In this document: in pieces, positions 1-64,000 of the stretch | How positions within the stretch are numbered: the first letter of the stretch is position 1 | How the letters are laid out: each line of letters begins with the position of its first letter | Assembly: GCF_012933385.1 (NCBI RefSeq) | Contig: NZ_JABBPN010000004.1 | Span: 186,001 to 250,000, forward strand | DNA length: 64,000 bases | Direction: 5' to 3' | Source: Paenibacillus lemnae | GTDB lineage: Bacteria > Bacillota > Bacilli > Paenibacillales > Paenibacillaceae | The notes under the pieces: model-generated | The model's database searches: none | The model's input: the letters and a program-made list of their open reading frames with translations, nothing else | Told to the model about the DNA's origin: nothing | Program-made: the position numbers and the translations under genes

Positions 1-93
1 GTATTTTTGCTGAAGCTTGAACACAATATCCGCAATTGCACGCACACTGACACCTCTTTCAGCCAGCATCGCCTCTGCCAATTCGGTTGACAT
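1..93 (-). CDS. Phosphatidylglycerophosphatase A-like protein (YutG/LtrC type), N-terminal 31 residues only
   Basis: The gene reads leftward out of the window, so only the first 31 codons are present. The start ATG (91-93) follows a GGAGGG ribosome site at a good distance. The visible residues include ELAEAMLAERGVSVRAIADI, the helical N-terminus typical of the YutG/LtrC branch of phosphatidylglycerophosphatase A, which is thought to remove the phosphate from phosphatidylglycerophosphate in phosphatidylglycerol synthesis. No catalytic residues are inside the window, so the call rests on N-terminal resemblance and on its place just downstream of dnaE. Confidence 0.6.
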   Translation of the reverse strand, partial: MSTELAEAMLAERGVSVRAIADIVFKLQQKY

Positions 94-246
94 AATGAAT
101 CCCTCCTGCGCTTTACCGGATAAAACACTTCTGCTTCAGCCCTGAGGCCATAGAGCAGTATTTACGGAAAGTGATCTCCGTAGTGTCCTAAGTGTATGCG
201 GGAGGGATATGAAACGTTCATGAAATTTTAATTCCACTGTCCAGCA

Positions 247-3200
247 TTATTTCAACTTCACTGTATCTTTTCCCAGCATATCCTCCATGGCAGAGATCAA
301 TACATCGGTCGGGGAGATCCGGTAAGCATCGCTTAGAGCAAGCACTTTTTGAGAACTTTCGTAAAAAAGTACCGTGGCCGCAGGGCCTGGATGCTCTTGA
401 AGCAAAGTTTTCAGCCTGCTCAGTACATCGGGATCTTCCGCAGCCGGTGAAATTTTAACAAACACTCTCTGGGATGTCCCGGATGTTGAGGCAGGCGGTT
501 TGACCTGTGCTGACGCAGCCCTATGATCCCCTGCAGCGGACACCGCAGAAGGCGGTACGGGCCTGCGAGATGCGGCCGGGGTACCACCTGCAGCCGGTTT
601 CCGGGGCTCATCCCTGTAGGATTTGGTCCGGCGGATCAGCTGATGAAGCCGGTCTTCTGCAAGCGGTGCAAGTTCTTCGGCCAGGAGCTTGAATCCTTCG
701 TCCTGCTGTTGAACCTTGGCCCTTAAAGCCAGGAGCGCACCTTTCTCCACCAGCTGGCTGTTTCGCCTCCATACTTCAGGAAACAGAACCACCTCACAGC
801 GGTCGATCTGATCCTCCCATTCCACAAAAGCCATCGCTTTCCCCTGTTTGGTCGTGATCGTTTTTACCGATACGATCATCCCTGCTACAGTAACCTGCGT
901 GTCATCCGGAACTTCATCCAGCTCCACGAGGCGCTGGGTGCCAGCTTCCTGAAGCAGCTCCTCATAATCATCCAGCGGATGCCCTGAGAGATACATTCCA
1001 AGCAGTTCCCGCTCCAGTTCCAGCTGCTGGCTGCCGGTATAGGCCGGAATATCCGGATAATCCATATCCCAGTTCGCCGTCTCGATCACATCGAAATCAA
1101 ACAGCTGGATCTGAAGATCCTCCCTCTCTTTTCTCCACTTCAGTGCTGCCTCGACGGTTTCATCCACCATGGCAACCAATTGGGAACGGTGACCCGGCAA
1201 GGAATCAAATGCGCCTGCCTGAATCAAAGATTCGATTACCCGTTTATTGCAGACCCGCAGATCTACCCTGCGGCAAAAGTCCAGCAGGCTCTCGAACGGT
1301 TCTTCTTCACGAAGGCGAACGATGCTCTCGACAGCCTGGGTGCCGACATTTTTGATCGCGGCGAGACCGAAGCGGATGACATGCTCCACCTCGCCTCCTT
1401 CACCGGCTGCCGCTGCAGCAGGAGTGAACAAGGCCCGGCTCTCATTAATATCCGGGGAGAGCACCTGGATGTTCATACGGTGACATTCCAGAACGTATTC
1501 CGCCACTTTCCGATGGTTGCCCATAACCGCGGTTAGCATGGATGCCATGAAATGAACCGGATAATGAGCTTTCAGATAAGCGGTCTGAAAAGCAAGCACG
1601 CCATAGGCCGCAGCGTGAGCACGCGGAAATCCGTAGTCTGCAAAACGGACGATCATATCGTATACCCGATTGGCATCCTCCTCAGAGTATCCCTGCTTCA
1701 AGCTGCCTGTAACAAAGTGGCTCCGCTCTGTATCGAGCACTTCCCTTTTCTTCTTCGATACGGCACGCCTGAGCAGATCGGCTTCGCCCAGAGAAAAGCC
1801 TGCCATGGAGGAAGCAATCTGCATAATCTGCTCCTGGTAGACGATGATCCCCTGTGTGTCACCCAGAATAGCTACCAGATCCGGATGCGGATACTCCGGT
1901 TCAATGATGCCGTGCTTTGCCTGAATAAATTTCGGAATGAATTCCATCGGACCCGGTCTATACAAGGCAAGAACCGACACAATATCCTCGAATACTGCAG
2001 GCTTCAGATCCTTGAGCACCCTGCGCATGCCTGCCGATTCCAGCTGGAACACCCCTGTGGTGTCACCCTTACCGAGCATTGCATATGTCACTGGGTCATC
2101 ATCCGGCACCTCGGCTAGATCAGGTGCACCGCCTTTGGTTTCTTCGATCCATTTCATTGTTCTCTCGATAATGGACAGGGTTCTGAGTCCCAGAAAGTCC
2201 ATCTTCAGCAGCCCGATGCTCTCCAGACTCTCCATTGGATATTGGGTTAATGCCGTCTTTTCACTGCCTTCCTGGAGCGGGACGACATCGGTGAGCGGGC
2301 TTTTCGAGATCACGACACCTGCCGCATGGGTTGAGGCATGCCGGGGCATCCCCTCTACCTTCATGGCTAAATCGAGCAGCTGACGTACCTTGGGGTTACG
2401 CTCATACTGTTCCTTCAGGCCTTCGCTATCCTGCACGGCCCGGGAAATCCGGATGCCCAGCTGATTCGGAATCAGCTTGGCCGCCTTGTCCACATCACCA
2501 AAAGGCACATTGAGTGCCCGTCCAACGTCCCGAACAGCCGCCCTCGCTGCAAGCGTGCCAAATGTAATGATCTGCGCAACATGCTGGTTCCCGTACTTGT
2601 CTACTACGTAATCAATGACTTCATCACGCCGTTCATCACTGAAATCGATGTCTATATCCGGCATGGTGACACGTTCCGGGTTCAAAAATCGTTCAAAAAG
2701 AAGATGGTATTTGATCGGATCGACATTCGTAATTTTAAGTGTATACGCTACAAGACTCCCTGCAGAAGACCCCCTGCCAGGTCCTACGGCAATCTCCTGA
2801 GCGTGTGCATAGGCGATAAAATCCCATACGATCAAAAAATAATGGCTGAACCCCATATTTTCGATGACACCAAGTTCATAATTCAGCCGCTCTTCCAGCT
2901 CTTTCTTCAAGTTTTCGTCCTGCCATCGTTCCCCGTCTCCATAACGCTCCTGAAGTCCGCGGGAACACAGCTCCCTCAGGTAACCGGCGGCATCGATGCC
3001 TTCCGGAAGCGGTCGATATTCCGGAAGGATAGACTTGCCAAAGGTCAGTTCCAGATTGCATTGTTCAGCGATAAGAGAAGTATTCTCTATCGCTTCCGGT
3101 ATATGAGGAAACAGACGGGACATGTCCTCACCGCTTTTCAAGTACAGCTGCTGGGTCGGAATTTTAAGCCTGTCCTCATCCTCAACGGTTTTACCGGTAC

Positions 3201-3870
3201 CGATACATATCAGCACATCCTGAACCTCTGCATCTTCCGAGGACAGATAGTGGACATCATTGGTCAGTACGAGTGGTATACCGGTATCCTGACTCAAGGC
3301 AATCAGCTGAGGATTGACCCGCTTCTGCTCAGTCAGGCCGTGATCCTGCAGCTCGAGATAATAATCAGGTCCAAAAATTTCCTGATACCGCAGCGCGGCT
3401 CTTCTTGCTTCATCGGTACGGCCGTGCAGCAAATGCTGGGGAACCTCTCCTCCCAGACAAGCACTCAGGCATACGATGCCTTCATGATGCGCAGCCAAAG
3501 CTTCCATATCAATTCTGGGCTTGTAATGAAACCCTTCCAGGTGTCCCATCGAACAGAGCTTCATCAAATTTCGGTAGCCTGTTTCATTCTTGGCCAGCAG
3601 GATGAGATGGTAGATCGGCTGGTCTTTCCGGCTGCCGCGTTCTTTGCGCGAGCCTGCCGTCATATATGCTTCACAGCCAATGATTGGCTTGATTCCATGA
3701 CGTTTGCATAATTTATAAAATGGAACGGCGCCGTACATGACCCCGTGATCGGTCAGGGCGAGTGATTTCATTCCGAGCGCTGCTGCCTTAAGAACCATAT
3801 CTTCTAGTCGTGCGGCCCCGTCCAGCAGGCTGTATTCACTGTGTACATGCAGATGCACGAAAGAGCTCAT
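247..3870 (-). CDS. dnaE: DNA polymerase III subunit alpha DnaE
   Basis: Replicative C-family DNA polymerase, 1207 residues, acting at the fork; in Bacillus-type cells DnaE extends primers on the lagging strand before PolC takes over. The N-terminal PHP domain (about 1-210) begins with HLHVHSEYSLLDG and keeps LTDHG. The palm follows, with GPGRGSSAG at 363-371 and the catalytic aspartates in PDIDIDF at 404-410. A helix-hairpin-helix region and an OB-fold (about 990-1070) come after, then a C-terminal tail that includes an Ala/Pro-rich linker. It is about 90 residues longer than the B. subtilis protein, mainly in the tail. It is transcribed away from ytrH, with the shared intergenic region holding a sigma-E promoter for ytrH. 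Confidence 0.97.
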   Translation of the reverse strand: MSSFVHLHVHSEYSLLDGAARLEDMVLKAAALGMKSLALTDHGVMYGAVPFYKLCKRHGIKPIIGCEAYMTAGSRKERGSRKDQPIYHLILLAKNETGYRNLMKLCSMGHLEGFHYKPRIDMEALAAHHEGIVCLSACLGGEVPQHLLHGRTDEARRAALRYQEIFGPDYYLELQDHGLTEQKRVNPQLIALSQDTGIPLVLTNDVHYLSSEDAEVQDVLICIGTGKTVEDEDRLKIPTQQLYLKSGEDMSRLFPHIPEAIENTSLIAEQCNLELTFGKSILPEYRPLPEGIDAAGYLRELCSRGLQERYGDGERWQDENLKKELEERLNYELGVIENMGFSHYFLIVWDFIAYAHAQEIAVGPGRGSSAGSLVAYTLKITNVDPIKYHLLFERFLNPERVTMPDIDIDFSDERRDEVIDYVVDKYGNQHVAQIITFGTLAARAAVRDVGRALNVPFGDVDKAAKLIPNQLGIRISRAVQDSEGLKEQYERNPKVRQLLDLAMKVEGMPRHASTHAAGVVISKSPLTDVVPLQEGSEKTALTQYPMESLESIGLLKMDFLGLRTLSIIERTMKWIEETKGGAPDLAEVPDDDPVTYAMLGKGDTTGVFQLESAGMRRVLKDLKPAVFEDIVSVLALYRPGPMEFIPKFIQAKHGIIEPEYPHPDLVAILGDTQGIIVYQEQIMQIASSMAGFSLGEADLLRRAVSKKKREVLDTERSHFVTGSLKQGYSEEDANRVYDMIVRFADYGFPRAHAAAYGVLAFQTAYLKAHYPVHFMASMLTAVMGNHRKVAEYVLECHRMNIQVLSPDINESRALFTPAAAAAGEGGEVEHVIRFGLAAIKNVGTQAVESIVRLREEEPFESLLDFCRRVDLRVCNKRVIESLIQAGAFDSLPGHRSQLVAMVDETVEAALKWRKEREDLQIQLFDFDVIETANWDMDYPDIPAYTGSQQLELERELLGMYLSGHPLDDYEELLQEAGTQRLVELDEVPDDTQVTVAGMIVSVKTITTKQGKAMAFVEWEDQIDRCEVVLFPEVWRRNSQLVEKGALLALRAKVQQQDEGFKLLAEELAPLAEDRLHQLIRRTKSYRDEPRKPAAGGTPAASRRPVPPSAVSAAGDHRAASAQVKPPASTSGTSQRVFVKISPAAEDPDVLSRLKTLLQEHPGPAATVLFYESSQKVLALSDAYRISPTDVLISAMEDMLGKDTVKLK

Positions 3871-3930
3871 GGCTCGCCTCCCTTTTGGCTCAAGACACGT
3901 CGTGAGCCTGAAATTCTTACTAATATTTTA

Positions 3931-3960
3931 TCATATTGTGAGACGGGCCGCCCATACAAT
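3931..3960 (+). promoter_or_regulatory. Sigma-E type promoter of ytrH-ytrI
   Basis: A TCATATT box (3931-3937) lies 15 bases before CATACAAT (3953-3960). Both match the mother-cell sigma-E consensus (kmATATT, 13-15 bases, CATACAhT) at every defined position. The ytrH start is 65 bases downstream. The ytrH homologue of B. subtilis is a sigma-E gene, which fits. Confidence 0.8.
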
Positions 3961-4025
3961 GAAACAGGAGACTTCTGGACAGGCGCTCACCACCGGCCTG
4001 TTCGGCAGAAAGGGGTCAGACACGG

Positions 4026-4352
4026 ATGAGTATCTTTTTATCAAAAGCCATTCTCGATTTCTTCATCGCATTCGGGATTGTGCTCGGCGGAGCCATGGTA
4101 GGGGGAATTGGCGCTGTCCTGTCCATGCAGCCTCCGACCCAGACCATGCTGGATGTGGCAGACCGGATCAAGATCTGGGCGCTTGCGGCAGCGGTCGGCG
4201 GAACGATCGATCCCATGCGGGTAATTGAAAGTAACATGCTGGGCGGCAACCTGTCACCGGCGATCAAACAAATTTTGTATCTCGTGTTCGCCTTCCTTGG
4301 AGCACATATGGGCAGCGAGCTGGTCAAGTGGGTCTGCCAAAGCCGGAGCTGA
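4026..4352 (+). CDS. ytrH: Sporulation membrane protein YtrH
   Basis: A 108-residue integral membrane protein of the YtrH family, needed for full endospore formation, made in the mother cell. Two or three hydrophobic segments are visible: about 5-30 (FFIAFGIVLGGAMVGGIGAV), about 46-62 and about 80-97. The length is that of the family. The start ATG follows a weak AAAGGGG-like site. It sits directly downstream of a sigma-E promoter, and its stop codon overlaps the ribosome site of ytrI, so the two are co-translated. Confidence 0.9.
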   Translation: MSIFLSKAILDFFIAFGIVLGGAMVGGIGAVLSMQPPTQTMLDVADRIKIWALAAAVGGTIDPMRVIESNMLGGNLSPAIKQILYLVFAFLGAHMGSELVKWVCQSRS

Positions 4353-4356
4353 CATT

Positions 4357-4857
4357 ATGCGAGTTCCGCCTTTGCGCCGTTTCCGCCCCTTTTATCAGGC
4401 TGCCTCGTGTATCGTCCTCGGTATGGTGATCGGCAGCGTGGTCTACAATTCGTTCTATCATGCCAGCTATAACAAGCTGTGGATGAATAACCGGGATATG
4501 CAGATTCAGATATCACAGTATGAAGAGGACATTCTCCATCTAAAAAAATACAGCAAGCAGCCTACTGTCATCCGGGAAATCAAGCTGCGGGCCGAGCAGA
4601 AAAATGAAATGCTGGATGATTTGATTGTGAAGGAAATCCTGCAGCTGCTGGGTAAGGATTTGGCCGCCCTGCGCGGGCGAAGTATCTTTGATATTGACAC
4701 CGACAGCAAGCTCACCCGCTCTCTCCTGGACGACAAGCTATATACAGTCAGAGATAAAAACTATGCCGTGAAAATCCGCACGATGCTGGTTATGGAAGGC
4801 GTGCTGCAGATCTGGGTTGAAATTAGTGTCAGGATTCAAACCGGAACGGATTCATGA
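4357..4857 (+). CDS. ytrI: Sporulation membrane protein YtrI
   Basis: 166 residues with one N-terminal membrane segment (about 12-30, YQAASCIVLGMVIGSVVYNS), then a coiled-coil-like stretch (about 45-90) and a mixed C-terminal domain. This matches YtrI, the partner of YtrH in spore formation. The start ATG at 4357 is chosen because GGAG (4345-4348) lies 8 bases upstream, at the end of ytrH; longer in-frame extensions back to 4225 would run inside ytrH without a ribosome site. In B. subtilis ytrI also sits beside dnaE. Confidence 0.85.
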   Translation: MRVPPLRRFRPFYQAASCIVLGMVIGSVVYNSFYHASYNKLWMNNRDMQIQISQYEEDILHLKKYSKQPTVIREIKLRAEQKNEMLDDLIVKEILQLLGKDLAALRGRSIFDIDTDSKLTRSLLDDKLYTVRDKNYAVKIRTMLVMEGVLQIWVEISVRIQTGTDS

Positions 4858-4902
4858 TACAATACGGCTATTCCGTGTTACATCAAAGGAGTGCCTTGAT
4901 TC

Positions 4903-5208
4903 ATGATTGACATGCTAAAATACGTCCTGATAGCCCTGCTTGCCATCTCCACTCTGGCAGCCGCACGAAACAGCATTTACGCCCGCCGCAAGAAGGATCC
5001 TCTTGACCGCGGTATGCATCGCGCTTCGACAAATATCTGGATGGGCGTGATGCTTGTCGTTCTATCGGTCCTGGCTATGTTTATGTTCAGTGGATCCACA
5101 TTGGCTGTCATTGTAGAAGCGATATTTATGGTGCTCGGTGCGTTTAATATTTTTGCAGGTATACGAAGCCGTTCTTATCTTAATCGTCAACAAAAGATTA
5201 ATACCTAA
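4903..5208 (+). CDS. ytpI: YtpI-like membrane protein
   Basis: 101 residues with three hydrophobic segments (about 4-21, 46-65 and 69-88) separated by a basic loop (YARRKKDP). It corresponds to YtpI, a small membrane protein of unknown function that sits between ytoI and the nrnA/ytrI/dnaE genes in Bacillus. Here nrnA is missing from the position between ytpI and ytrI. An AAAGGAG site precedes the ATG by about 11 bases. A strong hairpin begins at the stop codon. Confidence 0.8.
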   Translation: MIDMLKYVLIALLAISTLAAARNSIYARRKKDPLDRGMHRASTNIWMGVMLVVLSVLAMFMFSGSTLAVIVEAIFMVLGAFNIFAGIRSRSYLNRQQKINT

Positions 5209-5250
5209 AAAAAGGATTCCAAAGATCAATGTCTTTGGAATCCTTTTTTT
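5207..5250. terminator. Bidirectional terminator between ytpI and ytoI
   Basis: A perfect 19-base inverted repeat with a 6-base loop; the stem starts with seven A and ends with seven T, so it can stop transcription in both directions between these convergent genes. Confidence 0.93.
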
Positions 5251-5283
5251 ATTGCCTGCCGCCTGACGGCATGCACCTTACAC

Positions 5284-6618
5284 TTACCCCTGATCAATGG
5301 CCTGCAGGGTCATGACGGATTTGACGACCAGACTGGATTCATGAACCATCTCCACTTCCATTTTGCAGGTCCTGCGGCTCATCTCCAGCAGGCGGGGATA
5401 AATAATGATCGGATCCTCGATCTGGACAGGGCGGATAAAAAATGTAGAAACCTGATCCAGGACATAATCACCACCAGTTAGATCCTTGGCCGCTTTAAAT
5501 GCAGCCTGACTCATGACCGTGGTCATCACCCCTTGGGATATGGTCCCAAGATCTGTCGCCATCTGCGGTGTAATGATACCATGAAACAACAATCTTCCCT
5601 GCTCGTCGCGCTCCTCCGCAAATCCGTTCCAGATCAACTGATCGAAGGTCTCTCCTGTCTGCGGCTGATTGCGGGCATTCCTCAGTGCAGACAGCACCTC
5701 CTTGCGCGTTACAGTCGCGACCAGCTTGCGGTTCCGATCAACAATCGGCAAAAAATCTATGCCTTCCCACATCATAATCTGCGCTGCCGATGCAAGAGAA
5801 GTTTTGAGCGTTGCAGTAATCGGATTGCGTGTAATCGCCTTCTCAATAGGCTGATGATCTGCCAGCACGGCTGCATCCTTGGCCCCTACAATCCCGATGA
5901 CCCGGTTCCACTCATCCGTTACGGGAAACCGCTGCTCCCCGGTCTGCTTCGCAATCTCTCTCATTTCCAGGGCGGTGGCCGAATTTTTCAAGGGCTGGAT
6001 TCTGGATTTGTCACCTGCAATATCTTCAACCAGCATGATTTTCTTCTTGATCAGCCGGTCGAAGATGGCCCGGTTAATCATGGAGGCTACCGTAAACGTA
6101 TCGTGGCGGGAAGACATGACGGGAAGTCCAAGGGAATCAGCCAGCTGCTTGACCTCCCGGCTGGTTCCGAATCCGCCTGTGATCAGTACGCCAGCTCCCT
6201 GCTTTAATGCCAGCACATGAGCATCTTCTCTGTTACCGACAATCATCAGACTGCCAGCGTCAATATACTGAACCATTGCTTCGACCTTCATAGCGCCAAT
6301 CACATATTTGTGAAGGCTTTTCTCGAGTCCGGCCGAGCCTCCGAGAACATGGGCTTCTACAATGTTCACCACATCTGAAAATGTCAGCTGTTCCGATATA
6401 TTCCGCGGCTTGCGTTCAACCCGCACCGTTCCGATTCTCTCCTTGGTGACCACAATACCGAGGGATTCCGCTTCTTTGACTGCCCGGTAAGCGGTACCTT
6501 CACTGACACCCAGCTCTTTCGCCAGCCCGCGGACCGATATTTTCGTCCCGACCTTGAGGCTTTCAATATATTGGACGAGCTGCTCGTGCTTCGTGACCGT
6601 ATCATCCTTGATATCCAA
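5284..6618 (-). CDS. ytoI: YtoI-type DRTGG/CBS/hotdog regulatory protein
   Basis: 444 residues with a distinctive domain order: a winged-helix N-terminus (about 20-70, with LAKELGVSEGTAYRAV), a DRTGG domain (about 75-185, with GVLITGGFGTS), a pair of CBS domains (about 195-310) and a MaoC/thioesterase-like hotdog domain (about 320-440). CBS pairs bind adenine nucleotides; the reaction or DNA target of YtoI is unknown. The likely start is TTG (6616-6618), 8 bases after GGGAG. Gene order with ytpI is the same as in B. subtilis. Confidence 0.88.
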   Translation of the reverse strand: MDIKDDTVTKHEQLVQYIESLKVGTKISVRGLAKELGVSEGTAYRAVKEAESLGIVVTKERIGTVRVERKPRNISEQLTFSDVVNIVEAHVLGGSAGLEKSLHKYVIGAMKVEAMVQYIDAGSLMIVGNREDAHVLALKQGAGVLITGGFGTSREVKQLADSLGLPVMSSRHDTFTVASMINRAIFDRLIKKKIMLVEDIAGDKSRIQPLKNSATALEMREIAKQTGEQRFPVTDEWNRVIGIVGAKDAAVLADHQPIEKAITRNPITATLKTSLASAAQIMMWEGIDFLPIVDRNRKLVATVTRKEVLSALRNARNQPQTGETFDQLIWNGFAEERDEQGRLLFHGIITPQMATDLGTISQGVMTTVMSQAAFKAAKDLTGGDYVLDQVSTFFIRPVQIEDPIIIYPRLLEMSRRTCKMEVEMVHESSLVVKSVMTLQAIDQG

Positions 6619-6749
6619 CTGTTACACTCCCTTCCTTCCATCTGTACCATTCTGTACCTATTATATCATGCCGGGAGATCATATCCATCTCAACAGAAAA
6701 AAGCTGCCACAGGTCCATAACGCTCCTGAGACAGCTTTCAAGCACTTGA

Positions 6750-7049
6750 TTATTCACTGATTTGTACGTTCTTCTGCTTCGGTTCTTCCGGCCACTTCAA
6801 CTGCCACTGCTTCATTTTTTCTCTGCGGATTTCATCCAGTGCCTTCTGTTTGGCATCATCCACACCAATCAGAATATGCAGATGTGAAGCAATCACCAGC
6901 AGGGCGAACCCTGCCCACACCGCACCGAACAAGGCTGTCCAGGAAAACCCTCCGGAGAAAGAAATGCTTGGCAGCGCGTAAATCAGCATACCTAACGCCA
7001 CGATCAGATAAACCAGATGTTTGAATTTACTCTTCTTTTTCACAGTCAT
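6750..7049 (-). CDS. Small two-helix membrane protein, unknown
   Basis: 99 residues. A basic N-terminus (KKKSKFK) is followed by two hydrophobic segments (about 11-30 and 38-60), then a soluble charged tail of about 38 residues ending in KQKNVQISE. No family was recognised. GAGGAG precedes the ATG. It lies between ytoI and yheA, on the same strand as both, but separated from yheA by a terminator, so it probably has its own promoter. Confidence 0.7.
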   Translation of the reverse strand: MTVKKKSKFKHLVYLIVALGMLIYALPSISFSGGFSWTALFGAVWAGFALLVIASHLHILIGVDDAKQKALDEIRREKMKQWQLKWPEEPKQKNVQISE

Positions 7050-7126
7050 ACAGCTCCTCTACTTCTTCTATATTTCTACTCTATGAGAAGCTGGTCCTAT
7101 TTATGAGACAAGATTTAAAACAGATA

Positions 7127-7155
7127 AAAAAAAGCCGCACCAGGAAGGTGCGGCG
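7127..7155 (-). terminator. Rho-independent terminator after yheA
   Basis: On the minus strand GCCGCACC pairs with GGTGCGGC around a short loop and is followed by eight T. It lies 10 bases beyond the yheA stop codon. Confidence 0.9.
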
Positions 7156-7164
7156 GGTTATTAA

Positions 7165-7512
7165 TTAGGATTGAGCGGGACCGTACAGATCCTGAAGGCT
7201 GTCGGAAATGATCTTGTTCACATCTTCAATGATGACGCTGAGACGGCGTTCGGCATCAAACAGGCGGCGGATATTCAGGTTAAGGCTCAACACCTCAAAC
7301 AGCTTCTCCATCTTTTCCATTTCTTCCTGTGAAGGCATGTCTCCGCTCATCATCCGCTGCTGTACTTCCATCTGGCGTTCACGGAAGTTGTTCAGCATGT
7401 CCTTGCTTTCCGGATCTTTGTCAATCAACTTCATCGCAGATGTAATCTCCTGGACTTCCTGGCTCTCTCTCATTGCCTTGGCCAAATCGTTCGCTTTGTC
7501 ATAAATGTTCAT
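7165..7512 (-). CDS. yheA: YheA, YlbF/YmcA-family protein (UPF0342)
   Basis: 115 residues, almost all helical, matching the YheA branch of the YlbF/YmcA fold. It shows the pattern of the family: an N-terminal YDKANDLAKAMRES helix, a KLIDKDPESKDML segment and a central FRERQMEVQQRMM helix. YlbF/YmcA relatives act with RNase Y and on development; YheA itself has no assigned reaction. AGGAGG precedes the ATG. The neighbouring yheB and ATP-grasp genes repeat the B. subtilis yheA-yheB-yheC-yheD neighbourhood. Confidence 0.88.
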   Translation of the reverse strand: MNIYDKANDLAKAMRESQEVQEITSAMKLIDKDPESKDMLNNFRERQMEVQQRMMSGDMPSQEEMEKMEKLFEVLSLNLNIRRLFDAERRLSVIIEDVNKIISDSLQDLYGPAQS

Positions 7513-7563
7513 GTTATTACCTCCTAAAGTTTGCGGCAGTGCCGCTTCTGTGTTGAATGCTTA

Positions 7564-8736
7564 TCAGGATCTCAGTACAAACAGAGTAAAGATCGACTGC
7601 ATTAATCCGATCATGCCTCCCAGAACCACACCGAGCCATGTGATGGCCCGGAACTCCTTGCCGGAAACACTAAGAATAACTTCCTCAAGCCGCTCCACAG
7701 GGAATTTCTCAACCTGTTCCTGCACCATTCCAGGCAGATTAACAGCCTTCATGGCAGAAGGCACAGCGCTCGAGAGCAGCCCAAGGCCTTTATCCACCCA
7801 CTGCGGCAAAGAAGCTTCCCACTCTGGCAGACGCGGCTTTATAACTTCTGCTATGTCGATGGTTTCCAGTCGACCGGCCCATTCTTCCCAAGGCAGAGTC
7901 TGCTCCAGCTTGTGAATCACAAAATCCAGTGCAGGTTCCCCTGCCAGTGATTCCATGATGTGCCCCAGCGGCATGTCTCCATATTGTTCAAGCTTTGCGG
8001 ATATGACGGAAACGATCGTTTTACGAAAACGTTCTCCTTCCAGCTGGGCGATCAATGTGGGCGTCAGCTTCTGAACAATCTTGTCTTCATCCACAAACAA
8101 GGCGGCCATCGTCCCCAGAAATCCGCCGGCCTTATCGACCATGGCTGTCGTCATTTCTTTTAACACACGCTGCCCGTCAGCGGATAAAAGCGTATCGCCC
8201 AATTCCTTCAGCACCGAATCCGCAGCCGCTTCACTCCACGCTGTCCGCTTCTCATCCGACCATCCCGGGATGAAAGTCTTCAGCGGCTTGTCCTCTAAAC
8301 CGTACGCTGCCCACAGGGAGGCTGCAGAACGTGAGACCGCAGTCCGTGCCGATCCTGTAGCCTTTGCCTTTAAAATCTCCCACTCGCTTTCGCTCCAAAT
8401 GCGCAGGACGGCTTCCTTGACGGTCAGAGGACGGTCTGCGAGAGCATGCAGCCTGCGGCTGAGCGTCTCCACAGCTTTCGTACGGAATGCAGGCTTACTG
8501 AGCAAGTCCTGCAGCCCTTCACTGGTCACCAGATAGTCGGATACCACGCTGCCCAGCGATTTCGCAATCTCCTGTTTCCGTTTCGGGATCAGGCCGGGTG
8601 TGAATGGAATACGGCGTCCGAACAGCCTCACCTCGTTACGGGGATGAAACAGCATTTTGATGGCTAAGTGATTGGTAATTCCGCCGACTAAAGCGGCAAC
8701 CCCTATATTGATCAGAATAAACATCCAATTCTGCAT
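7564..8736 (-). CDS. yheB: YheB, DUF445 membrane protein
   Basis: 390 residues of the DUF445 family. The N-terminal membrane helix is followed by the family signature ALVGGITNHLAIKMLFHPR, then FTPGLIPKRKQEIAKSLG; a long helical, probably peripheral domain fills the middle, and a second membrane helix lies at the C-terminus (GVVLGGMIGLMQSIFTLFVL). The start at 8736 is chosen because AGGAGG lies just upstream; an in-frame extension to 8853 has no ribosome site and would include non-family residues. Function unknown; in Bacillus it is linked to sporulation genes. Probably co-transcribed with yheA. Confidence 0.9.
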   Translation of the reverse strand: MQNWMFILINIGVAALVGGITNHLAIKMLFHPRNEVRLFGRRIPFTPGLIPKRKQEIAKSLGSVVSDYLVTSEGLQDLLSKPAFRTKAVETLSRRLHALADRPLTVKEAVLRIWSESEWEILKAKATGSARTAVSRSAASLWAAYGLEDKPLKTFIPGWSDEKRTAWSEAAADSVLKELGDTLLSADGQRVLKEMTTAMVDKAGGFLGTMAALFVDEDKIVQKLTPTLIAQLEGERFRKTIVSVISAKLEQYGDMPLGHIMESLAGEPALDFVIHKLEQTLPWEEWAGRLETIDIAEVIKPRLPEWEASLPQWVDKGLGLLSSAVPSAMKAVNLPGMVQEQVEKFPVERLEEVILSVSGKEFRAITWLGVVLGGMIGLMQSIFTLFVLRS

Positions 8737-8772
8737 CGTCACAGTCCTCCCATTTTCGTAAGGCCATACAAT

Positions 8773-8801
8773 CACCAAGGGATAAATGTCTCCATATGAT
8801 A
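8773..8801 (+). promoter_or_regulatory. Possible sigma-K promoter of the ATP-grasp array
   Basis: CACC (8773-8776) is followed after about 17 bases by CATATGATA (8793-8801), which fits the sigma-K pattern (mACm, 16-17 bases, CATAnnnTA). The first ATP-grasp start is about 75 bases downstream. Such patterns are short and can occur by chance. Confidence 0.35.
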
Positions 8802-8877
8802 AATTACATGCAAATGTCCAGACGAAACCTTTGGTCTGCGCATCAGACATCAAGTTGTTGTCGGAAGGAGATCCATG

Positions 8878-10251
8878 ATGTCCAAATCCAAGTTACCGGT
8901 ACAGCTCATTACCTCAAACACGCTGCCGGAAAACCATATCAGGCTTGGCGATCGACTGATGAAGTCGCTCCGGATTCCGCCGGATCAACCCATTATACTT
9001 GCCTTCGGTTCATTCAGGCAGGAGATCCGTGCCGTTCCGGGAAAGAAATTGAAAGCTATTCGCATCAGTCCCTCCCTCTCCAAAAGCGCCGGTCTTCTTC
9101 CAGGGTCCGTTGTCAACGCAGCATACTACGTCGCTGAAAGAACACTGAAGGTCGGGCCCGTAATCGGGGTCATGATCGGCCGCTATGATCCCCAGGAGCC
9201 CCAAAAGCCCTTCGGATCCATATCTTCCTTTTGCATGGAAATGATACACGCCAGCCGGAAGCTGGGTGCATTTGTATACTTTTTCACACCCGATATGATC
9301 GGTCCAACGATCTCCTCACTGGAAGGAGTCTGGTATGATTCCGGATGGAAAAAAGGCTCTGTTCCGGCACCGGATGTGATCAACAACCGGCTGGCTACAC
9401 GTAAGTTAGAGAATAGTCCTAGAGTACAGCATTTCATGAAAGAAGTAAAATCACGCTACAACACCCCGGTGTTCAATGAAAAGTTTCTGGATAAGTCTGA
9501 CGTGTTTGAGGCATTGGGAACCGATGAAAGGCTTGGGAGATATTTACCGGAGTCTTATCTGCTCAAAAACTATCCCACGCTCAAAAAAATGTGCGCTTCG
9601 TACCCCACGGTGTTCCTAAAGCCCGTCCGCGGCAGTCTGGGCAAAGGCATTATCCGCATCTCACGCCAGACTGACGGCACCTATCACACACTGACTACAT
9701 CGCTGGAAGGGACGAAACGCAAACCATATGCCACGCTTCAGAAGCTGTACAACGGATTGTCCGCCAAGCTGATGAAGGAGCGGTATCAGATCCAGCAGGG
9801 CCTGAACCTCATTCGCAATCAGAAGCGGAATGTGGATTTCCGCGCTCTGGTTCATAAAAACCAGAAGGGCAAGTGGAGCGTCACATCCATCGTCGGACGC
9901 ATTGCCGGCGGCAATCACTTCGTCTCCAACCTCGCCCGCGGGGGAACTTTAACGACGGTCAAGGAAGCCTTAGCCGGCAGCAGTATTCCATTGAACGCGA
10001 AGCAGCAGGTCCCTTCCCGTATGGAGCAGGCCGCTCTGGAGATTGCCAAGGGCGTCGAGTCCTCTATCCCCTTCCACTTCGGTGAACTCGGGATTGACCT
10101 TGCGGTCGATACGACCGGACGGATCTGGCTGCTGGAGGTAAACTCGAAGCCGTCCAAGAGTGATAACGCACCGCTGAACAGTGATTATAAAATCCGGCCA
10201 TCCGCCATGCGGCTGGTTCAGTATGCTCAATACCTGACCGGCCTTCAATAG
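8878..10251 (+). CDS. YheC/YheD-family ATP-grasp protein 1 (long form), spore-coat associated
   Basis: 457 residues from the second of two adjacent ATGs (8875 and 8878); 8878 is 7 bases after AAGGAG. The N-terminal 95 residues form a small beta-rich domain that the short paralogues lack. A Rossmann-like region follows (GPVIGVMIGRYD), then an ATP-grasp domain: phosphate/nucleotide loop FLKPVRGSLGKGIIRI, VDFRALVHKN, and the metal-binding end GELGIDLAVD...WLLEVNSKPSK. ATP-grasp enzymes join a carboxylate to an amine or thiol through an acyl-phosphate. The substrate of YheC/YheD is unknown; the B. subtilis proteins are annotated as spore-coat associated. First gene of a five-gene array. Confidence 0.88.
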   Translation: MSKSKLPVQLITSNTLPENHIRLGDRLMKSLRIPPDQPIILAFGSFRQEIRAVPGKKLKAIRISPSLSKSAGLLPGSVVNAAYYVAERTLKVGPVIGVMIGRYDPQEPQKPFGSISSFCMEMIHASRKLGAFVYFFTPDMIGPTISSLEGVWYDSGWKKGSVPAPDVINNRLATRKLENSPRVQHFMKEVKSRYNTPVFNEKFLDKSDVFEALGTDERLGRYLPESYLLKNYPTLKKMCASYPTVFLKPVRGSLGKGIIRISRQTDGTYHTLTTSLEGTKRKPYATLQKLYNGLSAKLMKERYQIQQGLNLIRNQKRNVDFRALVHKNQKGKWSVTSIVGRIAGGNHFVSNLARGGTLTTVKEALAGSSIPLNAKQQVPSRMEQAALEIAKGVESSIPFHFGELGIDLAVDTTGRIWLLEVNSKPSKSDNAPLNSDYKIRPSAMRLVQYAQYLTGLQ

Positions 10252-10259
10252 GAGGTTCT

Positions 10260-11387
10260 ATGTCCTCAATACAAGTTGGCACGCTCGGCGTGATGGTCTG
10301 CCGCAGAGAAGGTACGCCGCCCTTTACAGACCGTGAGTATCTTAAAAATCTGTGTCTGGCTTCATCGAGGCTTGGCCTGAGGGTGTTCGTCTTTTTTCCG
10401 GATCACATCAAAACAGGGAATGATGGTATTCCTGAATCATCAGTTACCGGGCTCATCTATCGGCAGGGCCGCTGGGAAGAAGATACATTTCCGTTTCCGG
10501 ATCTCATCTATGACCGCTGCCTATCTAAAAATGCCAGTGAAAGTCTGGCTGTACGCCATGCGCTCACGGCAGCTGCCGTGTCCAGCCGTATCCTATGGTC
10601 CCGCGGTCTGCCGGGAAAACAGAAGGTTTATGAACACCTTCAGCGGAATCCGTCGCTTTTGCCCCATCTCCCACATACGTTAACCTATACCGGCACTGCC
10701 TCTCTCAGGAAAGCTCTCCAATGCTTCCGAGGAGAATTGTTCATGAAACCGAGCAGCGGCTCTCATGGAAGTCATACCTTATATGTCAACACCACAGGGG
10801 AGAAGCCGTGGGTTCAGGGACGAAAACGCGATAATTCCATGTTCAGGCTTATTCTTCATGACAAAGACCTGTTCCCATGGATACAACGGTTTACCGGTCA
10901 ACGAACCTTTTTGATACAGCCATTTCTGCAGCTGACCTGCAAAGACGGCAGCCCATTCGATATTCGGGTACTGGTACAGAAGAATGAGACCGGACGCTGG
11001 AACATTACCGGTTCGGCTCTGCGAAAGGGTTCTCCTGACGGACTGACTTCCAATCTTCACGGAGGTGGGAGCGCAGTTCCGGTACTTCCTTTTCTGCAAT
11101 CACAATTCGGCCTTCCTGTTTCCGCTGAAATTACAGATCTCATAGAACACCTCAGCGCTCAAATCCCTCCGCTGCTTGAGAACGGCTTTGGCCGACTGGG
11201 CGAGCTTGGCATCGACTTTGGTGTCGACCGGATGGGAAAGGTCTGGCTGCTAGAGGTGAATTCCAAACCAGGGCGGCAGGCATTCACTCATACCAGAGAT
11301 ATTCCGGCAGCAAAGCTGTCCGTGATGAATCCTCTCCGGTACGCCCGTTATTTACTGCTTCGACAACTTAGGAGGGTTATTTCATGA
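10260..11387 (+). CDS. YheC/YheD-family ATP-grasp protein 2 (short form)
   Basis: 375 residues, without the extra N-terminal domain of the first gene. It begins with the Rossmann-like segment (VGTLGVMVCRREG) and continues with the ATP-grasp core: LFMKPSSGSHGSHTLYV, FDIRVLVQKNETGRW, then GELGIDFGVD and WLLEVNSKPGR. The nucleotide loop has GSHGSH in place of GSLGKG, so ATP contacts may differ. AGGAGG overlaps the stop codon of gene 1 and the ATG is 8 bases past that stop, so the genes are co-translated. Its stop overlaps the start of the next gene by 4 bases. Confidence 0.87.
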   Translation: MSSIQVGTLGVMVCRREGTPPFTDREYLKNLCLASSRLGLRVFVFFPDHIKTGNDGIPESSVTGLIYRQGRWEEDTFPFPDLIYDRCLSKNASESLAVRHALTAAAVSSRILWSRGLPGKQKVYEHLQRNPSLLPHLPHTLTYTGTASLRKALQCFRGELFMKPSSGSHGSHTLYVNTTGEKPWVQGRKRDNSMFRLILHDKDLFPWIQRFTGQRTFLIQPFLQLTCKDGSPFDIRVLVQKNETGRWNITGSALRKGSPDGLTSNLHGGGSAVPVLPFLQSQFGLPVSAEITDLIEHLSAQIPPLLENGFGRLGELGIDFGVDRMGKVWLLEVNSKPGRQAFTHTRDIPAAKLSVMNPLRYARYLLLRQLRRVIS

Positions 11388-12757
11388 GTTTGACTTTCAG
11401 TAATGTTCATTTCTCGCAGCAGCCCGAAAAAGTGGTCTTTATGTCCGGCTCGCTCATGAGAAGTATGGGACTTACAGGAAAAAAGCAGATCCAGCTGACG
11501 CTCGGCACGGATTCTTTGACTGTCCCCCTTAAATCCATTGACCGGTCCGGAAAGCATGTTTATTTGAGTTCGGGCTTGCGGTCCAATGTCCGTGTACCCC
11601 GGTCCGGACCTGCCTATGTTCACAGTCCCAAAGAAGGACACATTCACTTGGGACCTGTTGTAGGCGTTCTGTCTGACGGCCCTTCGGTTCCCGGCAACCC
11701 TTTTGGCTCCCGGACCGGCTACATTAAGCAGCTGCTTCGGGAAGGCAGCAAGAAAATGTATGTTTATGCCTTTGCACCGCGGGACATCAATTGGCAAAAA
11801 GAAACAGTCAATGCCTATATCCTGAGCTCAGGCGGACAATTTATAAGAAAGACTGTTCCGCTGCCGGATGTCGTCTACAACCGCCTTCCCAGCAGACGAA
11901 CCGATTTTTCCAATTTTACCAATCAGCTGAGAGACCGTTTCCTCCGCCGAAACATCTCCTTTTTCAACTGGGCTTTTTTCAACAAATCGGATATATACAA
12001 TCTGTTGGAAAATGACGTGCAGGCAGGACGATATGTGCCGGAAACCTATAACAGTCCGGGTCCGGAACGGATCAAGGATATGATGGAGCGCCACCGGTTT
12101 GTCTATTACAAGCCGTCTGCAGGCAGCCTAGGTAATGGCATTTACCGATTGACGTATCACCCTAAAAAAGGATATTTCGCACGGTACCGGAGTGAGGGCG
12201 GCAATACCCTGCTGAAGTTTCCGAACTTCAACAGCCTCATGAAGATGCTGCAAAGCAAGCATGGAGGCAGTTTGAAAAACTATGTTATTCAGCAGGGAAT
12301 CCGGCTCATAGAAATTGACGATTGTCCGATTGATTTCCGTTTTCATATGCACAAGAACGCCAAAAACCGCTGGACTGCCGTTGGCATTGGAGCCAAGAAA
12401 GCCGGCCGGGGCAGTGTAACTACGCATATTAAAAATGGCGGACAGCTCATGACTCCGGAACAGGCGCTTGGACTTGTATTTGGCTCACGCTCGAAAGAAG
12501 TCCTCGATCGTGCCAAGCAGGCTGCGATTGTACTCGCGGAGTCGATTGAAAGCCATCAATCTCATGTGCTGGCTGAGATTGGATTCGATATCGGCATTGA
12601 CGAGGATGAGAAAATCTGGATGTTCGAAGCCAACTCCAAGCCAGGACGTTCTATTTTTGCTCATCCTTCCCTGAAGGTCGAGGGCAGGGCATCTGTTGAG
12701 CACATTTTTGAACACAGTCTGTATCTGAGCGGATTCTTCAGGGGGAATGATTCATGA
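11384..12757 (+). CDS. YheC/YheD-family ATP-grasp protein 3 (long form)
   Basis: 457 residues, again the long form with an N-terminal beta-rich domain (about 1-95), then GPVVGVLSDG and the ATP-grasp core with YYKPSAGSLGNGIYRL, IDFRFHMHKNAKNRW and AEIGFDIGIDEDEKIWMFEANSKPGR. The starting ATG overlaps the stop of gene 2 (ATGA), with AGGAGGG upstream, and its own stop overlaps the start of gene 4 in the same way. Genes 1 and 3 are the two long copies, each followed by a short copy, which suggests duplication of a long-short pair. Confidence 0.87.
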   Translation: MSLTFSNVHFSQQPEKVVFMSGSLMRSMGLTGKKQIQLTLGTDSLTVPLKSIDRSGKHVYLSSGLRSNVRVPRSGPAYVHSPKEGHIHLGPVVGVLSDGPSVPGNPFGSRTGYIKQLLREGSKKMYVYAFAPRDINWQKETVNAYILSSGGQFIRKTVPLPDVVYNRLPSRRTDFSNFTNQLRDRFLRRNISFFNWAFFNKSDIYNLLENDVQAGRYVPETYNSPGPERIKDMMERHRFVYYKPSAGSLGNGIYRLTYHPKKGYFARYRSEGGNTLLKFPNFNSLMKMLQSKHGGSLKNYVIQQGIRLIEIDDCPIDFRFHMHKNAKNRWTAVGIGAKKAGRGSVTTHIKNGGQLMTPEQALGLVFGSRSKEVLDRAKQAAIVLAESIESHQSHVLAEIGFDIGIDEDEKIWMFEANSKPGRSIFAHPSLKVEGRASVEHIFEHSLYLSGFFRGNDS

Positions 12758-13860
12758 TCAGCCGGCTTGAGGAGGATAATAAGGTCGTCGCCATACTCAC
12801 CATGTCTGACTCCTTCCGCATGTTCAGAGGCAACCGGCAAAATTTTCAGGAAATCATTAAAACCGGCAAAGATATGGGCTATCTCGTCTATGTGCTTACT
12901 ACCAGGGATCTCATCATGGATTCTCCCACTGTAAAAGGCTTTGTACCAAGCGGGGATCAGACCTGGGAACAGAAGACATTCCCCTTTCCCCGTATCATTT
13001 ATAACCGGATTCCGAACCGCGAGGATGAGATGCGGCCTAAAGTCGGCCGAAAAATTAAAGCATGTCTACAGCATCCCAAAATTGATATTTATAACCCTTA
13101 CTTTTTTAACAAGCGGCAGTTGTTCAGCTGGCTGGATAAATCACGTCATACCCGTCAGTGGGCCCCCTCCACCAAACGGTTAAAGGGACTCTCTTCCTTA
13201 CATGACATGCTGAAGCAGACACCCTATCTGTATCTGAAGCCGGAAGAAGGCAAGGCAGGCCGAGGAATCATGCGTTTGAAATACCAGAAGAACAAGAACC
13301 TCCCATTTCGTCTTCAAATTCAAAACAACCGCAGCAGCACGACTTATAAGGCAGCTTCTCTGGAAAGGCTGTGGCGGCGCGTGTATCAGGAAACCCGTGA
13401 TGAGTCCTACCTCATTCAACAGGGAATTGAATTGGCTTCCTTGCACGGCAGGCCTTTCGATCTGAGAATTCTGGTTCAGAAAACAGAGCACGGCTCCTGG
13501 AGTGTGACTGGCGTCGGTGCCCGAATGGCTGGCATTCACAGTATTACGACACATGTGCCAAGGGGAGGCTCCATTGAAGATCCGGAGAAGCTTCTGAATG
13601 CGCTGTTCGGGTCCGAGCAAAGTGAGGAAATTCTGAGCAAGGTACGTAGTGCCGCTGTTCAGATCGCCAGACAGATCGAAAAAGGCTCTGAATGCCAGTT
13701 AGGCGAAATGTCTATGGATTTGGGCGTAGACGACGCGGGAAGCTTGTGGTTTTTTGAAGCGAATGCCCGGCCTATGAAATTTGACGAACCGATGATCCGT
13801 AAACGCTCGCTGGAGCGGATATTTAAATATTGTGATCATTTGATCGGACGGCGTTCGTGA
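12754..13860 (+). CDS. YheC/YheD-family ATP-grasp protein 4 (short form, divergent end)
   Basis: 368 residues, short form. Core elements are YLKPEEGKAGRGIMRL, FDLRILVQKTEHGSW and GEMSMDLGVDDAGSLWFFEANARP. The last motif reads EANARP where the paralogues have E(V/A)N(S/P)KP; the Glu and Asn that usually bind magnesium remain, so activity is still plausible. Coupled to gene 3 by a 4-base overlap. A 38-base spacer separates it from gene 5. Confidence 0.86.
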   Translation: MISRLEEDNKVVAILTMSDSFRMFRGNRQNFQEIIKTGKDMGYLVYVLTTRDLIMDSPTVKGFVPSGDQTWEQKTFPFPRIIYNRIPNREDEMRPKVGRKIKACLQHPKIDIYNPYFFNKRQLFSWLDKSRHTRQWAPSTKRLKGLSSLHDMLKQTPYLYLKPEEGKAGRGIMRLKYQKNKNLPFRLQIQNNRSSTTYKAASLERLWRRVYQETRDESYLIQQGIELASLHGRPFDLRILVQKTEHGSWSVTGVGARMAGIHSITTHVPRGGSIEDPEKLLNALFGSEQSEEILSKVRSAAVQIARQIEKGSECQLGEMSMDLGVDDAGSLWFFEANARPMKFDEPMIRKRSLERIFKYCDHLIGRRS

Positions 13861-13898
13861 TCACGGATAAGAAACTAAATGCAAGAAGGTGAATCGCT

Positions 13899-15008
13899 GT
13901 GTCTCAGCCCGTCTTAGGTATCCTGACGTTGTATTTGAACAACCGCTACAGGCTTGAAGAAGCCTCTGTATATGAAAGAATGATTGCTGAGGGCCGTGAA
14001 ATGGGGCTGGATGTTTTTGTGTTCACACCCGCTGACGTTCATGGCGGTATGATTCATGCACTCGTGTTCAACCCTTCGACCGGCAAATGGTCCAGACAAA
14101 AGCGCCCCTTTCCCCACATGATCTATGACCGCTGCCGGATTCAAAAAAGCGCACGGTTTCAGCAGCTGCTGCGCTTCCGAAACCAGTACAGCCATTTGCT
14201 GTTCCTCAATCGGCCGCTGCGGAACAAGTGGACCGTTCATCAGGCGCTATATACGTTGAGACGATTCCGCCCCCATCTGCCGGAAACGATGCTGGTTCAA
14301 AGCTTGGGCGATGTTACACGAATGCTGCAGCATCATCCCGCTGTTTATCTCAAACCGATTAACGGTACCGGCGGGCGGGGTATTCTGCGGATTTCCCGTG
14401 GATCCGGTTCACATAGTGCCTATGAAATCCGCGGACGCAATGCCAACCGCAGTATCATAACCCCGCGCAAGGTTCCTGCGGCCATGCTCGGTTCTTTCCT
14501 GGCTGGCTGGGATGTGAAGGGAAGATATCTGGTTCAGGAGGCCATTCCCCTGGAACTGCCAAGCGGCAGAGTGCATGATTACCGAATGCTCGTTCAGAAG
14601 AACGGCTTCGGCGAATGGGAAGTTACCGGCTGTGTGGGCCGTGTAGGTGCATTAAACAGTGTGACCTCCAATCTTCACGGCGGCGGCAGAGCCATGGTCA
14701 TGAGTGAACTGCTCAATGAATGGATAACGGATCCCCAAAAACGGGAGAAAGTGAATGAAGAAGCCTCTCGTCTCGGGATTGATGTGTCCATGTTTCTGGA
14801 AGAACAGTACGGCGCACTGTGTGAACTGGCTCTCGATCTTGCGATCGACCGGTCCGGACGCATTCTTCTGCTTGAGGTGAATCCTAAGCCGTCCAGAGAA
14901 GTATTCTCACAGATCGGTGACAAGGCCGCCTACCGCGACTCTCTTACCCGTCCTCTGGAATATGCGCTATGGGTGTACAACCGGAGAAAATCCGCCAAAA
15001 ACGCATAA
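13899..15008 (+). CDS. YheC/YheD-family ATP-grasp protein 5 (short form)
   Basis: 369 residues starting with GTG (13899) about 8 bases after GAAGG. The ATP-grasp core is complete: VYLKPINGTGGRGILRI, HDYRMLVQKNGFGEW, then CELALDLAIDRSGRILLLEVNPKPSR. It closes the array, ahead of a GC-rich hairpin. Five adjacent paralogues with conserved catalytic motifs but different nucleotide loops suggest several related ligation steps, or parallel enzymes with different acceptors, in the developing spore. The substrate is not visible from sequence. Confidence 0.87.
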   Translation: MSQPVLGILTLYLNNRYRLEEASVYERMIAEGREMGLDVFVFTPADVHGGMIHALVFNPSTGKWSRQKRPFPHMIYDRCRIQKSARFQQLLRFRNQYSHLLFLNRPLRNKWTVHQALYTLRRFRPHLPETMLVQSLGDVTRMLQHHPAVYLKPINGTGGRGILRISRGSGSHSAYEIRGRNANRSIITPRKVPAAMLGSFLAGWDVKGRYLVQEAIPLELPSGRVHDYRMLVQKNGFGEWEVTGCVGRVGALNSVTSNLHGGGRAMVMSELLNEWITDPQKREKVNEEASRLGIDVSMFLEEQYGALCELALDLAIDRSGRILLLEVNPKPSREVFSQIGDKAAYRDSLTRPLEYALWVYNRRKSAKNA

Positions 15009-15060
15009 CACAGGCAACGGACTGTCAGCTTAAGACAGTGTCGATAGATCCAAACAAATC

Positions 15061-15104
15061 GGCGGCGGCATCAGGAGTTTCTCCTGATGCCGCCGCCTTT
15101 CTTT
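15061..15104 (+). terminator. Terminator of the ATP-grasp array
   Basis: A perfect 17-base GC-rich inverted repeat (GGCGGCGGCATCAGGAG, 3-base loop) followed by a T-rich run broken by G and C. It lies 52 bases after gene 5 and just before the convergent HAD gene. Confidence 0.8.
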
Positions 15105-15112
15105 GCCTTATT

Positions 15113-15832
15113 CTATGATTCTGCAGAGCTGTCGTAAAGACTGATCAATTCAGGGAACGTGGTGATAATGGCATCCGATCCGCTAAGTTCTGAATCGCTG
15201 CCAAAGCCTGCATATTGACATCCGATAACCGTTTGACCGTTCTCTTTGCCTGCCTCCACATCCGACGAGCGGTCACCGATCATCCAGGCCCGCTGGATGC
15301 CATGGTTTTTGAGCAGCAGCGCTACGAGGTCTACCTTGCTTGTCGTGGCATGCTCACCCGCACTGTACAATCCCTCAAACAACGGTGCCAGGTCGCGAGC
15401 CATGGCGATTCCTTTGACGTAATCCTCAAGGCCGTTACTAGCCACAAACAGCCGTACCCCCCGCTCTTTCAGTTCGCTTAACGTTTCGACTACCCCTGGA
15501 TAAAGAACAGCCTCTTCATTCTCAAGGCCTTCCAGTTCCAGCTGAAGCAGCAGCTCGTCTGCGCGACGGTGTGCTTCAGACGTTCCATGAGGAATCACCC
15601 GTTTCCAGATATCTTCAAGAAGCATACCAAGACTGCCGAGCATAAGCTGTTCATCTGGTGTATCTCCCTCGTGATGTCCTTCCTCCCGGAGGATGTCAAA
15701 CATCTTGTGATACGCAGGAAGCAGCAGCGTTTCCGTCTGAAACAAGGTGCCATCCATATCAAAGATCATTGCTTCAGGTTTTATAAGTTTTCCAGTCGTT
15801 TCCACTTCTCCACTCATCCCTTCATCTGCCAT
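15113..15832 (-). CDS. HAD-superfamily phosphatase
   Basis: 239 residues with the four HAD motifs: DMDGTLFQTE (nucleophile and acid aspartates, about residues 24-33), ASNG in motif II, a lysine-containing third region, and GDRSSDVEAGKENG in motif IV. A helical cap lies between motifs I and II, as in phosphoglycolate phosphatase or beta-phosphoglucomutase-like enzymes. The substrate cannot be assigned. Its start is uncertain: no good ribosome site precedes the ATG at 15832, and the fold itself needs only residues from about 18 onward. Confidence 0.85.
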   Translation of the reverse strand: MADEGMSGEVETTGKLIKPEAMIFDMDGTLFQTETLLLPAYHKMFDILREEGHHEGDTPDEQLMLGSLGMLLEDIWKRVIPHGTSEAHRRADELLLQLELEGLENEEAVLYPGVVETLSELKERGVRLFVASNGLEDYVKGIAMARDLAPLFEGLYSAGEHATTSKVDLVALLLKNHGIQRAWMIGDRSSDVEAGKENGQTVIGCQYAGFGSDSELSGSDAIITTFPELISLYDSSAES

Positions 15833-15962
15833 TGGTGTTTGTCTGTCTATTTCACATCATAAGTGAAAGAAGCATAAGGTAGCAAACGAAAGTACAAGAA
15901 ACGGTTGTCTTTGTGTGCGGCAGGGTAATAAGAACAAAGACTGGTGAATGAAGGAGGAACTT

Positions 15963-16490
15963 ATGTTATTCAGCAATTGGAACGATATATTCCGGATTCT
16001 GATTATTGGCTGTATGAGCTATATCTCACTCATTATCTTGGTGCGGGTTTCAGGTAAAAGAACACTTGCCAAAATGAACGCATTTGACTTTACGGTCTCG
16101 GTGGCGGTAGGATCCACGCTTTCCACTGTCATTCTGGATAAAAATATAACCTTAGCAGAAGGCTTAACCGCGTTTGCTGTCCTCATTGGTTTACAGTATA
16201 TTTTAGCATGGTTCGCTTCGAGAAATCACAAATTTCGCAGCCTGCTCCAGGCCAGTCCGGAGCTGGTTTATTACGATGGCCATTATCTAAAACACATTAT
16301 GAAAAAAAACCGGATTGACCAACAGGATATTTATCAATGGACACGTTCCCAGGGTTTCACCAATATGGATCAGATTCATGCCATCGTGTTGGAAACGAAC
16401 GGGAAAATGTCTGTACTGCAATCAGAGGAGAAGGGTTCCGAACATGCCCTGAATGATGTTGATACCGATTCGGCAAAACCTGAACAATGA
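15963..16490 (+). CDS. DUF421 membrane protein (YetF/YdfS type)
   Basis: 175 residues. Three membrane segments (about 8-28, 43-60, 65-84) are followed by the small soluble DUF421 domain (from about ELVYYDGHY). The family signature VSGKRTLAKMNAFDFTV and VGSTLSTVIL is present. Members such as YetF occur in spore formers and some are spore-associated; the molecular role is unknown. The ATG at 15963 is chosen because AAGGAGGA (15951-15958) lies immediately upstream; an in-frame ATG at 15948 lies before that ribosome site. A likely terminator follows. Confidence 0.87.
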   Translation: MLFSNWNDIFRILIIGCMSYISLIILVRVSGKRTLAKMNAFDFTVSVAVGSTLSTVILDKNITLAEGLTAFAVLIGLQYILAWFASRNHKFRSLLQASPELVYYDGHYLKHIMKKNRIDQQDIYQWTRSQGFTNMDQIHAIVLETNGKMSVLQSEEKGSEHALNDVDTDSAKPEQ

Positions 16491-16505
16491 GACGTATTCA
16501 TGCAA

Positions 16506-16543
16506 AAGGACAGACCCAGGCACCAGAGCTTGGATCTGTCCTT
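16506..16543. terminator. Hairpin between DUF421 gene and cotJC
   Basis: AAGGACAGA-CC pairs with GG-TCTGTCCTT (one mismatch). The outer A/T pairs give T runs on both strands, so it can serve both convergent genes. Confidence 0.7.
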
Positions 16544-16552
16544 ATTATTGTG

Positions 16553-17122
16553 TCAGAAAATTTTACGGGTCGCCCGGTCTTCTTTAATGATCTCTACCGC
16601 TTCCCGGAAGCGAATGGCATGAATGATCTCCCGCTCCCGCAAAAACTTCAAGCTGTCTTGAATGTCCACATCATCCGTCATGTCGATGAGCCACTGGTAC
16701 GTTGCACGAGCCTTCTCTTCAGCAGCAATATCCTCATATAAGTCGGCGATCGGATCGCCTTTGGCGTTTATGTAGCTCGCTGTCCAAGGGACACCTGACG
16801 CGTTTTCATAATACAATGCTTTATCATGATTAGCATAATGAGCGCCCAGGCCTGCTGCCTGTAACTGGTCTACTGTTGCATCTTTGGTCAGCTTATACAC
16901 CATTGTTGCGATCATTTCCAGATGAGCAAATTCCTCTGTGCCAATATCATTTAAGACACCGATCACCTTATCAGGAATGGTATAGCGCTGGTTCAAGTAC
17001 CGGAGAGCAGCTGCCAGCTCGCCATCAGCCCCTCCATACTGTTCAATCAGAAATTTGGCCATCATGGGGTCGCATTTGCTTACCCTGACCGGATACTGGA
17101 GCTTTTTCTCATAGATCCACAT
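16553..17122 (-). CDS. cotJC: Spore coat protein CotJC, manganese-catalase fold
   Basis: 189 residues. A four-helix ferritin-like protein related to Mn-catalases and built into the inner spore coat. Metal-ligand helices are visible: ELAAALRYLNQRY, GTEEFAHLEMIATMV and IAAEEKARATYQWL, with a final EREIIHAIRF. The length and the N-terminus (MWIYEKKLQYPV) fit CotJC. Last gene of cotJABC; AAGGAGG lies upstream. Whether it degrades hydrogen peroxide in the coat is known only for some homologues. Confidence 0.95.
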   Translation of the reverse strand: MWIYEKKLQYPVRVSKCDPMMAKFLIEQYGGADGELAAALRYLNQRYTIPDKVIGVLNDIGTEEFAHLEMIATMVYKLTKDATVDQLQAAGLGAHYANHDKALYYENASGVPWTASYINAKGDPIADLYEDIAAEEKARATYQWLIDMTDDVDIQDSLKFLREREIIHAIRFREAVEIIKEDRATRKIF

Positions 17123-17155
17123 GTGATGATATGCCTCCTTCGCTTGGGAATATGC

Positions 17156-17521
17156 TCAAACCTGCCAGGGCCAGGGGCTTTGAGGCCATTCAAATGGATA
17201 ACGCGAGAAGGAGTGGCCGAAATTGGTTAGAGGTCCATACAGCGCTTCAAATGATTTGGCCAGCATCATGCGTTCCTGTGCCAATTTGTTATACTGTTCA
17301 ATGCTCTTTAGATCTCCAGGATGCGTATTCAGATACAGATTGAGTTCCACGAGCACAAAATCAACGGCCTGCAGCTGCTCCAGCATTTCATAATAGCGGG
17401 GGTCCCCGGCCTGCTGTTTGGCCGGGGCTTGAGCCTGGGCTTGAGCTTGCGCCTGCGCCTGAGCCTGGGCCTGCGCTTGGGCTTGCGCTTGCGCCTGAGC
17501 CTGGGCTTTTGCTTCATCCAT
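17156..17521 (-). CDS. cotJB: Spore coat protein CotJB with N-terminal Ala-Gln repeat
   Basis: 121 residues. The C-terminal 85 residues are a normal CotJB (RYYEMLEQLQAVDFVLVELN, YLNTHPGD, FGHSFSRYPFEWPQSPWPWQ), which works with CotJA and CotJC in the inner coat. The family is usually about 85-90 residues long; here an extra N-terminus consists of MDEAK, then 13 consecutive Ala-Gln pairs, then APAKQQAGD. Alanine and glutamine codons in the repeat vary (GCC/GCT/GCG, CAG/CAA). AAAGGAG at the end of cotJA serves as its ribosome site, and cotJA stops 3 bases before this ATG. Confidence 0.93.
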   Translation of the reverse strand: MDEAKAQAQAQAQAQAQAQAQAQAQAQAQAQAPAKQQAGDPRYYEMLEQLQAVDFVLVELNLYLNTHPGDLKSIEQYNKLAQERMMLAKSFEALYGPLTNFGHSFSRYPFEWPQSPWPWQV

Positions 17522-17524
17522 GTC

Positions 17525-17746
17525 CTATTCTCCTTTCATTTTCCGGGATACATAGGGACTGTAGAGAGAAGGCCAGAGGGTTCCATGCTTGAGTGCTTCC
17601 GCGGGACTAAACTGCGGTAAATCCGGCGGCTGAAATACGACATATTGATTAACGGGAACGACATAGGTTCTGCACGGCAGTGGAGGACATGGATCGAACG
17701 GACTGCGGAAAGGGACATAAGTCCGCTCTTCATGATTCATTTTCAC
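17525..17746 (-). CDS. cotJA: Spore coat-associated protein CotJA
   Basis: 73 residues, rich in proline and tyrosine, with the family pattern RTYVPFRSPFDPCPP, then YVVPVNQYVVFQPP, then FSPAEALKHGTLWPSLYSPY. First gene of cotJABC, required for coat assembly of CotJC. The start is GTG (17746), 8 bases after AGGAGG; the ATG two codons later is further from the ribosome site. Upstream, on the minus strand, TCATTTT and CATATGTT resemble a mother-cell promoter, with a slightly short 12-base spacer. Confidence 0.92.
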   Translation of the reverse strand: MKMNHEERTYVPFRSPFDPCPPLPCRTYVVPVNQYVVFQPPDLPQFSPAEALKHGTLWPSLYSPYVSRKMKGE

Positions 17747-17796
17747 TGGGCATACCTCCTTTTTTTGTTGAATAGTCGAAACGGTTCTCCGTAACT

Positions 17797-17823
17797 AACA
17801 TATGTCGCCCGTGCTAAAAATGA
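17797..17823 (-). promoter_or_regulatory. Possible sigma-E type promoter of cotJABC
   Basis: On the minus strand TCATTTT (17823-17817) and CATATGTT (17804-17797) resemble the sigma-E boxes, but the spacer is 12 bases instead of 13-15. The B. subtilis cotJ operon is sigma-E controlled, which is the main support. Confidence 0.3.
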
Positions 17824-17889
17824 ACAAAAAAAGAAAAAGGGCTCATCCCAAAATAAGATCATTTCCCCCTATGGACAGACACTGGGGTT

Positions 17890-18087
17890 TAAGCTTGAAT
17901 TCCAAGCTTATTTCTCCCGTTTTCAACGCTAAACACCACTTAAGTCTGAAAATCAATCTTAAACGGACTGAAACTCTATCGATCGACGAAAAATGATTTG
18001 AATTAAAAAAAATAAGCCTGAAAAACAGGCTTATTGAAACTGTATCTTCTATTTTGAGAGAAATAAGATTGGAAAACAGTCTTATTT
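17890..18087. repeat. Four related palindromes in the cotJ-ytvI spacer
   Basis: The 396-base gene-free stretch between cotJA and ytvI is AT-rich and holds four short dyads of the form AAG-nn-TG, 5-base loop, CA-nn-CTT: 17890-17910, 17940-17962 (two mismatches in the nn positions), 18011-18035 and 18061-18087. The last two are extended by AAT/ATT and could act as terminators for the minus-strand ytvI gene, which ends at 18143. The starts are 50, 71 and 50 bases apart. No convincing gene was seen in this stretch. Confidence 0.7.
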
Positions 18088-18142
18088 AGGGCAGTCACCC
18101 ATAAAAGGGATTCCCTGCATTCTCTAAATCATTGCATGAACA

Positions 18143-19174
18143 TTAAAATTTAATCTTGATTTGAAACAAGCCTGCTTTTCGCATCGCTGAATACAAAATT
18201 ACGACCAGCGGACCGATAAAAAATCCAATGACGCCTACCAGCTTGAAACCGATATACATACTAATCAGGGCTGACAGTGCGCCGATGCCGACCGCATCTC
18301 CGATCACCTTCGGTTCCAGTACCCGCCGAACGACCGTGATGATGATAAAGAGAATAATCAGTCCTGCGCCATCAAAGACATTCCCTGTGAACAGCAGATA
18401 AACGGCCCAAGGTACCAGCACAGAGCCGACACCCAGAATTGGCAAAATATCTACTGCAGTGACCAGCAAAGCAATCGCAAGCGGGTAATGAATGCCGAGA
18501 ATGAGCAGTCCCACCAAGGTAATCCCATAAGTGAACAAGCTGAGGATGAGCTGGGCTCTTAAAAATCCGAAGATCGAATTTTTCAGGCTGCCCAGCACTT
18601 CATTCACCTGCTGATGAGAGTCTTCATCAAAGAGTGACAGTACACTGGCACGCATCGTATCCAGACTGAAGCTGAACAGATAGACAGCCACGAAGAAGAC
18701 GATTGAAGTGACAAACAGATTCGGCAATGTTTTCGCAAATGAAAGAAATGTAACCGACACAGTATTAACAATCGACTGCACGTAGGAAGTGATGTTGGAG
18801 GTAAACGAGGCCAGGCTCTCTGCCAGACCCGGTGATATGCCGTTCAACACATCCTGTGCCTGGATGATGGTCTGTGTAAGAAAAGCATCTGCACCTTCGA
18901 AGTAACGCGGAGCTCTGCTCCAGTATTCTACCAGCTGGGCAAATACCTGCACTCCCATGATGTAAGCCAAGAGAAGCAAAAGCAGCAGAAAAAGTGTGCT
19001 GGTAATCGTAGCTACAGCCGGCCGCTTCAAGCGTGCTCTTTTCATCAGCAACCTGTTTAACGGCTCCAGCGCAATGGCGATAATCAAGGCAAGCAGGAAC
19101 GGAGCTCCTACCGTAAACATCCCGTAAATGAACAGGAGACCAAGACCGATAAATAAAATTTGCTTCCCGGTCAT
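18143..19174 (-). CDS. ytvI: Sporulation membrane protein YtvI (AI-2E transporter family fold)
   Basis: 343 residues with about eight hydrophobic segments in the arrangement of the AI-2E/UPF0118 family: two at the N-terminus (about 5-38), one at 55-80, a soluble middle part (about 85-145), then a cluster from about 150 on, including AVDILPILGVGSVLVPWAVY and GIGALSALISMYIGFKLVGV. The YtvI branch in spore formers has a role in sporulation; transport substrate unknown. GAGGAAG precedes the ATG. Confidence 0.85.
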   Translation of the reverse strand: MTGKQILFIGLGLLFIYGMFTVGAPFLLALIIAIALEPLNRLLMKRARLKRPAVATITSTLFLLLLLLLAYIMGVQVFAQLVEYWSRAPRYFEGADAFLTQTIIQAQDVLNGISPGLAESLASFTSNITSYVQSIVNTVSVTFLSFAKTLPNLFVTSIVFFVAVYLFSFSLDTMRASVLSLFDEDSHQQVNEVLGSLKNSIFGFLRAQLILSLFTYGITLVGLLILGIHYPLAIALLVTAVDILPILGVGSVLVPWAVYLLFTGNVFDGAGLIILFIIITVVRRVLEPKVIGDAVGIGALSALISMYIGFKLVGVIGFFIGPLVVILYSAMRKAGLFQIKIKF

Positions 19175-19245
19175 AACTCACTTCCTCTTTTTCAAGGTCT
19201 TTGCCATGACTTCACTCGCTCACTCCGTTCATTCACGGCTTGCTA

Positions 19246-20577
19246 TCAATCGCCTGAACTCTCAGGATCGGTCTGCATGTTGTGAATAATTACCCGGGTC
19301 ACCCGCAGACGCGAAGCTTCTTCTACTTCCAGAGTCATACCTTCATAATCCACCTGTTGTCCCTTGGCTGGATTTCCTTCCAGCTCCTTAAACAGCAATC
19401 CGCCGATCGTATCAACCTTGGGCTCATCAATGTGCAGTCCTGTCAATTCATTAACTTCTTCAATCAGCATTCGTCCGTCTACAGAAGTATACTGCTCATT
19501 CACTTCGATCTCAGGCCGCTCGTCCTCAAATTCATCATAAAGATCCCCTACGATTTCTTCAAGAATGCGTTCGGCTGTCAAAATCCCGGCTGTTCCCCCA
19601 TACTCATCCACGACCAGTGCCATCTGCTCATGACGGCTCTGCATTAATCGCAGAACTTGACTAATTTCCATCGACTCATGTACATCCATCATCGGCCTGA
19701 CCAGGGAGGCCAGATTTTTCTGCTGCTCCGGCGGTGCCATTAAAAAGTCGGTAATGTGAATAAAACCGATAATACGGTCCTTATCCTCTACAGCCACCGG
19801 GTAGCGTGAATGTTTGGTTGCACTGATGATCTTCAGGTTCTCCTTCAGCGGCAGGTTGGTAAACAGCACATCCATATCAGTCCGCGGCAGCATGACTTCT
19901 CTCGCGAGCAAATCCGAGAAATCAAACAGATTGTCCATCAGCTTCATCTCATTCTCATCGATAACTCCGCTTTTCGCGCTCTCATTCATCAGAATACGAA
20001 TCTCTTCTTCCGAATGCGCAGCTTCACCCTCTCCTGCCGGCTGAATCCCGAATATACGGAGTACCCCGTTCGCCGATTTGTTCAGCAGCCAGATGACCGG
20101 CAGGAATAAACGGTAGAACCAGAGCAGCGGTGCGGACAACAGTAATGCCGTGCCTTCCGTACGCTGGATCGCCAGCGATTTTGGTGCAAGCTCTCCTAAT
20201 ACAATATGCAGGAACGTAATGATACAGAAGCCGATGGCCACAGAAATGGATTTGATCACCACTTCGTCCGTCATACCAAAACTGTGCATAATCGGCACGA
20301 CGAGCAGCTCTGAAATGGCTGGTTCCCCAACCCACCCCAGCCCCAAAGAGGTCAGGGTTATGCCCAGCTGGGTGGCTGACAAATAGGCATCGAGTTTTCC
20401 GTTTACAGTCAAAGCCACGCCAGCCAACCGGTTCCCCTCACTCACCAGCTGGGTTAATCGGGATTGTCTCATTTTGACCAATGAAAACTCGGCTGCCACA
20501 AACACGCCGTTTAATAACACAAGCATTAAAACAAAGAGCAAATTCAAAATCAGTTTCCCGACCTCAAACTCCTCCAT
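19246..20577 (-). CDS. DUF21/CBS/CorC membrane protein (MpfA/HlyC-like)
   Basis: About 443 residues: a DUF21 (CNNM) membrane domain (about 1-190, with AAEFSLVKMRQSRL and LSATQLGITLTSLGLGWVGE), a CBS pair (about 205-335, with LPRTDMDVLF and VDEYGGTAGILTAERILEEI) and a CorC_HlyC domain (about 345-430). Relatives such as MpfA export magnesium; older names call them hemolysins. The second of two in-frame ATGs (20583 and 20577) is about 9 bases from GAAGG, the first only 3. Same strand as ytvI and yfkAB. Confidence 0.88.
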   Translation of the reverse strand: MEEFEVGKLILNLLFVLMLVLLNGVFVAAEFSLVKMRQSRLTQLVSEGNRLAGVALTVNGKLDAYLSATQLGITLTSLGLGWVGEPAISELLVVPIMHSFGMTDEVVIKSISVAIGFCIITFLHIVLGELAPKSLAIQRTEGTALLLSAPLLWFYRLFLPVIWLLNKSANGVLRIFGIQPAGEGEAAHSEEEIRILMNESAKSGVIDENEMKLMDNLFDFSDLLAREVMLPRTDMDVLFTNLPLKENLKIISATKHSRYPVAVEDKDRIIGFIHITDFLMAPPEQQKNLASLVRPMMDVHESMEISQVLRLMQSRHEQMALVVDEYGGTAGILTAERILEEIVGDLYDEFEDERPEIEVNEQYTSVDGRMLIEEVNELTGLHIDEPKVDTIGGLLFKELEGNPAKGQQVDYEGMTLEVEEASRLRVTRVIIHNMQTDPESSGD

Positions 20578-20602
20578 CGCCATACGCCTTCTTTCCGGAA
20601 TG

Positions 20603-21742
20603 CTAGTTTGTCATAGCTTTTCTTGTCTTAAAGTCCACGCCTTTGTAATACATATCTGCCACGAGCAAGTTTGGTCCGCAGCAGCCTGCGGCATCACAGT
20701 GACAATTGACAGTTTGATTTAAAGGATGACCTGTACTCCATGCCGAGAAGACATCATCAAGGCGGTCTGATTTAACATTTCCAAAAGCAGGTATATCCGA
20801 AAAGTCGGTAACATAAACATCGCCTGAGAACATATTGACATTCACCCGGTTTCGTCCGTCCGGATCGTTACGTACTGTGACATTATGTTCTGAAGCCAAT
20901 CGCCGGATCAGTTTCCGTTCGCTATCATCCTGACTGCAGGAGTAAAAAGGAAGTGTGCCGAACAGCATCCACACATTTGGATTTCTGTGATCCAGCAGCA
21001 GATGGATGGCTTCTTTCATATCGTTCAGCGACAGAACAGGAAGTGCTTCAGCAAAATTTGAGGCATACATCGGATGCACTTCATGCCTTACACAGCCCAT
21101 CTGTGCGATTAGCTGATGAATCTTGTCCAGCTTGTGATGTGTCCGGTAATTGATCATAGATTCCGCAGATATAAACATGCCTGCCCGGCTCAGCTTTTCT
21201 GCGTTATCGATCATTGCCTCATACATGCGGTAAGCCGTATCCCTGGAGACAGGCCTGCCGCTGTTCGCAAACCCGACTTCGTAGAAATCATCTCCGTTCA
21301 AATAATTGAACGAGATGTGCATGACATCCAGATAAGGCAGCATTTTCTCATATCTTTCGATATCCAATGTTAGATTAGAATTGATCTGGGTACGAATTCC
21401 CCGCTCCCGTGCATATTTCAACAAAGGTACAATCACCTTGTCCACCGTCTTCCCGAGGAAAGCCGGTTCTCCGCCTGTCAGGCTGATCGTTTCCAGGTGT
21501 TCCACTTCATCCAGACGTTTCAGCATCAGATCCAGCGGCAGCATCGGCGCTTCTTTCATTACTAGCATCTCGCCGACTGCACAATGCTCACATCGCATAT
21601 TACATAAATGGGTGACGGTCATCTCGACACTTGTCAGAACATGCTTTCCGTGTGTTCTCAAGGACGTAATCGGGTCCCATGGATCATATGCCGGAGATAA
21701 CGGTGTCAGAAGCCCTGTACCATCTTTCAAACGGTTACTCAT
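20603..21742 (-). CDS. yfkAB: Radical SAM protein YfkAB
   Basis: 379 residues. CNMRCEHC near residues 47-54 supplies the three cysteines for the SAM-binding 4Fe-4S cluster, and SLTGGEPAFLG follows as expected. The C-terminus has HCDAAGCC within NCHCDAAGCC, the C-x-C-x4-C motif that names the YfkAB group. The reaction is unknown. B. subtilis carries it as split yfkA/yfkB in the reference annotation; here it is one uninterrupted frame. AAAGGTGG precedes the ATG. Confidence 0.9.
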   Translation of the reverse strand: MSNRLKDGTGLLTPLSPAYDPWDPITSLRTHGKHVLTSVEMTVTHLCNMRCEHCAVGEMLVMKEAPMLPLDLMLKRLDEVEHLETISLTGGEPAFLGKTVDKVIVPLLKYARERGIRTQINSNLTLDIERYEKMLPYLDVMHISFNYLNGDDFYEVGFANSGRPVSRDTAYRMYEAMIDNAEKLSRAGMFISAESMINYRTHHKLDKIHQLIAQMGCVRHEVHPMYASNFAEALPVLSLNDMKEAIHLLLDHRNPNVWMLFGTLPFYSCSQDDSERKLIRRLASEHNVTVRNDPDGRNRVNVNMFSGDVYVTDFSDIPAFGNVKSDRLDDVFSAWSTGHPLNQTVNCHCDAAGCCGPNLLVADMYYKGVDFKTRKAMTN

Positions 21743-21794
21743 TATTTTCCACCTTTATATCTTTTAATCATTCCCCTATTATAGCACAGGCACT

Positions 21795-24005
21795 TTATTT
21801 TTTATTGGAGTACCTTATCCATTTCGGTGCCCACCAGTTAGCGCGCCCCAGCAGCTTCATAAAAGCCGGCACCAAAAGAATCCGGACCACAGAAGCATCC
21901 AACAAAACCGCAGCTGTCAACCCCAGGCCCATTGCTTTCATAACCTCATTGTCCGTGAAAATAAATGCACCTACTACCGCGGCAAGAATGAGCGCCGCAC
22001 TAGTGATCATCCCCCCTGTATACTCCAGACCTTCCATGGTGCTTACTTCATTGTCTCCGGTAATTTCATATCTTTCCTGGATTCGGGACAGCAGAATCAC
22101 TTCATAATCCATCGAAATCCCGAATACCACACAAAAAATCAGAACAGGGAGCAGGGCAAAAACCGTCCCCGTTGAACTGACACCCAGCCACTGGGCCCCA
22201 GCTCCTTCCTGAAACACCCACACCACCAGCCCCAGTGCGGCCCCGAGACTAAGTACGTTCATGAGCACCGCCTTCAGCGGGAGGATCACGGAGCGAAAAG
22301 CGGCAAATAAAACGATGTAGGTTGTAATAAATACGAACATCAGCACGAGAGGAATTCCTCTCTCAATCTCCTCAATGATATCCAGCTTGTACGGCGGATT
22401 GCCGGTTACATGGATAGTCAGCCCTGGTGCTTCCATACTCCGAAGCGAGGACACCAGCTTTTGGGTTAATTCATGGGAATCCCCATATTGGGATACAACT
22501 GCAACAGCAGCCAGCTTATCAGAGACGATATGATACCGCTGAAAAATATCTGCCCTCCCCGAAAGCCGGAGTTCATCCGCAATCTGCTCCGGCGTGCCCC
22601 GTGGAAGGACACTGAGGTAGCTCTCCACCCGGCGAACTTCCGGAAGCTTCCGGACTTCGTCCATATAGTGTTTAACGGCCTGAATACTTTCCGGTGTATC
22701 ATAACGGCCAGGAAGCTCTGCAGCAATGACAATCGGATTCAGCTCTCTTTCATCATAAGCCTGCTTCATGAGATCATAGCCGTACCTGGATTCATAGGAT
22801 GGTGGCAGCACTTCAGCCGCAGGAATCCCGACCTTCATTCGTGTGACGGGTGCCATCGCTACCAGGAGCAATGCTATAACGATAACAGCAATGACTGCAG
22901 GACGAGCCATCACAAACGTGGAGATCCGCCGCCACATCCTGCTCGACCTTTTACGAAGTCTCAATTGGGAGAAGACCGGTAAAGCGTGAATTCGATGTCC
23001 CATCATGCCAAGCAGTGCAGGTAAAAGTGTATTCGCTGCCAGCACAGACACCAATACGACCGCGATCCCTCCAATGCTGAAGGACGTGAAGATCGGCAGA
23101 TCAATAAATGCCATTGCAAGAAAACCAATCCATACCGCAGCTCCTGAAAAGATGACTGCTTTTCCGGCAGAGGCACAGGAACGGGCCACCGCTTGTTCCG
23201 GATCGTTCTCTTGAAGTTCTTCCCGAAAGCGGCTGACGACGAAGAGCGCGTAATCAATGCCGACAGCCAGACCGAGCATGGTGACGACATTGGGGAGAAA
23301 ATTACTGATAGATCCGTTCCAGAGTGCGGCGAAATATAAAAGCCCCATGGTCACGGTGACACTGATCAGGCCTCCAATAATCGGCAGAATTGCCGCTGTC
23401 CATGTACCAAAAACAAACAACAAAATAATAAGCGCCAAGGGAATACCGATCATCTCAGCTCGTACAATATCTTTTTTAACCGCTTGATTCATATCAGCGA
23501 AGACAGCGGTATTGCCTGCTAAATAGGTATCAGCCCCGCTGATCTCTGGAATATCCTTCCGAATCACATCAAACTCACGTAAAACATCTGCGGTGTCCTC
23601 ATTCAGTTGAACCGTAACGGCCTGAATATGATCCTGCCCCTGCTTACGTGAAGCGATCTGCATAAACAGATCCTGAACGTAAGGCTGGTCCTGGAGCGGC
23701 CTGAGCTCTTCTAATATACGCTTCTGCGCCGCACCAGTGGTCAGGTTCTCTCCCGTACGGCTCACGATGACAAGATCAATCATGGTTGAGGAAATCCCCA
23801 GTTTCTCTTCCAGCACGCGAGCTCCCTCCAGAGCATCACTATGTTCCGGCGTAAATCCGTTTTGCTGAAGAAGTGAGGGCAGCTGCAGGGCCAGCGGCAC
23901 CATCAGGCAAAACAAAATGAACCATGCAGCAGCAACAGCCCGGCGGAAGCGGTAGACAAATTTCCCCCACCTGTACAGCAGGGTTTCCGGGCCATGTTGT
24001 TTCAC
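21795..24005 (-). CDS. MMPL-family (RND-type) transporter
   Basis: 736 residues with two repeats of six membrane segments. Each repeat has a large outside loop (about 40-170 and 400-530) and the MMPL core, with GLAVGIDYALFVVSRFREEL in the first half and FGISMDYEVILLSRIQERYE in the second, where Asp-Tyr pairs take part in proton transfer. Members export lipids, drugs or peptides using the proton gradient. The start is GTG (24005) after AAGGAGG. Substrate unknown; the neighbouring HD-GYP gene is on the same strand 26 bases upstream. Confidence 0.9.
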   Translation of the reverse strand: MKQHGPETLLYRWGKFVYRFRRAVAAAWFILFCLMVPLALQLPSLLQQNGFTPEHSDALEGARVLEEKLGISSTMIDLVIVSRTGENLTTGAAQKRILEELRPLQDQPYVQDLFMQIASRKQGQDHIQAVTVQLNEDTADVLREFDVIRKDIPEISGADTYLAGNTAVFADMNQAVKKDIVRAEMIGIPLALIILLFVFGTWTAAILPIIGGLISVTVTMGLLYFAALWNGSISNFLPNVVTMLGLAVGIDYALFVVSRFREELQENDPEQAVARSCASAGKAVIFSGAAVWIGFLAMAFIDLPIFTSFSIGGIAVVLVSVLAANTLLPALLGMMGHRIHALPVFSQLRLRKRSSRMWRRISTFVMARPAVIAVIVIALLLVAMAPVTRMKVGIPAAEVLPPSYESRYGYDLMKQAYDERELNPIVIAAELPGRYDTPESIQAVKHYMDEVRKLPEVRRVESYLSVLPRGTPEQIADELRLSGRADIFQRYHIVSDKLAAVAVVSQYGDSHELTQKLVSSLRSMEAPGLTIHVTGNPPYKLDIIEEIERGIPLVLMFVFITTYIVLFAAFRSVILPLKAVLMNVLSLGAALGLVVWVFQEGAGAQWLGVSSTGTVFALLPVLIFCVVFGISMDYEVILLSRIQERYEITGDNEVSTMEGLEYTGGMITSAALILAAVVGAFIFTDNEVMKAMGLGLTAAVLLDASVVRILLVPAFMKLLGRANWWAPKWIRYSNKK

Positions 24006-24031
24006 TGTGGTTCCTCCTTATTGTGTGATCA

Positions 24032-25123
24032 TCAATGGTATACAGCTTCCCCGATTCCGGTAATCATGATGGAAAGACATTGGGACAAATCCACCTCATA
24101 CGGCGAGGTTAGCTGTTCACCGGCTGGATTATACAAGATTCGAACAATGGGCCGGTGAGGGATCTTGGCATTTATTTTGGACACCACACCAACCTCACCG
24201 GTAGTCAGTACGACAGTAATGCCTGGCGGGTAAATAGCAACCCGGTCCCGAAATAGTGCCAGGAAGCTCTGTTCATAAAGGATACCTGATCCCGAATACA
24301 TGATCTCAACCGCTTCGTGCGGCAGTCTGGCAGGCTTGTACACTCGCTGGGCTGTCATTGCATCATAAGAATCTGTAATGGCGATCCATTTTGCAAACTC
24401 ATGAATTTCTGGACCTTTCAGGCCTCTTGGATATCCGGATCCGTCCAGCCGCTCATGATGCTGAAAAGCACAATGGGCAGACAAGAGCGGTATATTGGGC
24501 TCATCCTTCAGAATTTGATATCCGATCTCTGTATGGGTCTTCATTTCTGAAAACTCCAGCTCACTGAGGCGGCCTGGCTTCTGGACAATCGAGGCCGGAA
24601 TCCGAGTTTTACCGATATCATGCAGCAGGGCACCCAGACAGAGCATGCGCAGCTGTTCCCTGGTATATCCGTATGACAACCCCAGCACCATGGTATATAG
24701 ACATACGTTTAATGAATGCTGGTACAGGTTATAGTCATTTGCGTTTATATCTGTCAGAAGAACCATGGAAACTTCCATGGAGGATACCTCATCAATTACG
24801 GAATCGATCATTCCCGTGAAGCTTTTTCCCAAATGAAGAAAAGATCCTTTCAGTGCCGGCTGATTCTCCAGATTTTTAAAACTGCTCTGAATAGCCCGCA
24901 CCGCTGCAAGTCTGGATTCCGCACTCAACATCTCGGGGATGGCGATATCTTCCGTGACTGCATCCTCAATATAAACATAATGAAGCCCATAATCATCCAG
25001 TCTCCGGATCAGTCCGCTTGTCAGCTGGACCCCATCTGAAAGCAGAATTAATCCGTCAGCATTATAGATTTTTTTACCAAGCACCATGCCCGGCTGTAAT
25101 AAATGAACGGGTACCAGACGCAA
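24032..25123 (-). CDS. HD-GYP domain protein, probable cyclic-di-GMP phosphodiesterase
   Basis: 363 residues. A short N-terminal domain (about 1-130, starting VPVHLLQPGMVLGKKIYN) is followed by an intact HD-GYP domain: LLHDIGKTRIP for metal binding, HHERLDGSGYPRGL and a downstream DSYDAMTAQR. HD-GYP enzymes hydrolyse cyclic di-GMP. It is probably cytosolic: no membrane segment is seen. The likely start is TTG (25123) after GAGGAAG. A second protein of the same layout is encoded at 28448-29494. Confidence 0.9.
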   Translation of the reverse strand: MRLVPVHLLQPGMVLGKKIYNADGLILLSDGVQLTSGLIRRLDDYGLHYVYIEDAVTEDIAIPEMLSAESRLAAVRAIQSSFKNLENQPALKGSFLHLGKSFTGMIDSVIDEVSSMEVSMVLLTDINANDYNLYQHSLNVCLYTMVLGLSYGYTREQLRMLCLGALLHDIGKTRIPASIVQKPGRLSELEFSEMKTHTEIGYQILKDEPNIPLLSAHCAFQHHERLDGSGYPRGLKGPEIHEFAKWIAITDSYDAMTAQRVYKPARLPHEAVEIMYSGSGILYEQSFLALFRDRVAIYPPGITVVLTTGEVGVVSKINAKIPHRPIVRILYNPAGEQLTSPYEVDLSQCLSIMITGIGEAVYH

Positions 25124-25168
25124 AAGGCCACTTCCTCTGCTATGTGAATAAATTGTAATGCGGCCTCA

Positions 25169-25996
25169 TCAATGCATGATAAACAGCCAAAAGACGGCGG
25201 CCAGAATAAAACGGTATATGGCGAAATGGGTTAATCTGATTTTTTGAATCCATTTCATAAACGCCAGAATGACGAGATACGCTACTACAAAAGATACCAG
25301 AAAACCCGTGATAAACACACCCAGCACATCGGGTGTGAAGTAGCGGTAAGAATCCAGCAGCTCGTACCCGGCAGCTGCACACATAATCGGTATGGCAATA
25401 AGAAAGGAGAAATCCGCAGATGCCTTGTAGCTGACACCGCTCAGCATACCGCCTGAGATGGTCGCTCCGGATCTGGAGAAGCCTGGCCAAAGCACGGAAA
25501 TGATCTGATAAAGTCCGATCATGAAAGCCTGCTTGTAAGTGAGCTCATCCAGTTCATGTGCCGTTATGTGTGTCTTCCTTTTGTTAAACCATTCAGCAAA
25601 TATCATGAACATTCCACCGGCCACAAGTGCATACAGAACCGTTTCGGCACTGAACAGGCTTTTGATATGGTCTTTGGCCGCATAGGCTGCAGCCAGAGCC
25701 GGACCAATGCCAAGCAGCACATGAAGCAAATTCAGCTTTTTGACAGGTACAGCCGGCTTGCGGACCGGTTCACTGCTGTGGATCCCAAGCAGATTCAAAA
25801 TCCGCTGCCAGTATACCATCGCCATCGCCAGAATAGCTCCCAGCTGAATAACAACCTCGAATGTTTTTAACAGCTCACTCTGATCTGTATATCCCATTAT
25901 TTTTGCTGTCAGAATCATATGACCTGTGGATGACACCGGTATAAACTCCGTAAGCCCCTCTACGATACCTAAAATGATAGATGCCAATACATCCAT
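25169..25996 (-). CDS. uppP: Undecaprenyl-diphosphatase UppP (BacA)
   Basis: 275 residues. Integral membrane enzyme that dephosphorylates undecaprenyl diphosphate to recycle the lipid carrier of wall synthesis, and gives bacitracin resistance. Both active-site segments are present: EGLTEFIPVSSTGHMIL near the N-terminus and VLWPGFSRSGATISGGML in the middle, with about eight membrane helices. Family length. GGGAGG precedes the ATG. Confidence 0.96.
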   Translation of the reverse strand: MDVLASIILGIVEGLTEFIPVSSTGHMILTAKIMGYTDQSELLKTFEVVIQLGAILAMAMVYWQRILNLLGIHSSEPVRKPAVPVKKLNLLHVLLGIGPALAAAYAAKDHIKSLFSAETVLYALVAGGMFMIFAEWFNKRKTHITAHELDELTYKQAFMIGLYQIISVLWPGFSRSGATISGGMLSGVSYKASADFSFLIAIPIMCAAAGYELLDSYRYFTPDVLGVFITGFLVSFVVAYLVILAFMKWIQKIRLTHFAIYRFILAAVFWLFIMH

Positions 25997-26067
25997 GTAC
26001 GTTCCTCCCTGCTTCAGCTTTGTCCATATATATCTATGCTTGGCTGAAGCAGGTTAGTCGAACGGGT

Positions 26068-27498
26068 TCACAACCAGCGTTGGTAAAAGCTTTGTTCCAG
26101 CGCCCCAGGGCGGATTAGTTCCTGTCTGAGCAGGTCACGGATAAATTCCGGGAGCAAATATGTAATGTTCTCACCCCAAGAAAGTGACTCGTAGCCCACC
26201 TTAAAAGTAAACATATCCAATGTGCCTACTCTATACTTTTTATCCAGTTCAAGAGGCTTACCCTGCACAATGGCCTGGACGATCCGGTTTCCTTCAGGTC
26301 TTCGGAGATCGTAGGAAACCTGAATACCATCCAGTGCCAGCACACCGAGCACTCTCCCCCTGAAGCCGTAACCCTTAATCTCACGGTTGTAATAATCCGG
26401 TATCAGACTTTCTTCCAGCGCCTGCAAAATATAGGAGCCCTTAAGTGTCATCACACAAGGATTGATTGGAGATGGGCAAAGCGCATGAATCATTCCGTCC
26501 GTGATGGTTCCCGAGGGAAGAGGACCCAGCAGCTGCCCTGCGTTCACGATAGCCAAATCCGTATCTGTATAGTGATATACCGCCTGGGCCAGCAGGTTGG
26601 CAAAAGGTGATTCTGCCGTATAGTCCAGAGTTAACTCTCTTCCGGTTAATGCAGCAGTTTCTTGAAGCCTATGATCGGCCTGTTCACGATGCTGCAGAAT
26701 GGCTAATTCGACATCAGTATGAATTTCATGGTGCCCCACAGGAATGACGCCGCCGCTTCTATATTGAAAAGTGCTGTCTTCCCTCTTGCGTTCCAGTATG
26801 ACTTTACCCACATAGCCCCCGAATTTGCCGGCACCGCAGACGACCGTTCCGTTCAGAATCAGAGGTTCTTCCAGCAGATGATGCGTGTGCCCGCCTAGAA
26901 TAATATCGATGCCTGATACCTGCTCTGCTATGTTTTTATCTGCATTTATGCCCAAATGGGACATGAGAATAACAACATCCACTTGGCTTCGGAGAAACTC
27001 TACCTGCTGCCTGATCTTCGCCACCGGCTCCTGTGCTTCCCATCCCAACAGCTGATAAAAGCTGGAAAAGGCTGCCGTGGCTGCTGTTATACCAATTTTG
27101 ATCCCTGTGCGCTCTAAAATAATATATTCTTTCATCCATGAGGGAGGTTTTCCCCCGTCTATTTCTTTAATGTTGCAGCATACAACTGGACACTGCAAAC
27201 CGGCATAAGCCGCAGACAGGTCTTCCAAAGGAACGGTCAGGCCTTCATTGTTGCCGATCGTAATCGCATCATATCCGGTCAGGTTGATGACATCCACGTT
27301 TGCCTGTCCCATCGTTCCTTCTGTCTCCATAGCCGCCCGGTCCATATGGTCACCGATATCAAGAACAAGTACAGTTCCGTTTTCGGCCGCCTTTTTTTCC
27401 CGGGAAATAACGGCCGCGTTTCCGCTCATCATCTCAAAATGACTATGAATATCATTGGTGTGCAAAATCGTAAGGATCTCTGTTGTATCCTGACTCAA
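26068..27498 (-). CDS. yunD: YunD-like metallophosphatase/5'-nucleotidase
   Basis: 476 residues. The N-terminal metallophosphatase domain (about 8-230) shows the metal-binding blocks HTNDIHSHFE, DIGDHMDRAAM, GNNE and GGHTHH; the C-terminal 5'-nucleotidase domain (about 280-450) ends with FTFKVGYESLSWGENITYLL. No signal peptide or wall anchor is seen, so unlike many relatives it is probably cytosolic, as is YunD of B. subtilis. The start appears to be TTG (27498) about 8 bases after GGGAGGGG. Confidence 0.87.
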   Translation of the reverse strand: MSQDTTEILTILHTNDIHSHFEMMSGNAAVISREKKAAENGTVLVLDIGDHMDRAAMETEGTMGQANVDVINLTGYDAITIGNNEGLTVPLEDLSAAYAGLQCPVVCCNIKEIDGGKPPSWMKEYIILERTGIKIGITAATAAFSSFYQLLGWEAQEPVAKIRQQVEFLRSQVDVVILMSHLGINADKNIAEQVSGIDIILGGHTHHLLEEPLILNGTVVCGAGKFGGYVGKVILERKREDSTFQYRSGGVIPVGHHEIHTDVELAILQHREQADHRLQETAALTGRELTLDYTAESPFANLLAQAVYHYTDTDLAIVNAGQLLGPLPSGTITDGMIHALCPSPINPCVMTLKGSYILQALEESLIPDYYNREIKGYGFRGRVLGVLALDGIQVSYDLRRPEGNRIVQAIVQGKPLELDKKYRVGTLDMFTFKVGYESLSWGENITYLLPEFIRDLLRQELIRPGALEQSFYQRWL

Positions 27499-27608
27499 GC
27501 CGCGGCCCCTCCCTATGGTTCATGTTTGGAATCTCCGGTCTTACAAGCATAACATTTTAGCCGGGATTATGGTATATTGTAGCCCATAAGAATTAGAGGT
27601 GATATGTA

Positions 27609-28358
27609 ATGAAATCCAATATTCAGATCCTGCTTTTTGCTGGCCTCGCCGAGAAAATCGGCCATCAGGCTCTTGATTTCCCAGTAGAACAATTTCCACT
27701 GACCGCAAAAGAACTGAAGGACCTCCTGTCTGCCGCCTACCCGGAGGCTTCTTCGCTGATTCAAATTTCTTTTGCAGCAGTCAATCACACCTATGCTGCC
27801 GACGACCAGCAGATTCAATCGGGTGATGAAGTGGCGTTGATTCCTCCGGTATCTGGAGGAGACGGCCTGGAGCCGTCCGATGCAGCTGAACCTGTCCACC
27901 ATGTCAGCGCTGACGGTATGTGTGTCATCTCAGCCCTTCCCTTATCGTCTGACGATACTCTCGTTAAAGTGCTGCATCCCAATCATGGCGCTTCCCTTTC
28001 TTTTGTTGGAACCACGCGTGAAATTACAGGGGACATGAAAACTGTCACACTGGAATATGAAGCTTATATCCCCATGGCGCTTGCAGAGATGCAGAAAATC
28101 ATCACACAAATGTACAAGCTCTGGCCTGGAACAAGCTGTGCGATATCCCATCGGGTCGGTATTGTAGATATCGGTGAAATCAGCGTAGTGATTGCCGTAT
28201 CCGCTCCTCACCGGGATACATGCTATACGGCTAGCCGCTATGCGATTGAAGAGTTGAAACGAAGCGTACCGATATGGAAAAAGGAAGTGTGGGCTGACGG
28301 TTCACAATGGAAAGGGTATCAGACTGGTCCTTGGGACCCATTACCAAAAAGCGAGTAG
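27609..28358 (+). CDS. MoaD-MoaE fusion, molybdopterin synthase in one chain
   Basis: 249 residues. Residues 1-84 are a MoaD-like ubiquitin fold ending in PPVSGGDG, and residues about 100-245 are MoaE (VGTTREITGDMKTVTLEYEAY, AVSAPHRDTCYTASRYAIEELK, PIWKKEVWADGSQW). Molybdopterin synthase puts two sulfurs onto cyclic pyranopterin monophosphate; MoaD must carry a thiocarboxylate on a free C-terminal Gly-Gly, which is internal here. Cleavage after GG, as for the fused MoaX of Mycobacterium, would be needed. No other moa gene is nearby. AGAGGTGAT precedes the ATG. Confidence 0.9.
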   Translation: MKSNIQILLFAGLAEKIGHQALDFPVEQFPLTAKELKDLLSAAYPEASSLIQISFAAVNHTYAADDQQIQSGDEVALIPPVSGGDGLEPSDAAEPVHHVSADGMCVISALPLSSDDTLVKVLHPNHGASLSFVGTTREITGDMKTVTLEYEAYIPMALAEMQKIITQMYKLWPGTSCAISHRVGIVDIGEISVVIAVSAPHRDTCYTASRYAIEELKRSVPIWKKEVWADGSQWKGYQTGPWDPLPKSE

Positions 28359-28369
28359 TCAAAAAGTCA

Positions 28370-28398
28370 TTGATATCCCATTATTTTCTTGCTATGAT
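28370..28398 (+). promoter_or_regulatory. Sigma-A promoter of the second HD-GYP gene
   Basis: TTGATA (28370-28375), a 17-base spacer and TATGAT (28393-28398), about 50 bases before the start of the gene at 28448. Confidence 0.65.
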
Positions 28399-28447
28399 AT
28401 AGGTTAATTCCAATTATCCATATTATAACAATAAGAGGTGCAGCAAT

Positions 28448-29494
28448 TTGAGAGTACATGTTACTGACCTCCAGCCTGGAGATTTGATGCAGCATGATGT
28501 CTATAACGACAATGGTGTTCATGTATTGCGTAAAGGGACGGTTCTCCAGATTGAAGAGATCTCCAAGTTAATTCAGCACAGCGTTGATTATATCGAAATT
28601 GAGCCGCGCGAGGTTCTTATAACTGCAGATTCTTCTTCTGACACCCCGGAAACCCTGCATCAGATCAAACCTCAGTTCGACCAGGCCGTGGAATCCATTT
28701 CCTCTATTTTTATGGATGCACTGAAGCACGGTAAATTTCATGAGGATCTTGTTGATGATGCGTTTAAGCCTGTAGTAGAAACCTTGATGAAGCAGAAAGA
28801 CGTTGTATCTCTTCTGCTCCTTCTGAACGGACAAGATGATTATACCTCTAGACATTCCATGCAGGTTGGCATGCTGTCTTACTATCTCGCCACCTGGATG
28901 GGCTACAACGATGACGAAGCCTATGAGATCGGAAAGGCAGGATATCTTCATGATATCGGCAAGTGCCGAATCCCACTGGAAATTCTGAATAAACCGAGCA
29001 AGCTGACTTACGAAGAATTTGAAGAGGTGAAACGTCACACCCTTTACGGATATGATATTATTCGAGAATCCATGGATGATGAGTTAACGGCTCTGGTCGC
29101 GCTGCAGCATCATGAACGGGATGACGGCAAAGGGTATCCACTGAAACTTCGGTCCAAGCAAATTCATCCCTATTCTCATATCGCAGCCGTTGCAGACGTC
29201 TATAGTGCTATGTCCTCCAATCGGGTATACCAGTCCAAGCAGCAGCTACTGCATGTGCTCCGCGAACTGCACACCATGAGCTTCGGCCAATTAAACGGAA
29301 AGCCTGTCCATGCTTTTATCAAACATATGCTGCCTAATTTTATCGGTAAAAAGGTGCTGCTGACTTCTGGTGAATCCGGAACGATCGTCATGACAAACCC
29401 TTCTGATTTTTTCCGTCCGCTGGTCCGTACATCGGATCGTTTCATTGACTTGTCCAAGGAGCCTGACTCGGCCATTCATGAAATCAAGTTTTAG
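28448..29494 (+). CDS. HD-GYP domain protein, second copy
   Basis: 348 residues. The N-terminal 100 residues start VTDLQPGDLMQHDVYNDNG, the same kind of pre-domain as in the copy at 24032-25123. The HD-GYP domain is complete: DDYTSRHSMQVG, YLHDIGKCRIP, ALQHHERDDGKGYPLKL and VADVYSAMSSNR. Expected to hydrolyse cyclic di-GMP in the cytosol. The start is TTG (28448) after AGAGGTG. A sigma-A promoter lies upstream and a 32-base palindrome downstream. Confidence 0.9.
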   Translation: MRVHVTDLQPGDLMQHDVYNDNGVHVLRKGTVLQIEEISKLIQHSVDYIEIEPREVLITADSSSDTPETLHQIKPQFDQAVESISSIFMDALKHGKFHEDLVDDAFKPVVETLMKQKDVVSLLLLLNGQDDYTSRHSMQVGMLSYYLATWMGYNDDEAYEIGKAGYLHDIGKCRIPLEILNKPSKLTYEEFEEVKRHTLYGYDIIRESMDDELTALVALQHHERDDGKGYPLKLRSKQIHPYSHIAAVADVYSAMSSNRVYQSKQQLLHVLRELHTMSFGQLNGKPVHAFIKHMLPNFIGKKVLLTSGESGTIVMTNPSDFFRPLVRTSDRFIDLSKEPDSAIHEIKF

Positions 29495-29520
29495 CGACAG
29501 ACTTTTAGCGACAGACGCAC

Positions 29521-29552
29521 GAACCCCCTTTGGCAGCTGCCAAAGGGGGTTC
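29521..29552. terminator. 32-base perfect palindrome after the HD-GYP gene
   Basis: Two 16-base arms (GAACCCCCTTTGGCAG and its complement) meet without a loop. It sits 27 bases after the HD-GYP stop, where a terminator is expected, but there is no T run on either side, so termination may be weak or the site may serve another purpose. Confidence 0.6.
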
Positions 29553-29637
29553 CACATATATTTGTAAGAGGTATCTATACATTAACACCTTAATCTTAAA
29601 GCAAGCTTAAAGTGAGATTAGGGGAATCTAAAAACAT

Positions 29638-30399
29638 CTATTTGTTCTTGCTTTGCTGAAGAAGCTTGGATTCCCCTGTACGCTCCCATCCCTCCACAGT
29701 TTCATATGCTTTTTCAGGTGAGTACCCTTTCCCTACAAGAACTCCCATCAGAATGAACTCTTGAAGAATATGTGTGGCATTAATTCCTCGTTTTACATCC
29801 TCTAAGCCTTCCTTTACCAGGAAATCTGTGTATTGTACCCACTCATCTGGTGTTCTGCCAGAAACAACCACATTGCAATGGCTCTGCTCCTCAGCCGCTT
29901 CCGCAGCAATGGCATCTGCCTTGGTGACATGGACGGTACCAAATGGATGATTAGGGGGACCATAAATCGAATATAGCTTTAAAGGGACATCACCGGTATT
30001 CGTCAAATTATGCCAGGTTCCAGCAGGAATTATGATGGCATAATCATCAGCGACGTTTTTTACATAGTCTAAATTTTCTTTACTCTTGCCCATTTGGACA
30101 ATCCCTTGTCCTTGTTCAATACGTATAAATTGATCTACATCAGGATGCATTTCTAACCCGATATCTTCACCAGCGCCCAGACTCATTAGTGTCAATTGCA
30201 AATATGTTCCTGTCCACAAAGCAGTCCGATAAGTATGGTTTAGTTTGGTGACTTCGTCAATGTTGACTACAAACGGGTTGGGTCCGTAATCCTTTATCAT
30301 CGTGCTTTCGAAACGATTAGAAGCAAAATCATAATCCGGTCCATGGACGCAAATAAAATATGCATGTGGATAGGAATACGGATAAGGAGCTCTATACAT
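29638..30399 (-). CDS. Cupin-domain protein
   Basis: About 253 residues. The N-terminal 40 residues are rich in tyrosine and proline (YRAPYPYSYPHAYF). A cupin beta-barrel follows (about 60-165) with metal-ligand motifs GLEMHPDVDQFIRIEQGQG and IIPAGTWHNLTNTGDVPLKL. The C-terminal 80 residues are helical (ATHILQEFILMGVLVGKGYS). Cupins with this layout occur in spore formers; the reaction is unknown. The ATG at 30399 is chosen over an in-frame TTG at 30408, since AAGGAAGG lies 11 bases before the former. Confidence 0.8.
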   Translation of the reverse strand: MYRAPYPYSYPHAYFICVHGPDYDFASNRFESTMIKDYGPNPFVVNIDEVTKLNHTYRTALWTGTYLQLTLMSLGAGEDIGLEMHPDVDQFIRIEQGQGIVQMGKSKENLDYVKNVADDYAIIIPAGTWHNLTNTGDVPLKLYSIYGPPNHPFGTVHVTKADAIAAEAAEEQSHCNVVVSGRTPDEWVQYTDFLVKEGLEDVKRGINATHILQEFILMGVLVGKGYSPEKAYETVEGWERTGESKLLQQSKNK

Positions 30400-30481
30400 G
30401 GTTCTCAATCCCTTCCTTAATTATAAAACCATCCTATGCCATAGGCAGATGGAAGGGTACATGATTGAGTTGAAAACAAGA

Positions 30482-30529
30482 AAAAGGGATGTCCCTCAAG
30501 ATCTAAGATCTTTTGGGACATCCCCTTTT
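30482..30529 (-). terminator. Terminator of the suf operon
   Basis: Long hairpin: GGGATGTCCC pairs with GGGACATCCC and an inner AAGATC with GATCTT. On the minus strand a run of five T follows. It lies 36 bases after the sufB stop codon. Confidence 0.9.
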
Positions 30530-30565
30530 CACTAAGATATAAATTAAGGTTCGATTGTTTACAGC

Positions 30566-31963
30566 TTAACCGATCGAGCCCTCCATCTCAAACTTGATCA
30601 AACGGTTCATCTCTACCGCATACTCCATAGGAAGCTCCTTGGTGAACGGTTCGATGAAGCCCATGACGATCATCTGCGTGGCTTCCGCCTCGCTGAGGCC
30701 GCGGCTCATCAGATAGAACAGCTGATCTTCTGACACCTTGGATACGGTCGCTTCATGCTCGAGGGTCACATTATCGTTCTTGATCTCGTTGTACGGGATT
30801 GTATCCGATGTGGACTCATTATCCAGAATCAACGTATCACATTGAATGTTTGCCTTCGCACCTTCAGCATTACGTCCGAAGGACGCCAGACCTCGGTACG
30901 TAACCTTACCCCCGTGCTTACTGATCGACTTCGAGACGATGGTCGAGGTGGTGTCTGGAGCCAAGTGAATCATTTTGGCACCGGCATCCTGATGCTGGCC
31001 TTTACCTGCTACAGCAATCGAAAGCACCATACCTTTGGCACCGCGTCCTTTAAGGACAACAGCCGGGTATTTCATGGTCAGTTTGGAACCGATGTTTCCA
31101 TCAACCCACTCCATGGTGGCATTCTCTTCAGCCACTGCACGCTTGGTTACCAGGTTATAAATATTTGGTGCCCAGTTCTGGATCGTGGTGTAACGAACAC
31201 GGGCATTTTTCTTGCAGATGATTTCTACAACCGCACTATGCAGCGAGTTGGTGCTGTAGATTGGAGCTGTACAGCCCTCAACATAGTGAACGAAGCTGTC
31301 CTCGTCTGCAATGATCAGCGTACGCTCAAATTGCCCCATGTTTTCGGAGTTAATCCGGAAATAGGCTTGCAGAGGAATTTCACATTTTACGCCTTTTGGA
31401 ACATAGATGAAGCTGCCTCCCGACCAAACCGCGCTGTTCAATGCTGCGAATTTGTTATCGGCTGGAGGAACCACGGTTGAGAAATACTCCTTGAAAATTT
31501 CCGGATGCTCTCTCAGCGCGGTATCCGTATCTGTAAAGATAACACCCTGATCTTCCAGTTCTTTCTGCATGTTGTGATACACAACTTCAGATTCGTACTG
31601 TGCGGATACACCCGCGAGGAACTTCTGCTCTGCTTCAGGAATACCCAGTTTATCAAAGGTCTCCTTAATTTCTGTAGGAACCTCTTCCCAGGTTTTCCCC
31701 TGTTTATCAGAAGCTCTTACATAGTACTGGATGTCGTTAAAGTCGAGTTCATCCAGATCGCCTCCCCATTTCGGAGTATCCATCTTCTCAAACTGTTCCA
31801 AAGACTTCAAGCGGAAATCCAGCATCCACTCCGGTTCATTCTTAATCTTGGAAATTTCCGTCACTACTTCGCGGGTCAAACCTTTACCGGTTTGAAAAAT
31901 AGACTTGTGCTCATCGCGAAAGCCATATTTATACTCTTCCATTTCAGGAGCTTTTTTCGCCAT
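30566..31963 (-). CDS. sufB: Fe-S cluster scaffold protein SufB
   Basis: 465 residues, standard length. SufB forms the SufBC(D) scaffold on which iron-sulfur clusters are assembled, using sulfur from SufS through SufU. Typical blocks are [40 protein letters not shown] and the C-terminal [26 protein letters not shown] precedes the ATG. Last gene of sufCDSUB, followed by a strong terminator. Confidence 0.97.
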
Positions 31964-31985
31964 TTGTCTTACCTCCCTATCATTC

Positions 31986-34928
<2,943 letters not shown>

Positions 34929-34949
34929 ATGATTTCCTCCTCCCGTCAA

Positions 34950-35732
34950 TTACGCTTCTTGACCTACAGTTTCATCTGTGATGCCGAGCTCTTCTTTAAT
35001 CCAGTCATAACCTTCAGCTTCCAGACGCTGTGCAAGCTCAGGGCCACCCGATTTGACAATACGCCCCTGCATCATCACATGAACAAAATCCGGAGTGATG
35101 TAATTCAACAGACGCTGATAGTGGGTAATAATCAGGAAACCGCGGTCTTCTGCCCTCATAGCGTTGACGCCATTCGCTACAATACGCAGGGCATCAATAT
35201 CTAGACCCGAGTCAATTTCGTCCAAAACTACGATTTTCGGATCCAGCAGCATCATTTGCAAAATTTCGTTCCGTTTCTTCTCGCCGCCGGAGAAGCCTTC
35301 ATTAAGATAACGATGTGCGAATTCCGGATTCATCTCCAGCTCTTTCATCTTGCCTTCCATCTGGCGGATAAATTTGATGAGGGAAATCTCATTCCCTTCA
35401 CCGCGGCGGGCATTAATTGCACTGCGAAGGAAGTCGGAATTGGTCACACCCGCAATTTCACTTGGATACTGCATAGCCAGGAAAAGACCAGCAAGTGCAC
35501 GCTCATCCACTTCCATGTCCAGTACATCTTCGCCATTCAGGGTTACACTTCCGCCTGTAACTTCGTACTTGGGATGGCCCATAAGCGCAGATGCCAGCGT
35601 ACTTTTACCTGTTCCGTTCGGTCCCATGATGGCATGAATCTCGCCACCGTTCATTTCCAGGTTGATTCCTTTCAGAATCTCTTTTCCTTCAATCTCTGCT
35701 TTTAAACCTTCAATGACAAACTTCGTCGACAT
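34950..35732 (-). CDS. sufC: Fe-S assembly ATPase SufC
   Basis: 260 residues, ABC-type ATPase that drives the SufBCD scaffold. Walker A GPNGTGKSTL, signature FSGGEKKRNEI, Walker B IVVLDEIDSGLDIDALR and H-loop ITHYQR are intact. First gene of sufCDSUB. CGGAGGG precedes the ATG. The promoter lies about 110 bases upstream and is overlapped by operator-like sequences. Confidence 0.96.
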   Translation of the reverse strand: MSTKFVIEGLKAEIEGKEILKGINLEMNGGEIHAIMGPNGTGKSTLASALMGHPKYEVTGGSVTLNGEDVLDMEVDERALAGLFLAMQYPSEIAGVTNSDFLRSAINARRGEGNEISLIKFIRQMEGKMKELEMNPEFAHRYLNEGFSGGEKKRNEILQMMLLDPKIVVLDEIDSGLDIDALRIVANGVNAMRAEDRGFLIITHYQRLLNYITPDFVHVMMQGRIVKSGGPELAQRLEAEGYDWIKEELGITDETVGQEA

Positions 35733-35829
35733 TTGATATTCCCTCCGCCATATATATTATAGTAGGTCTATGATCACAGGCCTTCTTTGCCCTGATTTCA
35801 TCCGGAATAACTATAAACTTTTTGTTTAT

Positions 35830-35865
35830 TTATAATTATTCTAAACTGATACTCATTGATTCTCA
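35830..35865. promoter_or_regulatory. Fur-family operators overlapping the suf promoter
   Basis: Two boxes overlap the promoter. TTATAATTATTCTAA (35830-35844) differs from the PerR consensus TTATAATnATTATAA at one position and covers the -10. A 19-base partial dyad TGATACTCATTGATTCTCA (35847-35865) resembles a Fur box and fills the spacer and most of the -35. Iron- or peroxide-responsive repression of suf is the simple reading; which Fur-family protein binds is not known. Confidence 0.55.
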
Positions 35866-35866
35866 A
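35838..35866 (-). promoter_or_regulatory. Sigma-A promoter of the suf operon
   Basis: On the minus strand TTGAGA (35866-35861), a 17-base spacer and TAGAAT (35843-35838) lie about 105 bases before sufC. Each hexamer differs from consensus at one position. The 383-base stretch between sufC and dps holds this promoter, its operators and the dps terminator, and no gene. Confidence 0.7.
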
Positions 35867-35945
35867 GTCATTTTATAATAAATAACGACTCTTTTCAACC
35901 GGACTAGCTGGCTCAGGCTATCCGGCAGCCTCCACCTTCTTTAGC

Positions 35946-35987
35946 AAAACAGGCTTGGCCGCATATGATCGGCCAAGCCTGTTTTTT
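35946..35987 (-). terminator. Terminator of dps
   Basis: A perfect 15-base stem (AAAACAGGCTTGGCC) with a 10-base loop, bordered by A/T runs on both sides. It lies downstream of the minus-strand dps gene; T runs on the plus strand are longer (TTTTTT). Confidence 0.85.
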
Positions 35988-36115
35988 ATTGTATTTGCAC
36001 TTAAAGCTATATGACAGCTGCCTTTGAAGCTGCATCTCAAACCGTCACAGTTACTGAATCGTCATGAGATGGCCGTGGTATTTCTCATACGCAGGCAGCT
36101 TCCAGGTTCCGATAT

Positions 36116-36592
36116 TCAGCCCAGGAAAGAACGAAGCATCCACATATGCTTCTCGAAATCGGCCTTGAAGCCTGTCAGCATATCCGATGTCGGCATATCT
36201 TCGGCTTCCTCTGCCATCTCAATGCCTTCCTGCAGTTCTTCGGAAAGGGTCGCGAAATCCTCGACCAGCTGCTGCACCATACCGCGAGTATCCTCGTTTC
36301 CTGCCGCTTCCTGGATCGTTGCCATTTCCAGATATTCTTTCATCGTTGCAGCCGGACGTCCTTTGATGGACAGAAGGCGTTCAGCAGCCTCATCCATTTT
36401 CAATGTCACTTCATTATAAAGTTCTTCAAATTTAACATGCAGGGAGTAGAACTGCTCACCGCTGACATACCAGTGGTAGTTATGAAGCTTAACATAAAGA
36501 ACATTCAGGTTGGACACCTGTTGGTTCAGCATTTGTTCTACACCTTTATTTTGTGTTTTAGAAGTTGATTTACTGGATTGTGCTTTAGCCAT
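36116..36592 (-). CDS. dps: Dps-family ferritin-like DNA-protection protein
   Basis: 158 residues. Dodecameric mini-ferritins of this family oxidise and store iron with hydrogen peroxide. Ferroxidase-site residues are visible in LHNYHWYVSGEQFYSLHVKF and in LYNEVTLKMDEAAERLLSIK. The lysine/serine-rich N-terminus (AKAQSSKSTSKTQNKG) could touch DNA. The ATG at 36592 is chosen, 8 bases after GGAAGG; an extension to 36613 has no ribosome site. Close to suf, which may share iron/oxidant control. Confidence 0.93.
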   Translation of the reverse strand: MAKAQSSKSTSKTQNKGVEQMLNQQVSNLNVLYVKLHNYHWYVSGEQFYSLHVKFEELYNEVTLKMDEAAERLLSIKGRPAATMKEYLEMATIQEAAGNEDTRGMVQQLVEDFATLSEELQEGIEMAEEAEDMPTSDMLTGFKADFEKHMWMLRSFLG

Positions 36593-36755
36593 TGTTAATC
36601 CCTTCCTTTTCAAAAAAATTGGTGTTCAGTCTTACTCATTTAAACATTTCCCGTGTTGCTCGGGCCTAGTTGTAGTTTACCCGTATAGTCCGGAGACGAA
36701 TCATGGCCTTTCATTACAATTCTCATTAAAAAGGGTGCAAAAAGTGACCATTTAA

Positions 36756-36774
36756 AGGTATACTGGCTATACCT
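36756..36774 (+). promoter_or_regulatory. Inverted repeat over the likely -10 of mtnK
   Basis: AGGTATA (36756-36762), 5 bases, TATACCT (36768-36774). The left arm includes TATACT (36759-36764), a plausible -10 about 58 bases before mtnK. No SAM (S-box) riboswitch is present in the 229 bases between dps and mtnK, although mtnKA is S-box controlled in B. subtilis. Confidence 0.45.
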
Positions 36775-36821
36775 ACTAGAGTGGTTGGTTTAATCCTTAC
36801 AATATATATGGAGGTGGCATC

Positions 36822-38045
36822 ATGCCCGCATATCATCCGCTGTCCGTTGAAGAAGCCATCGAGCTTGCCAAGAGTATCTCGGGACACTTTTCAGCTGACT
36901 CAGATTTAAGCTGCCGTGAAATCGGTGACGGAAACCTGAACCTTGTTTTTCACGTGACAGATAAACACTCGGATAAAAGTATCATTATCAAACAGGCTGT
37001 TCCTTATGCAAAAGTCGTAGGCGAATCCTGGCCGCTCTCTCTGGACCGTGCCCGGATCGAACGCCAGGCTCTGCAAATTCAGCACAAGCTTTGTCCTGAT
37101 CTCGTTCCGGAAGTATACGCCTATTCGGATGAAATGGCTTATACGGTTATGGAGGATCTCAGCCGTTTCACGATTATGAGAAAAGGCCTTATTGAAGGCG
37201 GTGTATATCCTAACTTTGCCCAGCATATCGGACGCTTTATGGCAAACACACTGTTTTATACGTCTGATTTGGGTATGAATCAACAGGAGAAAAAGGTGCT
37301 CGCAGGGCAGTTTGTCAATCCAGATCTGTGCAAAATTACAGAAGATCTGATTTTCGAAGATCCTTACCGGGATTCACCCAACAACAATTATTCCGATGCT
37401 ATTGCTGATGAAGCAAAAGCGCTTCGCAATGATACCCAGCTCCACTTTGAGGTTGCACTGCTCCGCGACAAGTTTCTCACACGCGGACAAGCGCTTCTCC
37501 ACGGAGATCTCCATACTGGCAGTATATTTGTAACACCGGACTCCACCATGGTCATCGATCCTGAGTTTGCGTATTACGGACCGATGGGCTTCGATATCGG
37601 AGCCGTCATTGCCAATCTGCTTCTGAATTATGCATCCCAGCCTGGTTGGAGTGAGGATGAGACTATCCTTTCCGGCCGGCAGCAGCGGCTGCTGAATATG
37701 TGTACTGACGTATGGAAGCATTTTGAGAATAATTTCCGTCAATTATGGGACAAGGATCTGCAGGATGAAATGTCCCGGACACCAGGGTATCAGGATCATT
37801 ATATTGCAGAAGTTCTGCGCGATGCGGCTGGCTTTGCAGGCTGCAAGATGATCCGCCGGATTGTGGGGCTGTCTCACGTTGCCGATATTGAAGGCATAAA
37901 AAATGACGAGATCCGGGAAGCTTCACAGCGCAAATCACTGGCAATCGGTAAAGCATTGGTTCGTCATCATCGCAGTATCAGCAGTGCAGAACAGCTCATT
38001 CAGCTGGTGCAGCAAACCGTCCATGAGACGGAGGTGTCTTTATGA
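36822..38045 (+). CDS. mtnK: 5-methylthioribose kinase MtnK
   Basis: 407 residues. Phosphorylates 5-methylthioribose in the methionine salvage pathway. A protein-kinase-like fold with the nucleotide loop [15 protein letters not shown], the catalytic [10 protein letters not shown] near residue 227 and the metal-binding [24 protein letters not shown] precedes the ATG, and the stop overlaps the start of mtnA by 4 bases. Confidence 0.97.
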
Positions 38046-39103
38046 GTGCTCCATTAACTTCCCTGTCATGGGGCGGCGACCATCTTCTTATGCTGGATCA
38101 GCGCCTGCTGCCGGAAGAAATTGTACACCTCAAGCTGTTTACGCCTGAAGAAGTGTGGGAAGGCATTCATTCCATGAAAGTTCGTGGTGCGCCTGCCATT
38201 GGCATCGCCGCAGCTTACGGTGTCGTTCTTGCCGGACTCCAGTATAAAGGCAGCCTCCCGGCGGAATGGTTTGAAAATGTCCGTAAAGCTTGCGCTTACC
38301 TGGCAACCTCCCGTCCGACTGCCGTTAATCTATTTTGGGCACTGGACCGGATGAAGCTCGTCGCCGGACAGCTGGCAGAAACACTGATGTCTATTGAAAA
38401 TCTGAATGAAAAACTGCTGGCAGAAGCCAATGATATCCGTGCGGAAGATGAAGAAGTATGCCGGCAGATCGGTGTTCATGCCCTGCCTTTGATCCAGGAG
38501 GGAATGGGCATCCTGACGCACTGCAATGCCGGCGGCCTTGCTACTGCTCGATACGGCACCGCTCTGGCACCGATGTATCTGGCTCAGGAACAGGGCATCT
38601 CATTTAAAGTATTCGCTGATGAGACCCGGCCTGTGCTTCAAGGAGCCCGGCTCACCGCATTTGAGCTCCAGCAGGCCGGTATTGATGTAACTCTCCTGGC
38701 CGACAACATGGCCGCCATGGTCATGTCCAAGGGATGGATTCAGGCCGTTATCGTCGGCACCGACCGAGTAGCAGCGAACGGCGATGTCGCTAACAAAATC
38801 GGCACGTATGGCGTAGCGGTTCTGGCAAAAGCCCATGGCATTCCTTTTTATGTCGCCTCCCCGCTCTCGACCATTGATTTAAACACCCCGACAGGGGCGG
38901 ATATTCCGATCGAAGAGCGGCCGGCTGAGGAAATTACGGAAAGCTTCGGGAAACGGACCGCACCCCCGGGTGTCCAGGTATTTAACCCGGCATTTGATGT
39001 TACGCCGAATGAGTATGTAACTGCCATTATTACCGAAAAAGGTGTCGTCAGGGCTCCCTATGAGGAAAGCCTGAAAACCCTGTTCGAGAAACAAAACAAA
39101 TAA
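38042..39103 (+). CDS. mtnA: Methylthioribose-1-phosphate isomerase MtnA
   Basis: 353 residues. Converts methylthioribose-1-phosphate to methylthioribulose-1-phosphate, the step after MtnK. The eIF2B-like fold shows [19 protein letters not shown] near the N-terminus, [20 protein letters not shown] with the catalytic cysteine, and [19 protein letters not shown] with the catalytic aspartate. Translationally coupled to mtnK. The later salvage genes (mtnW, X, B, D) are not in the window. Confidence 0.97.
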
Positions 39104-39107
39104 TTAC

Positions 39108-39140
39108 AAAAGGGACGTGCCGCTTACTGGCCGTCCCTTT
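39108..39140. terminator. Terminator after mtnA
   Basis: AAAGGGACG pairs with CGTCCCTTT around a 15-base loop. It lies between convergent mtnA and the yunC-like gene. Confidence 0.8.
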
Positions 39141-39153
39141 CTCATGTGGTTTG

Positions 39154-39456
39154 TTATAACATGCGCATTAGTGCATCCTTGCCTTTCAGTCCCGCGTGAA
39201 TGCCCCATCTTTCCGCCTCCACGGTGACCGATTCCAGGGGAGCTTCCAGGAGATCATCAATGGTCCGTACTCCTACGGCCCTGCCTGCAATAATCTGTCT
39301 GTCGGCCAGCTTCTCATTCAACAGCTGCACATCCAAAGCCCCGCACATAATGTAACCCCGCTGTGTGTAAACCGCCAGCAATGTCGTTTTCGGCAGCTTG
39401 ACCTCCACCGCCATCACAGTGTGTCCTTCGATTTGAATAGGAATCAAAGTTACCAA
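39154..39456 (-). CDS. yunC: YunC-like DUF1805 protein
   Basis: 100 residues. The DUF1805 pattern is clear: TVMAVEVKLPKTTLLAVYTQ, RGYIMCGALDVQLLNEKLAD, AGRAVGVRTIDDLLEAPLES. Function unknown. The start is taken as TTG (39456), 8 bases after GAGGAGGTG; the open frame continues upstream to 39573, but those residues do not belong to the family and contain the ribosome site. Confidence 0.88.
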   Translation of the reverse strand: MVTLIPIQIEGHTVMAVEVKLPKTTLLAVYTQRGYIMCGALDVQLLNEKLADRQIIAGRAVGVRTIDDLLEAPLESVTVEAERWGIHAGLKGKDALMRML

Positions 39457-39634
39457 GCAGTACACCTCCTCAAAGGCATCTGCTTCAAGTGTATTCCGAC
39501 TCATCTGAAATGGTGCAAATGGCTTGCCATGACGAAAGACCTTTATGTAAATTACATGACGAACGTATGACATTTAGACTATGAAAATTTGAAAGGTGTG
39601 ATATAGTTGTCTATAGGAAACATTGTGAAAGCTG

Positions 39635-40165
39635 GTGAACGACAAACTTATGAATAACAGCACTCCCCCAGAGAACAACGGCTTTTTATTTAATGTAGAT
39701 ATTCTTGTAAAAAGCCCCTCCAATGCATTTGCCCTGCAGCATTTGCTGGAAACCCTAAATCAGAGTCAACATATTGCTGATTACCGAATTAAATCAGGCA
39801 TGGAACTGGGTGGAATGATTGATCAGCTGATTGAAGCCAAGAAAAGGTCTGTCATCACGAAAGCAGCAGCAGCGACCGAGAAAGTTTCACCAGCGGTGAC
39901 CGAGAAGACCAAGAAGCAGCCTGCGGAACAGACCGTATCCGACGTACCTGAATCTTCTTCTGATCCTACGGAATTAATCAAGATCTACTCCAAAGATAAC
40001 CGCCTGATCCGATTAACCACGAACCGACAAGGAAAGAAATTCAGTCTTCCCTGCCGCATTTTAAATTATGATGAAAAGAATCGCCTGGTCACGGTATACC
40101 ATGTAGATGAGAAGCAAGTATACACTTTTAACATCAATGAAATCGATGAATTCAGCACCAGTTGA
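39635..40165 (+). CDS. Hypothetical cytosolic protein, unknown
   Basis: 176 residues from GTG 39635 (ATG 39650 is an alternative; neither has a strong ribosome site). An N-terminal domain (about 15-75, FLFNVDILVKSPSNAFALQH) and a C-terminal beta-rich domain (about 112-172, LIKIYSKDNRLIRLTTNRQG, ending NINEIDEFSTS) are joined by a lysine/proline/serine-rich linker. No signal peptide or membrane helix. No family was recognised. A hairpin follows the gene. Confidence 0.75.
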   Translation: MNDKLMNNSTPPENNGFLFNVDILVKSPSNAFALQHLLETLNQSQHIADYRIKSGMELGGMIDQLIEAKKRSVITKAAAATEKVSPAVTEKTKKQPAEQTVSDVPESSSDPTELIKIYSKDNRLIRLTTNRQGKKFSLPCRILNYDEKNRLVTVYHVDEKQVYTFNINEIDEFSTS

Positions 40166-40176
40166 CACTTCCATAA

Positions 40177-40218
40177 AAAAACGGCGGACCCTTTACTCGG
40201 AAAAGGTCAGCCGTTTTG
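40177..40218. terminator. Terminator between the 176-residue protein gene and the DUF423 gene
   Basis: AAAACGGC-GACC-TTT pairs with AAA-GGTC-GCCGTTTT with small bulges, bordered by A and T runs; it can serve both convergent genes. Confidence 0.75.
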
Positions 40219-40227
40219 TTGATTTGT

Positions 40228-40620
40228 TTACTTTTGTGATCTTGAAGATCCCAAAGCTCCTAAAGCCAGCATAATCCATCCCGCAATAAAAGATACGCCG
40301 CCGATAGGCGTAATCGCTCCCAGCCATTTGGTCCCGCTAAGTGACAATACATATAAACTTCCTGAAAAAATTACAATTCCAATCACAAAGAGGCATCCTG
40401 CCCAGTACAGCTTACGGGATGCACCTAATCCGATGCCGGCCAGACCTGTCAAAATAAGGGCCAAACCATGTATCATATGATAATGGACTCCTGTTTCAAA
40501 GGTAGCCAGCGCATCTTCACTGATCTGATTTTCCAGCATATGCGCTCCGAAGGCTCCAATCGCCACCGACAAGGCCATAATCAGGGCGCCCCAAGCGATC
40601 CATTTTCTACTCCACTGCAA
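40228..40620 (-). CDS. DUF423 membrane protein (YwdK type)
   Basis: 130 residues with four hydrophobic segments (about 6-26, 43-60, 66-85, 95-115). The family signature near the N-terminus is ALSVAIGAFGAHMLE, followed by ETGVHYHMIHGLALIL. Function unknown. The start is read as TTG (40620), 10 bases after AGGAG; the first in-frame ATG (40638) has no ribosome site and itself overlaps this one. Confidence 0.87.
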   Translation of the reverse strand: MQWSRKWIAWGALIMALSVAIGAFGAHMLENQISEDALATFETGVHYHMIHGLALILTGLAGIGLGASRKLYWAGCLFVIGIVIFSGSLYVLSLSGTKWLGAITPIGGVSFIAGWIMLALGALGSSRSQK

Positions 40621-40774
40621 TGCTAACCAGCTCCTCATGTGATGATCTTGTCATACGTTCTCAGTGTAACGGATACCGCTTTGCTTTTCCAGCAGGTTTC
40701 AAGGCCTGTGACTTGATTTTAGCAGCATTTTATGAAATCTTAGTAACATATAAGGAAGGAGAGAATACATAACG

Positions 40775-41194
40775 ATGTCTGAACAATCCTCCAGGCCCGA
40801 CTCATTAAAACCTGCTTCTACCCAAGCAGCAGCCGGCCGCACTCCCCGCGAGGATCGCAGAACCTCCAAATTGGGAATCGCTTCATTAGCCATTGCCGTG
40901 ATCACCCTCCTGGGATACATCGTCATGGCTTCATTTGGTACGGCGATGATTGAACCGTATGTCACACCTCAAGGACCGGTTACGGAGCTGCCCAAGGAAG
41001 CGCTTGAGGCCATGACCACCCTCGCCGCCATTTTTGTTTTTGTGGTTGCCTTGAACCTGACCGGTCTTGTTCTCGGACTGTTCGGAAGTTACAACAAAAA
41101 CAGCAAACGGGCCATCGCGATCGTCGGAGCCATCATTAACGGTGTTGTTTTAGTTACGATCCTGGGTATGTTTATTTTTGTATTGAACGGTTGA
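40775..41194 (+). CDS. Small two-helix membrane protein, unknown
   Basis: 139 residues. A polar, proline-rich N-terminus of about 35 residues is followed by a membrane helix (about 36-54, IASLAIAVITLLGYIVMASF), an outside loop, a second helix (about 83-103) and a third (about 115-137, IAIVGAIINGVVLVTILGMF). The GLVLGLFGSYNKNSKRAIAI turn is of the DUF4190/DUF4064-like type, but the family is not certain. GGAGAG lies about 11 bases before the ATG. Confidence 0.7.
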   Translation: MSEQSSRPDSLKPASTQAAAGRTPREDRRTSKLGIASLAIAVITLLGYIVMASFGTAMIEPYVTPQGPVTELPKEALEAMTTLAAIFVFVVALNLTGLVLGLFGSYNKNSKRAIAIVGAIINGVVLVTILGMFIFVLNG

Positions 41195-41218
41195 GTAAGG
41201 CGTGAACCATATCTCGAG

Positions 41219-41244
41219 ACCCTGTATCCCCTTGGATGCAGGGT
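41219..41244 (+). terminator. Hairpin after the membrane protein gene
   Basis: ACCCTGTATCC pairs with GGATGCAGGGT (one G-T pair) around four bases. The following T run is weak. Confidence 0.6.
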
Positions 41245-41354
41245 TATATGTTCTTCACTATCAAAATTTTGTTAAAAATTACGCAGGAAGTAGGATATTA
41301 TAGAGAGAATTAAAAGATTTCATACACATATCCGACTATGAGGCTGGTGCAAAT

Positions 41355-44300
41355 ATGAATACTAAAACCATAGGAGTTTTGACCCCGCTTCTGGACGGGT
41401 TCTATTTTAACGGGATCCTTCAAGGAATTCATCATGCTGTCAGAACAAATAATGCCCACCTTATCCTGTTTCAAACGATGGATTCCCAAATGTCACGAGT
41501 AACCTATCAGCGCTTTTTGGGCATGGAAGAAATCGGCGCCTGGATCGTGCTGCTGAATGCCGTCACCGATCCAAGTTATATAGAACAGCTTGAAAAAACC
41601 GGAAAACCTATCATTTGCAGTCCCTACCAAGGTGGTTTTCATAATGCTGGAATCTTCATCGTAAACAATGAACAGGGAGGTTACGATTCTACAAGTCATC
41701 TGATTCAGCATGGACATCAGCGGATTGCCAGTGTATTCAGCAGCAAGAATCCCGAATGTCTGCTTCGTCATGAAGGATACTTGCGGGCACTGAACGAACA
41801 TGACATCCCGTATGATCCGGAGTTAGTGTACGATATGGATGACCTCTGGGAAGCCAATGGAGTTCATGCAGCTAATCTCATGAAGCAGCGAGGATTTCCA
41901 TTCACAGCAGTGACTGTTGCTTCCGATATGATGGCCATCGGAATCGCAGAAACCATCCGGCAGTGGGGATTATCCGTACCGGATGATATTGCAATTATTG
42001 GTTTTGATAACATGGATGCAGCCCGTCAGAAATCGATAACATCCGTAGAACAGCCGCTCTTCAGCAGAGGCAGTCACATGGCAGAAATTCTGCTTCAACA
42101 AATGGATGGCGGGATGGAACAGACAGCCCATCTGTATAAAGAACCAACTGCGCTCGTTATCCGTGAATCCTGTGGCTGCAAACCTACGGAAAGTTATATT
42201 CCCAGTGTTGAAATGCCTGCAAAAAATGCGCAGGAAACCATTGATTATCTTGCCCGGGTCATCCAGCGGAATCATCATATCGCTCATGAAATGGTTCGTG
42301 CTGATGGCAGTAAAATTAAAGATTTATCCTGGTTAAAATTTACGGATTATTCCTGGGCGTGCCTGGCATTGTGGAATGCAAGCGGTTCGCTGACTATAGA
42401 CAGTATCTATACCAGTAAAACCGAATCACCTCTGGCCGCAGGAGAAACGTACGAGGAGCAGTGTTTCCCTCCCTCCTCTCTACATTCCTTAATGAAACCG
42501 GATGAAGCACTTTCGATCCATACAATTCGTACAGAAGACCGTGAATGGGGCTATATGGTTCTGATCGGGAGAATCGATGATAATAACCGGACCAGCAATT
42601 ATAAGTTTGATACCATGACGCACAGCCTTGATCTTGTGGCTTACACTCTGGAACGCGAAGCAATGTATCAGGAAGCTCGCGACCGCGAAGCTCGGATTGA
42701 AATCGTCACCTCTACGACCAATGATGGTATTTTCGACTGGGATCTTAAGAATCATGAAATTTCCTGGAACAAGAAAATCATTCGCATCCTTGGAAATATC
42801 GGTACTAATATGCATGCGAAAGAATTATTTGAACGTATTTATCCTGATGATAGGCGCGGATTAATCCGAATCATCCAGCAGCATTTTCGTGAGCATATGC
42901 TGTTCCATGCGGAATTCCGCCTTAGACAGGCTGACAATCATTATGCATGGGTTTCCGCAGCAGGTGAAGCCATACGAGACGCTGATGGAACCCCACTGCG
43001 TATGATTGGCTCCATTGTGGACATTACAGAACGAAAGCTTTCGGAGGAGCGCATTCGCTACATCGCTTACCATGATGCCCTGACAGATTTGCCTAACCGC
43101 AGGCACATCTACGAACAAATTGCCGAACGCTGCCGTGCAGGCGGACGTTTTGCTGTTATGCTGCTTGATCTGGATCGCTTCAAGAACATTAACGACAGTC
43201 TCGGGCATTCGGTTGGCGACAAGCTGCTCCAGCAGATCGCGCGGCTGCTCCACAGCCTGACGGGTCCAGGCGATATGGTCGCACGGTTAGGCGGAGATGA
43301 ATTCATCATTTTAAGTGGACGATTAGATCAACCTAAGGACGCGGCTCGTCTTGCTGAACAAATTGTCAGCTCCATGGGGTCCCAATTCCGGATCGACGGG
43401 CATTTTGTTTTTGTGACTCCCTCCATCGGGATCAGTTATTTTCCAGAGCACGGCACCGATCAGGAAACTTTGGTGAAAAATGCCGACCTGGCCATGTACC
43501 ATGCCAAAGAAAACGGTAAAAACCAGGTCCAGTCCTATGATCCGAGAATGAGTACCGTCTCATTGGAGCGGCTGACGCTGGAGAATCATATCCGCGGAGC
43601 GCTCGATAACAAGGAGTTCCAACTGTATTACCAGCCGCAGTATGATACGGAGAGCAGCCGCATTGTCGGCATGGAAGCGCTCATCCGCTGGTTTTCACCG
43701 GAACACGGTATGATAACACCTCTGAAATTCATTCCGCTCGCTGAAGAGACCGGACTTATTCTGCCGATCAGCGAATGGGTGCTTTCCCAAGCGTGCAGTG
43801 ATAATAAACTCCTTCTTGATCAGGGCTTTGAACCGCTGATTGTGTCGGTGAATATTAGTGCTGACCAATTTACAGATATGCATTTTGTGAGTCAGGTCGA
43901 ACGTATATTGACCCATACCGGACTGCCTGCTGAACTGCTGTGTCTGGAGATTACCGAAAGCGTTGCCATCCGAAACCTGGAGCTGACGATCCGACATTTA
44001 AATGATTTAATTACCCTGGGTGTCCAGATTGCCTTGGACGATTTCGGAACCGGCAATTCCTCCTTGTCACTTGTAAAATCTCTTCCGCTGCACATGATCA
44101 AAATCGATCGGGCTTTTGTGCGCGATATGACGCTGAGTCCTGCAAATATGGCTGTCTTTGACACCATTCTAAGTCTCGCCAGGGGCTTGAATCTGGAATG
44201 CTGTGCAGAGGGCGTTGAGACGGCTGAACAGTTTAAAATCGTTAGTGACAAATACTGCGGTCTGGTCCAGGGATATTTTTTCAGCAAACCCGTGCCGCTT

Positions 44301-44360
44301 TCGGATCTTGACGCTTTTTTGAGAGAGATGGGTTCTGGTCCACAAGAGGAGGAAGATTAA
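41355..44360 (+). CDS. LacI-type sensor - PAS - GGDEF - EAL protein
   Basis: 1001 residues. Residues about 5-275 are a LacI/GalR-type sugar-binding domain (IGVLTPLLDGFYFNGILQGI, AIIGFDNMDAARQKSITSVE) without the usual DNA-binding helix and without a signal peptide, so it is cytosolic. A linker region (about 280-450), a PAS domain (about 455-565), a GGDEF domain with intact GGDEF near 646 and an EAL domain (EALIRW near 773, then ISADQF, EITES, DDFGTG, IKIDRAF, EGVE) follow. Both catalytic sites look complete, so it could make or break cyclic di-GMP. The inhibitory RxxD site reads GPGD. Ligand unknown. Confidence 0.92.
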   Translation: MNTKTIGVLTPLLDGFYFNGILQGIHHAVRTNNAHLILFQTMDSQMSRVTYQRFLGMEEIGAWIVLLNAVTDPSYIEQLEKTGKPIICSPYQGGFHNAGIFIVNNEQGGYDSTSHLIQHGHQRIASVFSSKNPECLLRHEGYLRALNEHDIPYDPELVYDMDDLWEANGVHAANLMKQRGFPFTAVTVASDMMAIGIAETIRQWGLSVPDDIAIIGFDNMDAARQKSITSVEQPLFSRGSHMAEILLQQMDGGMEQTAHLYKEPTALVIRESCGCKPTESYIPSVEMPAKNAQETIDYLARVIQRNHHIAHEMVRADGSKIKDLSWLKFTDYSWACLALWNASGSLTIDSIYTSKTESPLAAGETYEEQCFPPSSLHSLMKPDEALSIHTIRTEDREWGYMVLIGRIDDNNRTSNYKFDTMTHSLDLVAYTLEREAMYQEARDREARIEIVTSTTNDGIFDWDLKNHEISWNKKIIRILGNIGTNMHAKELFERIYPDDRRGLIRIIQQHFREHMLFHAEFRLRQADNHYAWVSAAGEAIRDADGTPLRMIGSIVDITERKLSEERIRYIAYHDALTDLPNRRHIYEQIAERCRAGGRFAVMLLDLDRFKNINDSLGHSVGDKLLQQIARLLHSLTGPGDMVARLGGDEFIILSGRLDQPKDAARLAEQIVSSMGSQFRIDGHFVFVTPSIGISYFPEHGTDQETLVKNADLAMYHAKENGKNQVQSYDPRMSTVSLERLTLENHIRGALDNKEFQLYYQPQYDTESSRIVGMEALIRWFSPEHGMITPLKFIPLAEETGLILPISEWVLSQACSDNKLLLDQGFEPLIVSVNISADQFTDMHFVSQVERILTHTGLPAELLCLEITESVAIRNLELTIRHLNDLITLGVQIALDDFGTGNSSLSLVKSLPLHMIKIDRAFVRDMTLSPANMAVFDTILSLARGLNLECCAEGVETAEQFKIVSDKYCGLVQGYFFSKPVPLSDLDAFLREMGSGPQEEED

Positions 44361-44402
44361 GCCTTCCATCAGGAATCCACTCTGAAATAGGCTTGCCTGC
44401 AA

Positions 44403-44430
44403 TCATACGCACCATCCATACGCATACAAT
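44403..44430 (+). promoter_or_regulatory. Sigma-E type promoter of yhbH
   Basis: TCATACG (44403-44409), 13 bases, CATACAAT (44423-44430). The -10 is perfect, and the -35 keeps five of seven positions. The yhbH start is 50 bases downstream; its B. subtilis homologue is a mother-cell gene. Confidence 0.65.
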
Positions 44431-44480
44431 AGCTAGAAGACTTCATCCGGATCATGCTAGCTCAAACAGGAGGTGGACGT

Positions 44481-45632
44481 ATGACAGAACGCTCTTTCAT
44501 CGTATCCCGAGAGGATTGGTCGCTGCACCGCAAAGGATATCAGGATCAGGTTCGCCATCAACGCAAAATCAAGGAGGTCATCAAGCAGAACCTGCCCGAC
44601 CTCATTACAGAAGAAAATATTATTCTGTCCGACGGCAAACAGATCATCAAAGTGCCGATCCGGAGTCTCGACGAATACCGATTTATTTACAATTATCAGA
44701 AACAAAAACATGTCGGACAGGGTGACGGAGACAGCAAGGTTGGAGATGTATTGGGAAGGGATCCGGCACATCAGCAGCCCGGCCAGGGAGAAAAAGCCGG
44801 CGACAAACCGGGACAGGACGTGGTTGAAACCGAGGTGGACATGGAGGAACTCGAGAATATGCTGTTCGAGGAACTCGAGCTCCCCCTGCTGCAGCCTAAA
44901 GACAAGGAACAGATCGAAACCCAGTCTATTATTTTTAATGATATCCGTAAAAAAGGGATCATGTCCAACATCGATAAGAAACGGACGATACTGGAAAATC
45001 TGAAGCGTAACGCCACAACCGGCAATCCTGGCATTCATCATATCAGTCCCGATGATCTTCGCTACAAAACCTGGGATGATACCGTCATTCCGGAGTCCAA
45101 TGCCGTCATCATCGCGATGATGGATACGTCCGGATCCATGGGTTCCTTTGAAAAATACTGTGCCCGCAGCTTCTTCTTCTGGATGACGCGCTTTCTGCGC
45201 AGACAATATGAAAAAGTGGAGATCGTGTTTATTGCCCACCATACGGAAGCCAAGGAAGTAACAGAGGAGGAGTTTTTCACACGTGGAGAAAGCGGAGGCA
45301 CCATCTGTTCTTCCGCTTATATTAAGGCACTGGACATTATTAACCGGCGCTACCCGCCCGCTAAATATAACATTTATCCCTTTCACTTCTCGGACGGCGA
45401 TAATCTCACCTCTGACAATGAACGCTGCGTCAAGCTAATTGAGGAACTGCTGAAGGTAAGCAACATGTTCGGCTATGGTGAAGTGAACCAGTACAATCGC
45501 AGCAGCACCTTGATGTCGGCATATAAGAATATTAAGCTGGAGCCGTTTCTGTATCACATTATCAAGGATAAATCCGAGGTATATGAGGCCTTGAAGACGT
45601 TCTTCCGTAAACGGGAAGGTGCGGCAAGGTAA
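44481..45632 (+). CDS. yhbH: Sporulation protein YhbH (DUF444)
   Basis: 383 residues. The N-terminus ([20 protein letters not shown]) and the DUF444 block are typical; a von Willebrand A-like fold is suggested by [16 protein letters not shown], a MIDAS-type metal site, and [14 protein letters not shown]. Works in spore formation together with PrkA and SpoVR in other bacteria; the mechanism is not known. The ATG at 44481 follows AGGAGGTG; an in-frame extension to 44454 has none. A sigma-E promoter lies upstream. Confidence 0.93.
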
Positions 45633-45734
45633 GTTTACGAAACAGGCTGTGTACAGCCATCCTTAAATGTTTGGAACCAGCTTCAGTCAGCTGCCCTTTA
45701 AGTTGTTTTTCTCCTTCGGATCGATTGAGTATAT

Positions 45735-45776
45735 AGAAAAACCATGTTTTCTCCAAGGAGAAGACATGGTTTTTCT
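45735..45776. terminator. Bidirectional terminator between yhbH and the GH43 gene
   Basis: A 20-base stem with one G-T pair and a 2-base loop; AGAAAAACCATG at one end and CATGGTTTTTCT at the other give T runs in both directions. Confidence 0.9.
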
Positions 45777-45780
45777 TAAT

Positions 45781-47310
45781 TTAATCTGAAATTCTTTCGT
45801 ACTGGAACCAATCAATATCTGCAGGTATACGGCGCCCAGATCCCCCATTGCTGGCATAAAAACCGACCATTGTTCCGGTAAACGCTTTCTTCTCCTGCGT
45901 TCCTTCGTCACTTAAAAAGCGAGCATCCTCTACAGTGCCGATCAAGTTCCATTCCTCCCCATCCAAACTATAGGAAAATTTTCTGACCGCATGATCGACA
46001 TCAACGCGCAAATAAACAACATCTTTGTATGACACTTCGCAGCCTGCTATGAAAGAATGTTCTCTAGCTCTATTCTCGTGCAGTTGAAGCTTCGGCCCGC
46101 TTTCATAAATTAGACATAATTTAATATAGCAGCGGCTGTCATAGTAACAGATTAACCCGGCCTGTTCCCCGTTCTGTTCCGGCCGGAACTCCAGCTTCAT
46201 TCGAGCTGTGTAGATATGATGCCTCTCTCTCCGGACAAGCACATTCCGAGCACCGATCGAAGATAAATCAGCCTCACCTGTCCATATACGCACCCAGCCC
46301 GGCTTTTCTTCAAGTGACCACTGACCGACTTCCGGGTTTCTGACAAACTGCCAATGCAGCGGCAGGTTCGGCGTATCGAATTCATCCTGCATCGGCTCGT
46401 GGTACGGAGATTCCTCTAGTGAAGGAGCTCGTTGAACTTCGCTCGGTCCACGGCTTTCATTCACCTCAAACCACCCGTCTGCTCTCCAGTGCACCGGATC
46501 CAAACAAGTTTCTCTTCCGAGTGTACAAAATCCTCCATCCAACGGGCGCCCGGCTAAATAAACCATCCACCACTCACCATTCTGAGTTTCGACAAGCTTG
46601 CCGTGTCCGGCTCTCTGAATGGCTGCAATAGGATTGCTCTGCGTATGTACAGGATTAAAAGGACAGGGTTCATAAGGACCAAGCAGCTGCCTCGATCTCG
46701 AAGCCGTTACGCAGTGTCCATATTCCGTTCCACCCTCGGCCATAATGATATAGTAATAGTCTTCCCTTTTCAGAATATGCGGCCCTTCTGGAGCAGATTT
46801 TCCAGATCCTTCCCACAACAAGACAGGTTCGCCTACCACTTTGGTACATTCATCATTGAGCTCGACAATCTTGGTCCCTTTACTTCCGTAAGCCATATAG
46901 TGAGTTCCGTCATCATCTACGAAGTGCGAAGGGTCTATCCCTTCCGTATTGATAACAACCGGCTTCGTATATGGACCTTCCGGCTTACTCGATTTCATCA
47001 TTAAGTTTGCCCGCCCCGCACCATTCAACCTCAGCGTGGCACATATATAAAAATACCCGTTATAATAGGAGATATCGGGTGCCCATATTCCGTAGGAATC
47101 AGGAAGGTCATTCAGTTCTAAATAGCTGCTTGATGTAATGGCATGTCCGATATAACGCCAATGTACCATGTCCTTAGAATGAGAAATGACGATGGCCGGA
47201 AAGTATTGAAACGTAGAATTCACCATATAGTAATCATCCACGACACGTACGATCGATGGATCCGGATGAAATCCGGACCGAATAGGATTGGTATATGTTC
47301 TTCCAGACAA
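45781..47310 (-). CDS. GH43 glycosidase (beta-xylosidase/arabinofuranosidase type)
   Basis: 509 residues. The five-blade propeller domain (about 5-310) has the three GH43 carboxylates: base D17 in FHPDPS, D126 in GIDPSHF and acid E175 in APEGPH. A beta-sandwich domain (about 320-505) follows, as in XynB-like enzymes. No signal peptide, so it should act on imported oligosaccharides from hemicellulose or pectin side chains. The start is TTG (47310), 7 bases after GAGGTG. It is 93 bases downstream of a pectate lyase gene on the same strand and probably shares its transcript. Confidence 0.9.
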   Translation of the reverse strand: MSGRTYTNPIRSGFHPDPSIVRVVDDYYMVNSTFQYFPAIVISHSKDMVHWRYIGHAITSSSYLELNDLPDSYGIWAPDISYYNGYFYICATLRLNGAGRANLMMKSSKPEGPYTKPVVINTEGIDPSHFVDDDGTHYMAYGSKGTKIVELNDECTKVVGEPVLLWEGSGKSAPEGPHILKREDYYYIIMAEGGTEYGHCVTASRSRQLLGPYEPCPFNPVHTQSNPIAAIQRAGHGKLVETQNGEWWMVYLAGRPLDGGFCTLGRETCLDPVHWRADGWFEVNESRGPSEVQRAPSLEESPYHEPMQDEFDTPNLPLHWQFVRNPEVGQWSLEEKPGWVRIWTGEADLSSIGARNVLVRRERHHIYTARMKLEFRPEQNGEQAGLICYYDSRCYIKLCLIYESGPKLQLHENRAREHSFIAGCEVSYKDVVYLRVDVDHAVRKFSYSLDGEEWNLIGTVEDARFLSDEGTQEKKAFTGTMVGFYASNGGSGRRIPADIDWFQYERISD

Positions 47311-47403
47311 AATGATTCACCTCACATGTATTGTGTCATTTGCTATTCAACAATTGAAGGAACAGCCAAACTGAAGCTCCAGTGATGACATGCGCCGTCG
47401 CCT

Positions 47404-49032
47404 CTAGTCTTTGACAAGTGAATAGATGAAGGAGCTATCGTATCTGTGTCCATTTCCATCATAGTCCGCTGCAAAAAAAGCTTTCCCGCCGAAATAACTC
47501 GGTATGACACTCCGGTTTCCTTGCATTTCAGCTGAAAGGTGCAGTAATGCTAAAGGGTCGATGGAATCAAATCTAGCATACACATGGCGTTTGCTCGGAA
47601 GAAAGAAACCATGGTGGAAAGTGTTTGCCAGAATATGATCTCCGATCTCTTCGGCAAGTGTCAGATAGTGACTCTCGGGATGAATAGCGGCGAGTTCCAG
47701 GAGTCCGAATAAAACATGTGTATTCGAACATTTGGTTCCGCAGGGTAGTAATGTACCGGCTTGACGCAATTTATCTAAATCCCCTAGGCCAAGACCACGC
47801 CCCATGTTTCGGACAATATGCCACAATTCAGGGTCCTCCGAACGGCGGTATCCTGCTGCATAAGACCAGAACATGAGGCCGTCAGCCGGTTTTGAAGAAA
47901 GTGCCTCTCCGCGCCGGCCATAATAACCGTCTTTCTCCAGCACCAGTCCGGTCAAACGCTTGCCGTTCGTAAGTACAGGATGAAAAACATTCTTCCTCTC
48001 GTCATATGCATACCGGCCGTATGCCTGAAGATCAGCGAGTGCCCAATCGAGAAAACGGCGGCCTCTTTCTCCCAGCAGGTCGTAAATGGCCATACGGCAC
48101 AGAGCCGATTCACCTGCAATCGCATGAATCTGACCAGGTACAGATAACGTTGCTTCAATCGGCTGGTCATTAGCCAGCTGCTCACCGAACTGATGGGCTG
48201 CCCGGTCACCTCGCTGTCCCGGCAGTTCGCTAATACTAAACTGATACCCGGTCATTCCTGTTTCTGGATGAGCAGTCTCCGCGTACCGTGCGGCAAGCCT
48301 TTCAGCCCATTCAATCGGAGCCTCCTGTTTTGTAAGAGCCCCAACAACAGCAGCTGAATAATAAAGATCACTGCCCGCATTAACGAATGTCAATCCTTTT
48401 CCAGTAAAAAAAACCGGGTCTGAACGATACGAGCGGTCCCATACCCCGCCCTGCTTATAGGTTGTACCCTCATATTCCTTGGGCTGGCCGTGGCGATTAA
48501 ACTCCAGGTTATTCCAATCCCTTACGTGACTTTCCCACATTGCCTCAATCATCTTTTGAGTCTCGGTGCGGTTGATCTCAAGCATAAATTCATAAAATGG
48601 ATAATGGCATTTTAGTTCATGCTGCGGTCCTTTATCAGAAGCATGGATCTGCTTCTTGGAATTAAGATCATATGCCATATGTCCGCCCCAACACATCAGG
48701 TCTCCATACCTTAGATGTTTCAAGGCATACTCCGTCGCCAGGCGCGCTGCCTTAATATAACGCTGATCTCCTGTCAACTGGCTAAGCCCTGTCAAAGTAC
48801 GAAATAAATTCTGTTGGTTGGCCGGATTGGACAATATCCACTCTTCTCCTTGGGACAGCCATGCAACCGGCTCCCCATTCTCGACGCGGACCCCATCTAC
48901 AAGCAAAGGAGTTTGTTTGTCTCCGTACCGATCCTTTCCCGCCTCAAGTACACGATCTGCCCATCGCCTAACAGCTTCAATAAATCTCTCGCTCATCGGT
49001 ACCAGATCACCTGCTGCCGTTCGAAATGCCAT
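47404..49032 (-). CDS. Probable PL2-family pectate lyase
   Basis: 542 residues, alpha/alpha-barrel type, no signal peptide. H118 (GGHMAYD), E139 (PQHELKCHY) and R180-H181 (EFNRHGQP) have the same mutual spacing as the metal ligands and the arginine base remembered for Yersinia PL2 lyase (H109, E130, R171, H172), which is the main ground for the family. PL2 enzymes cleave pectate oligomers by beta-elimination, often inside the cell. The start is uncertain: ATG 49032 lacks a close ribosome site; ATG 48996 has AGGTGA about 11 bases upstream. A GGGGTGA site points to an ATG at 49046 in another frame. Confidence 0.7.
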   Translation of the reverse strand: MAFRTAAGDLVPMSERFIEAVRRWADRVLEAGKDRYGDKQTPLLVDGVRVENGEPVAWLSQGEEWILSNPANQQNLFRTLTGLSQLTGDQRYIKAARLATEYALKHLRYGDLMCWGGHMAYDLNSKKQIHASDKGPQHELKCHYPFYEFMLEINRTETQKMIEAMWESHVRDWNNLEFNRHGQPKEYEGTTYKQGGVWDRSYRSDPVFFTGKGLTFVNAGSDLYYSAAVVGALTKQEAPIEWAERLAARYAETAHPETGMTGYQFSISELPGQRGDRAAHQFGEQLANDQPIEATLSVPGQIHAIAGESALCRMAIYDLLGERGRRFLDWALADLQAYGRYAYDERKNVFHPVLTNGKRLTGLVLEKDGYYGRRGEALSSKPADGLMFWSYAAGYRRSEDPELWHIVRNMGRGLGLGDLDKLRQAGTLLPCGTKCSNTHVLFGLLELAAIHPESHYLTLAEEIGDHILANTFHHGFFLPSKRHVYARFDSIDPLALLHLSAEMQGNRSVIPSYFGGKAFFAADYDGNGHRYDSSFIYSLVKD

Positions 49033-49264
49033 TGATCATGAAACATTTAATCACCCCTAGCGGCCTGATTTAGGTGATAGTATATTACAAACATACGAAT
49101 ATTTTATATTATGTTTCATGTCCTTCTATAAGCAGATTTCATTAAATTTGTCGTTAGGTACAATCTTACTTTGAGCTTCGTATGAATCATACAATCACAG
49201 GGCTGATAATTTCTTAAGCATGAGTTCCGTGAATAGCCAGGAGAGTGAAGCGTGGATAAAAAAA

Positions 49265-49296
49265 CTGCCTGAGAACAACATCTGTTCTCTCGGCAG
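49265..49296 (-). terminator. Terminator of the 109-residue protein gene
   Basis: On the minus strand CTGCC/GGCAG and GAGAACA/TGTTCTC form a stem, followed by seven T. Confidence 0.85.
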
Positions 49297-49312
49297 CTCA
49301 GCTGATCATCAG

Positions 49313-49642
49313 TTAAAATCCAAGATTACGTACAATATACTCACGGACGGCTTTGTCAACCATGTCCTGAAACGAATCAAACGATGAGGTTTCCCGAACA
49401 TATTGATCCAGCGGCTCTTGCGGAAGAGCATCGAAATCCTCATCGTTCTTAACAAGAAAACCACCTGCTTCAAAAAAGTGTTCCACGGATGCCGAGTTCG
49501 CATATTTGGCCATAAAGTCCGGCGTTAAAACCTGTTCCACCGGAACACTCCGATTGTTCTCAAGCTCCCTAGTCTTCTGGTCCAGCTCTTCTGGGCTGCT
49601 GTTAAATTCTTCAAACCCTTTCATATCAAAACCCATATCCAT
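49313..49642 (-). CDS. Small acidic protein, unknown
   Basis: 109 residues, rich in Asp, Glu and Phe, with no membrane segment or signal peptide. Segments are FEEFNSSPEELDQKTRELEN, LTPDFMAKYANSASVEHFFE and the C-terminal FQDMVDKAVREYIVRNLGF. No family recognised. AAGGAG is 5 bases before ATG 49642. It has its own terminator and stands alone. Confidence 0.7.
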   Translation of the reverse strand: MDMGFDMKGFEEFNSSPEELDQKTRELENNRSVPVEQVLTPDFMAKYANSASVEHFFEAGGFLVKNDEDFDALPQEPLDQYVRETSSFDSFQDMVDKAVREYIVRNLGF

Positions 49643-49889
49643 CACTTCTCCTTTCCAAGATCCGTTCCTCTTCCAATGCCTTACATCATATCACAGATGT
49701 TGACTCATAACAGGTATGTTTTTCCTTAAAATTTGTCATAACTTCTATGTATTTGTCATAAAAACCAAGAAAATATAAACAATTTCCTACTAACCTCAGC
49801 AAACAGGTGGTCAAACCACGCATTATCTTTTATGATAGGAATAGAGACTTACTAACTAACCGTTAACCACAATCTGAGGAGTGAATGTT

Positions 49890-50402
49890 TTGGAAAAGAT
49901 AGGTAGAAATGATGCCTGTCACTGCGGCAGCGGCAAAAAATATAAAAAATGCTGTATGGAGAAAGATCGCCGTTCCGGTGGACCCCGGCGTCATATCGAG
50001 CCTTCACAAGATGAGAAACTGGCTATGCTCAACGCTCCTTCCAGTCTGGACGAGCTTATGACACGAATCGGCCAAATGAAATGGAACCAGCCTTCTTATC
50101 GTGAACTGGCGGAAGAACTTTTTCCACAGCTGTACGAAGATTATGAATATAATGAGACCGAGAAATTATTTTTCTTCTATAATGCGCTCATTATCTGGAA
50201 CGGGTTCTGTCAGAAGGAATCTCCGAAGTTCCGTAAACCGGGTGGTTTCAAAGCGGCCCTGGATCAGCTGTGTACAAAAGCACTGGACATTCCGGTGACA
50301 CAAAGCGAACTGGCGGCAAAGTATGAAGTGGCAGCTACGACCTTATCCAAATGCTCTGCTCAGGTCAATCAGTTTATGGAGCAGCTGGGCAAAACCGGCT
50401 AA
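49890..50402 (+). CDS. SEC-C zinc-motif protein
   Basis: 170 residues. The N-terminus is a SEC-C motif, GRNDACHCGSGKKYKKCC, which binds zinc and is best known from the end of SecA. The remaining 140 residues are helical and acidic (LAMLNAPSSLDELMTRIGQM, YEVAATTLSKCSAQVNQFME); the last part resembles a helix-turn-helix, as in proteins that couple SEC-C with DNA binding. Role unknown. The start is probably TTG (49890), 8 bases after GAGGAG; GTG 49881 overlaps that site. Confidence 0.8.
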   Translation: MEKIGRNDACHCGSGKKYKKCCMEKDRRSGGPRRHIEPSQDEKLAMLNAPSSLDELMTRIGQMKWNQPSYRELAEELFPQLYEDYEYNETEKLFFFYNALIIWNGFCQKESPKFRKPGGFKAALDQLCTKALDIPVTQSELAAKYEVAATTLSKCSAQVNQFMEQLGKTG

Positions 50403-50449
50403 CCAAGCTGAACGTTAATATATAGGCTGTGAAGGTGGTGTGATGCTGC

Positions 50450-51286
50450 ATGAGCTATAGGGTATCTAAACAGTGGCTGCTTGCCCGTTTATATGAACAT
50501 GATCTGATCATCGTCGATTGCCGCTTTACATTAGGTGATCGTGATAAAGGCAGACTGGCTTATGAAGAAGCCCATATTCCCCGGGCCGTGTATATGGACC
50601 TGGAGACTGACCTCTCTGCTCCAGTCTCACAGCATGGAGGACGCCATCCGCTGCCAGAGGTATCACATATCTCGCAGGTCTTCGGGAAAGCCGGTATTAG
50701 CCAGAGCTCCCGTGTGGTCATTTATGATGATCAAGGCGGGATGGTGGCCAGCCGGCTCTGGTGGATGCTGAAATATACTGGTCATGAGCAGGCTTATATC
50801 ATGGACGAAGGGTTTTCCTCTTGGAAGGACGCCCACTATCCCGTGACGGCTGATGTTCCAATTGTGATTCCAGCTTCTTATGAGCCTAAAGCTCAGCCAG
50901 TCATGCTCAGTGATATGGAGGAAGTACGGCAAGCATCGAAATCTGGTGCCCCTCTTCTGATCGACTCACGCGAGACCCGTCGTTATGCAGGACTGGAAGA
51001 ACCTATTGACCATACAGCCGGTCATATCCCGGGTGCGGTGAATTACTTCTGGAAAGATCTGCTGAATGCTCAAGGACGATGGAAATCACGCGATGAGATC
51101 AAAATGATGTTTGCAGAAATTCCGCTAGATCATGAGATTATTGTATACTGCGGCTCCGGCGTGTCCGCCTGCCCCAACGTGCTGGCCCTCAAGGAAGCCG
51201 GTTACAGCAGCGTCAAGCTGTATGCCGGCAGCTGGAGCGACTGGATCTCGTATGAGGGGAATCCGGTGGCCAAGGGAGAAGAATAA
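50450..51286 (+). CDS. Sulfurtransferase with two rhodanese domains (SseA type)
   Basis: 278 residues in two rhodanese domains (about 1-140 and 155-275). The second carries the active cysteine, about residue 234, in YCGSGVSACPNV. The loop CGSGVS is typical of 3-mercaptopyruvate sulfurtransferase; thiosulfate-specific enzymes usually have CRKGVT. The inactive first domain has LSAPVSQHGGRHPLP. AAGGTGG lies about 9 bases before the ATG. A terminator follows, after which the DNA becomes AT-rich. Confidence 0.92.
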   Translation: MSYRVSKQWLLARLYEHDLIIVDCRFTLGDRDKGRLAYEEAHIPRAVYMDLETDLSAPVSQHGGRHPLPEVSHISQVFGKAGISQSSRVVIYDDQGGMVASRLWWMLKYTGHEQAYIMDEGFSSWKDAHYPVTADVPIVIPASYEPKAQPVMLSDMEEVRQASKSGAPLLIDSRETRRYAGLEEPIDHTAGHIPGAVNYFWKDLLNAQGRWKSRDEIKMMFAEIPLDHEIIVYCGSGVSACPNVLALKEAGYSSVKLYAGSWSDWISYEGNPVAKGEE

Positions 51287-51303
51287 GGAAGAGCTGAATA
51301 AGT

Positions 51304-51334
51304 AAAAGGAACCCGCGGATGCGGGTTCTTTTTG
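51304..51334 (+). terminator. Terminator of the sulfurtransferase gene
   Basis: AAGGAACCCGC pairs with GCGGGTTCTT around GGAT, followed by TTTG. It marks the left side of the accessory cassette. Confidence 0.9.
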
Positions 51335-51540
51335 TTGTGTGCTAATAACCAACTTTTCCCGCGCTTTATATTTGAAGTTGCCTTTCCTCTACCCACTGTG
51401 TGCGAACTAAAATTTATAAAAAATTAAAATTAGAATATTCCTTATACAGGGTACGTTTCATCTTTCAACGATGATGGTTATGAATTTAACGAACAACTAA
51501 TTTACATAATATTGAAATTGCTATAACTACCCTTTCCAAA

Positions 51541-51618
51541 TTTAAGTTTTTCGCTATGAGTCCCGAATTAGTGGCTGCGATTAGAGCCAAGGGATATGAA
51601 CCATACATTAATCGTTAA
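51541..51618 (+). pseudogene. C-terminal fragment of an immunity-type lipoprotein gene
   Basis: The last 25 codons of the lipoprotein family: FKFF-AMSPELVAAIRAKGYEPYINR, matching the ends of the intact copies (MSPELIAAIRAKGYEPFDNR; MSPELVAAIRANGYDPYEKK). The rest of the gene is gone. The bases after its stop also match those after the intact copy ending at 52539 (ATCGTT, CC, TTCAT, TCTGC, TAAT in the same order), so gene and 3' flank were duplicated together. The 206 bases before it are AT-rich, with nothing recognised. Confidence 0.8.
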
Positions 51619-51703
51619 AGTTTTTGCAGAAGTCATAATCGTTACCCAGTTCATATTGCTTCGGCCTCTGCGTAATCAGTCATGATCAAAGGAGTTGATT
51701 AAT

Positions 51704-52117
51704 ATTAGACCTAAATCTATTCTGTATGTAACTTCCCTTGGACTTATTGCAATCATCTTCATGCTCGGAGGAAGTCAACAGATCAAAATAAATAACAATG
51801 ATCAGGACGATGAACGAAACGAAAGCTACTGCTGTTCAATACTTCAAAGATAAATACAATTTGGACGTTGAAATCACAAGTCAAAAAAACATCCAACATA
51901 TATTATATCTGAGGTAGATTTAGAAGAAAACGTTGTTGGACTTGAAGATCATGCTTTCAATATTTCAGTAAATTATAACACTCAAGAAGTTTCTGGATTT
52001 TTAATAACCCCTCAGCTAAAAGAAAAACTAATAAATGATGGATACGATCCTTTTGAATGTATTAAAAGCAAAATAATACTCCCTCCGGCATACCTTACAT
52101 TGAGATCGTTTCATTAG
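51704..52117 (+). pseudogene. Decayed immunity-type lipoprotein gene
   Basis: It begins like the intact copies, AAAGGAG, 9 bases, ATT AGA CCT AAA TCT, then a signal-peptide-like segment with LGLIAIIFMLGG. The lipobox cysteine is a serine (GGAAGT instead of GGNTGT). The frame then shifts at least twice: TKATAVQYFKDKYNLDVEIT is in a second frame and ISEVDLEENVVGLEDHAFNI with ITPQLKEKLINDGYDPFE in a third. Each piece matches the intact paralogues in order, so this is a broken copy. Confidence 0.85.
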
Positions 52118-52140
52118 GAATATTGAAGGAGCTGATTTTT

Positions 52141-52539
52141 ATAAAAGTAGGATCCAGTACGTATATAGCAATACTTCTACTTGTTGCAATTACTTTGATG
52201 CTTGGGGGATGTCAACAGGTAAAAGAAACGAATCTCGATGACAACTATAGAGTTGTCCACAACAGTGAAGATCAAGCAATAATCGATATGGCTAAAGCCA
52301 CTGCTACCAAGCATTTAAAAGATGAATATGCGTTGGAAGTTGAAATTACAGGAGAAAAGTTACTACCCGCATATGTAACTACCGAAGTCATTTTTGAAGG
52401 AAATGTGGTCGGGAATAAGGAACAAAGCTTCAACATCTTTATCAATTATAATAAAAATGAAATTTCTGAACTCGGAATGAGCCCCGAACTAATTGCTGCA
52501 ATCAGAGCCAAGGGATATGAACCCTTTGATAATCGTTAG
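52141..52539 (+). CDS. Lipoprotein, probable immunity protein copy A (ATA start proposed)
   Basis: About 132 residues. A lipoprotein signal ends in ITLMLGGCQQ, so the mature protein would be anchored outside the membrane. The mature part is small and acidic (DQAIIDMAKATATKHLKDEY, LEVEITGEKLLPAYVTTEVI, MSPELIAAIRAKGYEPFDNR) and resembles the cystatin-like lipoproteins that protect staphylococci from secreted lipase toxins. GAAGGAG lies 9 bases before an ATA codon (52141) followed by AAA; the only in-frame TTG (52123) overlaps the ribosome site. The adjacent lipase gene suggests it neutralises that lipase. Confidence 0.7.
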   Translation: MKVGSSTYIAILLLVAITLMLGGCQQVKETNLDDNYRVVHNSEDQAIIDMAKATATKHLKDEYALEVEITGEKLLPAYVTTEVIFEGNVVGNKEQSFNIFINYNKNEISELGMSPELIAAIRAKGYEPFDNR

Positions 52540-52748
52540 GGTAATTTTAAAAGGTATGATCGTTGCCTAATTCATTTCATAAACTCTGCATAATTCAATA
52601 ATAAAAATGTTAAATCACATCATAGAAACGGACTAACCATTTACAAAATATTGAATTTCTTGCGAAATACAATTATTATATACACAACCTGAAAGCAAAT
52701 CCCCGTTACATCTGAAACCTGTTAGTATGATCAAAGGAGCTGATTAAT

Positions 52749-53147
52749 ATTAAAGCTAGATCCATTTTGTATATAGCTTCTGTTGGATTTATTGCAATCA
52801 TTTTGATGCTTGGAGGTTGTCAACAGATGAAGAAAAATAATAACAATGGTAACGGTGAAGTTGTCCAAAAAAGTGAAGATCAAGGAATCATTGATAAAGC
52901 TAAAACCATTGCTGTGAAGCATTTAAGAGATGAATATGAGTTAGATGTTGAAATAACAGGAGAAAAGTTACTACCCCAATATATAAATATTGAAGTCATA
53001 TTAGAAGGGAATGTCATAGGGAACAAAGAACAACATTTCAGTATTTCAGTCAATTATCAAACGAATGAAACATTCAATTTCGGAATGAGTCCTGAATTGG
53101 TTGCTGCAATTAGAGCTAATGGATATGACCCCTATGAGAAAAAATAA
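52749..53147 (+). CDS. Lipoprotein, probable immunity protein copy B (ATT start proposed)
   Basis: About 132 residues. AAAGGAG lies 9 bases before ATT (52749), which gives the signal peptide KARSILYIASVGFIAIILML ending in LGGCQQ, with the basic start that lipoproteins need. The first normal start, TTG 52767, is 27 bases from the ribosome site and loses both basic residues; an in-frame stop lies at 52728. Mature part: DQGIIDKAKTIAVKHLRDEY, VEITGEKLLPQYINIEVILE, FGMSPELVAAIRANGYDPYE. Its stop is 17 bases before the lipase ribosome-site region, so they are likely co-transcribed. Confidence 0.75.
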   Translation: MKARSILYIASVGFIAIILMLGGCQQMKKNNNNGNGEVVQKSEDQGIIDKAKTIAVKHLRDEYELDVEITGEKLLPQYINIEVILEGNVIGNKEQHFSISVNYQTNETFNFGMSPELVAAIRANGYDPYEKK

Positions 53148-53166
53148 GTTTTGGAGGAATCCTTAA

Positions 53167-54465
53167 TTGACAACTTCTTATAGAATTAATGATGAGACTT
53201 ATAAAATGATGTCTGATGCTGCCTATGGTACTCATGAAAAAGACACTACATTTAGAGATTTTCCTGATTGGAAAGTTTTAGAGGACACTAGAAGTAATAC
53301 ATCAACTGGATTTGATGCGGTAACTTTCGTAAATGAAAAAACGAATGAAGCAGTCATCGCTTTTCGAGGAACAGAATTACAAAACGGAACAGATAGAGCC
53401 CTCCAAGATTTTTTAAATGATCTTGATATCGGGTTCGATGAAGTAAAAAGAAAGATGAAACCGCCTCATCCTTGGGACGAACCCATGAGCAAAATAGACG
53501 ATGCATTAGGGATACCCAAACTTAACAACTGGATTGACGAACGCGAAAAAGCAGTCGAGAAATTTTTTACATTACCTGGAACAAATCAAAACTATCAAGC
53601 CGAAGACTACGCTAAAGAGATGCAGGAAAAATACAAACATTTTAAATTCTCTTTGACTGGTCATTCCCTGGGTGGTGCTAATGCACAATATGCTGCTGCT
53701 TACACAGGGATGACAGCTGTTACCTTCAGCGCTCCGTCCGTTGTGCCCAGCCTAACATTAGAAATGAGAAAAAAAGCTGAAGAAGGCGCATTCGATGATC
53801 AGATTATCAATTTCGCTCACCCGAAAGACATTGTCGGTAGTGGCGCGCTCGGTGGCTACGATGGTCACGTAGGATCAACCTACTATATAGATTCCAACTA
53901 CCAAGATGCTAACCCAGAAGATAACATCTTGAATATCAAAGAGAAACTCACAAACTCTTTCTCTGGCCCTAACAGTTACCACTCTCTTAATCAATACAAA
54001 TTTAAAGACGGCTACATCTCGAATCCATTATTCGATGGAGTTACGGGCGAGCCTATTGAATCTCCTCGCATCCCTTCTTCCTCTAATATGGCAGAAGAAG
54101 TGAAAGAACGAATTACGGGAGCAATTACAGGTGCAGTGAGTTCATTGGCAGCTTTTGCCGGGGTGATGTCCAAAGCTGCGGACTCCGCCAATGCTGGAAC
54201 CATACAGGTAACCCCGAGTGAACTTCGAAGTGTTGCGGAACGATGGAAATTAAACGCTAAGTATAGTCACGCCGAAATTGAAGGAATAAGACAGAGGCTC
54301 TACACATATATGCATTCCAGTCATAGCCGGAGACTCGAGCCTATTGTCCAGCAGCTCAATACTTCTATCGCCTCTATGAGTCAAGCACGTTTACAGCAAA
54401 CGAACGATATTCTATACTACATCAATACTAAGGCTGACTTGTTCGAACAAACTGATAACAGCTGA
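53167..54465 (+). CDS. Class 3 lipase with C-terminal WXG100-like domain, TslA-type type VII secretion toxin candidate
   Basis: 432 residues, TTG start (53167) 9 bases after GGAGG. Residues 1-290 are a class 3 lipase: oxyanion AFRGTE (65-70), nucleophile S167 in TGHSLGGANAQ, probable acid D221 in HPKDIVG and H272 in NSYHSLNQY. Residues 310-345 are small and hydrophobic (ITGAITGAVSSLAAFAGVMS). Residues 346-430 are two long helices starting VTPSELRSVAERW, like a WXG100 protein. No signal peptide. This N-terminal lipase/C-terminal secretion domain order is that of the S. aureus type VII toxin TslA. Neighbours on each side fit immunity and partner roles. No secretion machinery is in the window. 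Confidence 0.82.
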   Translation: MTTSYRINDETYKMMSDAAYGTHEKDTTFRDFPDWKVLEDTRSNTSTGFDAVTFVNEKTNEAVIAFRGTELQNGTDRALQDFLNDLDIGFDEVKRKMKPPHPWDEPMSKIDDALGIPKLNNWIDEREKAVEKFFTLPGTNQNYQAEDYAKEMQEKYKHFKFSLTGHSLGGANAQYAAAYTGMTAVTFSAPSVVPSLTLEMRKKAEEGAFDDQIINFAHPKDIVGSGALGGYDGHVGSTYYIDSNYQDANPEDNILNIKEKLTNSFSGPNSYHSLNQYKFKDGYISNPLFDGVTGEPIESPRIPSSSNMAEEVKERITGAITGAVSSLAAFAGVMSKAADSANAGTIQVTPSELRSVAERWKLNAKYSHAEIEGIRQRLYTYMHSSHSRRLEPIVQQLNTSIASMSQARLQQTNDILYYINTKADLFEQTDNS

Positions 54466-54500
54466 TAACACAGACAAATCAAGCTCTTGGAGGGTTTAAA

Positions 54501-54776
54501 ATGAATGGTGAAATACGAGTTGAGCTCGATGATTTACTGCGGGCAGAGAGACATTTAACCGAGTTGCTAGCACAACTTCGTATGGATGAGCAGGAAGCTA
54601 GAAGTTTGTACGCTTCTCTACAAAACTGGAAGGGTCACTCCGCTAATGTTCTTAAAAACCAGATTGAGGCTTTTTTTGAGGACATGTCTCGGCGAATCCT
54701 GGATATCGAGCAGCAAAAAATGCAGCTGGTTCAATATGTTCAACATATGCGACAAGTGGACAATATGGCTCAATAA
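54501..54776 (+). CDS. WXG100-like protein, probable secretion partner of the lipase
   Basis: 91 residues, helical hairpin. The turn carries W-K-G (LYASLQNWKGHSANVLKNQI), the WXG motif in the middle of the chain, with a helix on either side (ELDDLLRAERHLTELLAQLR; FFEDMSRRILDIEQQKMQLV). Such proteins form dimers or bind the helical domain of a type VII substrate. It starts 35 bases after the lipase stop with TTGGAGGG before the ATG. Expected to pair with the helical C-terminus of the lipase, by analogy with the Lap/TlaA partners of TslA. Confidence 0.8.
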   Translation: MNGEIRVELDDLLRAERHLTELLAQLRMDEQEARSLYASLQNWKGHSANVLKNQIEAFFEDMSRRILDIEQQKMQLVQYVQHMRQVDNMAQ

Positions 54777-54916
54777 ATGGCAAGCGGCCACCACACGTGT
54801 TCGATAAACAATCGATTACCAAATCCGTGACCACGCTTTAATGCATCCAGCCGCTCACCTTTTCTACGCTTGAGATGGCCGGACAACCATTGATCATGCT
54901 CATTGTTAAAACTCAT
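54770..54916 (-). pseudogene. Truncated gene remnant at the right edge of the cassette
   Basis: On the minus strand an ATG (54914-54916) after GAGGG opens 48 codons, with WLSGHLKRRKGERLDALKRG, HGFGNRLFIEHVWWPLAIY, then a stop inside the WXG100 gene's 3' end. The sequence up to VWWP is like the beginning of a larger Bacillus/Paenibacillus protein that starts with a GER...GH...WWP segment; the family name is not certain. The rest of that protein is missing, so the gene was cut where the cassette begins. Confidence 0.5.
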
Positions 54917-54953
54917 GCTTCATCCCTCATGTACTTCTGCCCACGCACAAAAC

Positions 54954-54987
54954 CCCGCCTCTATTCCGTTTGGGAATTGAGACGGGG
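54954..54987 (-). terminator. Terminator of the anti-sigma gene
   Basis: On the minus strand CCCCG, CTC and ATTCC pair with their complements in a slightly bulged stem, followed by TTTT. It lies 82 bases after the minus-strand gene ending at 55069. Confidence 0.75.
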
Positions 54988-55068
54988 CATACTTTACTCC
55001 ATTAACTTGTTCGTATATTATTTTTTGTATTATAAAATTGTCCCTTCGTTTAAGCAACACCTAAAAGC

Positions 55069-56337
55069 TCACTTATCTTTAATCTTCCATACACGATTAA
55101 TGTAGCCGTCAGAACCATACATAACAGCCACACCCGGAGCCGGAGCTGGAAGATCAAACCCTAAATCTACGACAGGTAAATGTTTTACAGAATCCTTAAT
55201 TGACGCAATATAGTCATCTTCCGATTTTCTTGCTTCTAAGTCTGCAGCTTCCTGTCTTACATCAGTCTGTTGCGACTTCGCATCGTATTCATCATATTTT
55301 ATATCATATGTCAGCATAGATTCATCGTTCAGACGATATGTGAGAATTGTGCCGGGATCCATTTTTACAGGTATTTCAGAGGTGATTGAATCAGCATGGG
55401 TTAGCGGTACAATCAGCGGTCCATGGTGAGCCGCAAAAAGATCCAAAATCACCTCATAGCTCTGGTCCACCAGGGATATGTTTTCTGAAAGAGTGAATTT
55501 CAATTGGCGAAACAGAAACCACTTGCCGCTTGGATGTTTCTCGTAAAATGCGACACCCTTTTCATAAAACCCATCGTTAGCACGGGTAGTATAAGCTGCA
55601 GTACTCGCATCTTCCCCTGTCGCTCCCCGCTGCTCCCAATCTGCAAATGATAACGGCTCATATACTGCAAAACCTTGCTCTTCTGCCCAGCCTGCTTGTT
55701 CAGGAAAATAAGTACCAATGCTGTTGATAGCACACCCCTGGCAGGATCCGGCAGTGTCTGAAAATCGCAGGCTCTGCTCCTTATTGGCTGGATTGGTCAA
55801 GGTTACCCCAAAAGAACCATTCGCTCCGACGCTAGCGGAAGCATCCCAGCCGATCGGTGCAAGCAGCACATATCCAGACATCATGTCATCCCGATAAACC
55901 AGGACCGCTTGCAGTGCATCCTTCACTTCCGGTGGAATTTTATAGTTCACGGCATCAGGTATTGAAAATGGATGAAGGTCTTCATTTGTACCGTCGTCCA
56001 CGTGAAGTTCAGCTTTAATTATTCGCAAGGGAAGCGGCACCTGGTTGCCATCTGTATCCGAAAAAATGATCTCCTCTGCTTGCTGGTGAGGTTCCTTCTC
56101 GACAGTGACGGCCTGCGTTAATGACTGCACAGAACCGGAAGGCCATGATTCGTAACCCAGCCAAAAAACACCCAAAAGAACAGAAAGCACAGCGGCCGTC
56201 ATAACCCATTTTCGAAAAGTGCTTCTTTTGGTTTTCACACGCTGCTCCACCTGTGCCACCATTTGCGGGGTAAAGTGGTTTTGCGTAAACGGCTTTGTCT
56301 TTAGTTCATCGTCCCATTCTGCGTTTTTCTTCGTCAT
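55069..56337 (-). CDS. Probable anti-sigma factor with one membrane helix
   Basis: 422 residues. A cytosolic N-terminus of about 42 residues, one membrane helix (about 43-62, WVMTAAVLSVLLGVFWLGYE) and a long outside domain with a DUF4850-like part (VLLAPIGWDASASVGANGSF, CQGCAINSIGTYFPEQAGWA). A disulfide could form in SCQGCA. Its start overlaps the end of the ECF sigma gene by 4 bases, which is the usual layout for a sigma/anti-sigma pair. The signal that would release the sigma factor is unknown. Confidence 0.8.
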   Translation of the reverse strand: MTKKNAEWDDELKTKPFTQNHFTPQMVAQVEQRVKTKRSTFRKWVMTAAVLSVLLGVFWLGYESWPSGSVQSLTQAVTVEKEPHQQAEEIIFSDTDGNQVPLPLRIIKAELHVDDGTNEDLHPFSIPDAVNYKIPPEVKDALQAVLVYRDDMMSGYVLLAPIGWDASASVGANGSFGVTLTNPANKEQSLRFSDTAGSCQGCAINSIGTYFPEQAGWAEEQGFAVYEPLSFADWEQRGATGEDASTAAYTTRANDGFYEKGVAFYEKHPSGKWFLFRQLKFTLSENISLVDQSYEVILDLFAAHHGPLIVPLTHADSITSEIPVKMDPGTILTYRLNDESMLTYDIKYDEYDAKSQQTDVRQEAADLEARKSEDDYIASIKDSVKHLPVVDLGFDLPAPAPGVAVMYGSDGYINRVWKIKDK

Positions 56338-56861
56338 GATTGGTCAGCCCCTTCCCATCGCGCTTTTGCTCTTTGTCTGGCTCTCTGCAGCCTGGATTTT
56401 GCAGCAGATAACGAGATGCCGAGAGTGCCGGCCAGTTCCTCCATCGTAAGTTCATAATGAATCGCTAATATCAATACTTCCCGATCTTTTAAAGGCAGCT
56501 GATACACCAGTTTCCACACATCTGTGCTAAGTGATTGTTCCAATGCCTCATCCTCCGCGGATTGTGCGGTCATGCCGGATATTGCTTCCGGTTTATGGAC
56601 AACACGTTTGACAAAACTGGTGCTTCGAAAGGAGTACCAGCGATTCCGTGCAATACGCAGCAGCCAGGTTTTCACTGAGGCTTCACCGCGATAATTATTC
56701 ATATATTTATATGCACGAATAAAAGTCTCTTGAGCAATATCATCTGCAGCAGCATGATTACGCGATAAAAAGTAGGCGTAGTTCCATACGGCCTCACCGT
56801 ACGTTTTCATCAGTGCAGTTATGTCTTGAGTCTCCATCATTTGTACGTTCTTTTCATTCAT
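56334..56861 (-). CDS. ECF-type RNA polymerase sigma factor
   Basis: 175 residues. Region 2 is visible at about 25-90 (ADDIAQETFIRAYKYMNNYR, VKTWLLRIARNRWYSFRSTS) and region 4 at about 115-170 (LPLKDREVLILAIHYELTME, LAGTLGISLSAAKSRLQRAR). There is no region 3, as expected for ECF factors. AGGAGG is 13 bases before the ATG at 56861. Downstream anti-sigma gene overlaps it. Autoregulated promoters are common in this class; none was recognised here. Confidence 0.92.
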   Translation of the reverse strand: MNEKNVQMMETQDITALMKTYGEAVWNYAYFLSRNHAAADDIAQETFIRAYKYMNNYRGEASVKTWLLRIARNRWYSFRSTSFVKRVVHKPEAISGMTAQSAEDEALEQSLSTDVWKLVYQLPLKDREVLILAIHYELTMEELAGTLGISLSAAKSRLQRARQRAKARWEGADQS

Positions 56862-56945
56862 CCATCATGCCGCTCCTCCTTTAACTCTACTAGATAGACC
56901 TTCACATCTGTGGAATAGTTGCAGACAGATCCCACACACGCTGGA

Positions 56946-57042
56946 ATGTATATGGTTTTCCACATACATTTCGTCCCTAGACCGCTCGCAAGTACCGATG
57001 TATGTGGTTTTCCACATACATTCGACCACAAGACCGCTCGCA
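56946..57042. repeat. Two 45-base direct repeats, each containing a palindrome
   Basis: 56946-56990 and 56998-57042 are near-identical. Each starts with a dyad, ATGTATGTGG (ATGTATATGG in the first copy), TTTT, CCACATACAT, and ends with AGACCGCTCGCA; the differences are mainly in the six bases between. They lie upstream of the sigma factor gene, between it and the terminator at 57079. They look like a dispersed intergenic element in tandem. Confidence 0.8.
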
Positions 57043-57078
57043 CGCGCCTAACTCATCTGGTCTTTACCGCGCAGCAGC

Positions 57079-57109
57079 AAAAAAAGCCCCTCATCATACC
57101 TAAGAGGGG
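57079..57109 (-). terminator. Terminator of the two-component operon
   Basis: On the minus strand CCCCTC and GAGGGG form a stem with an 11-base loop, followed by seven T. It is 29 bases after the response regulator stop. Confidence 0.85.
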
Positions 57110-57137
57110 TGGTTCAACCCTGCGTGCGAATCTAAAA

Positions 57138-57845
57138 CTATACGCGCAAAAACTTGTATCCAATGCCCCGCACCGTGCCGATGTAACGATGGCCTGAAGC
57201 TTCATCCTCAATTTTACGCCGGAGATTGTGGATGTGAACCATGACAGTGCGGCTGTCGCTACCGCTATCGAGTCCCCAGATCTGTTCGAACAGCTGCTCG
57301 ACACTGAACACACGGTCCGGATACCGCGCCATATGAAGCAGAAGCTGCAGCTCTTTTGCCGGCAGACTCACTTCTTTCCCGTTCACGCGAACCTCTAGAC
57401 GTCCGAAGTGGATGTCCAAGCGCCCGTCGCTCCATAAATGACCGCCTGCATCTGCGTTAACCTTCCCCACGGCCAGCCGCCTGAGCCTGGCCCGAACCCG
57501 CGCTACCATCACGTCAGGATCGAACGGTTTGGTAATATAATCATCGGCATACTCAAGCCCCTGTATCACATCCTCCGCTTCCTTCAGGCTGCTGAGAAAG
57601 ATGACCGGCACATCCGATCGGCTCTTCACTGCTTGAATCCAGTCAGTTCCCTTACCATCAGGCAGCATAATATCACAAATAATCAGATGCGGCTTCCGGA
57701 TTTCCAGCTGAATCGCAGCTTCTGCAAGTGAGGACGCAATGTATGTGATGTAATGTTGATTACTCAAATATATCGAAATTAAATCCGCGATATCCTTGTC
57801 GTCTTCCACCAGCAGAATCTCGCTGCATTCTTTAACTGCTGTCAC
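57138..57845 (-). CDS. OmpR-family response regulator
   Basis: 235 residues. The receiver domain (about 8-122) has the acidic pair EDD, the phosphorylated Asp in ICDIMLPDGKGTDW and the lysine of DYITKPFDPD. The winged-helix domain (about 135-232) ends with VMVHIHNLRRKIEDEASGHR and GTVRGIGYKF. It starts with GTG (57845), overlapping the histidine kinase end by 4 bases. An 11-base direct repeat upstream of the divergent GNAT/ABC operon is a natural target. Confidence 0.94.
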   Translation of the reverse strand: MTAVKECSEILLVEDDKDIADLISIYLSNQHYITYIASSLAEAAIQLEIRKPHLIICDIMLPDGKGTDWIQAVKSRSDVPVIFLSSLKEAEDVIQGLEYADDYITKPFDPDVMVARVRARLRRLAVGKVNADAGGHLWSDGRLDIHFGRLEVRVNGKEVSLPAKELQLLLHMARYPDRVFSVEQLFEQIWGLDSGSDSRTVMVHIHNLRRKIEDEASGHRYIGTVRGIGYKFLRV

Positions 57846-60007
57846 CTTAAAGCGCCCCCCCTCTGTACGATCGGCAGCTCAAAACTGAACTCACTTCCCT
57901 CTCCCGGCTCGCTGACTACCCTGATTTCTCCATGATGATAATGGATGATTTCTTTGCATATCGCCAGGCCCAGCCCGGATCCATTATGGTGAACGGCCGT
58001 TTGCTGCTTGGCTTGCCCGAACCTTTCGAAGATGTGTTGATGCATGTCCCGATCAATACCGACACCCGTATCCCTCACTCCAACCACAGCGCGAGAGCCT
58101 CCATCGGACAACCGGACTATCTGAAGCTTCAGCACAATCACTCCATCTTCCGGTGTATACCGAACAGCATTAGAGATCAGGTTCGACAGCACCTGCTCAA
58201 TGCGGATAGAATCCACTTTAATGAAAGAACCCGCTCCAATTACATCTTCAGGAAGCTGGATCTGACAGTGAATCCCTTTGCTCTCAATCTCCCACTCATA
58301 CTTCAGGAATAATTCCTGCAGGAATGGCACTACCTCTACCTCCTGCATATGAAATCTCACCTGGTTTGTCTCCAGCTTAGTCAGCTCAACCAGATCATGA
58401 ATCATTCGTTCCAGCAGCAGAGATCTTTCATAAATCCGATTCGCATACTTGGGAGCATCCGCCGTGATGATACCGTCGCGGAGCGCTTTGGCGAAGCCTT
58501 TGATGGAGGTGATCGGCGTACTGAGCTCATGAGAAATATTCGAGAGCAGCCGTATACGGAAATGTTCGAATTCTTCCATCTTCTTGTTGGCTTCCTGGAG
58601 CCGGGCATTGCTTTTTTGAAGGGAGTGAGTTCGTTCTGCTACAGTGCGTTCCAATGATCGGTTATTCTCTCTAAGCTGTTCCGACAGCTGCTCTTTCTCC
58701 GCAATCGCCCGCGAGAAGCGTGCCGACAGATTCAATGCCTGGGTAAGCAGAAAAGCGAGCAGGCCAATTGACAGCAAATCGTTAGTCGGCAGCAGTCCTG
58801 TATAAAACATCATGTCGTTTAAAGCAAAAATCGTAAAGAACAGGAAGCCGATCGCTGTTGTCATGGAGCCTTTTCGCCGCCGGATGGCTGAGAGAATGTA
58901 AATATACATGGTGTACATAAGCACGGGAAACAGCACTCCCCATATATAAGGAGTCAGATAATAAGTATATACACGTGCCGGAGTAATCAGGAAAAAGATG
59001 ATAAAGCTGCCGAGCACCAGTCCTGCAGCCTTTGGCACCCAGGATATGGACTCCCTTGGATATTCCCTGCTCACAAATAAAATCAAGCACAGCGCGGTCA
59101 TAGCAATGGATATGTATTCTGCCTTTACCCCCCACTCCCAGGGAAGGCCGGGCAGCAAAAAGAGGGCTGTCGACTCACCCAGTACAATGGTTCTGATCCC
59201 CACCGAGAAGCAGAGCAAACCGAACAGAAATGCAGAGATCTCCTGCCTCCGGTTAACGTATACGAAGAAGTAATAAAGCGCCATTACAAAAAAGATACCG
59301 ACAATGAACACCTGGGCAGACACGCGTGATACCCGCATCCATGCAATTCCGTCAGCCGTTCCAAGCTCCACCCCCTGCCATATCCCGGCATTGCGCTGGG
59401 AGTAATTCGACACTTGAATGATAATCTCGTTCCAGCCTTCACGAGGCTCAAAGTAAATGGTTTTGGGATAACTCCGAGGTGTAGTGCTTGAGGCGTCAGT
59501 TCCTACTAATCCATTGCCGCCCTTCAAGTCACCGTTCACCCAGAGCTGATAAGCAGAAGCAATACTTTTCGGGTATAATCCTATACTTTCACGGGTACGA
59601 GTAAGACTTTCCGGTAAAAGAATGCGGAGGCGATATGTTGCAAAACCTTCGTTAGGCAGCGGCCTGCCGTCTATCGAGTATCCGGTCCACGGCTGGGGTA
59701 TATCTACAATTACTGGTGAAGGCATGGCCAAAGAACGAAAATCCTCCGGTTTCAGCATCTTCCCCCAATACAATTCCCATTCACCGTCCAGCATCAGGCT
59801 TGAATTCACCTCGGCGTTCCAGCCTGAGGCATCCAGCTTACCTTGTTCTGAAGTATATATAGTGGATGTAAAAAGAGTCGGATCATCTCCTGCCAGCCAT
59901 TTTGCACATACAACCAACAGGACAGCTGCGGCCAGCACAGCGGCAAAACCAAACAGGAACGAAAACCGTTTTTTCATGCTGTTTCCAGCCGGCTCAGTAA
60001 TCAACAT
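57842..60007 (-). CDS. Sensor histidine kinase with 7TMR-DISM sensor
   Basis: 721 residues. An N-terminal membrane helix (about 15-38), an extracellular jelly-roll domain (about 60-215, with LDGEWELYWGKMLKPEDF and FATYRLRILLP), seven membrane helices (about 225-435) as in the DISM class, then a coiled coil and the kinase core: phospho-accepting His in ISHELSTPITSIKGF, N box LISNAVRYTPEDG, DTGVGI and GSGLGLAICKE. ATG 60007 has GGAGG 8 bases upstream. The jelly-roll domain often binds carbohydrates; the ligand here is unknown. Confidence 0.92.
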   Translation of the reverse strand: MLITEPAGNSMKKRFSFLFGFAAVLAAAVLLVVCAKWLAGDDPTLFTSTIYTSEQGKLDASGWNAEVNSSLMLDGEWELYWGKMLKPEDFRSLAMPSPVIVDIPQPWTGYSIDGRPLPNEGFATYRLRILLPESLTRTRESIGLYPKSIASAYQLWVNGDLKGGNGLVGTDASSTTPRSYPKTIYFEPREGWNEIIIQVSNYSQRNAGIWQGVELGTADGIAWMRVSRVSAQVFIVGIFFVMALYYFFVYVNRRQEISAFLFGLLCFSVGIRTIVLGESTALFLLPGLPWEWGVKAEYISIAMTALCLILFVSREYPRESISWVPKAAGLVLGSFIIFFLITPARVYTYYLTPYIWGVLFPVLMYTMYIYILSAIRRRKGSMTTAIGFLFFTIFALNDMMFYTGLLPTNDLLSIGLLAFLLTQALNLSARFSRAIAEKEQLSEQLRENNRSLERTVAERTHSLQKSNARLQEANKKMEEFEHFRIRLLSNISHELSTPITSIKGFAKALRDGIITADAPKYANRIYERSLLLERMIHDLVELTKLETNQVRFHMQEVEVVPFLQELFLKYEWEIESKGIHCQIQLPEDVIGAGSFIKVDSIRIEQVLSNLISNAVRYTPEDGVIVLKLQIVRLSDGGSRAVVGVRDTGVGIDRDMHQHIFERFGQAKQQTAVHHNGSGLGLAICKEIIHYHHGEIRVVSEPGEGSEFSFELPIVQRGGALR

Positions 60008-60045
60008 TAAAGAAACCTCCGGGTGCTGACAGGTAATTTATCCCT

Positions 60046-60074
60046 ATTATAGCAGGTCACTCAGCAGGTGTTGA
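60046..60074 (-). promoter_or_regulatory. Promoter of the kinase-regulator operon
   Basis: On the minus strand an extended TGCTATAAT (-10 at 60051-60046) with TCAACA (60074-60069) 17 bases upstream, about 40 bases before the histidine kinase start. Confidence 0.55.
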
Positions 60075-60099
60075 AAAAAATTGCAGATTTCCTTCAATA

Positions 60100-60132
60100 C
60101 TTAAACAAAACTTAAACATAACTCATTACAAT
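60100..60132 (+). promoter_or_regulatory. Response-regulator box and promoter of the GNAT/ABC operon
   Basis: Two adjacent 11-base direct repeats, CTTAAACAAAA (60100-60110) and CTTAAACATAA (60111-60121), are followed by TACAAT (60127-60132), a likely -10. The repeats occupy the -35 position, where there is no good -35 hexamer. An 11-base period with TTAAACA is what OmpR/PhoP-type regulators bind. The first short ORF starts 54 bases past the -10. Confidence 0.6.
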
Positions 60133-60185
60133 AGTTCAAAAGATGTCGAATCTTAGGCATATTGAACCGGTATGAAGAAAGGAAG

Positions 60186-60251
60186 ATGACTTTGATCCGA
60201 TCAACTTCTGCGACTGAAGACCTTCTCAAACCTGGTGCTAGAGAATCATGA
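60186..60251 (+). CDS. Short ORF of 21 codons, possible leader peptide
   Basis: It encodes MTLIRSTSATEDLLKPGARE-S and ends in ATGA, overlapping the start of the GNAT-like gene, so it may couple translation. AAAGGAAG directly abuts the ATG, which is too close; a TTG at 60192, six bases later, is better placed. Either a translated leader that controls the next gene or a real peptide. No homologue is known to me. Confidence 0.4.
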   Translation: MTLIRSTSATEDLLKPGARES

Positions 60252-60775
60252 GCTGCTATTTTTCAGTATGTTCGACTTATAACTATCAACAGCAGTATAT
60301 GGACTTTTTGCTGGCACATTACAGCGATTTGAATTTGTTGTATCCCTTTCCTGTTTCACTGAGTTATATCGCCAGTCCTTTGTTAATGGAAGGTACAGCT
60401 GTGCTCTGTTTTGATGATGAGGATCAGCTGTCAGGTGCATTCGGCTATATTCACGGAACCGGTGAACAAGATTACAAGGACCGGCATGTGATCCAGCTTC
60501 AGGTGGCATATATTGTGGAACATCACCGGAGCACCCGAATGTTCTATGAAGCGCTTCAATTCCTCGTCAGTCACCTGTCGGATCAGGAGGAAGAGCGCGT
60601 AGAGGAAATCAGGTTTTGGATACCGGGCGAGCCTCGTACTAGAAGATTATGTTCACGATTTGCCGATCTGCTATCTACCGTTGATCAGACACAGGGTTGT
60701 TTGGACGAATACAGGATAAACGTAAAGCATCTGCAAAAATATGTATCTACATTCGGGACACGCTCTTTGGCCTGA
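60248..60775 (+). CDS. GNAT-like acyltransferase domain protein A
   Basis: 175 residues. A GNAT fold is suggested by the central strands (GTAVLCFDDEDQLSGAFGYI, VIQLQVAYIVEHHRSTRMFY) and the helix after the acyl-CoA loop region (EALQFLVSHL). The typical Q/RxxGxG/A loop is not clean (EHHRSTRMF). It is a distant paralogue of the product at 62551-63045, which has AMLAKNYRGSRIFFEGLRDL at the matching place. It stands before an ABC exporter and starts inside the stop of a 21-codon ORF. Substrate unknown; peptide acylation is a possibility. Confidence 0.65.
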   Translation: MSCYFSVCSTYNYQQQYMDFLLAHYSDLNLLYPFPVSLSYIASPLLMEGTAVLCFDDEDQLSGAFGYIHGTGEQDYKDRHVIQLQVAYIVEHHRSTRMFYEALQFLVSHLSDQEEERVEEIRFWIPGEPRTRRLCSRFADLLSTVDQTQGCLDEYRINVKHLQKYVSTFGTRSLA

Positions 60776-60793
60776 GTTATAACGGGAGGAAGC

Positions 60794-62554
60794 ATGAGCA
60801 ACGTCATCCGTCACTTTGTAACATTTCTGAGTCCCCGCCGAGGTTTGGCAATAGCTTTTTTCCTAACGTCATTCATTGAACTGACCGTCTTGTCCCTGGC
60901 GCCGCTTAGTTTCAAATTTATGATCGACTATGCCATTGAACCGGGAGATCGTAACGCATTTTTCCTCATCCTCGGCATTCTCGGCAGTATCGGTGCCTGC
61001 GGTGTCGCCGCTGGACTGATAAGTGACCGGCTGCTGGCCACCATACTAGCTGAGGTGCAGCAGCAGTTAAGGCGGCGATTGTTCTCCCACCTGCAGCATT
61101 TAAACATGGAACGCTTTCAGGCCAGCCGCGCTGGAGAGCACGTGTCCCGCTTTACAGTGGATCTGCCCGCTATCGAAGGCGCCATGATGTCCATGATGAC
61201 AATCGGACTGCAATCGGTTGCTGTAGTCAGCATCAGCGTTGCCATTCTGTTCACTCTTCAGTGGAGCATGGCCCTGCTCATCCTGGCGGGAGCCAGCCTG
61301 ATCTACTTGGGCCCGTATCTGCTGTCGCGAAGGGCGCGAAGAGTTTATGGCGCTTATCGTGATGAGCTGGAAGCCATGACCGGGGATGTTCAGGAAAATG
61401 TCCGCGGCCAGATGATCATCCAAGGATTCCATGTACAACAAACACAAATTCACAAGTTTGAGAAACGGCTGCAGCAGTTATTCATTCGTCATGTTCATTA
61501 CAATGTGACCAACGCTTCGCTTGACCGGCTGCCTATAATCAGCCTGCTGCTAGTAAACTTCTCCATTATCGGATTTGGATCCTATCTTGCCCTTTTGGGC
61601 CAAATTACGCTGGGTACGCTGGTCGTCTTTTTCACCATTTATACATCGATGGGCAATGCGGTTTATAATCTTACGGCAATCCTCCCCTCCTTTGCCAGCG
61701 CTCGTGTCAGTTTGGAACGTTTGTCTGAGATGCTGACAGATGAGGAGAAACAACAGGCTGAACAGAAAGATTCAGCAGCACTGCAGCCATGCCCTGAAAT
61801 TATCGCCGATGGGCTCGTGTTTCGTTATCCTGGCAAGGAACCTGCGCTGCAAGGCATCAGCTTCACTATTCCGGCTGGAACAACTGCCGCATTCGTCGGT
61901 CCCAGCGGTTCCGGAAAGAGCACGATCCTGCAGCTGATCCTGGGGCTGAGACAGCCCTCCGGCGGCCGGCTGACTGTTGGTGGAATCGATATCCTGCACG
62001 TGGACGCAGAGTCATACCGCAGCCGGGTTGGCACTGTATTTCAAGACAGCTTTTTGTTCCGTGGTACGGTTAAGGATAATATTCTGATCGGCAGGCCCGA
62101 CGCTTCTATGGAGGATGTGGTCAGAGCCGCAGAACAGGCATCGTTACATGAATTTATTACTGGACTTCCAGATGGCTATGATACCGCTGTTCTTGAAGAT
62201 GGCACTAACTTTTCCGGCGGACAAAAGCAGCGGATTGCTATTGCACGAGCACTGCTTCGGGAACCATACCTGCTGCTCCTGGATGAAATTACATCATCGC
62301 TGGATCCGCTGTCCGAAGCCGCTGTCACCCATACCATCCAAAACCGCTCGAAAAAGCGTACTGCCGTCATCATATCCCACCGTCTTTCTGTCATCAATAC
62401 TGCTGACGTAATCTTCGTCATGAACGAAGGAAGGCTGGTTGACAGCGGCCGTCATGATGAGCTCTTGAGACGTTGTCCTCTATATTTACAGATGTGGAAA
62501 CAGCAAGACGAAGATCATCTCAATATGATGAAAAAGGAGACGTGGACATCATGA
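60794..62554 (+). CDS. ABC exporter, fused permease and ATPase
   Basis: 586 residues. Six membrane helices (about 15-300) and an ATPase domain (about 335-570) with Walker A VGPSGSGKST, Q-loop FQDSFLFRGTVKDNI, signature NFSGGQKQR, Walker B YLLLLDEITSSLD and H-loop IISHRLSV. It is a half-transporter of the MsbA/LmrA/peptide-exporter type, without a C39 peptidase domain. Sits between two GNAT-like genes; the downstream one overlaps its stop by 4 bases. Expected to export the product of this operon. Confidence 0.92.
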   Translation: MSNVIRHFVTFLSPRRGLAIAFFLTSFIELTVLSLAPLSFKFMIDYAIEPGDRNAFFLILGILGSIGACGVAAGLISDRLLATILAEVQQQLRRRLFSHLQHLNMERFQASRAGEHVSRFTVDLPAIEGAMMSMMTIGLQSVAVVSISVAILFTLQWSMALLILAGASLIYLGPYLLSRRARRVYGAYRDELEAMTGDVQENVRGQMIIQGFHVQQTQIHKFEKRLQQLFIRHVHYNVTNASLDRLPIISLLLVNFSIIGFGSYLALLGQITLGTLVVFFTIYTSMGNAVYNLTAILPSFASARVSLERLSEMLTDEEKQQAEQKDSAALQPCPEIIADGLVFRYPGKEPALQGISFTIPAGTTAAFVGPSGSGKSTILQLILGLRQPSGGRLTVGGIDILHVDAESYRSRVGTVFQDSFLFRGTVKDNILIGRPDASMEDVVRAAEQASLHEFITGLPDGYDTAVLEDGTNFSGGQKQRIAIARALLREPYLLLLDEITSSLDPLSEAAVTHTIQNRSKKRTAVIISHRLSVINTADVIFVMNEGRLVDSGRHDELLRRCPLYLQMWKQQDEDHLNMMKKETWTS

Positions 62555-63045
62555 AAGCAACCGTCAGACGATGTCATCTTGACGCGGATTATGCTTCCTT
62601 TTCGAGATTTTATCTGCATAACTGCCGGGAATTCGATCATCACTATATGCTCCAGGATGCACTGGTTCATCTGATACATACGGTAACCGATGCTCAAATT
62701 CTGCTCTTTCATGACACAGAAGATCAACTGGTCGCCTTTATTCAATACCGTTTCGATGAAGATCAAGATTACGTGTTCATCGACGCTGCCATGCTCGCCA
62801 AAAATTATCGAGGAAGCAGAATCTTTTTTGAAGGACTCCGGGACTTGGCTAAAATTATCGCAGAAGATCATCCGGGGGTGCATACTGTCGTTTTTCATGC
62901 TTCAGCCGATAACCTCTACATCAATCGCATTTACAGCAAATTCGCACAACGGATAGAAGTCAGGGAGCGTAATGGCCGGATCGAACATGTCTACAAAGTC
63001 AGCCTAAAAGACCTAATGACATATGTAAGGCTGGATCGTGCATAG
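62551..63045 (+). CDS. GNAT-like acyltransferase domain protein B
   Basis: 164 residues. GNAT elements are clearer than in copy A: YVFIDAAMLAKNYRGSRIFF with the acyl-CoA loop, EGLRDLAKIIAEDHPGVHTV, then FHASADNLYINRIYSKFAQR. The ATG at 62551 overlaps the ABC gene's stop (ATGA), with AAGGAG 11 bases upstream; the in-frame extension to 62473 would lie inside the ABC gene. It precedes a 39-codon ORF with a very strong ribosome site. Confidence 0.75.
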   Translation: MKATVRRCHLDADYASFSRFYLHNCREFDHHYMLQDALVHLIHTVTDAQILLFHDTEDQLVAFIQYRFDEDQDYVFIDAAMLAKNYRGSRIFFEGLRDLAKIIAEDHPGVHTVVFHASADNLYINRIYSKFAQRIEVRERNGRIEHVYKVSLKDLMTYVRLDRA

Positions 63046-63092
63046 TTTCCTGATTTTTATTATCAACCCAATCTTGAAAGGAGGTGATTCAC

Positions 63093-63212
63093 ATGGTGCC
63101 AATGAGACCGAATTTTGGTAAGGAAGATAGCAACAAAATCAAAATCAGCCGTATCACAAATGTTTTGAAGCTGAATGAACAGCTGAGAACATCTGCAGCA
63201 GTATCCAAATAA
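63093..63212 (+). CDS. Short ORF of 39 codons, candidate peptide precursor
   Basis: The ATG (63093) follows AAAGGAGGTGATTCAC, which is almost fully complementary to the 16S rRNA end, at a spacing of 8 bases. The product is basic: MVPMRPNFGKEDSNKIKISR then ITNVLKLNEQLRTSAAVSK. No cysteine, no membrane segment. Last gene of the GNAT/ABC operon, 47 bases after copy B, with a terminator 60 bases downstream. It could be a peptide precursor modified and exported by the preceding proteins, or a small regulatory protein. No homologue is known to me. Confidence 0.6.
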   Translation: MVPMRPNFGKEDSNKIKISRITNVLKLNEQLRTSAAVSK

Positions 63213-63272
63213 TCCCCCCCGATTAAAGGAGCTTTACGCTGCACACCTTACAATCATGCAGTCATTGCAGGC

Positions 63273-63304
63273 AAGCCGGTAGTTTTTACTGGCTTGTTTT
63301 TTTA
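63273..63304 (+). terminator. Terminator of the GNAT/ABC operon
   Basis: AAGCCGGTA pairs with TACTGGCTT (one G-T pair), then G and seven T. Confidence 0.85.
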
Positions 63305-63363
63305 TGTCCTTGTTGACATACAACCGTTTCGGGGTAAATGAATCAATAAGGAGGAATGAGTCT

Positions 63364-64000
63364 ATGTGGGCGGCACTCATGTGGGGTGGTGTTTCAGCCT
63401 CTGCTGTTATTGTGGGAGCCTTGGTATCCCTGTATATGAATATCCCGAAACGGGTCATCGGCTGGATTATGGCTTTCGGTACAGGAACACTGATCGGTGC
63501 TGCCGTATTTGAACTGCTTCAAGATGCACTGAAAGGCGGCGGGACGATCGCGACGGCCATCGGCTTTATCTCGGGCGCGCTGGTGTACACAGGATTCGAT
63601 CTGTTCATATCCAACAAGGGCGGTGCACATCGAAAGCGATCTGGTCGCAAGGAGAAGCCAGAACAACAGCAGGCACAAAACGGAAAGGCCATTTTCGCAG
63701 GAACGGTGATGGATGCCATTCCCGAATCGATCATGCTGGGCGCAAGCTTATTGACTGGAAAAGGTGTCAGTCTCGTGCTGATCGTGTCCATTTTTCTGAG
63801 CAACATACCGGAAGGCCTGTCCAGTACATCGGGACTCCGGCAGAGCGGATATTCCAGACGTAAAATTGTGCTCATGTGGGGCAGTGTACTGATTCTCTCT
63901 GCACTTGCCGCCGGGGGCGGATATCTGTTTATGGAGCAGTTGTCTAATGAGACGGAAGCCGCCATCGGAGCTTTTGCTGGTGGCGGAATAATCGCCATGA
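63364..64000 (+). CDS. ZIP-family metal transporter, C-terminus outside the window
   Basis: The first 212 codons are present and open to the edge. AAGGAGGA lies about 10 bases before the ATG. Membrane segments are seen at about 2-22, 30-50, 62-80, 105-130, 140-160, 165-185 and the beginning of the next. A polar, basic and Gln-rich loop (about 85-103) sits between segments 3 and 4. Conserved metal-site features include DAIPESIMLGASLL and SNIPEGLSSTSGL, which carry the Pro-Glu pairs of ZIP helices IV and V; the usual His residues at those sites are replaced by Asp-Ala and Ser-Asn. Likely zinc or another divalent metal. Confidence 0.85.
   Translation, partial: MWAALMWGGVSASAVIVGALVSLYMNIPKRVIGWIMAFGTGTLIGAAVFELLQDALKGGGTIATAIGFISGALVYTGFDLFISNKGGAHRKRSGRKEKPEQQQAQNGKAIFAGTVMDAIPESIMLGASLLTGKGVSLVLIVSIFLSNIPEGLSSTSGLRQSGYSRRKIVLMWGSVLILSALAAGGGYLFMEQLSNETEAAIGAFAGGGIIAM

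Follow-up and report, generated by a model that had tools for sequence, protein, structure and literature searches.

A short conserved peptide linked to a pair of GNAT-like proteins in Paenibacillus and Brevibacillus relatives suggests an undescribed route to a modified peptide

GNATs in ribosomal peptide pathways and the Paenibacillus locus

GNAT enzymes acylate ribosomal peptides in the selidamides (phaeornamide, kamptornamide and the nostolysamides), often with an ABC transporter, and the nostolysamide protein NpuN contains two GNAT domains, one of them without a clear acyl-CoA loop (PMC13060382, in the part of its text available to us). The same part of that paper describes GNAT clusters whose precursors carry Nif11 or NHLP leaders, often together with lanthionine synthetases, as well as the lipolanthines and goadvionins, class III lanthipeptides in which a GNAT acylates the N-terminus of the ribosomal peptide (PMC13060382). 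Excerpts of other papers report a peptidase-containing transporter for phaeornamide (PMC9505594), an operon-encoded GNAT that acetylates a Lys of the lasso peptide albusnodin (PMC8498205), the argument that the lack of a conserved Lys implies N-terminal acylation, and a Pseudomonas cluster whose GNAT was inactive on the full-length precursor (both PMC12636437).

The locus described here lies in a window of 64,000 nucleotides (the whole stretch of DNA that was analysed) and runs along its forward strand. The earlier note on this DNA had read an operon with 4-base overlaps at two junctions and a terminator at its end, and every part was found again in the same place. GNAT-like A (60248–60775; 175 aa) is followed by an ABC exporter (60794–62554; 586 aa), GNAT-like B (62551–63045; 164 aa) and a 39-codon ORF (63093–63212), in front of which the sequence reads as a Shine–Dalgarno element, AAAGGAGGTGAT, at 63077–63088; an intrinsic terminator (63269–63299), with a 14-pair stem and then a T run, closes the operon. 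Both overlaps are ATGA, one joining the exporter to B and the other joining a 21-codon ORF (60186–60251) to A. This 21-codon ORF, once counted as part of the operon, lies outside the conserved system: it sits in additional sequence that separates the ribosome site from the start of A, and when the upstream regions of the window and 11 relatives were aligned (12 in all), 10 of the 11 relatives lacked any such ORF with a ribosome site beside A. In L053 the same place is taken by a 12-codon ORF that is unrelated and has its own ribosome site, so the extra bases arose in two lineages or in their ancestor. Unconserved among the 11 aligned relatives, the 21-codon ORF is ruled out as a second peptide.

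The occurrence of the GNAT pair together with the 39-residue peptide across Paenibacillus and Brevibacillus relatives suggests an undescribed route to a modified peptide. We lean slightly towards a self-contained modification module, in which a leaderless, Cys-free peptide would be acylated by GNAT B with the help of GNAT A and sometimes exported.

The GNAT pair and the peptide

That A and B are distant paralogues, as had been proposed, holds on profile comparison (99.8% probability, E 7e-30, 18% identity), and a direct search with A recovers B (25% identity, E 6.3e-4). B matches PF00583 at 22.7 bits, just over the cut-off of 20.7; a Pfam scan of the window copy of A gave no match, while 12 of 48 relatives of A match PF00583 at 0.1 or better. 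The AlphaFold2 models have pLDDT values of 92.9 (B) and 92.7 (A), and their top VIA rows are 8osp for B (Z 17.2, rmsd 2.0, 148 aligned) and 4pv6 for A (Z 14.3, rmsd 2.3, 141 aligned), each tied with other GNATs. RimI, Naa50 and other N-terminal acetyltransferases stand near the top of both fold lists, with other GNATs within 1 Z of them, so that the lists single out no substrate class. Judged from the models, both proteins are members of the GNAT superfamily, A by its fold together with its profile match to B.

The two proteins have kept different residues (counts of residues and linkage include the window once; another row set, which leaves out L074, L101–L105 and proteins of at least 260 residues, counts it twice). 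The canonical GNAT tyrosine, Tyr128, and Lys130 are present in 111/111 rows of B, and position 135 of A, which aligns with Tyr128, is Tyr in one of 113 rows; G70 and T71 of A are present in all 113. The acyl-CoA loop is non-canonical, reading R-x-[ST]-R-x-F in most rows of B, and is looser in A, where the second R occurs in only 50/113 rows.

The computational evidence shows a genuine peptide gene that is under selection and linked to A and B. The family comprises 115 copies (112 unique; only peptides scoring above 20 bits are counted) of 30–44 residues. They share M-[FIYV]-P as their opening residues or close to them, [NS][ED]xxR towards the C-terminus and often a final K. The Arg of this motif is kept in 111/112 unique peptides, Cys is absent from all 112, and no Lys position is universal. 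With a median net charge of +4 the product is small and basic, as the earlier note had it, and a dN/dS of ∼0.20 over 33 pairs indicates purifying selection. Shine–Dalgarno matches of at least five bases precede 113 of the 115 copies, although these counts and those of ATG are favoured by the choice of start codons partly on Shine–Dalgarno and ATG. Conservation crosses genera and spans the whole peptide rather than a leader followed by a variable core. A Pfam/NCBIfam scan of 38 members returned no leader family and no match better than 0.088, a weak HTH_3-type match in one of the 38; at 30–44 residues, and with no leader family in those 38, the peptides are without a Nif11 or NHLP leader.

Conservation of the 39-residue product with the operon, on which the original proposal had been made to depend, is borne out by its presence at 71/74 GNAT-B loci found through GNAT A. 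Homologues occur at 58 of the 67 loci fetched by GNAT A homology (part of the genomes with GNAT A matches was fetched, giving these 67 loci plus later ones), and the search that started from the peptide in other families, covering 38 of the 40 genomes with a peptide match, gave 40 loci, of which 38 have B and 37 have A; 19 duplicates were removed from 140 loci. Genome-wide, in one family sample, the peptide is found in 60/69 GNAT-A genomes versus 2/226 others (Fisher 3e-50, uncorrected for relatedness, with a peptide model built from GNAT-A loci and genome lists compared by hand). Three GNAT-B loci have no peptide in cis: in L074 a run of N lies there, the genome of L089 has a copy ∼21 kb off (L108), and in L214 no peptide was found. 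The run of N in L074 also produced an artefactual fusion of GNAT B to a 1832-residue protein, and the single-GNAT loci of the first pass were mostly gene-caller misses, recovered by profile search.

A rival reading, which we consider unlikely, takes the peptide as a small subunit or adaptor that holds A and B together or steers the pair to another target, whether a protein or a small molecule. Conservation through the whole peptide, including the Arg, would suit such a role, as would the near-constant absence of the catalytic Tyr from A; moreover, the peptide stop and the start of A overlap (TAATG) in 43/59 junctions, which could keep their amounts matched. It sits poorly with the six loci where two peptides lie beside a single GNAT pair (one second copy scoring only 18 bits) and with the unlinked copies in three genomes (L106, L107 and L108); by analogy, multiple and unlinked copies resemble the pattern of precursor peptides. 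A subunit, furthermore, needs no exporter, yet one is found near 63/112 GNAT-B loci.

Exporter, regulation and distribution

The A–B–peptide trio remains intact through six parsimony changes of gene order, while the exporter undergoes 21 changes on the GNAT B tree (from which loci without B and L074 were excluded; 4/111 rows have no order label). An ABC homologue of at least 250 bits is near those 63 GNAT-B loci, and none of this kind is close by at the other 49. The peptide and the two GNATs are thus the core; the exporter, which the earlier note had rightly placed in the operon in the window, is accessory. It consists of membrane and ATPase domains (PF00664 and PF00005). ABC proteins were scanned from the window and from four other loci; a peptidase family is absent from all five, which rules out a peptidase-type exporter for them, and two have a C-terminal cNMP-binding domain. 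Of the 22 largest neighbour families, only those of the ABC gene and a two-component pair reach beyond 11 loci, and by eye no protease, immunity gene, lanthionine synthetase or lasso enzyme was seen among these 22. A lasso cluster was also considered as a partner and rejected: L063 and L072 have an ABC gene and, by eye, a PqqD-like ORF upstream, with no lasso cyclase identified.

On the reverse strand, divergent from the operon, lie genes for a 7TMR-DISM histidine kinase (57842–60007; PF07695, PF00512, PF02518), the probable regulator of the operon, and its partner, an OmpR-type response regulator (57138–57845; PF00072, PF00486), which overlap by four bases. Between kinase and operon is an operator-like direct repeat, CTTAAAC-AAAA-CTTAAAC, with an 11-base period (60100–60117, forward strand), followed on its 3' side by a –10-like TACAAT (60127–60132). 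The repeat is conserved: CTTAAACN5TTAAAC is present at 12/12 loci where the kinase is directly divergent (the window's clade), and the 13th of the 13 sites in 1.64 Mb of loci, in L180, also accompanies a kinase of the same family. The kinase-like cluster is near 22 loci, 16 of its genes being divergent upstream, but at L058, L060 and L061, where a member of this kinase cluster is also nearby, there is no operator-like site. In its own genome the repeat has a single exact match, and a wider regulon was rejected, matches with up to two mismatches numbering 37 versus 61 for the reversed control pattern. Probably, then, the two-component system of the window's clade is dedicated to the module, and a common operator lets it control its own genes as well.

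The pairing of a GNAT with an ABC exporter is familiar in resistance, and with a two-component system adjoining the operon in the window's clade, one might read the locus as a detoxification cassette in which the GNATs and exporter acetylate an antibiotic and pump it out, the short ORF being a regulatory leader peptide. We regard this as improbable: the ORF is mostly at the end or in the middle of the gene cluster and lies ahead of both GNATs at only 9/121 loci (six pAB and one each of pABA, pABC and pBA), is under selection at the protein level and occurs unlinked as well.

Of the genomes sampled in the window's family and order, about a fifth have the peptide (62/295 and 57/296). Among named genomes, where the scan extends no further than close relatives, 33 loci came from Paenibacillus, Fontibacillus and Brevibacillus, and in a phylum sample of 348 genomes the window's own was the single one with a match to the peptide (at 0.001) or to GNAT B (at 1e-15); across this sample and scan none was seen beyond Paenibacillus, its relatives and Brevibacillus. 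GNAT toxins are known, and a small gene adjoins the GNATs here, yet a toxin–antitoxin or phage-defence module of GNAT toxins and a small antitoxin is very hard to credit, since PADLOC has no match for A, B or peptide (the ABC matching ATPase-type models only), the peptide shows no DNA-binding family apart from the one weak HTH_3-type match, and no plasmid homologue of GNAT A was found at 1e-5.

A putative acylation module and its described relatives

Returning to the modification module, we infer acylation, its site, the division of labour between A and B, export and any signal or antimicrobial role along the following lines. The two GNAT-fold proteins would form a heteromer that binds the cationic peptide. 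GNAT B, with its canonical Tyr, may act as the acyltransferase, with acyl-CoA or acyl-ACP as donor and a peptide amino group as acceptor, and GNAT A, where that Tyr is almost always missing, would be a peptide-binding partner or a second acyltransferase. Because the M-[FIYV]-P start is conserved and no Lys position is universal, the likeliest site would be the amine of Met1 at the N-terminus. Roughly half of the loci also encode an ABC exporter, through which the product may leave the cell with no leader to be cleaved first. In favour of this reading are the linkage of peptide and enzyme pair, including the TAATG overlap of peptide stop and A start, the selection on the peptide, its second and unlinked copies, the GNAT folds with Tyr kept in B, and the described precedents of GNATs that acylate ribosomal peptides, of the two GNAT domains of NpuN and of the argument from a missing conserved Lys. 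Several observations count against it: whole-peptide conservation, which would equally fit a small structural subunit; the non-canonical acyl-CoA loop; the 49 loci with no exporter close by; the three GNAT-B loci without a cis peptide; the lack of a protease or immunity gene among the 22 largest neighbour families; and, from the excerpt of PMC12636437, the inactivity of the Pseudomonas GNAT on its full-length precursor.

More tentatively, and with considerable doubt, the system could be a new ribosomal-peptide class, with a split, two-protein GNAT as the sole maturation machinery; it would acylate the free N-terminal Met of a leaderless peptide that retains its start residue, and the product would be a minimal signal or antimicrobial with a two-component system dedicated to it. 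Should the peptide prove to be acylated, the system would rank with the smallest for modifying ribosomal peptides (a gene of ∼35 codons and two enzymes of ∼170 residues), would operate without a leader or a ring-forming enzyme, and would indicate that a GNAT arrangement of two domains can be divided between two proteins, one catalytic and the other probably not. The module is small enough to be rebuilt in a laboratory strain. Judged by titles and abstract starts, with few subscription journals covered, the literature yielded no description of the peptide family or the GNAT pair.

Leaderless bacteriocins and phenol-soluble modulins are short peptides that retain the initial Met and are exported by an ABC protein; leaderless bacteriocins are antimicrobial without modification. 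The peptide here is, from its sequence, short and cationic, but the exporter is optional, and we know of no paired GNATs in either group. In GNAT toxin–antitoxin systems the antitoxin has a DNA-binding domain, of which the family scan of the 38 peptides gave no sign beyond the weak HTH_3-type match. The operon shares with albusnodin a GNAT gene beside a ribosomal peptide, whereas lasso enzymes were not seen among the 22 largest neighbour families; unlike the lipolanthines and goadvionins, it has peptides free of Cys (112/112) and no synthetase among those families. Also among the closest known systems are the selidamides, in which, as the available part of PMC13060382 describes, a GNAT acylates a ribosomal peptide, as we propose here, an ABC transporter is often near, and NpuN has two GNAT domains. 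Selidamides have their fatty acyl group on a Lys or ornithine side chain; in the peptides here no Lys position is universal. The GNAT gene likewise lies beside the precursor (at 71/74 and 38/40 loci, if the peptide is the precursor), but here the peptide is leaderless, Cys-free and of 30–44 residues, the exporter is optional and, in the five scanned, without the peptidase domain, and the two GNATs are encoded by separate genes.

A conserved peptide encoded beside two GNATs

The operon proposed in the earlier note is present at 60186-63212, where GNAT-like A, an ABC exporter, GNAT-like B and a 39-codon ORF (63093-63212) are followed by a terminator (63269-63299). The 39-residue product was expected to be kept with the operon, and so it is: a profile seeded with 10 family members and then iterated picked up homologues in 58 of the 67 loci fetched by homology to GNAT A. 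Sequence evidence marks the 39-codon ORF as a genuine gene. It has a strong ribosome site in the window; the wider set comprises 115 copies, 112 of them unique, and dN/dS is about 0.20 over 33 independent close pairs. A Shine-Dalgarno match of at least five bases precedes 113 of the 115 copies and an ATG starts as many, the starts having been selected partly by these two features. The unique peptides share a Phe, Ile, Tyr or Val at residue 2 (108/112), a Pro at residues 3-5 (111/112) and, near the C-terminus, an acidic residue (112/112) followed by Arg (111/112); 83 end in Lys, none contains Cys, and the median net charge is +4. A search of 38 members gave no better-than-chance match to Pfam or NCBIfam. 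Some peptides carry a Q-P repeat tail after the conserved Arg (L170:6056-6184, L172:6449-6577, L173:6355-6483).

On comparative evidence the peptide belongs with the GNAT pair. GNAT B was found in 112 of 121 distinct loci, among which 109 have the peptide and 110 have GNAT A, while the nine loci lacking GNAT B hold one peptide in total. For the 81 loci found through GNAT A, B is present in 74 and the peptide in 71 of those; for the 40 that the peptide search turned up in other families, B is present in 38 and A in 37. Close GNAT A relatives in named genomes (33 loci) all fall in Paenibacillus, Fontibacillus or Brevibacillus, and a search for the peptide across the order gave matches in 57 of 296 genomes and in 18 of 48 genera. 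Of 295 genomes sampled from the window's family, 69 have GNAT A, 62 the peptide and 60 both (lists matched by hand). The associated Fisher value (3e-50) makes no correction for relatedness, and GNAT-A loci served to train the peptide model; the telling part is therefore the low rate of the peptide without GNAT A, 2 of 226 genomes. One of these two matches is partial (G195) and the other weak (G322), with neither A nor B in the 15-16 kb fetched round them.

Three GNAT-B loci have no cis copy of the peptide: a run of N breaks up L074, the genome of L089 has a copy about 21 kb off (L108), and in L214 none was found. The peptide is also absent from L078 and L080, which have GNAT A alone, and none is detectable in L101-L105, whose pairs of A-like GNATs (at about 6.1-8.6 kb of each locus) represent another subfamily; near those of L102 and L105 lies a large hybrid kinase that clusters with the window's kinase. 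Six loci have two peptides, one second copy scoring 18 bits, and unlinked copies occur in L106-L108.

Gene order, exporter and probable control

The unit is the trio of GNAT A, GNAT B and peptide. Its commonest arrangement is ABC-B-peptide-A (30 loci), followed by A-ABC-B-peptide (25), A-B-peptide (22), B-peptide-A (15) and peptide-A-B (six), other orders being rarer; the peptide stop overlaps the GNAT A start as TAATG in 43 of 59 peptide-before-A junctions. Parsimony on a quick GNAT B tree requires six changes of gene order and 21 of the exporter, although 31 of its 108 inner branches are strongly supported, and these by themselves force fewer order changes. The exporter assigned to the operon is present in the window, but a homologue lies near just 63 of the 112 GNAT-B loci (at least 250 bits, same strand, within about 2.7 kb, exporters elsewhere uncounted). 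Two longer exporters (L086:3908-6055, L054:5647-7806) have a C-terminal cyclic-nucleotide-binding domain, PF00027, that the window's exporter lacks. The GNAT pair and peptide in L063:5953-8933 and L072:5322-8464 stand directly behind an ABC gene and an ORF that is PqqD-like by eye, which resemble part of a lasso peptide cluster.

Of the two tiny ORFs thought to bracket the operon, the 39-codon one is conserved, whereas the 21-codon one (60186-60251) has no counterpart in the aligned upstream regions of 11 relatives. In this alignment of 12 regions it occupies additional bases that separate the ribosome site from the start of GNAT A. Additional bases are present there in L053 too, with an unrelated 12-codon ORF and its ribosome site, so that different short ORFs arise there in two related loci; the remaining ten relatives have no ORF with a ribosome site adjoining A. 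Translation of the window's GNAT A may be coupled through an ATGA overlap.

Within the window's clade, 12 loci have a histidine kinase, of the 7TMR-DISM type in the window itself, and an OmpR-type regulator divergent from the operon, and all 12 shared intergenic regions contain a CTTAAAC repeat, a putative operator (60100-60117 in the window). The repeat has 13 sites in 1.64 Mb of loci, the thirteenth in L180, and its exact form occurs once in the window's 4.59-Mb genome; it is absent from three other loci with a same-cluster kinase (L058, L060, L061). From this distribution, control of the operon by the two-component system is likely in the window's clade only.

Proposed roles of the two GNATs and comparison with known systems

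GNATs A and B are paralogues, as had been noticed (hhalign 99.8%), and GNAT folds are modelled for both with high confidence (pLDDT 92.7 and 92.9). All 111 rows of B have Phe92, Tyr128 and Lys130, and 110 have Arg87. Tyr128 occupies the usual position of the GNAT general acid; the aligned position in A is Phe in 60, Cys in 20, Leu in 20 and Tyr in one of 113. In most B rows the acyl-CoA loop has the form R-x-[ST]-R-x-F; that of A is looser. Since B keeps the Tyr that A nearly always lacks, and the loops differ, the pair suggests one catalyst (B) and one partner (A). The acyl group would be put on the peptide's N-terminal Met1, a site that we favour because no Lys position is universal across the peptides and the N-terminus is conserved.

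Titles and abstract openings in the literature yielded no account of this peptide or this GNAT pair. The loops of A and B both depart from the canonical acyl-CoA loop, given as Q/R-x-x-G-x-G/A in PMC13060382. Among the GNAT-acylated ribosomal peptide systems compared, as far as the excerpts describing them extend, none combines a leaderless peptide of 30-44 residues with two separate GNATs.
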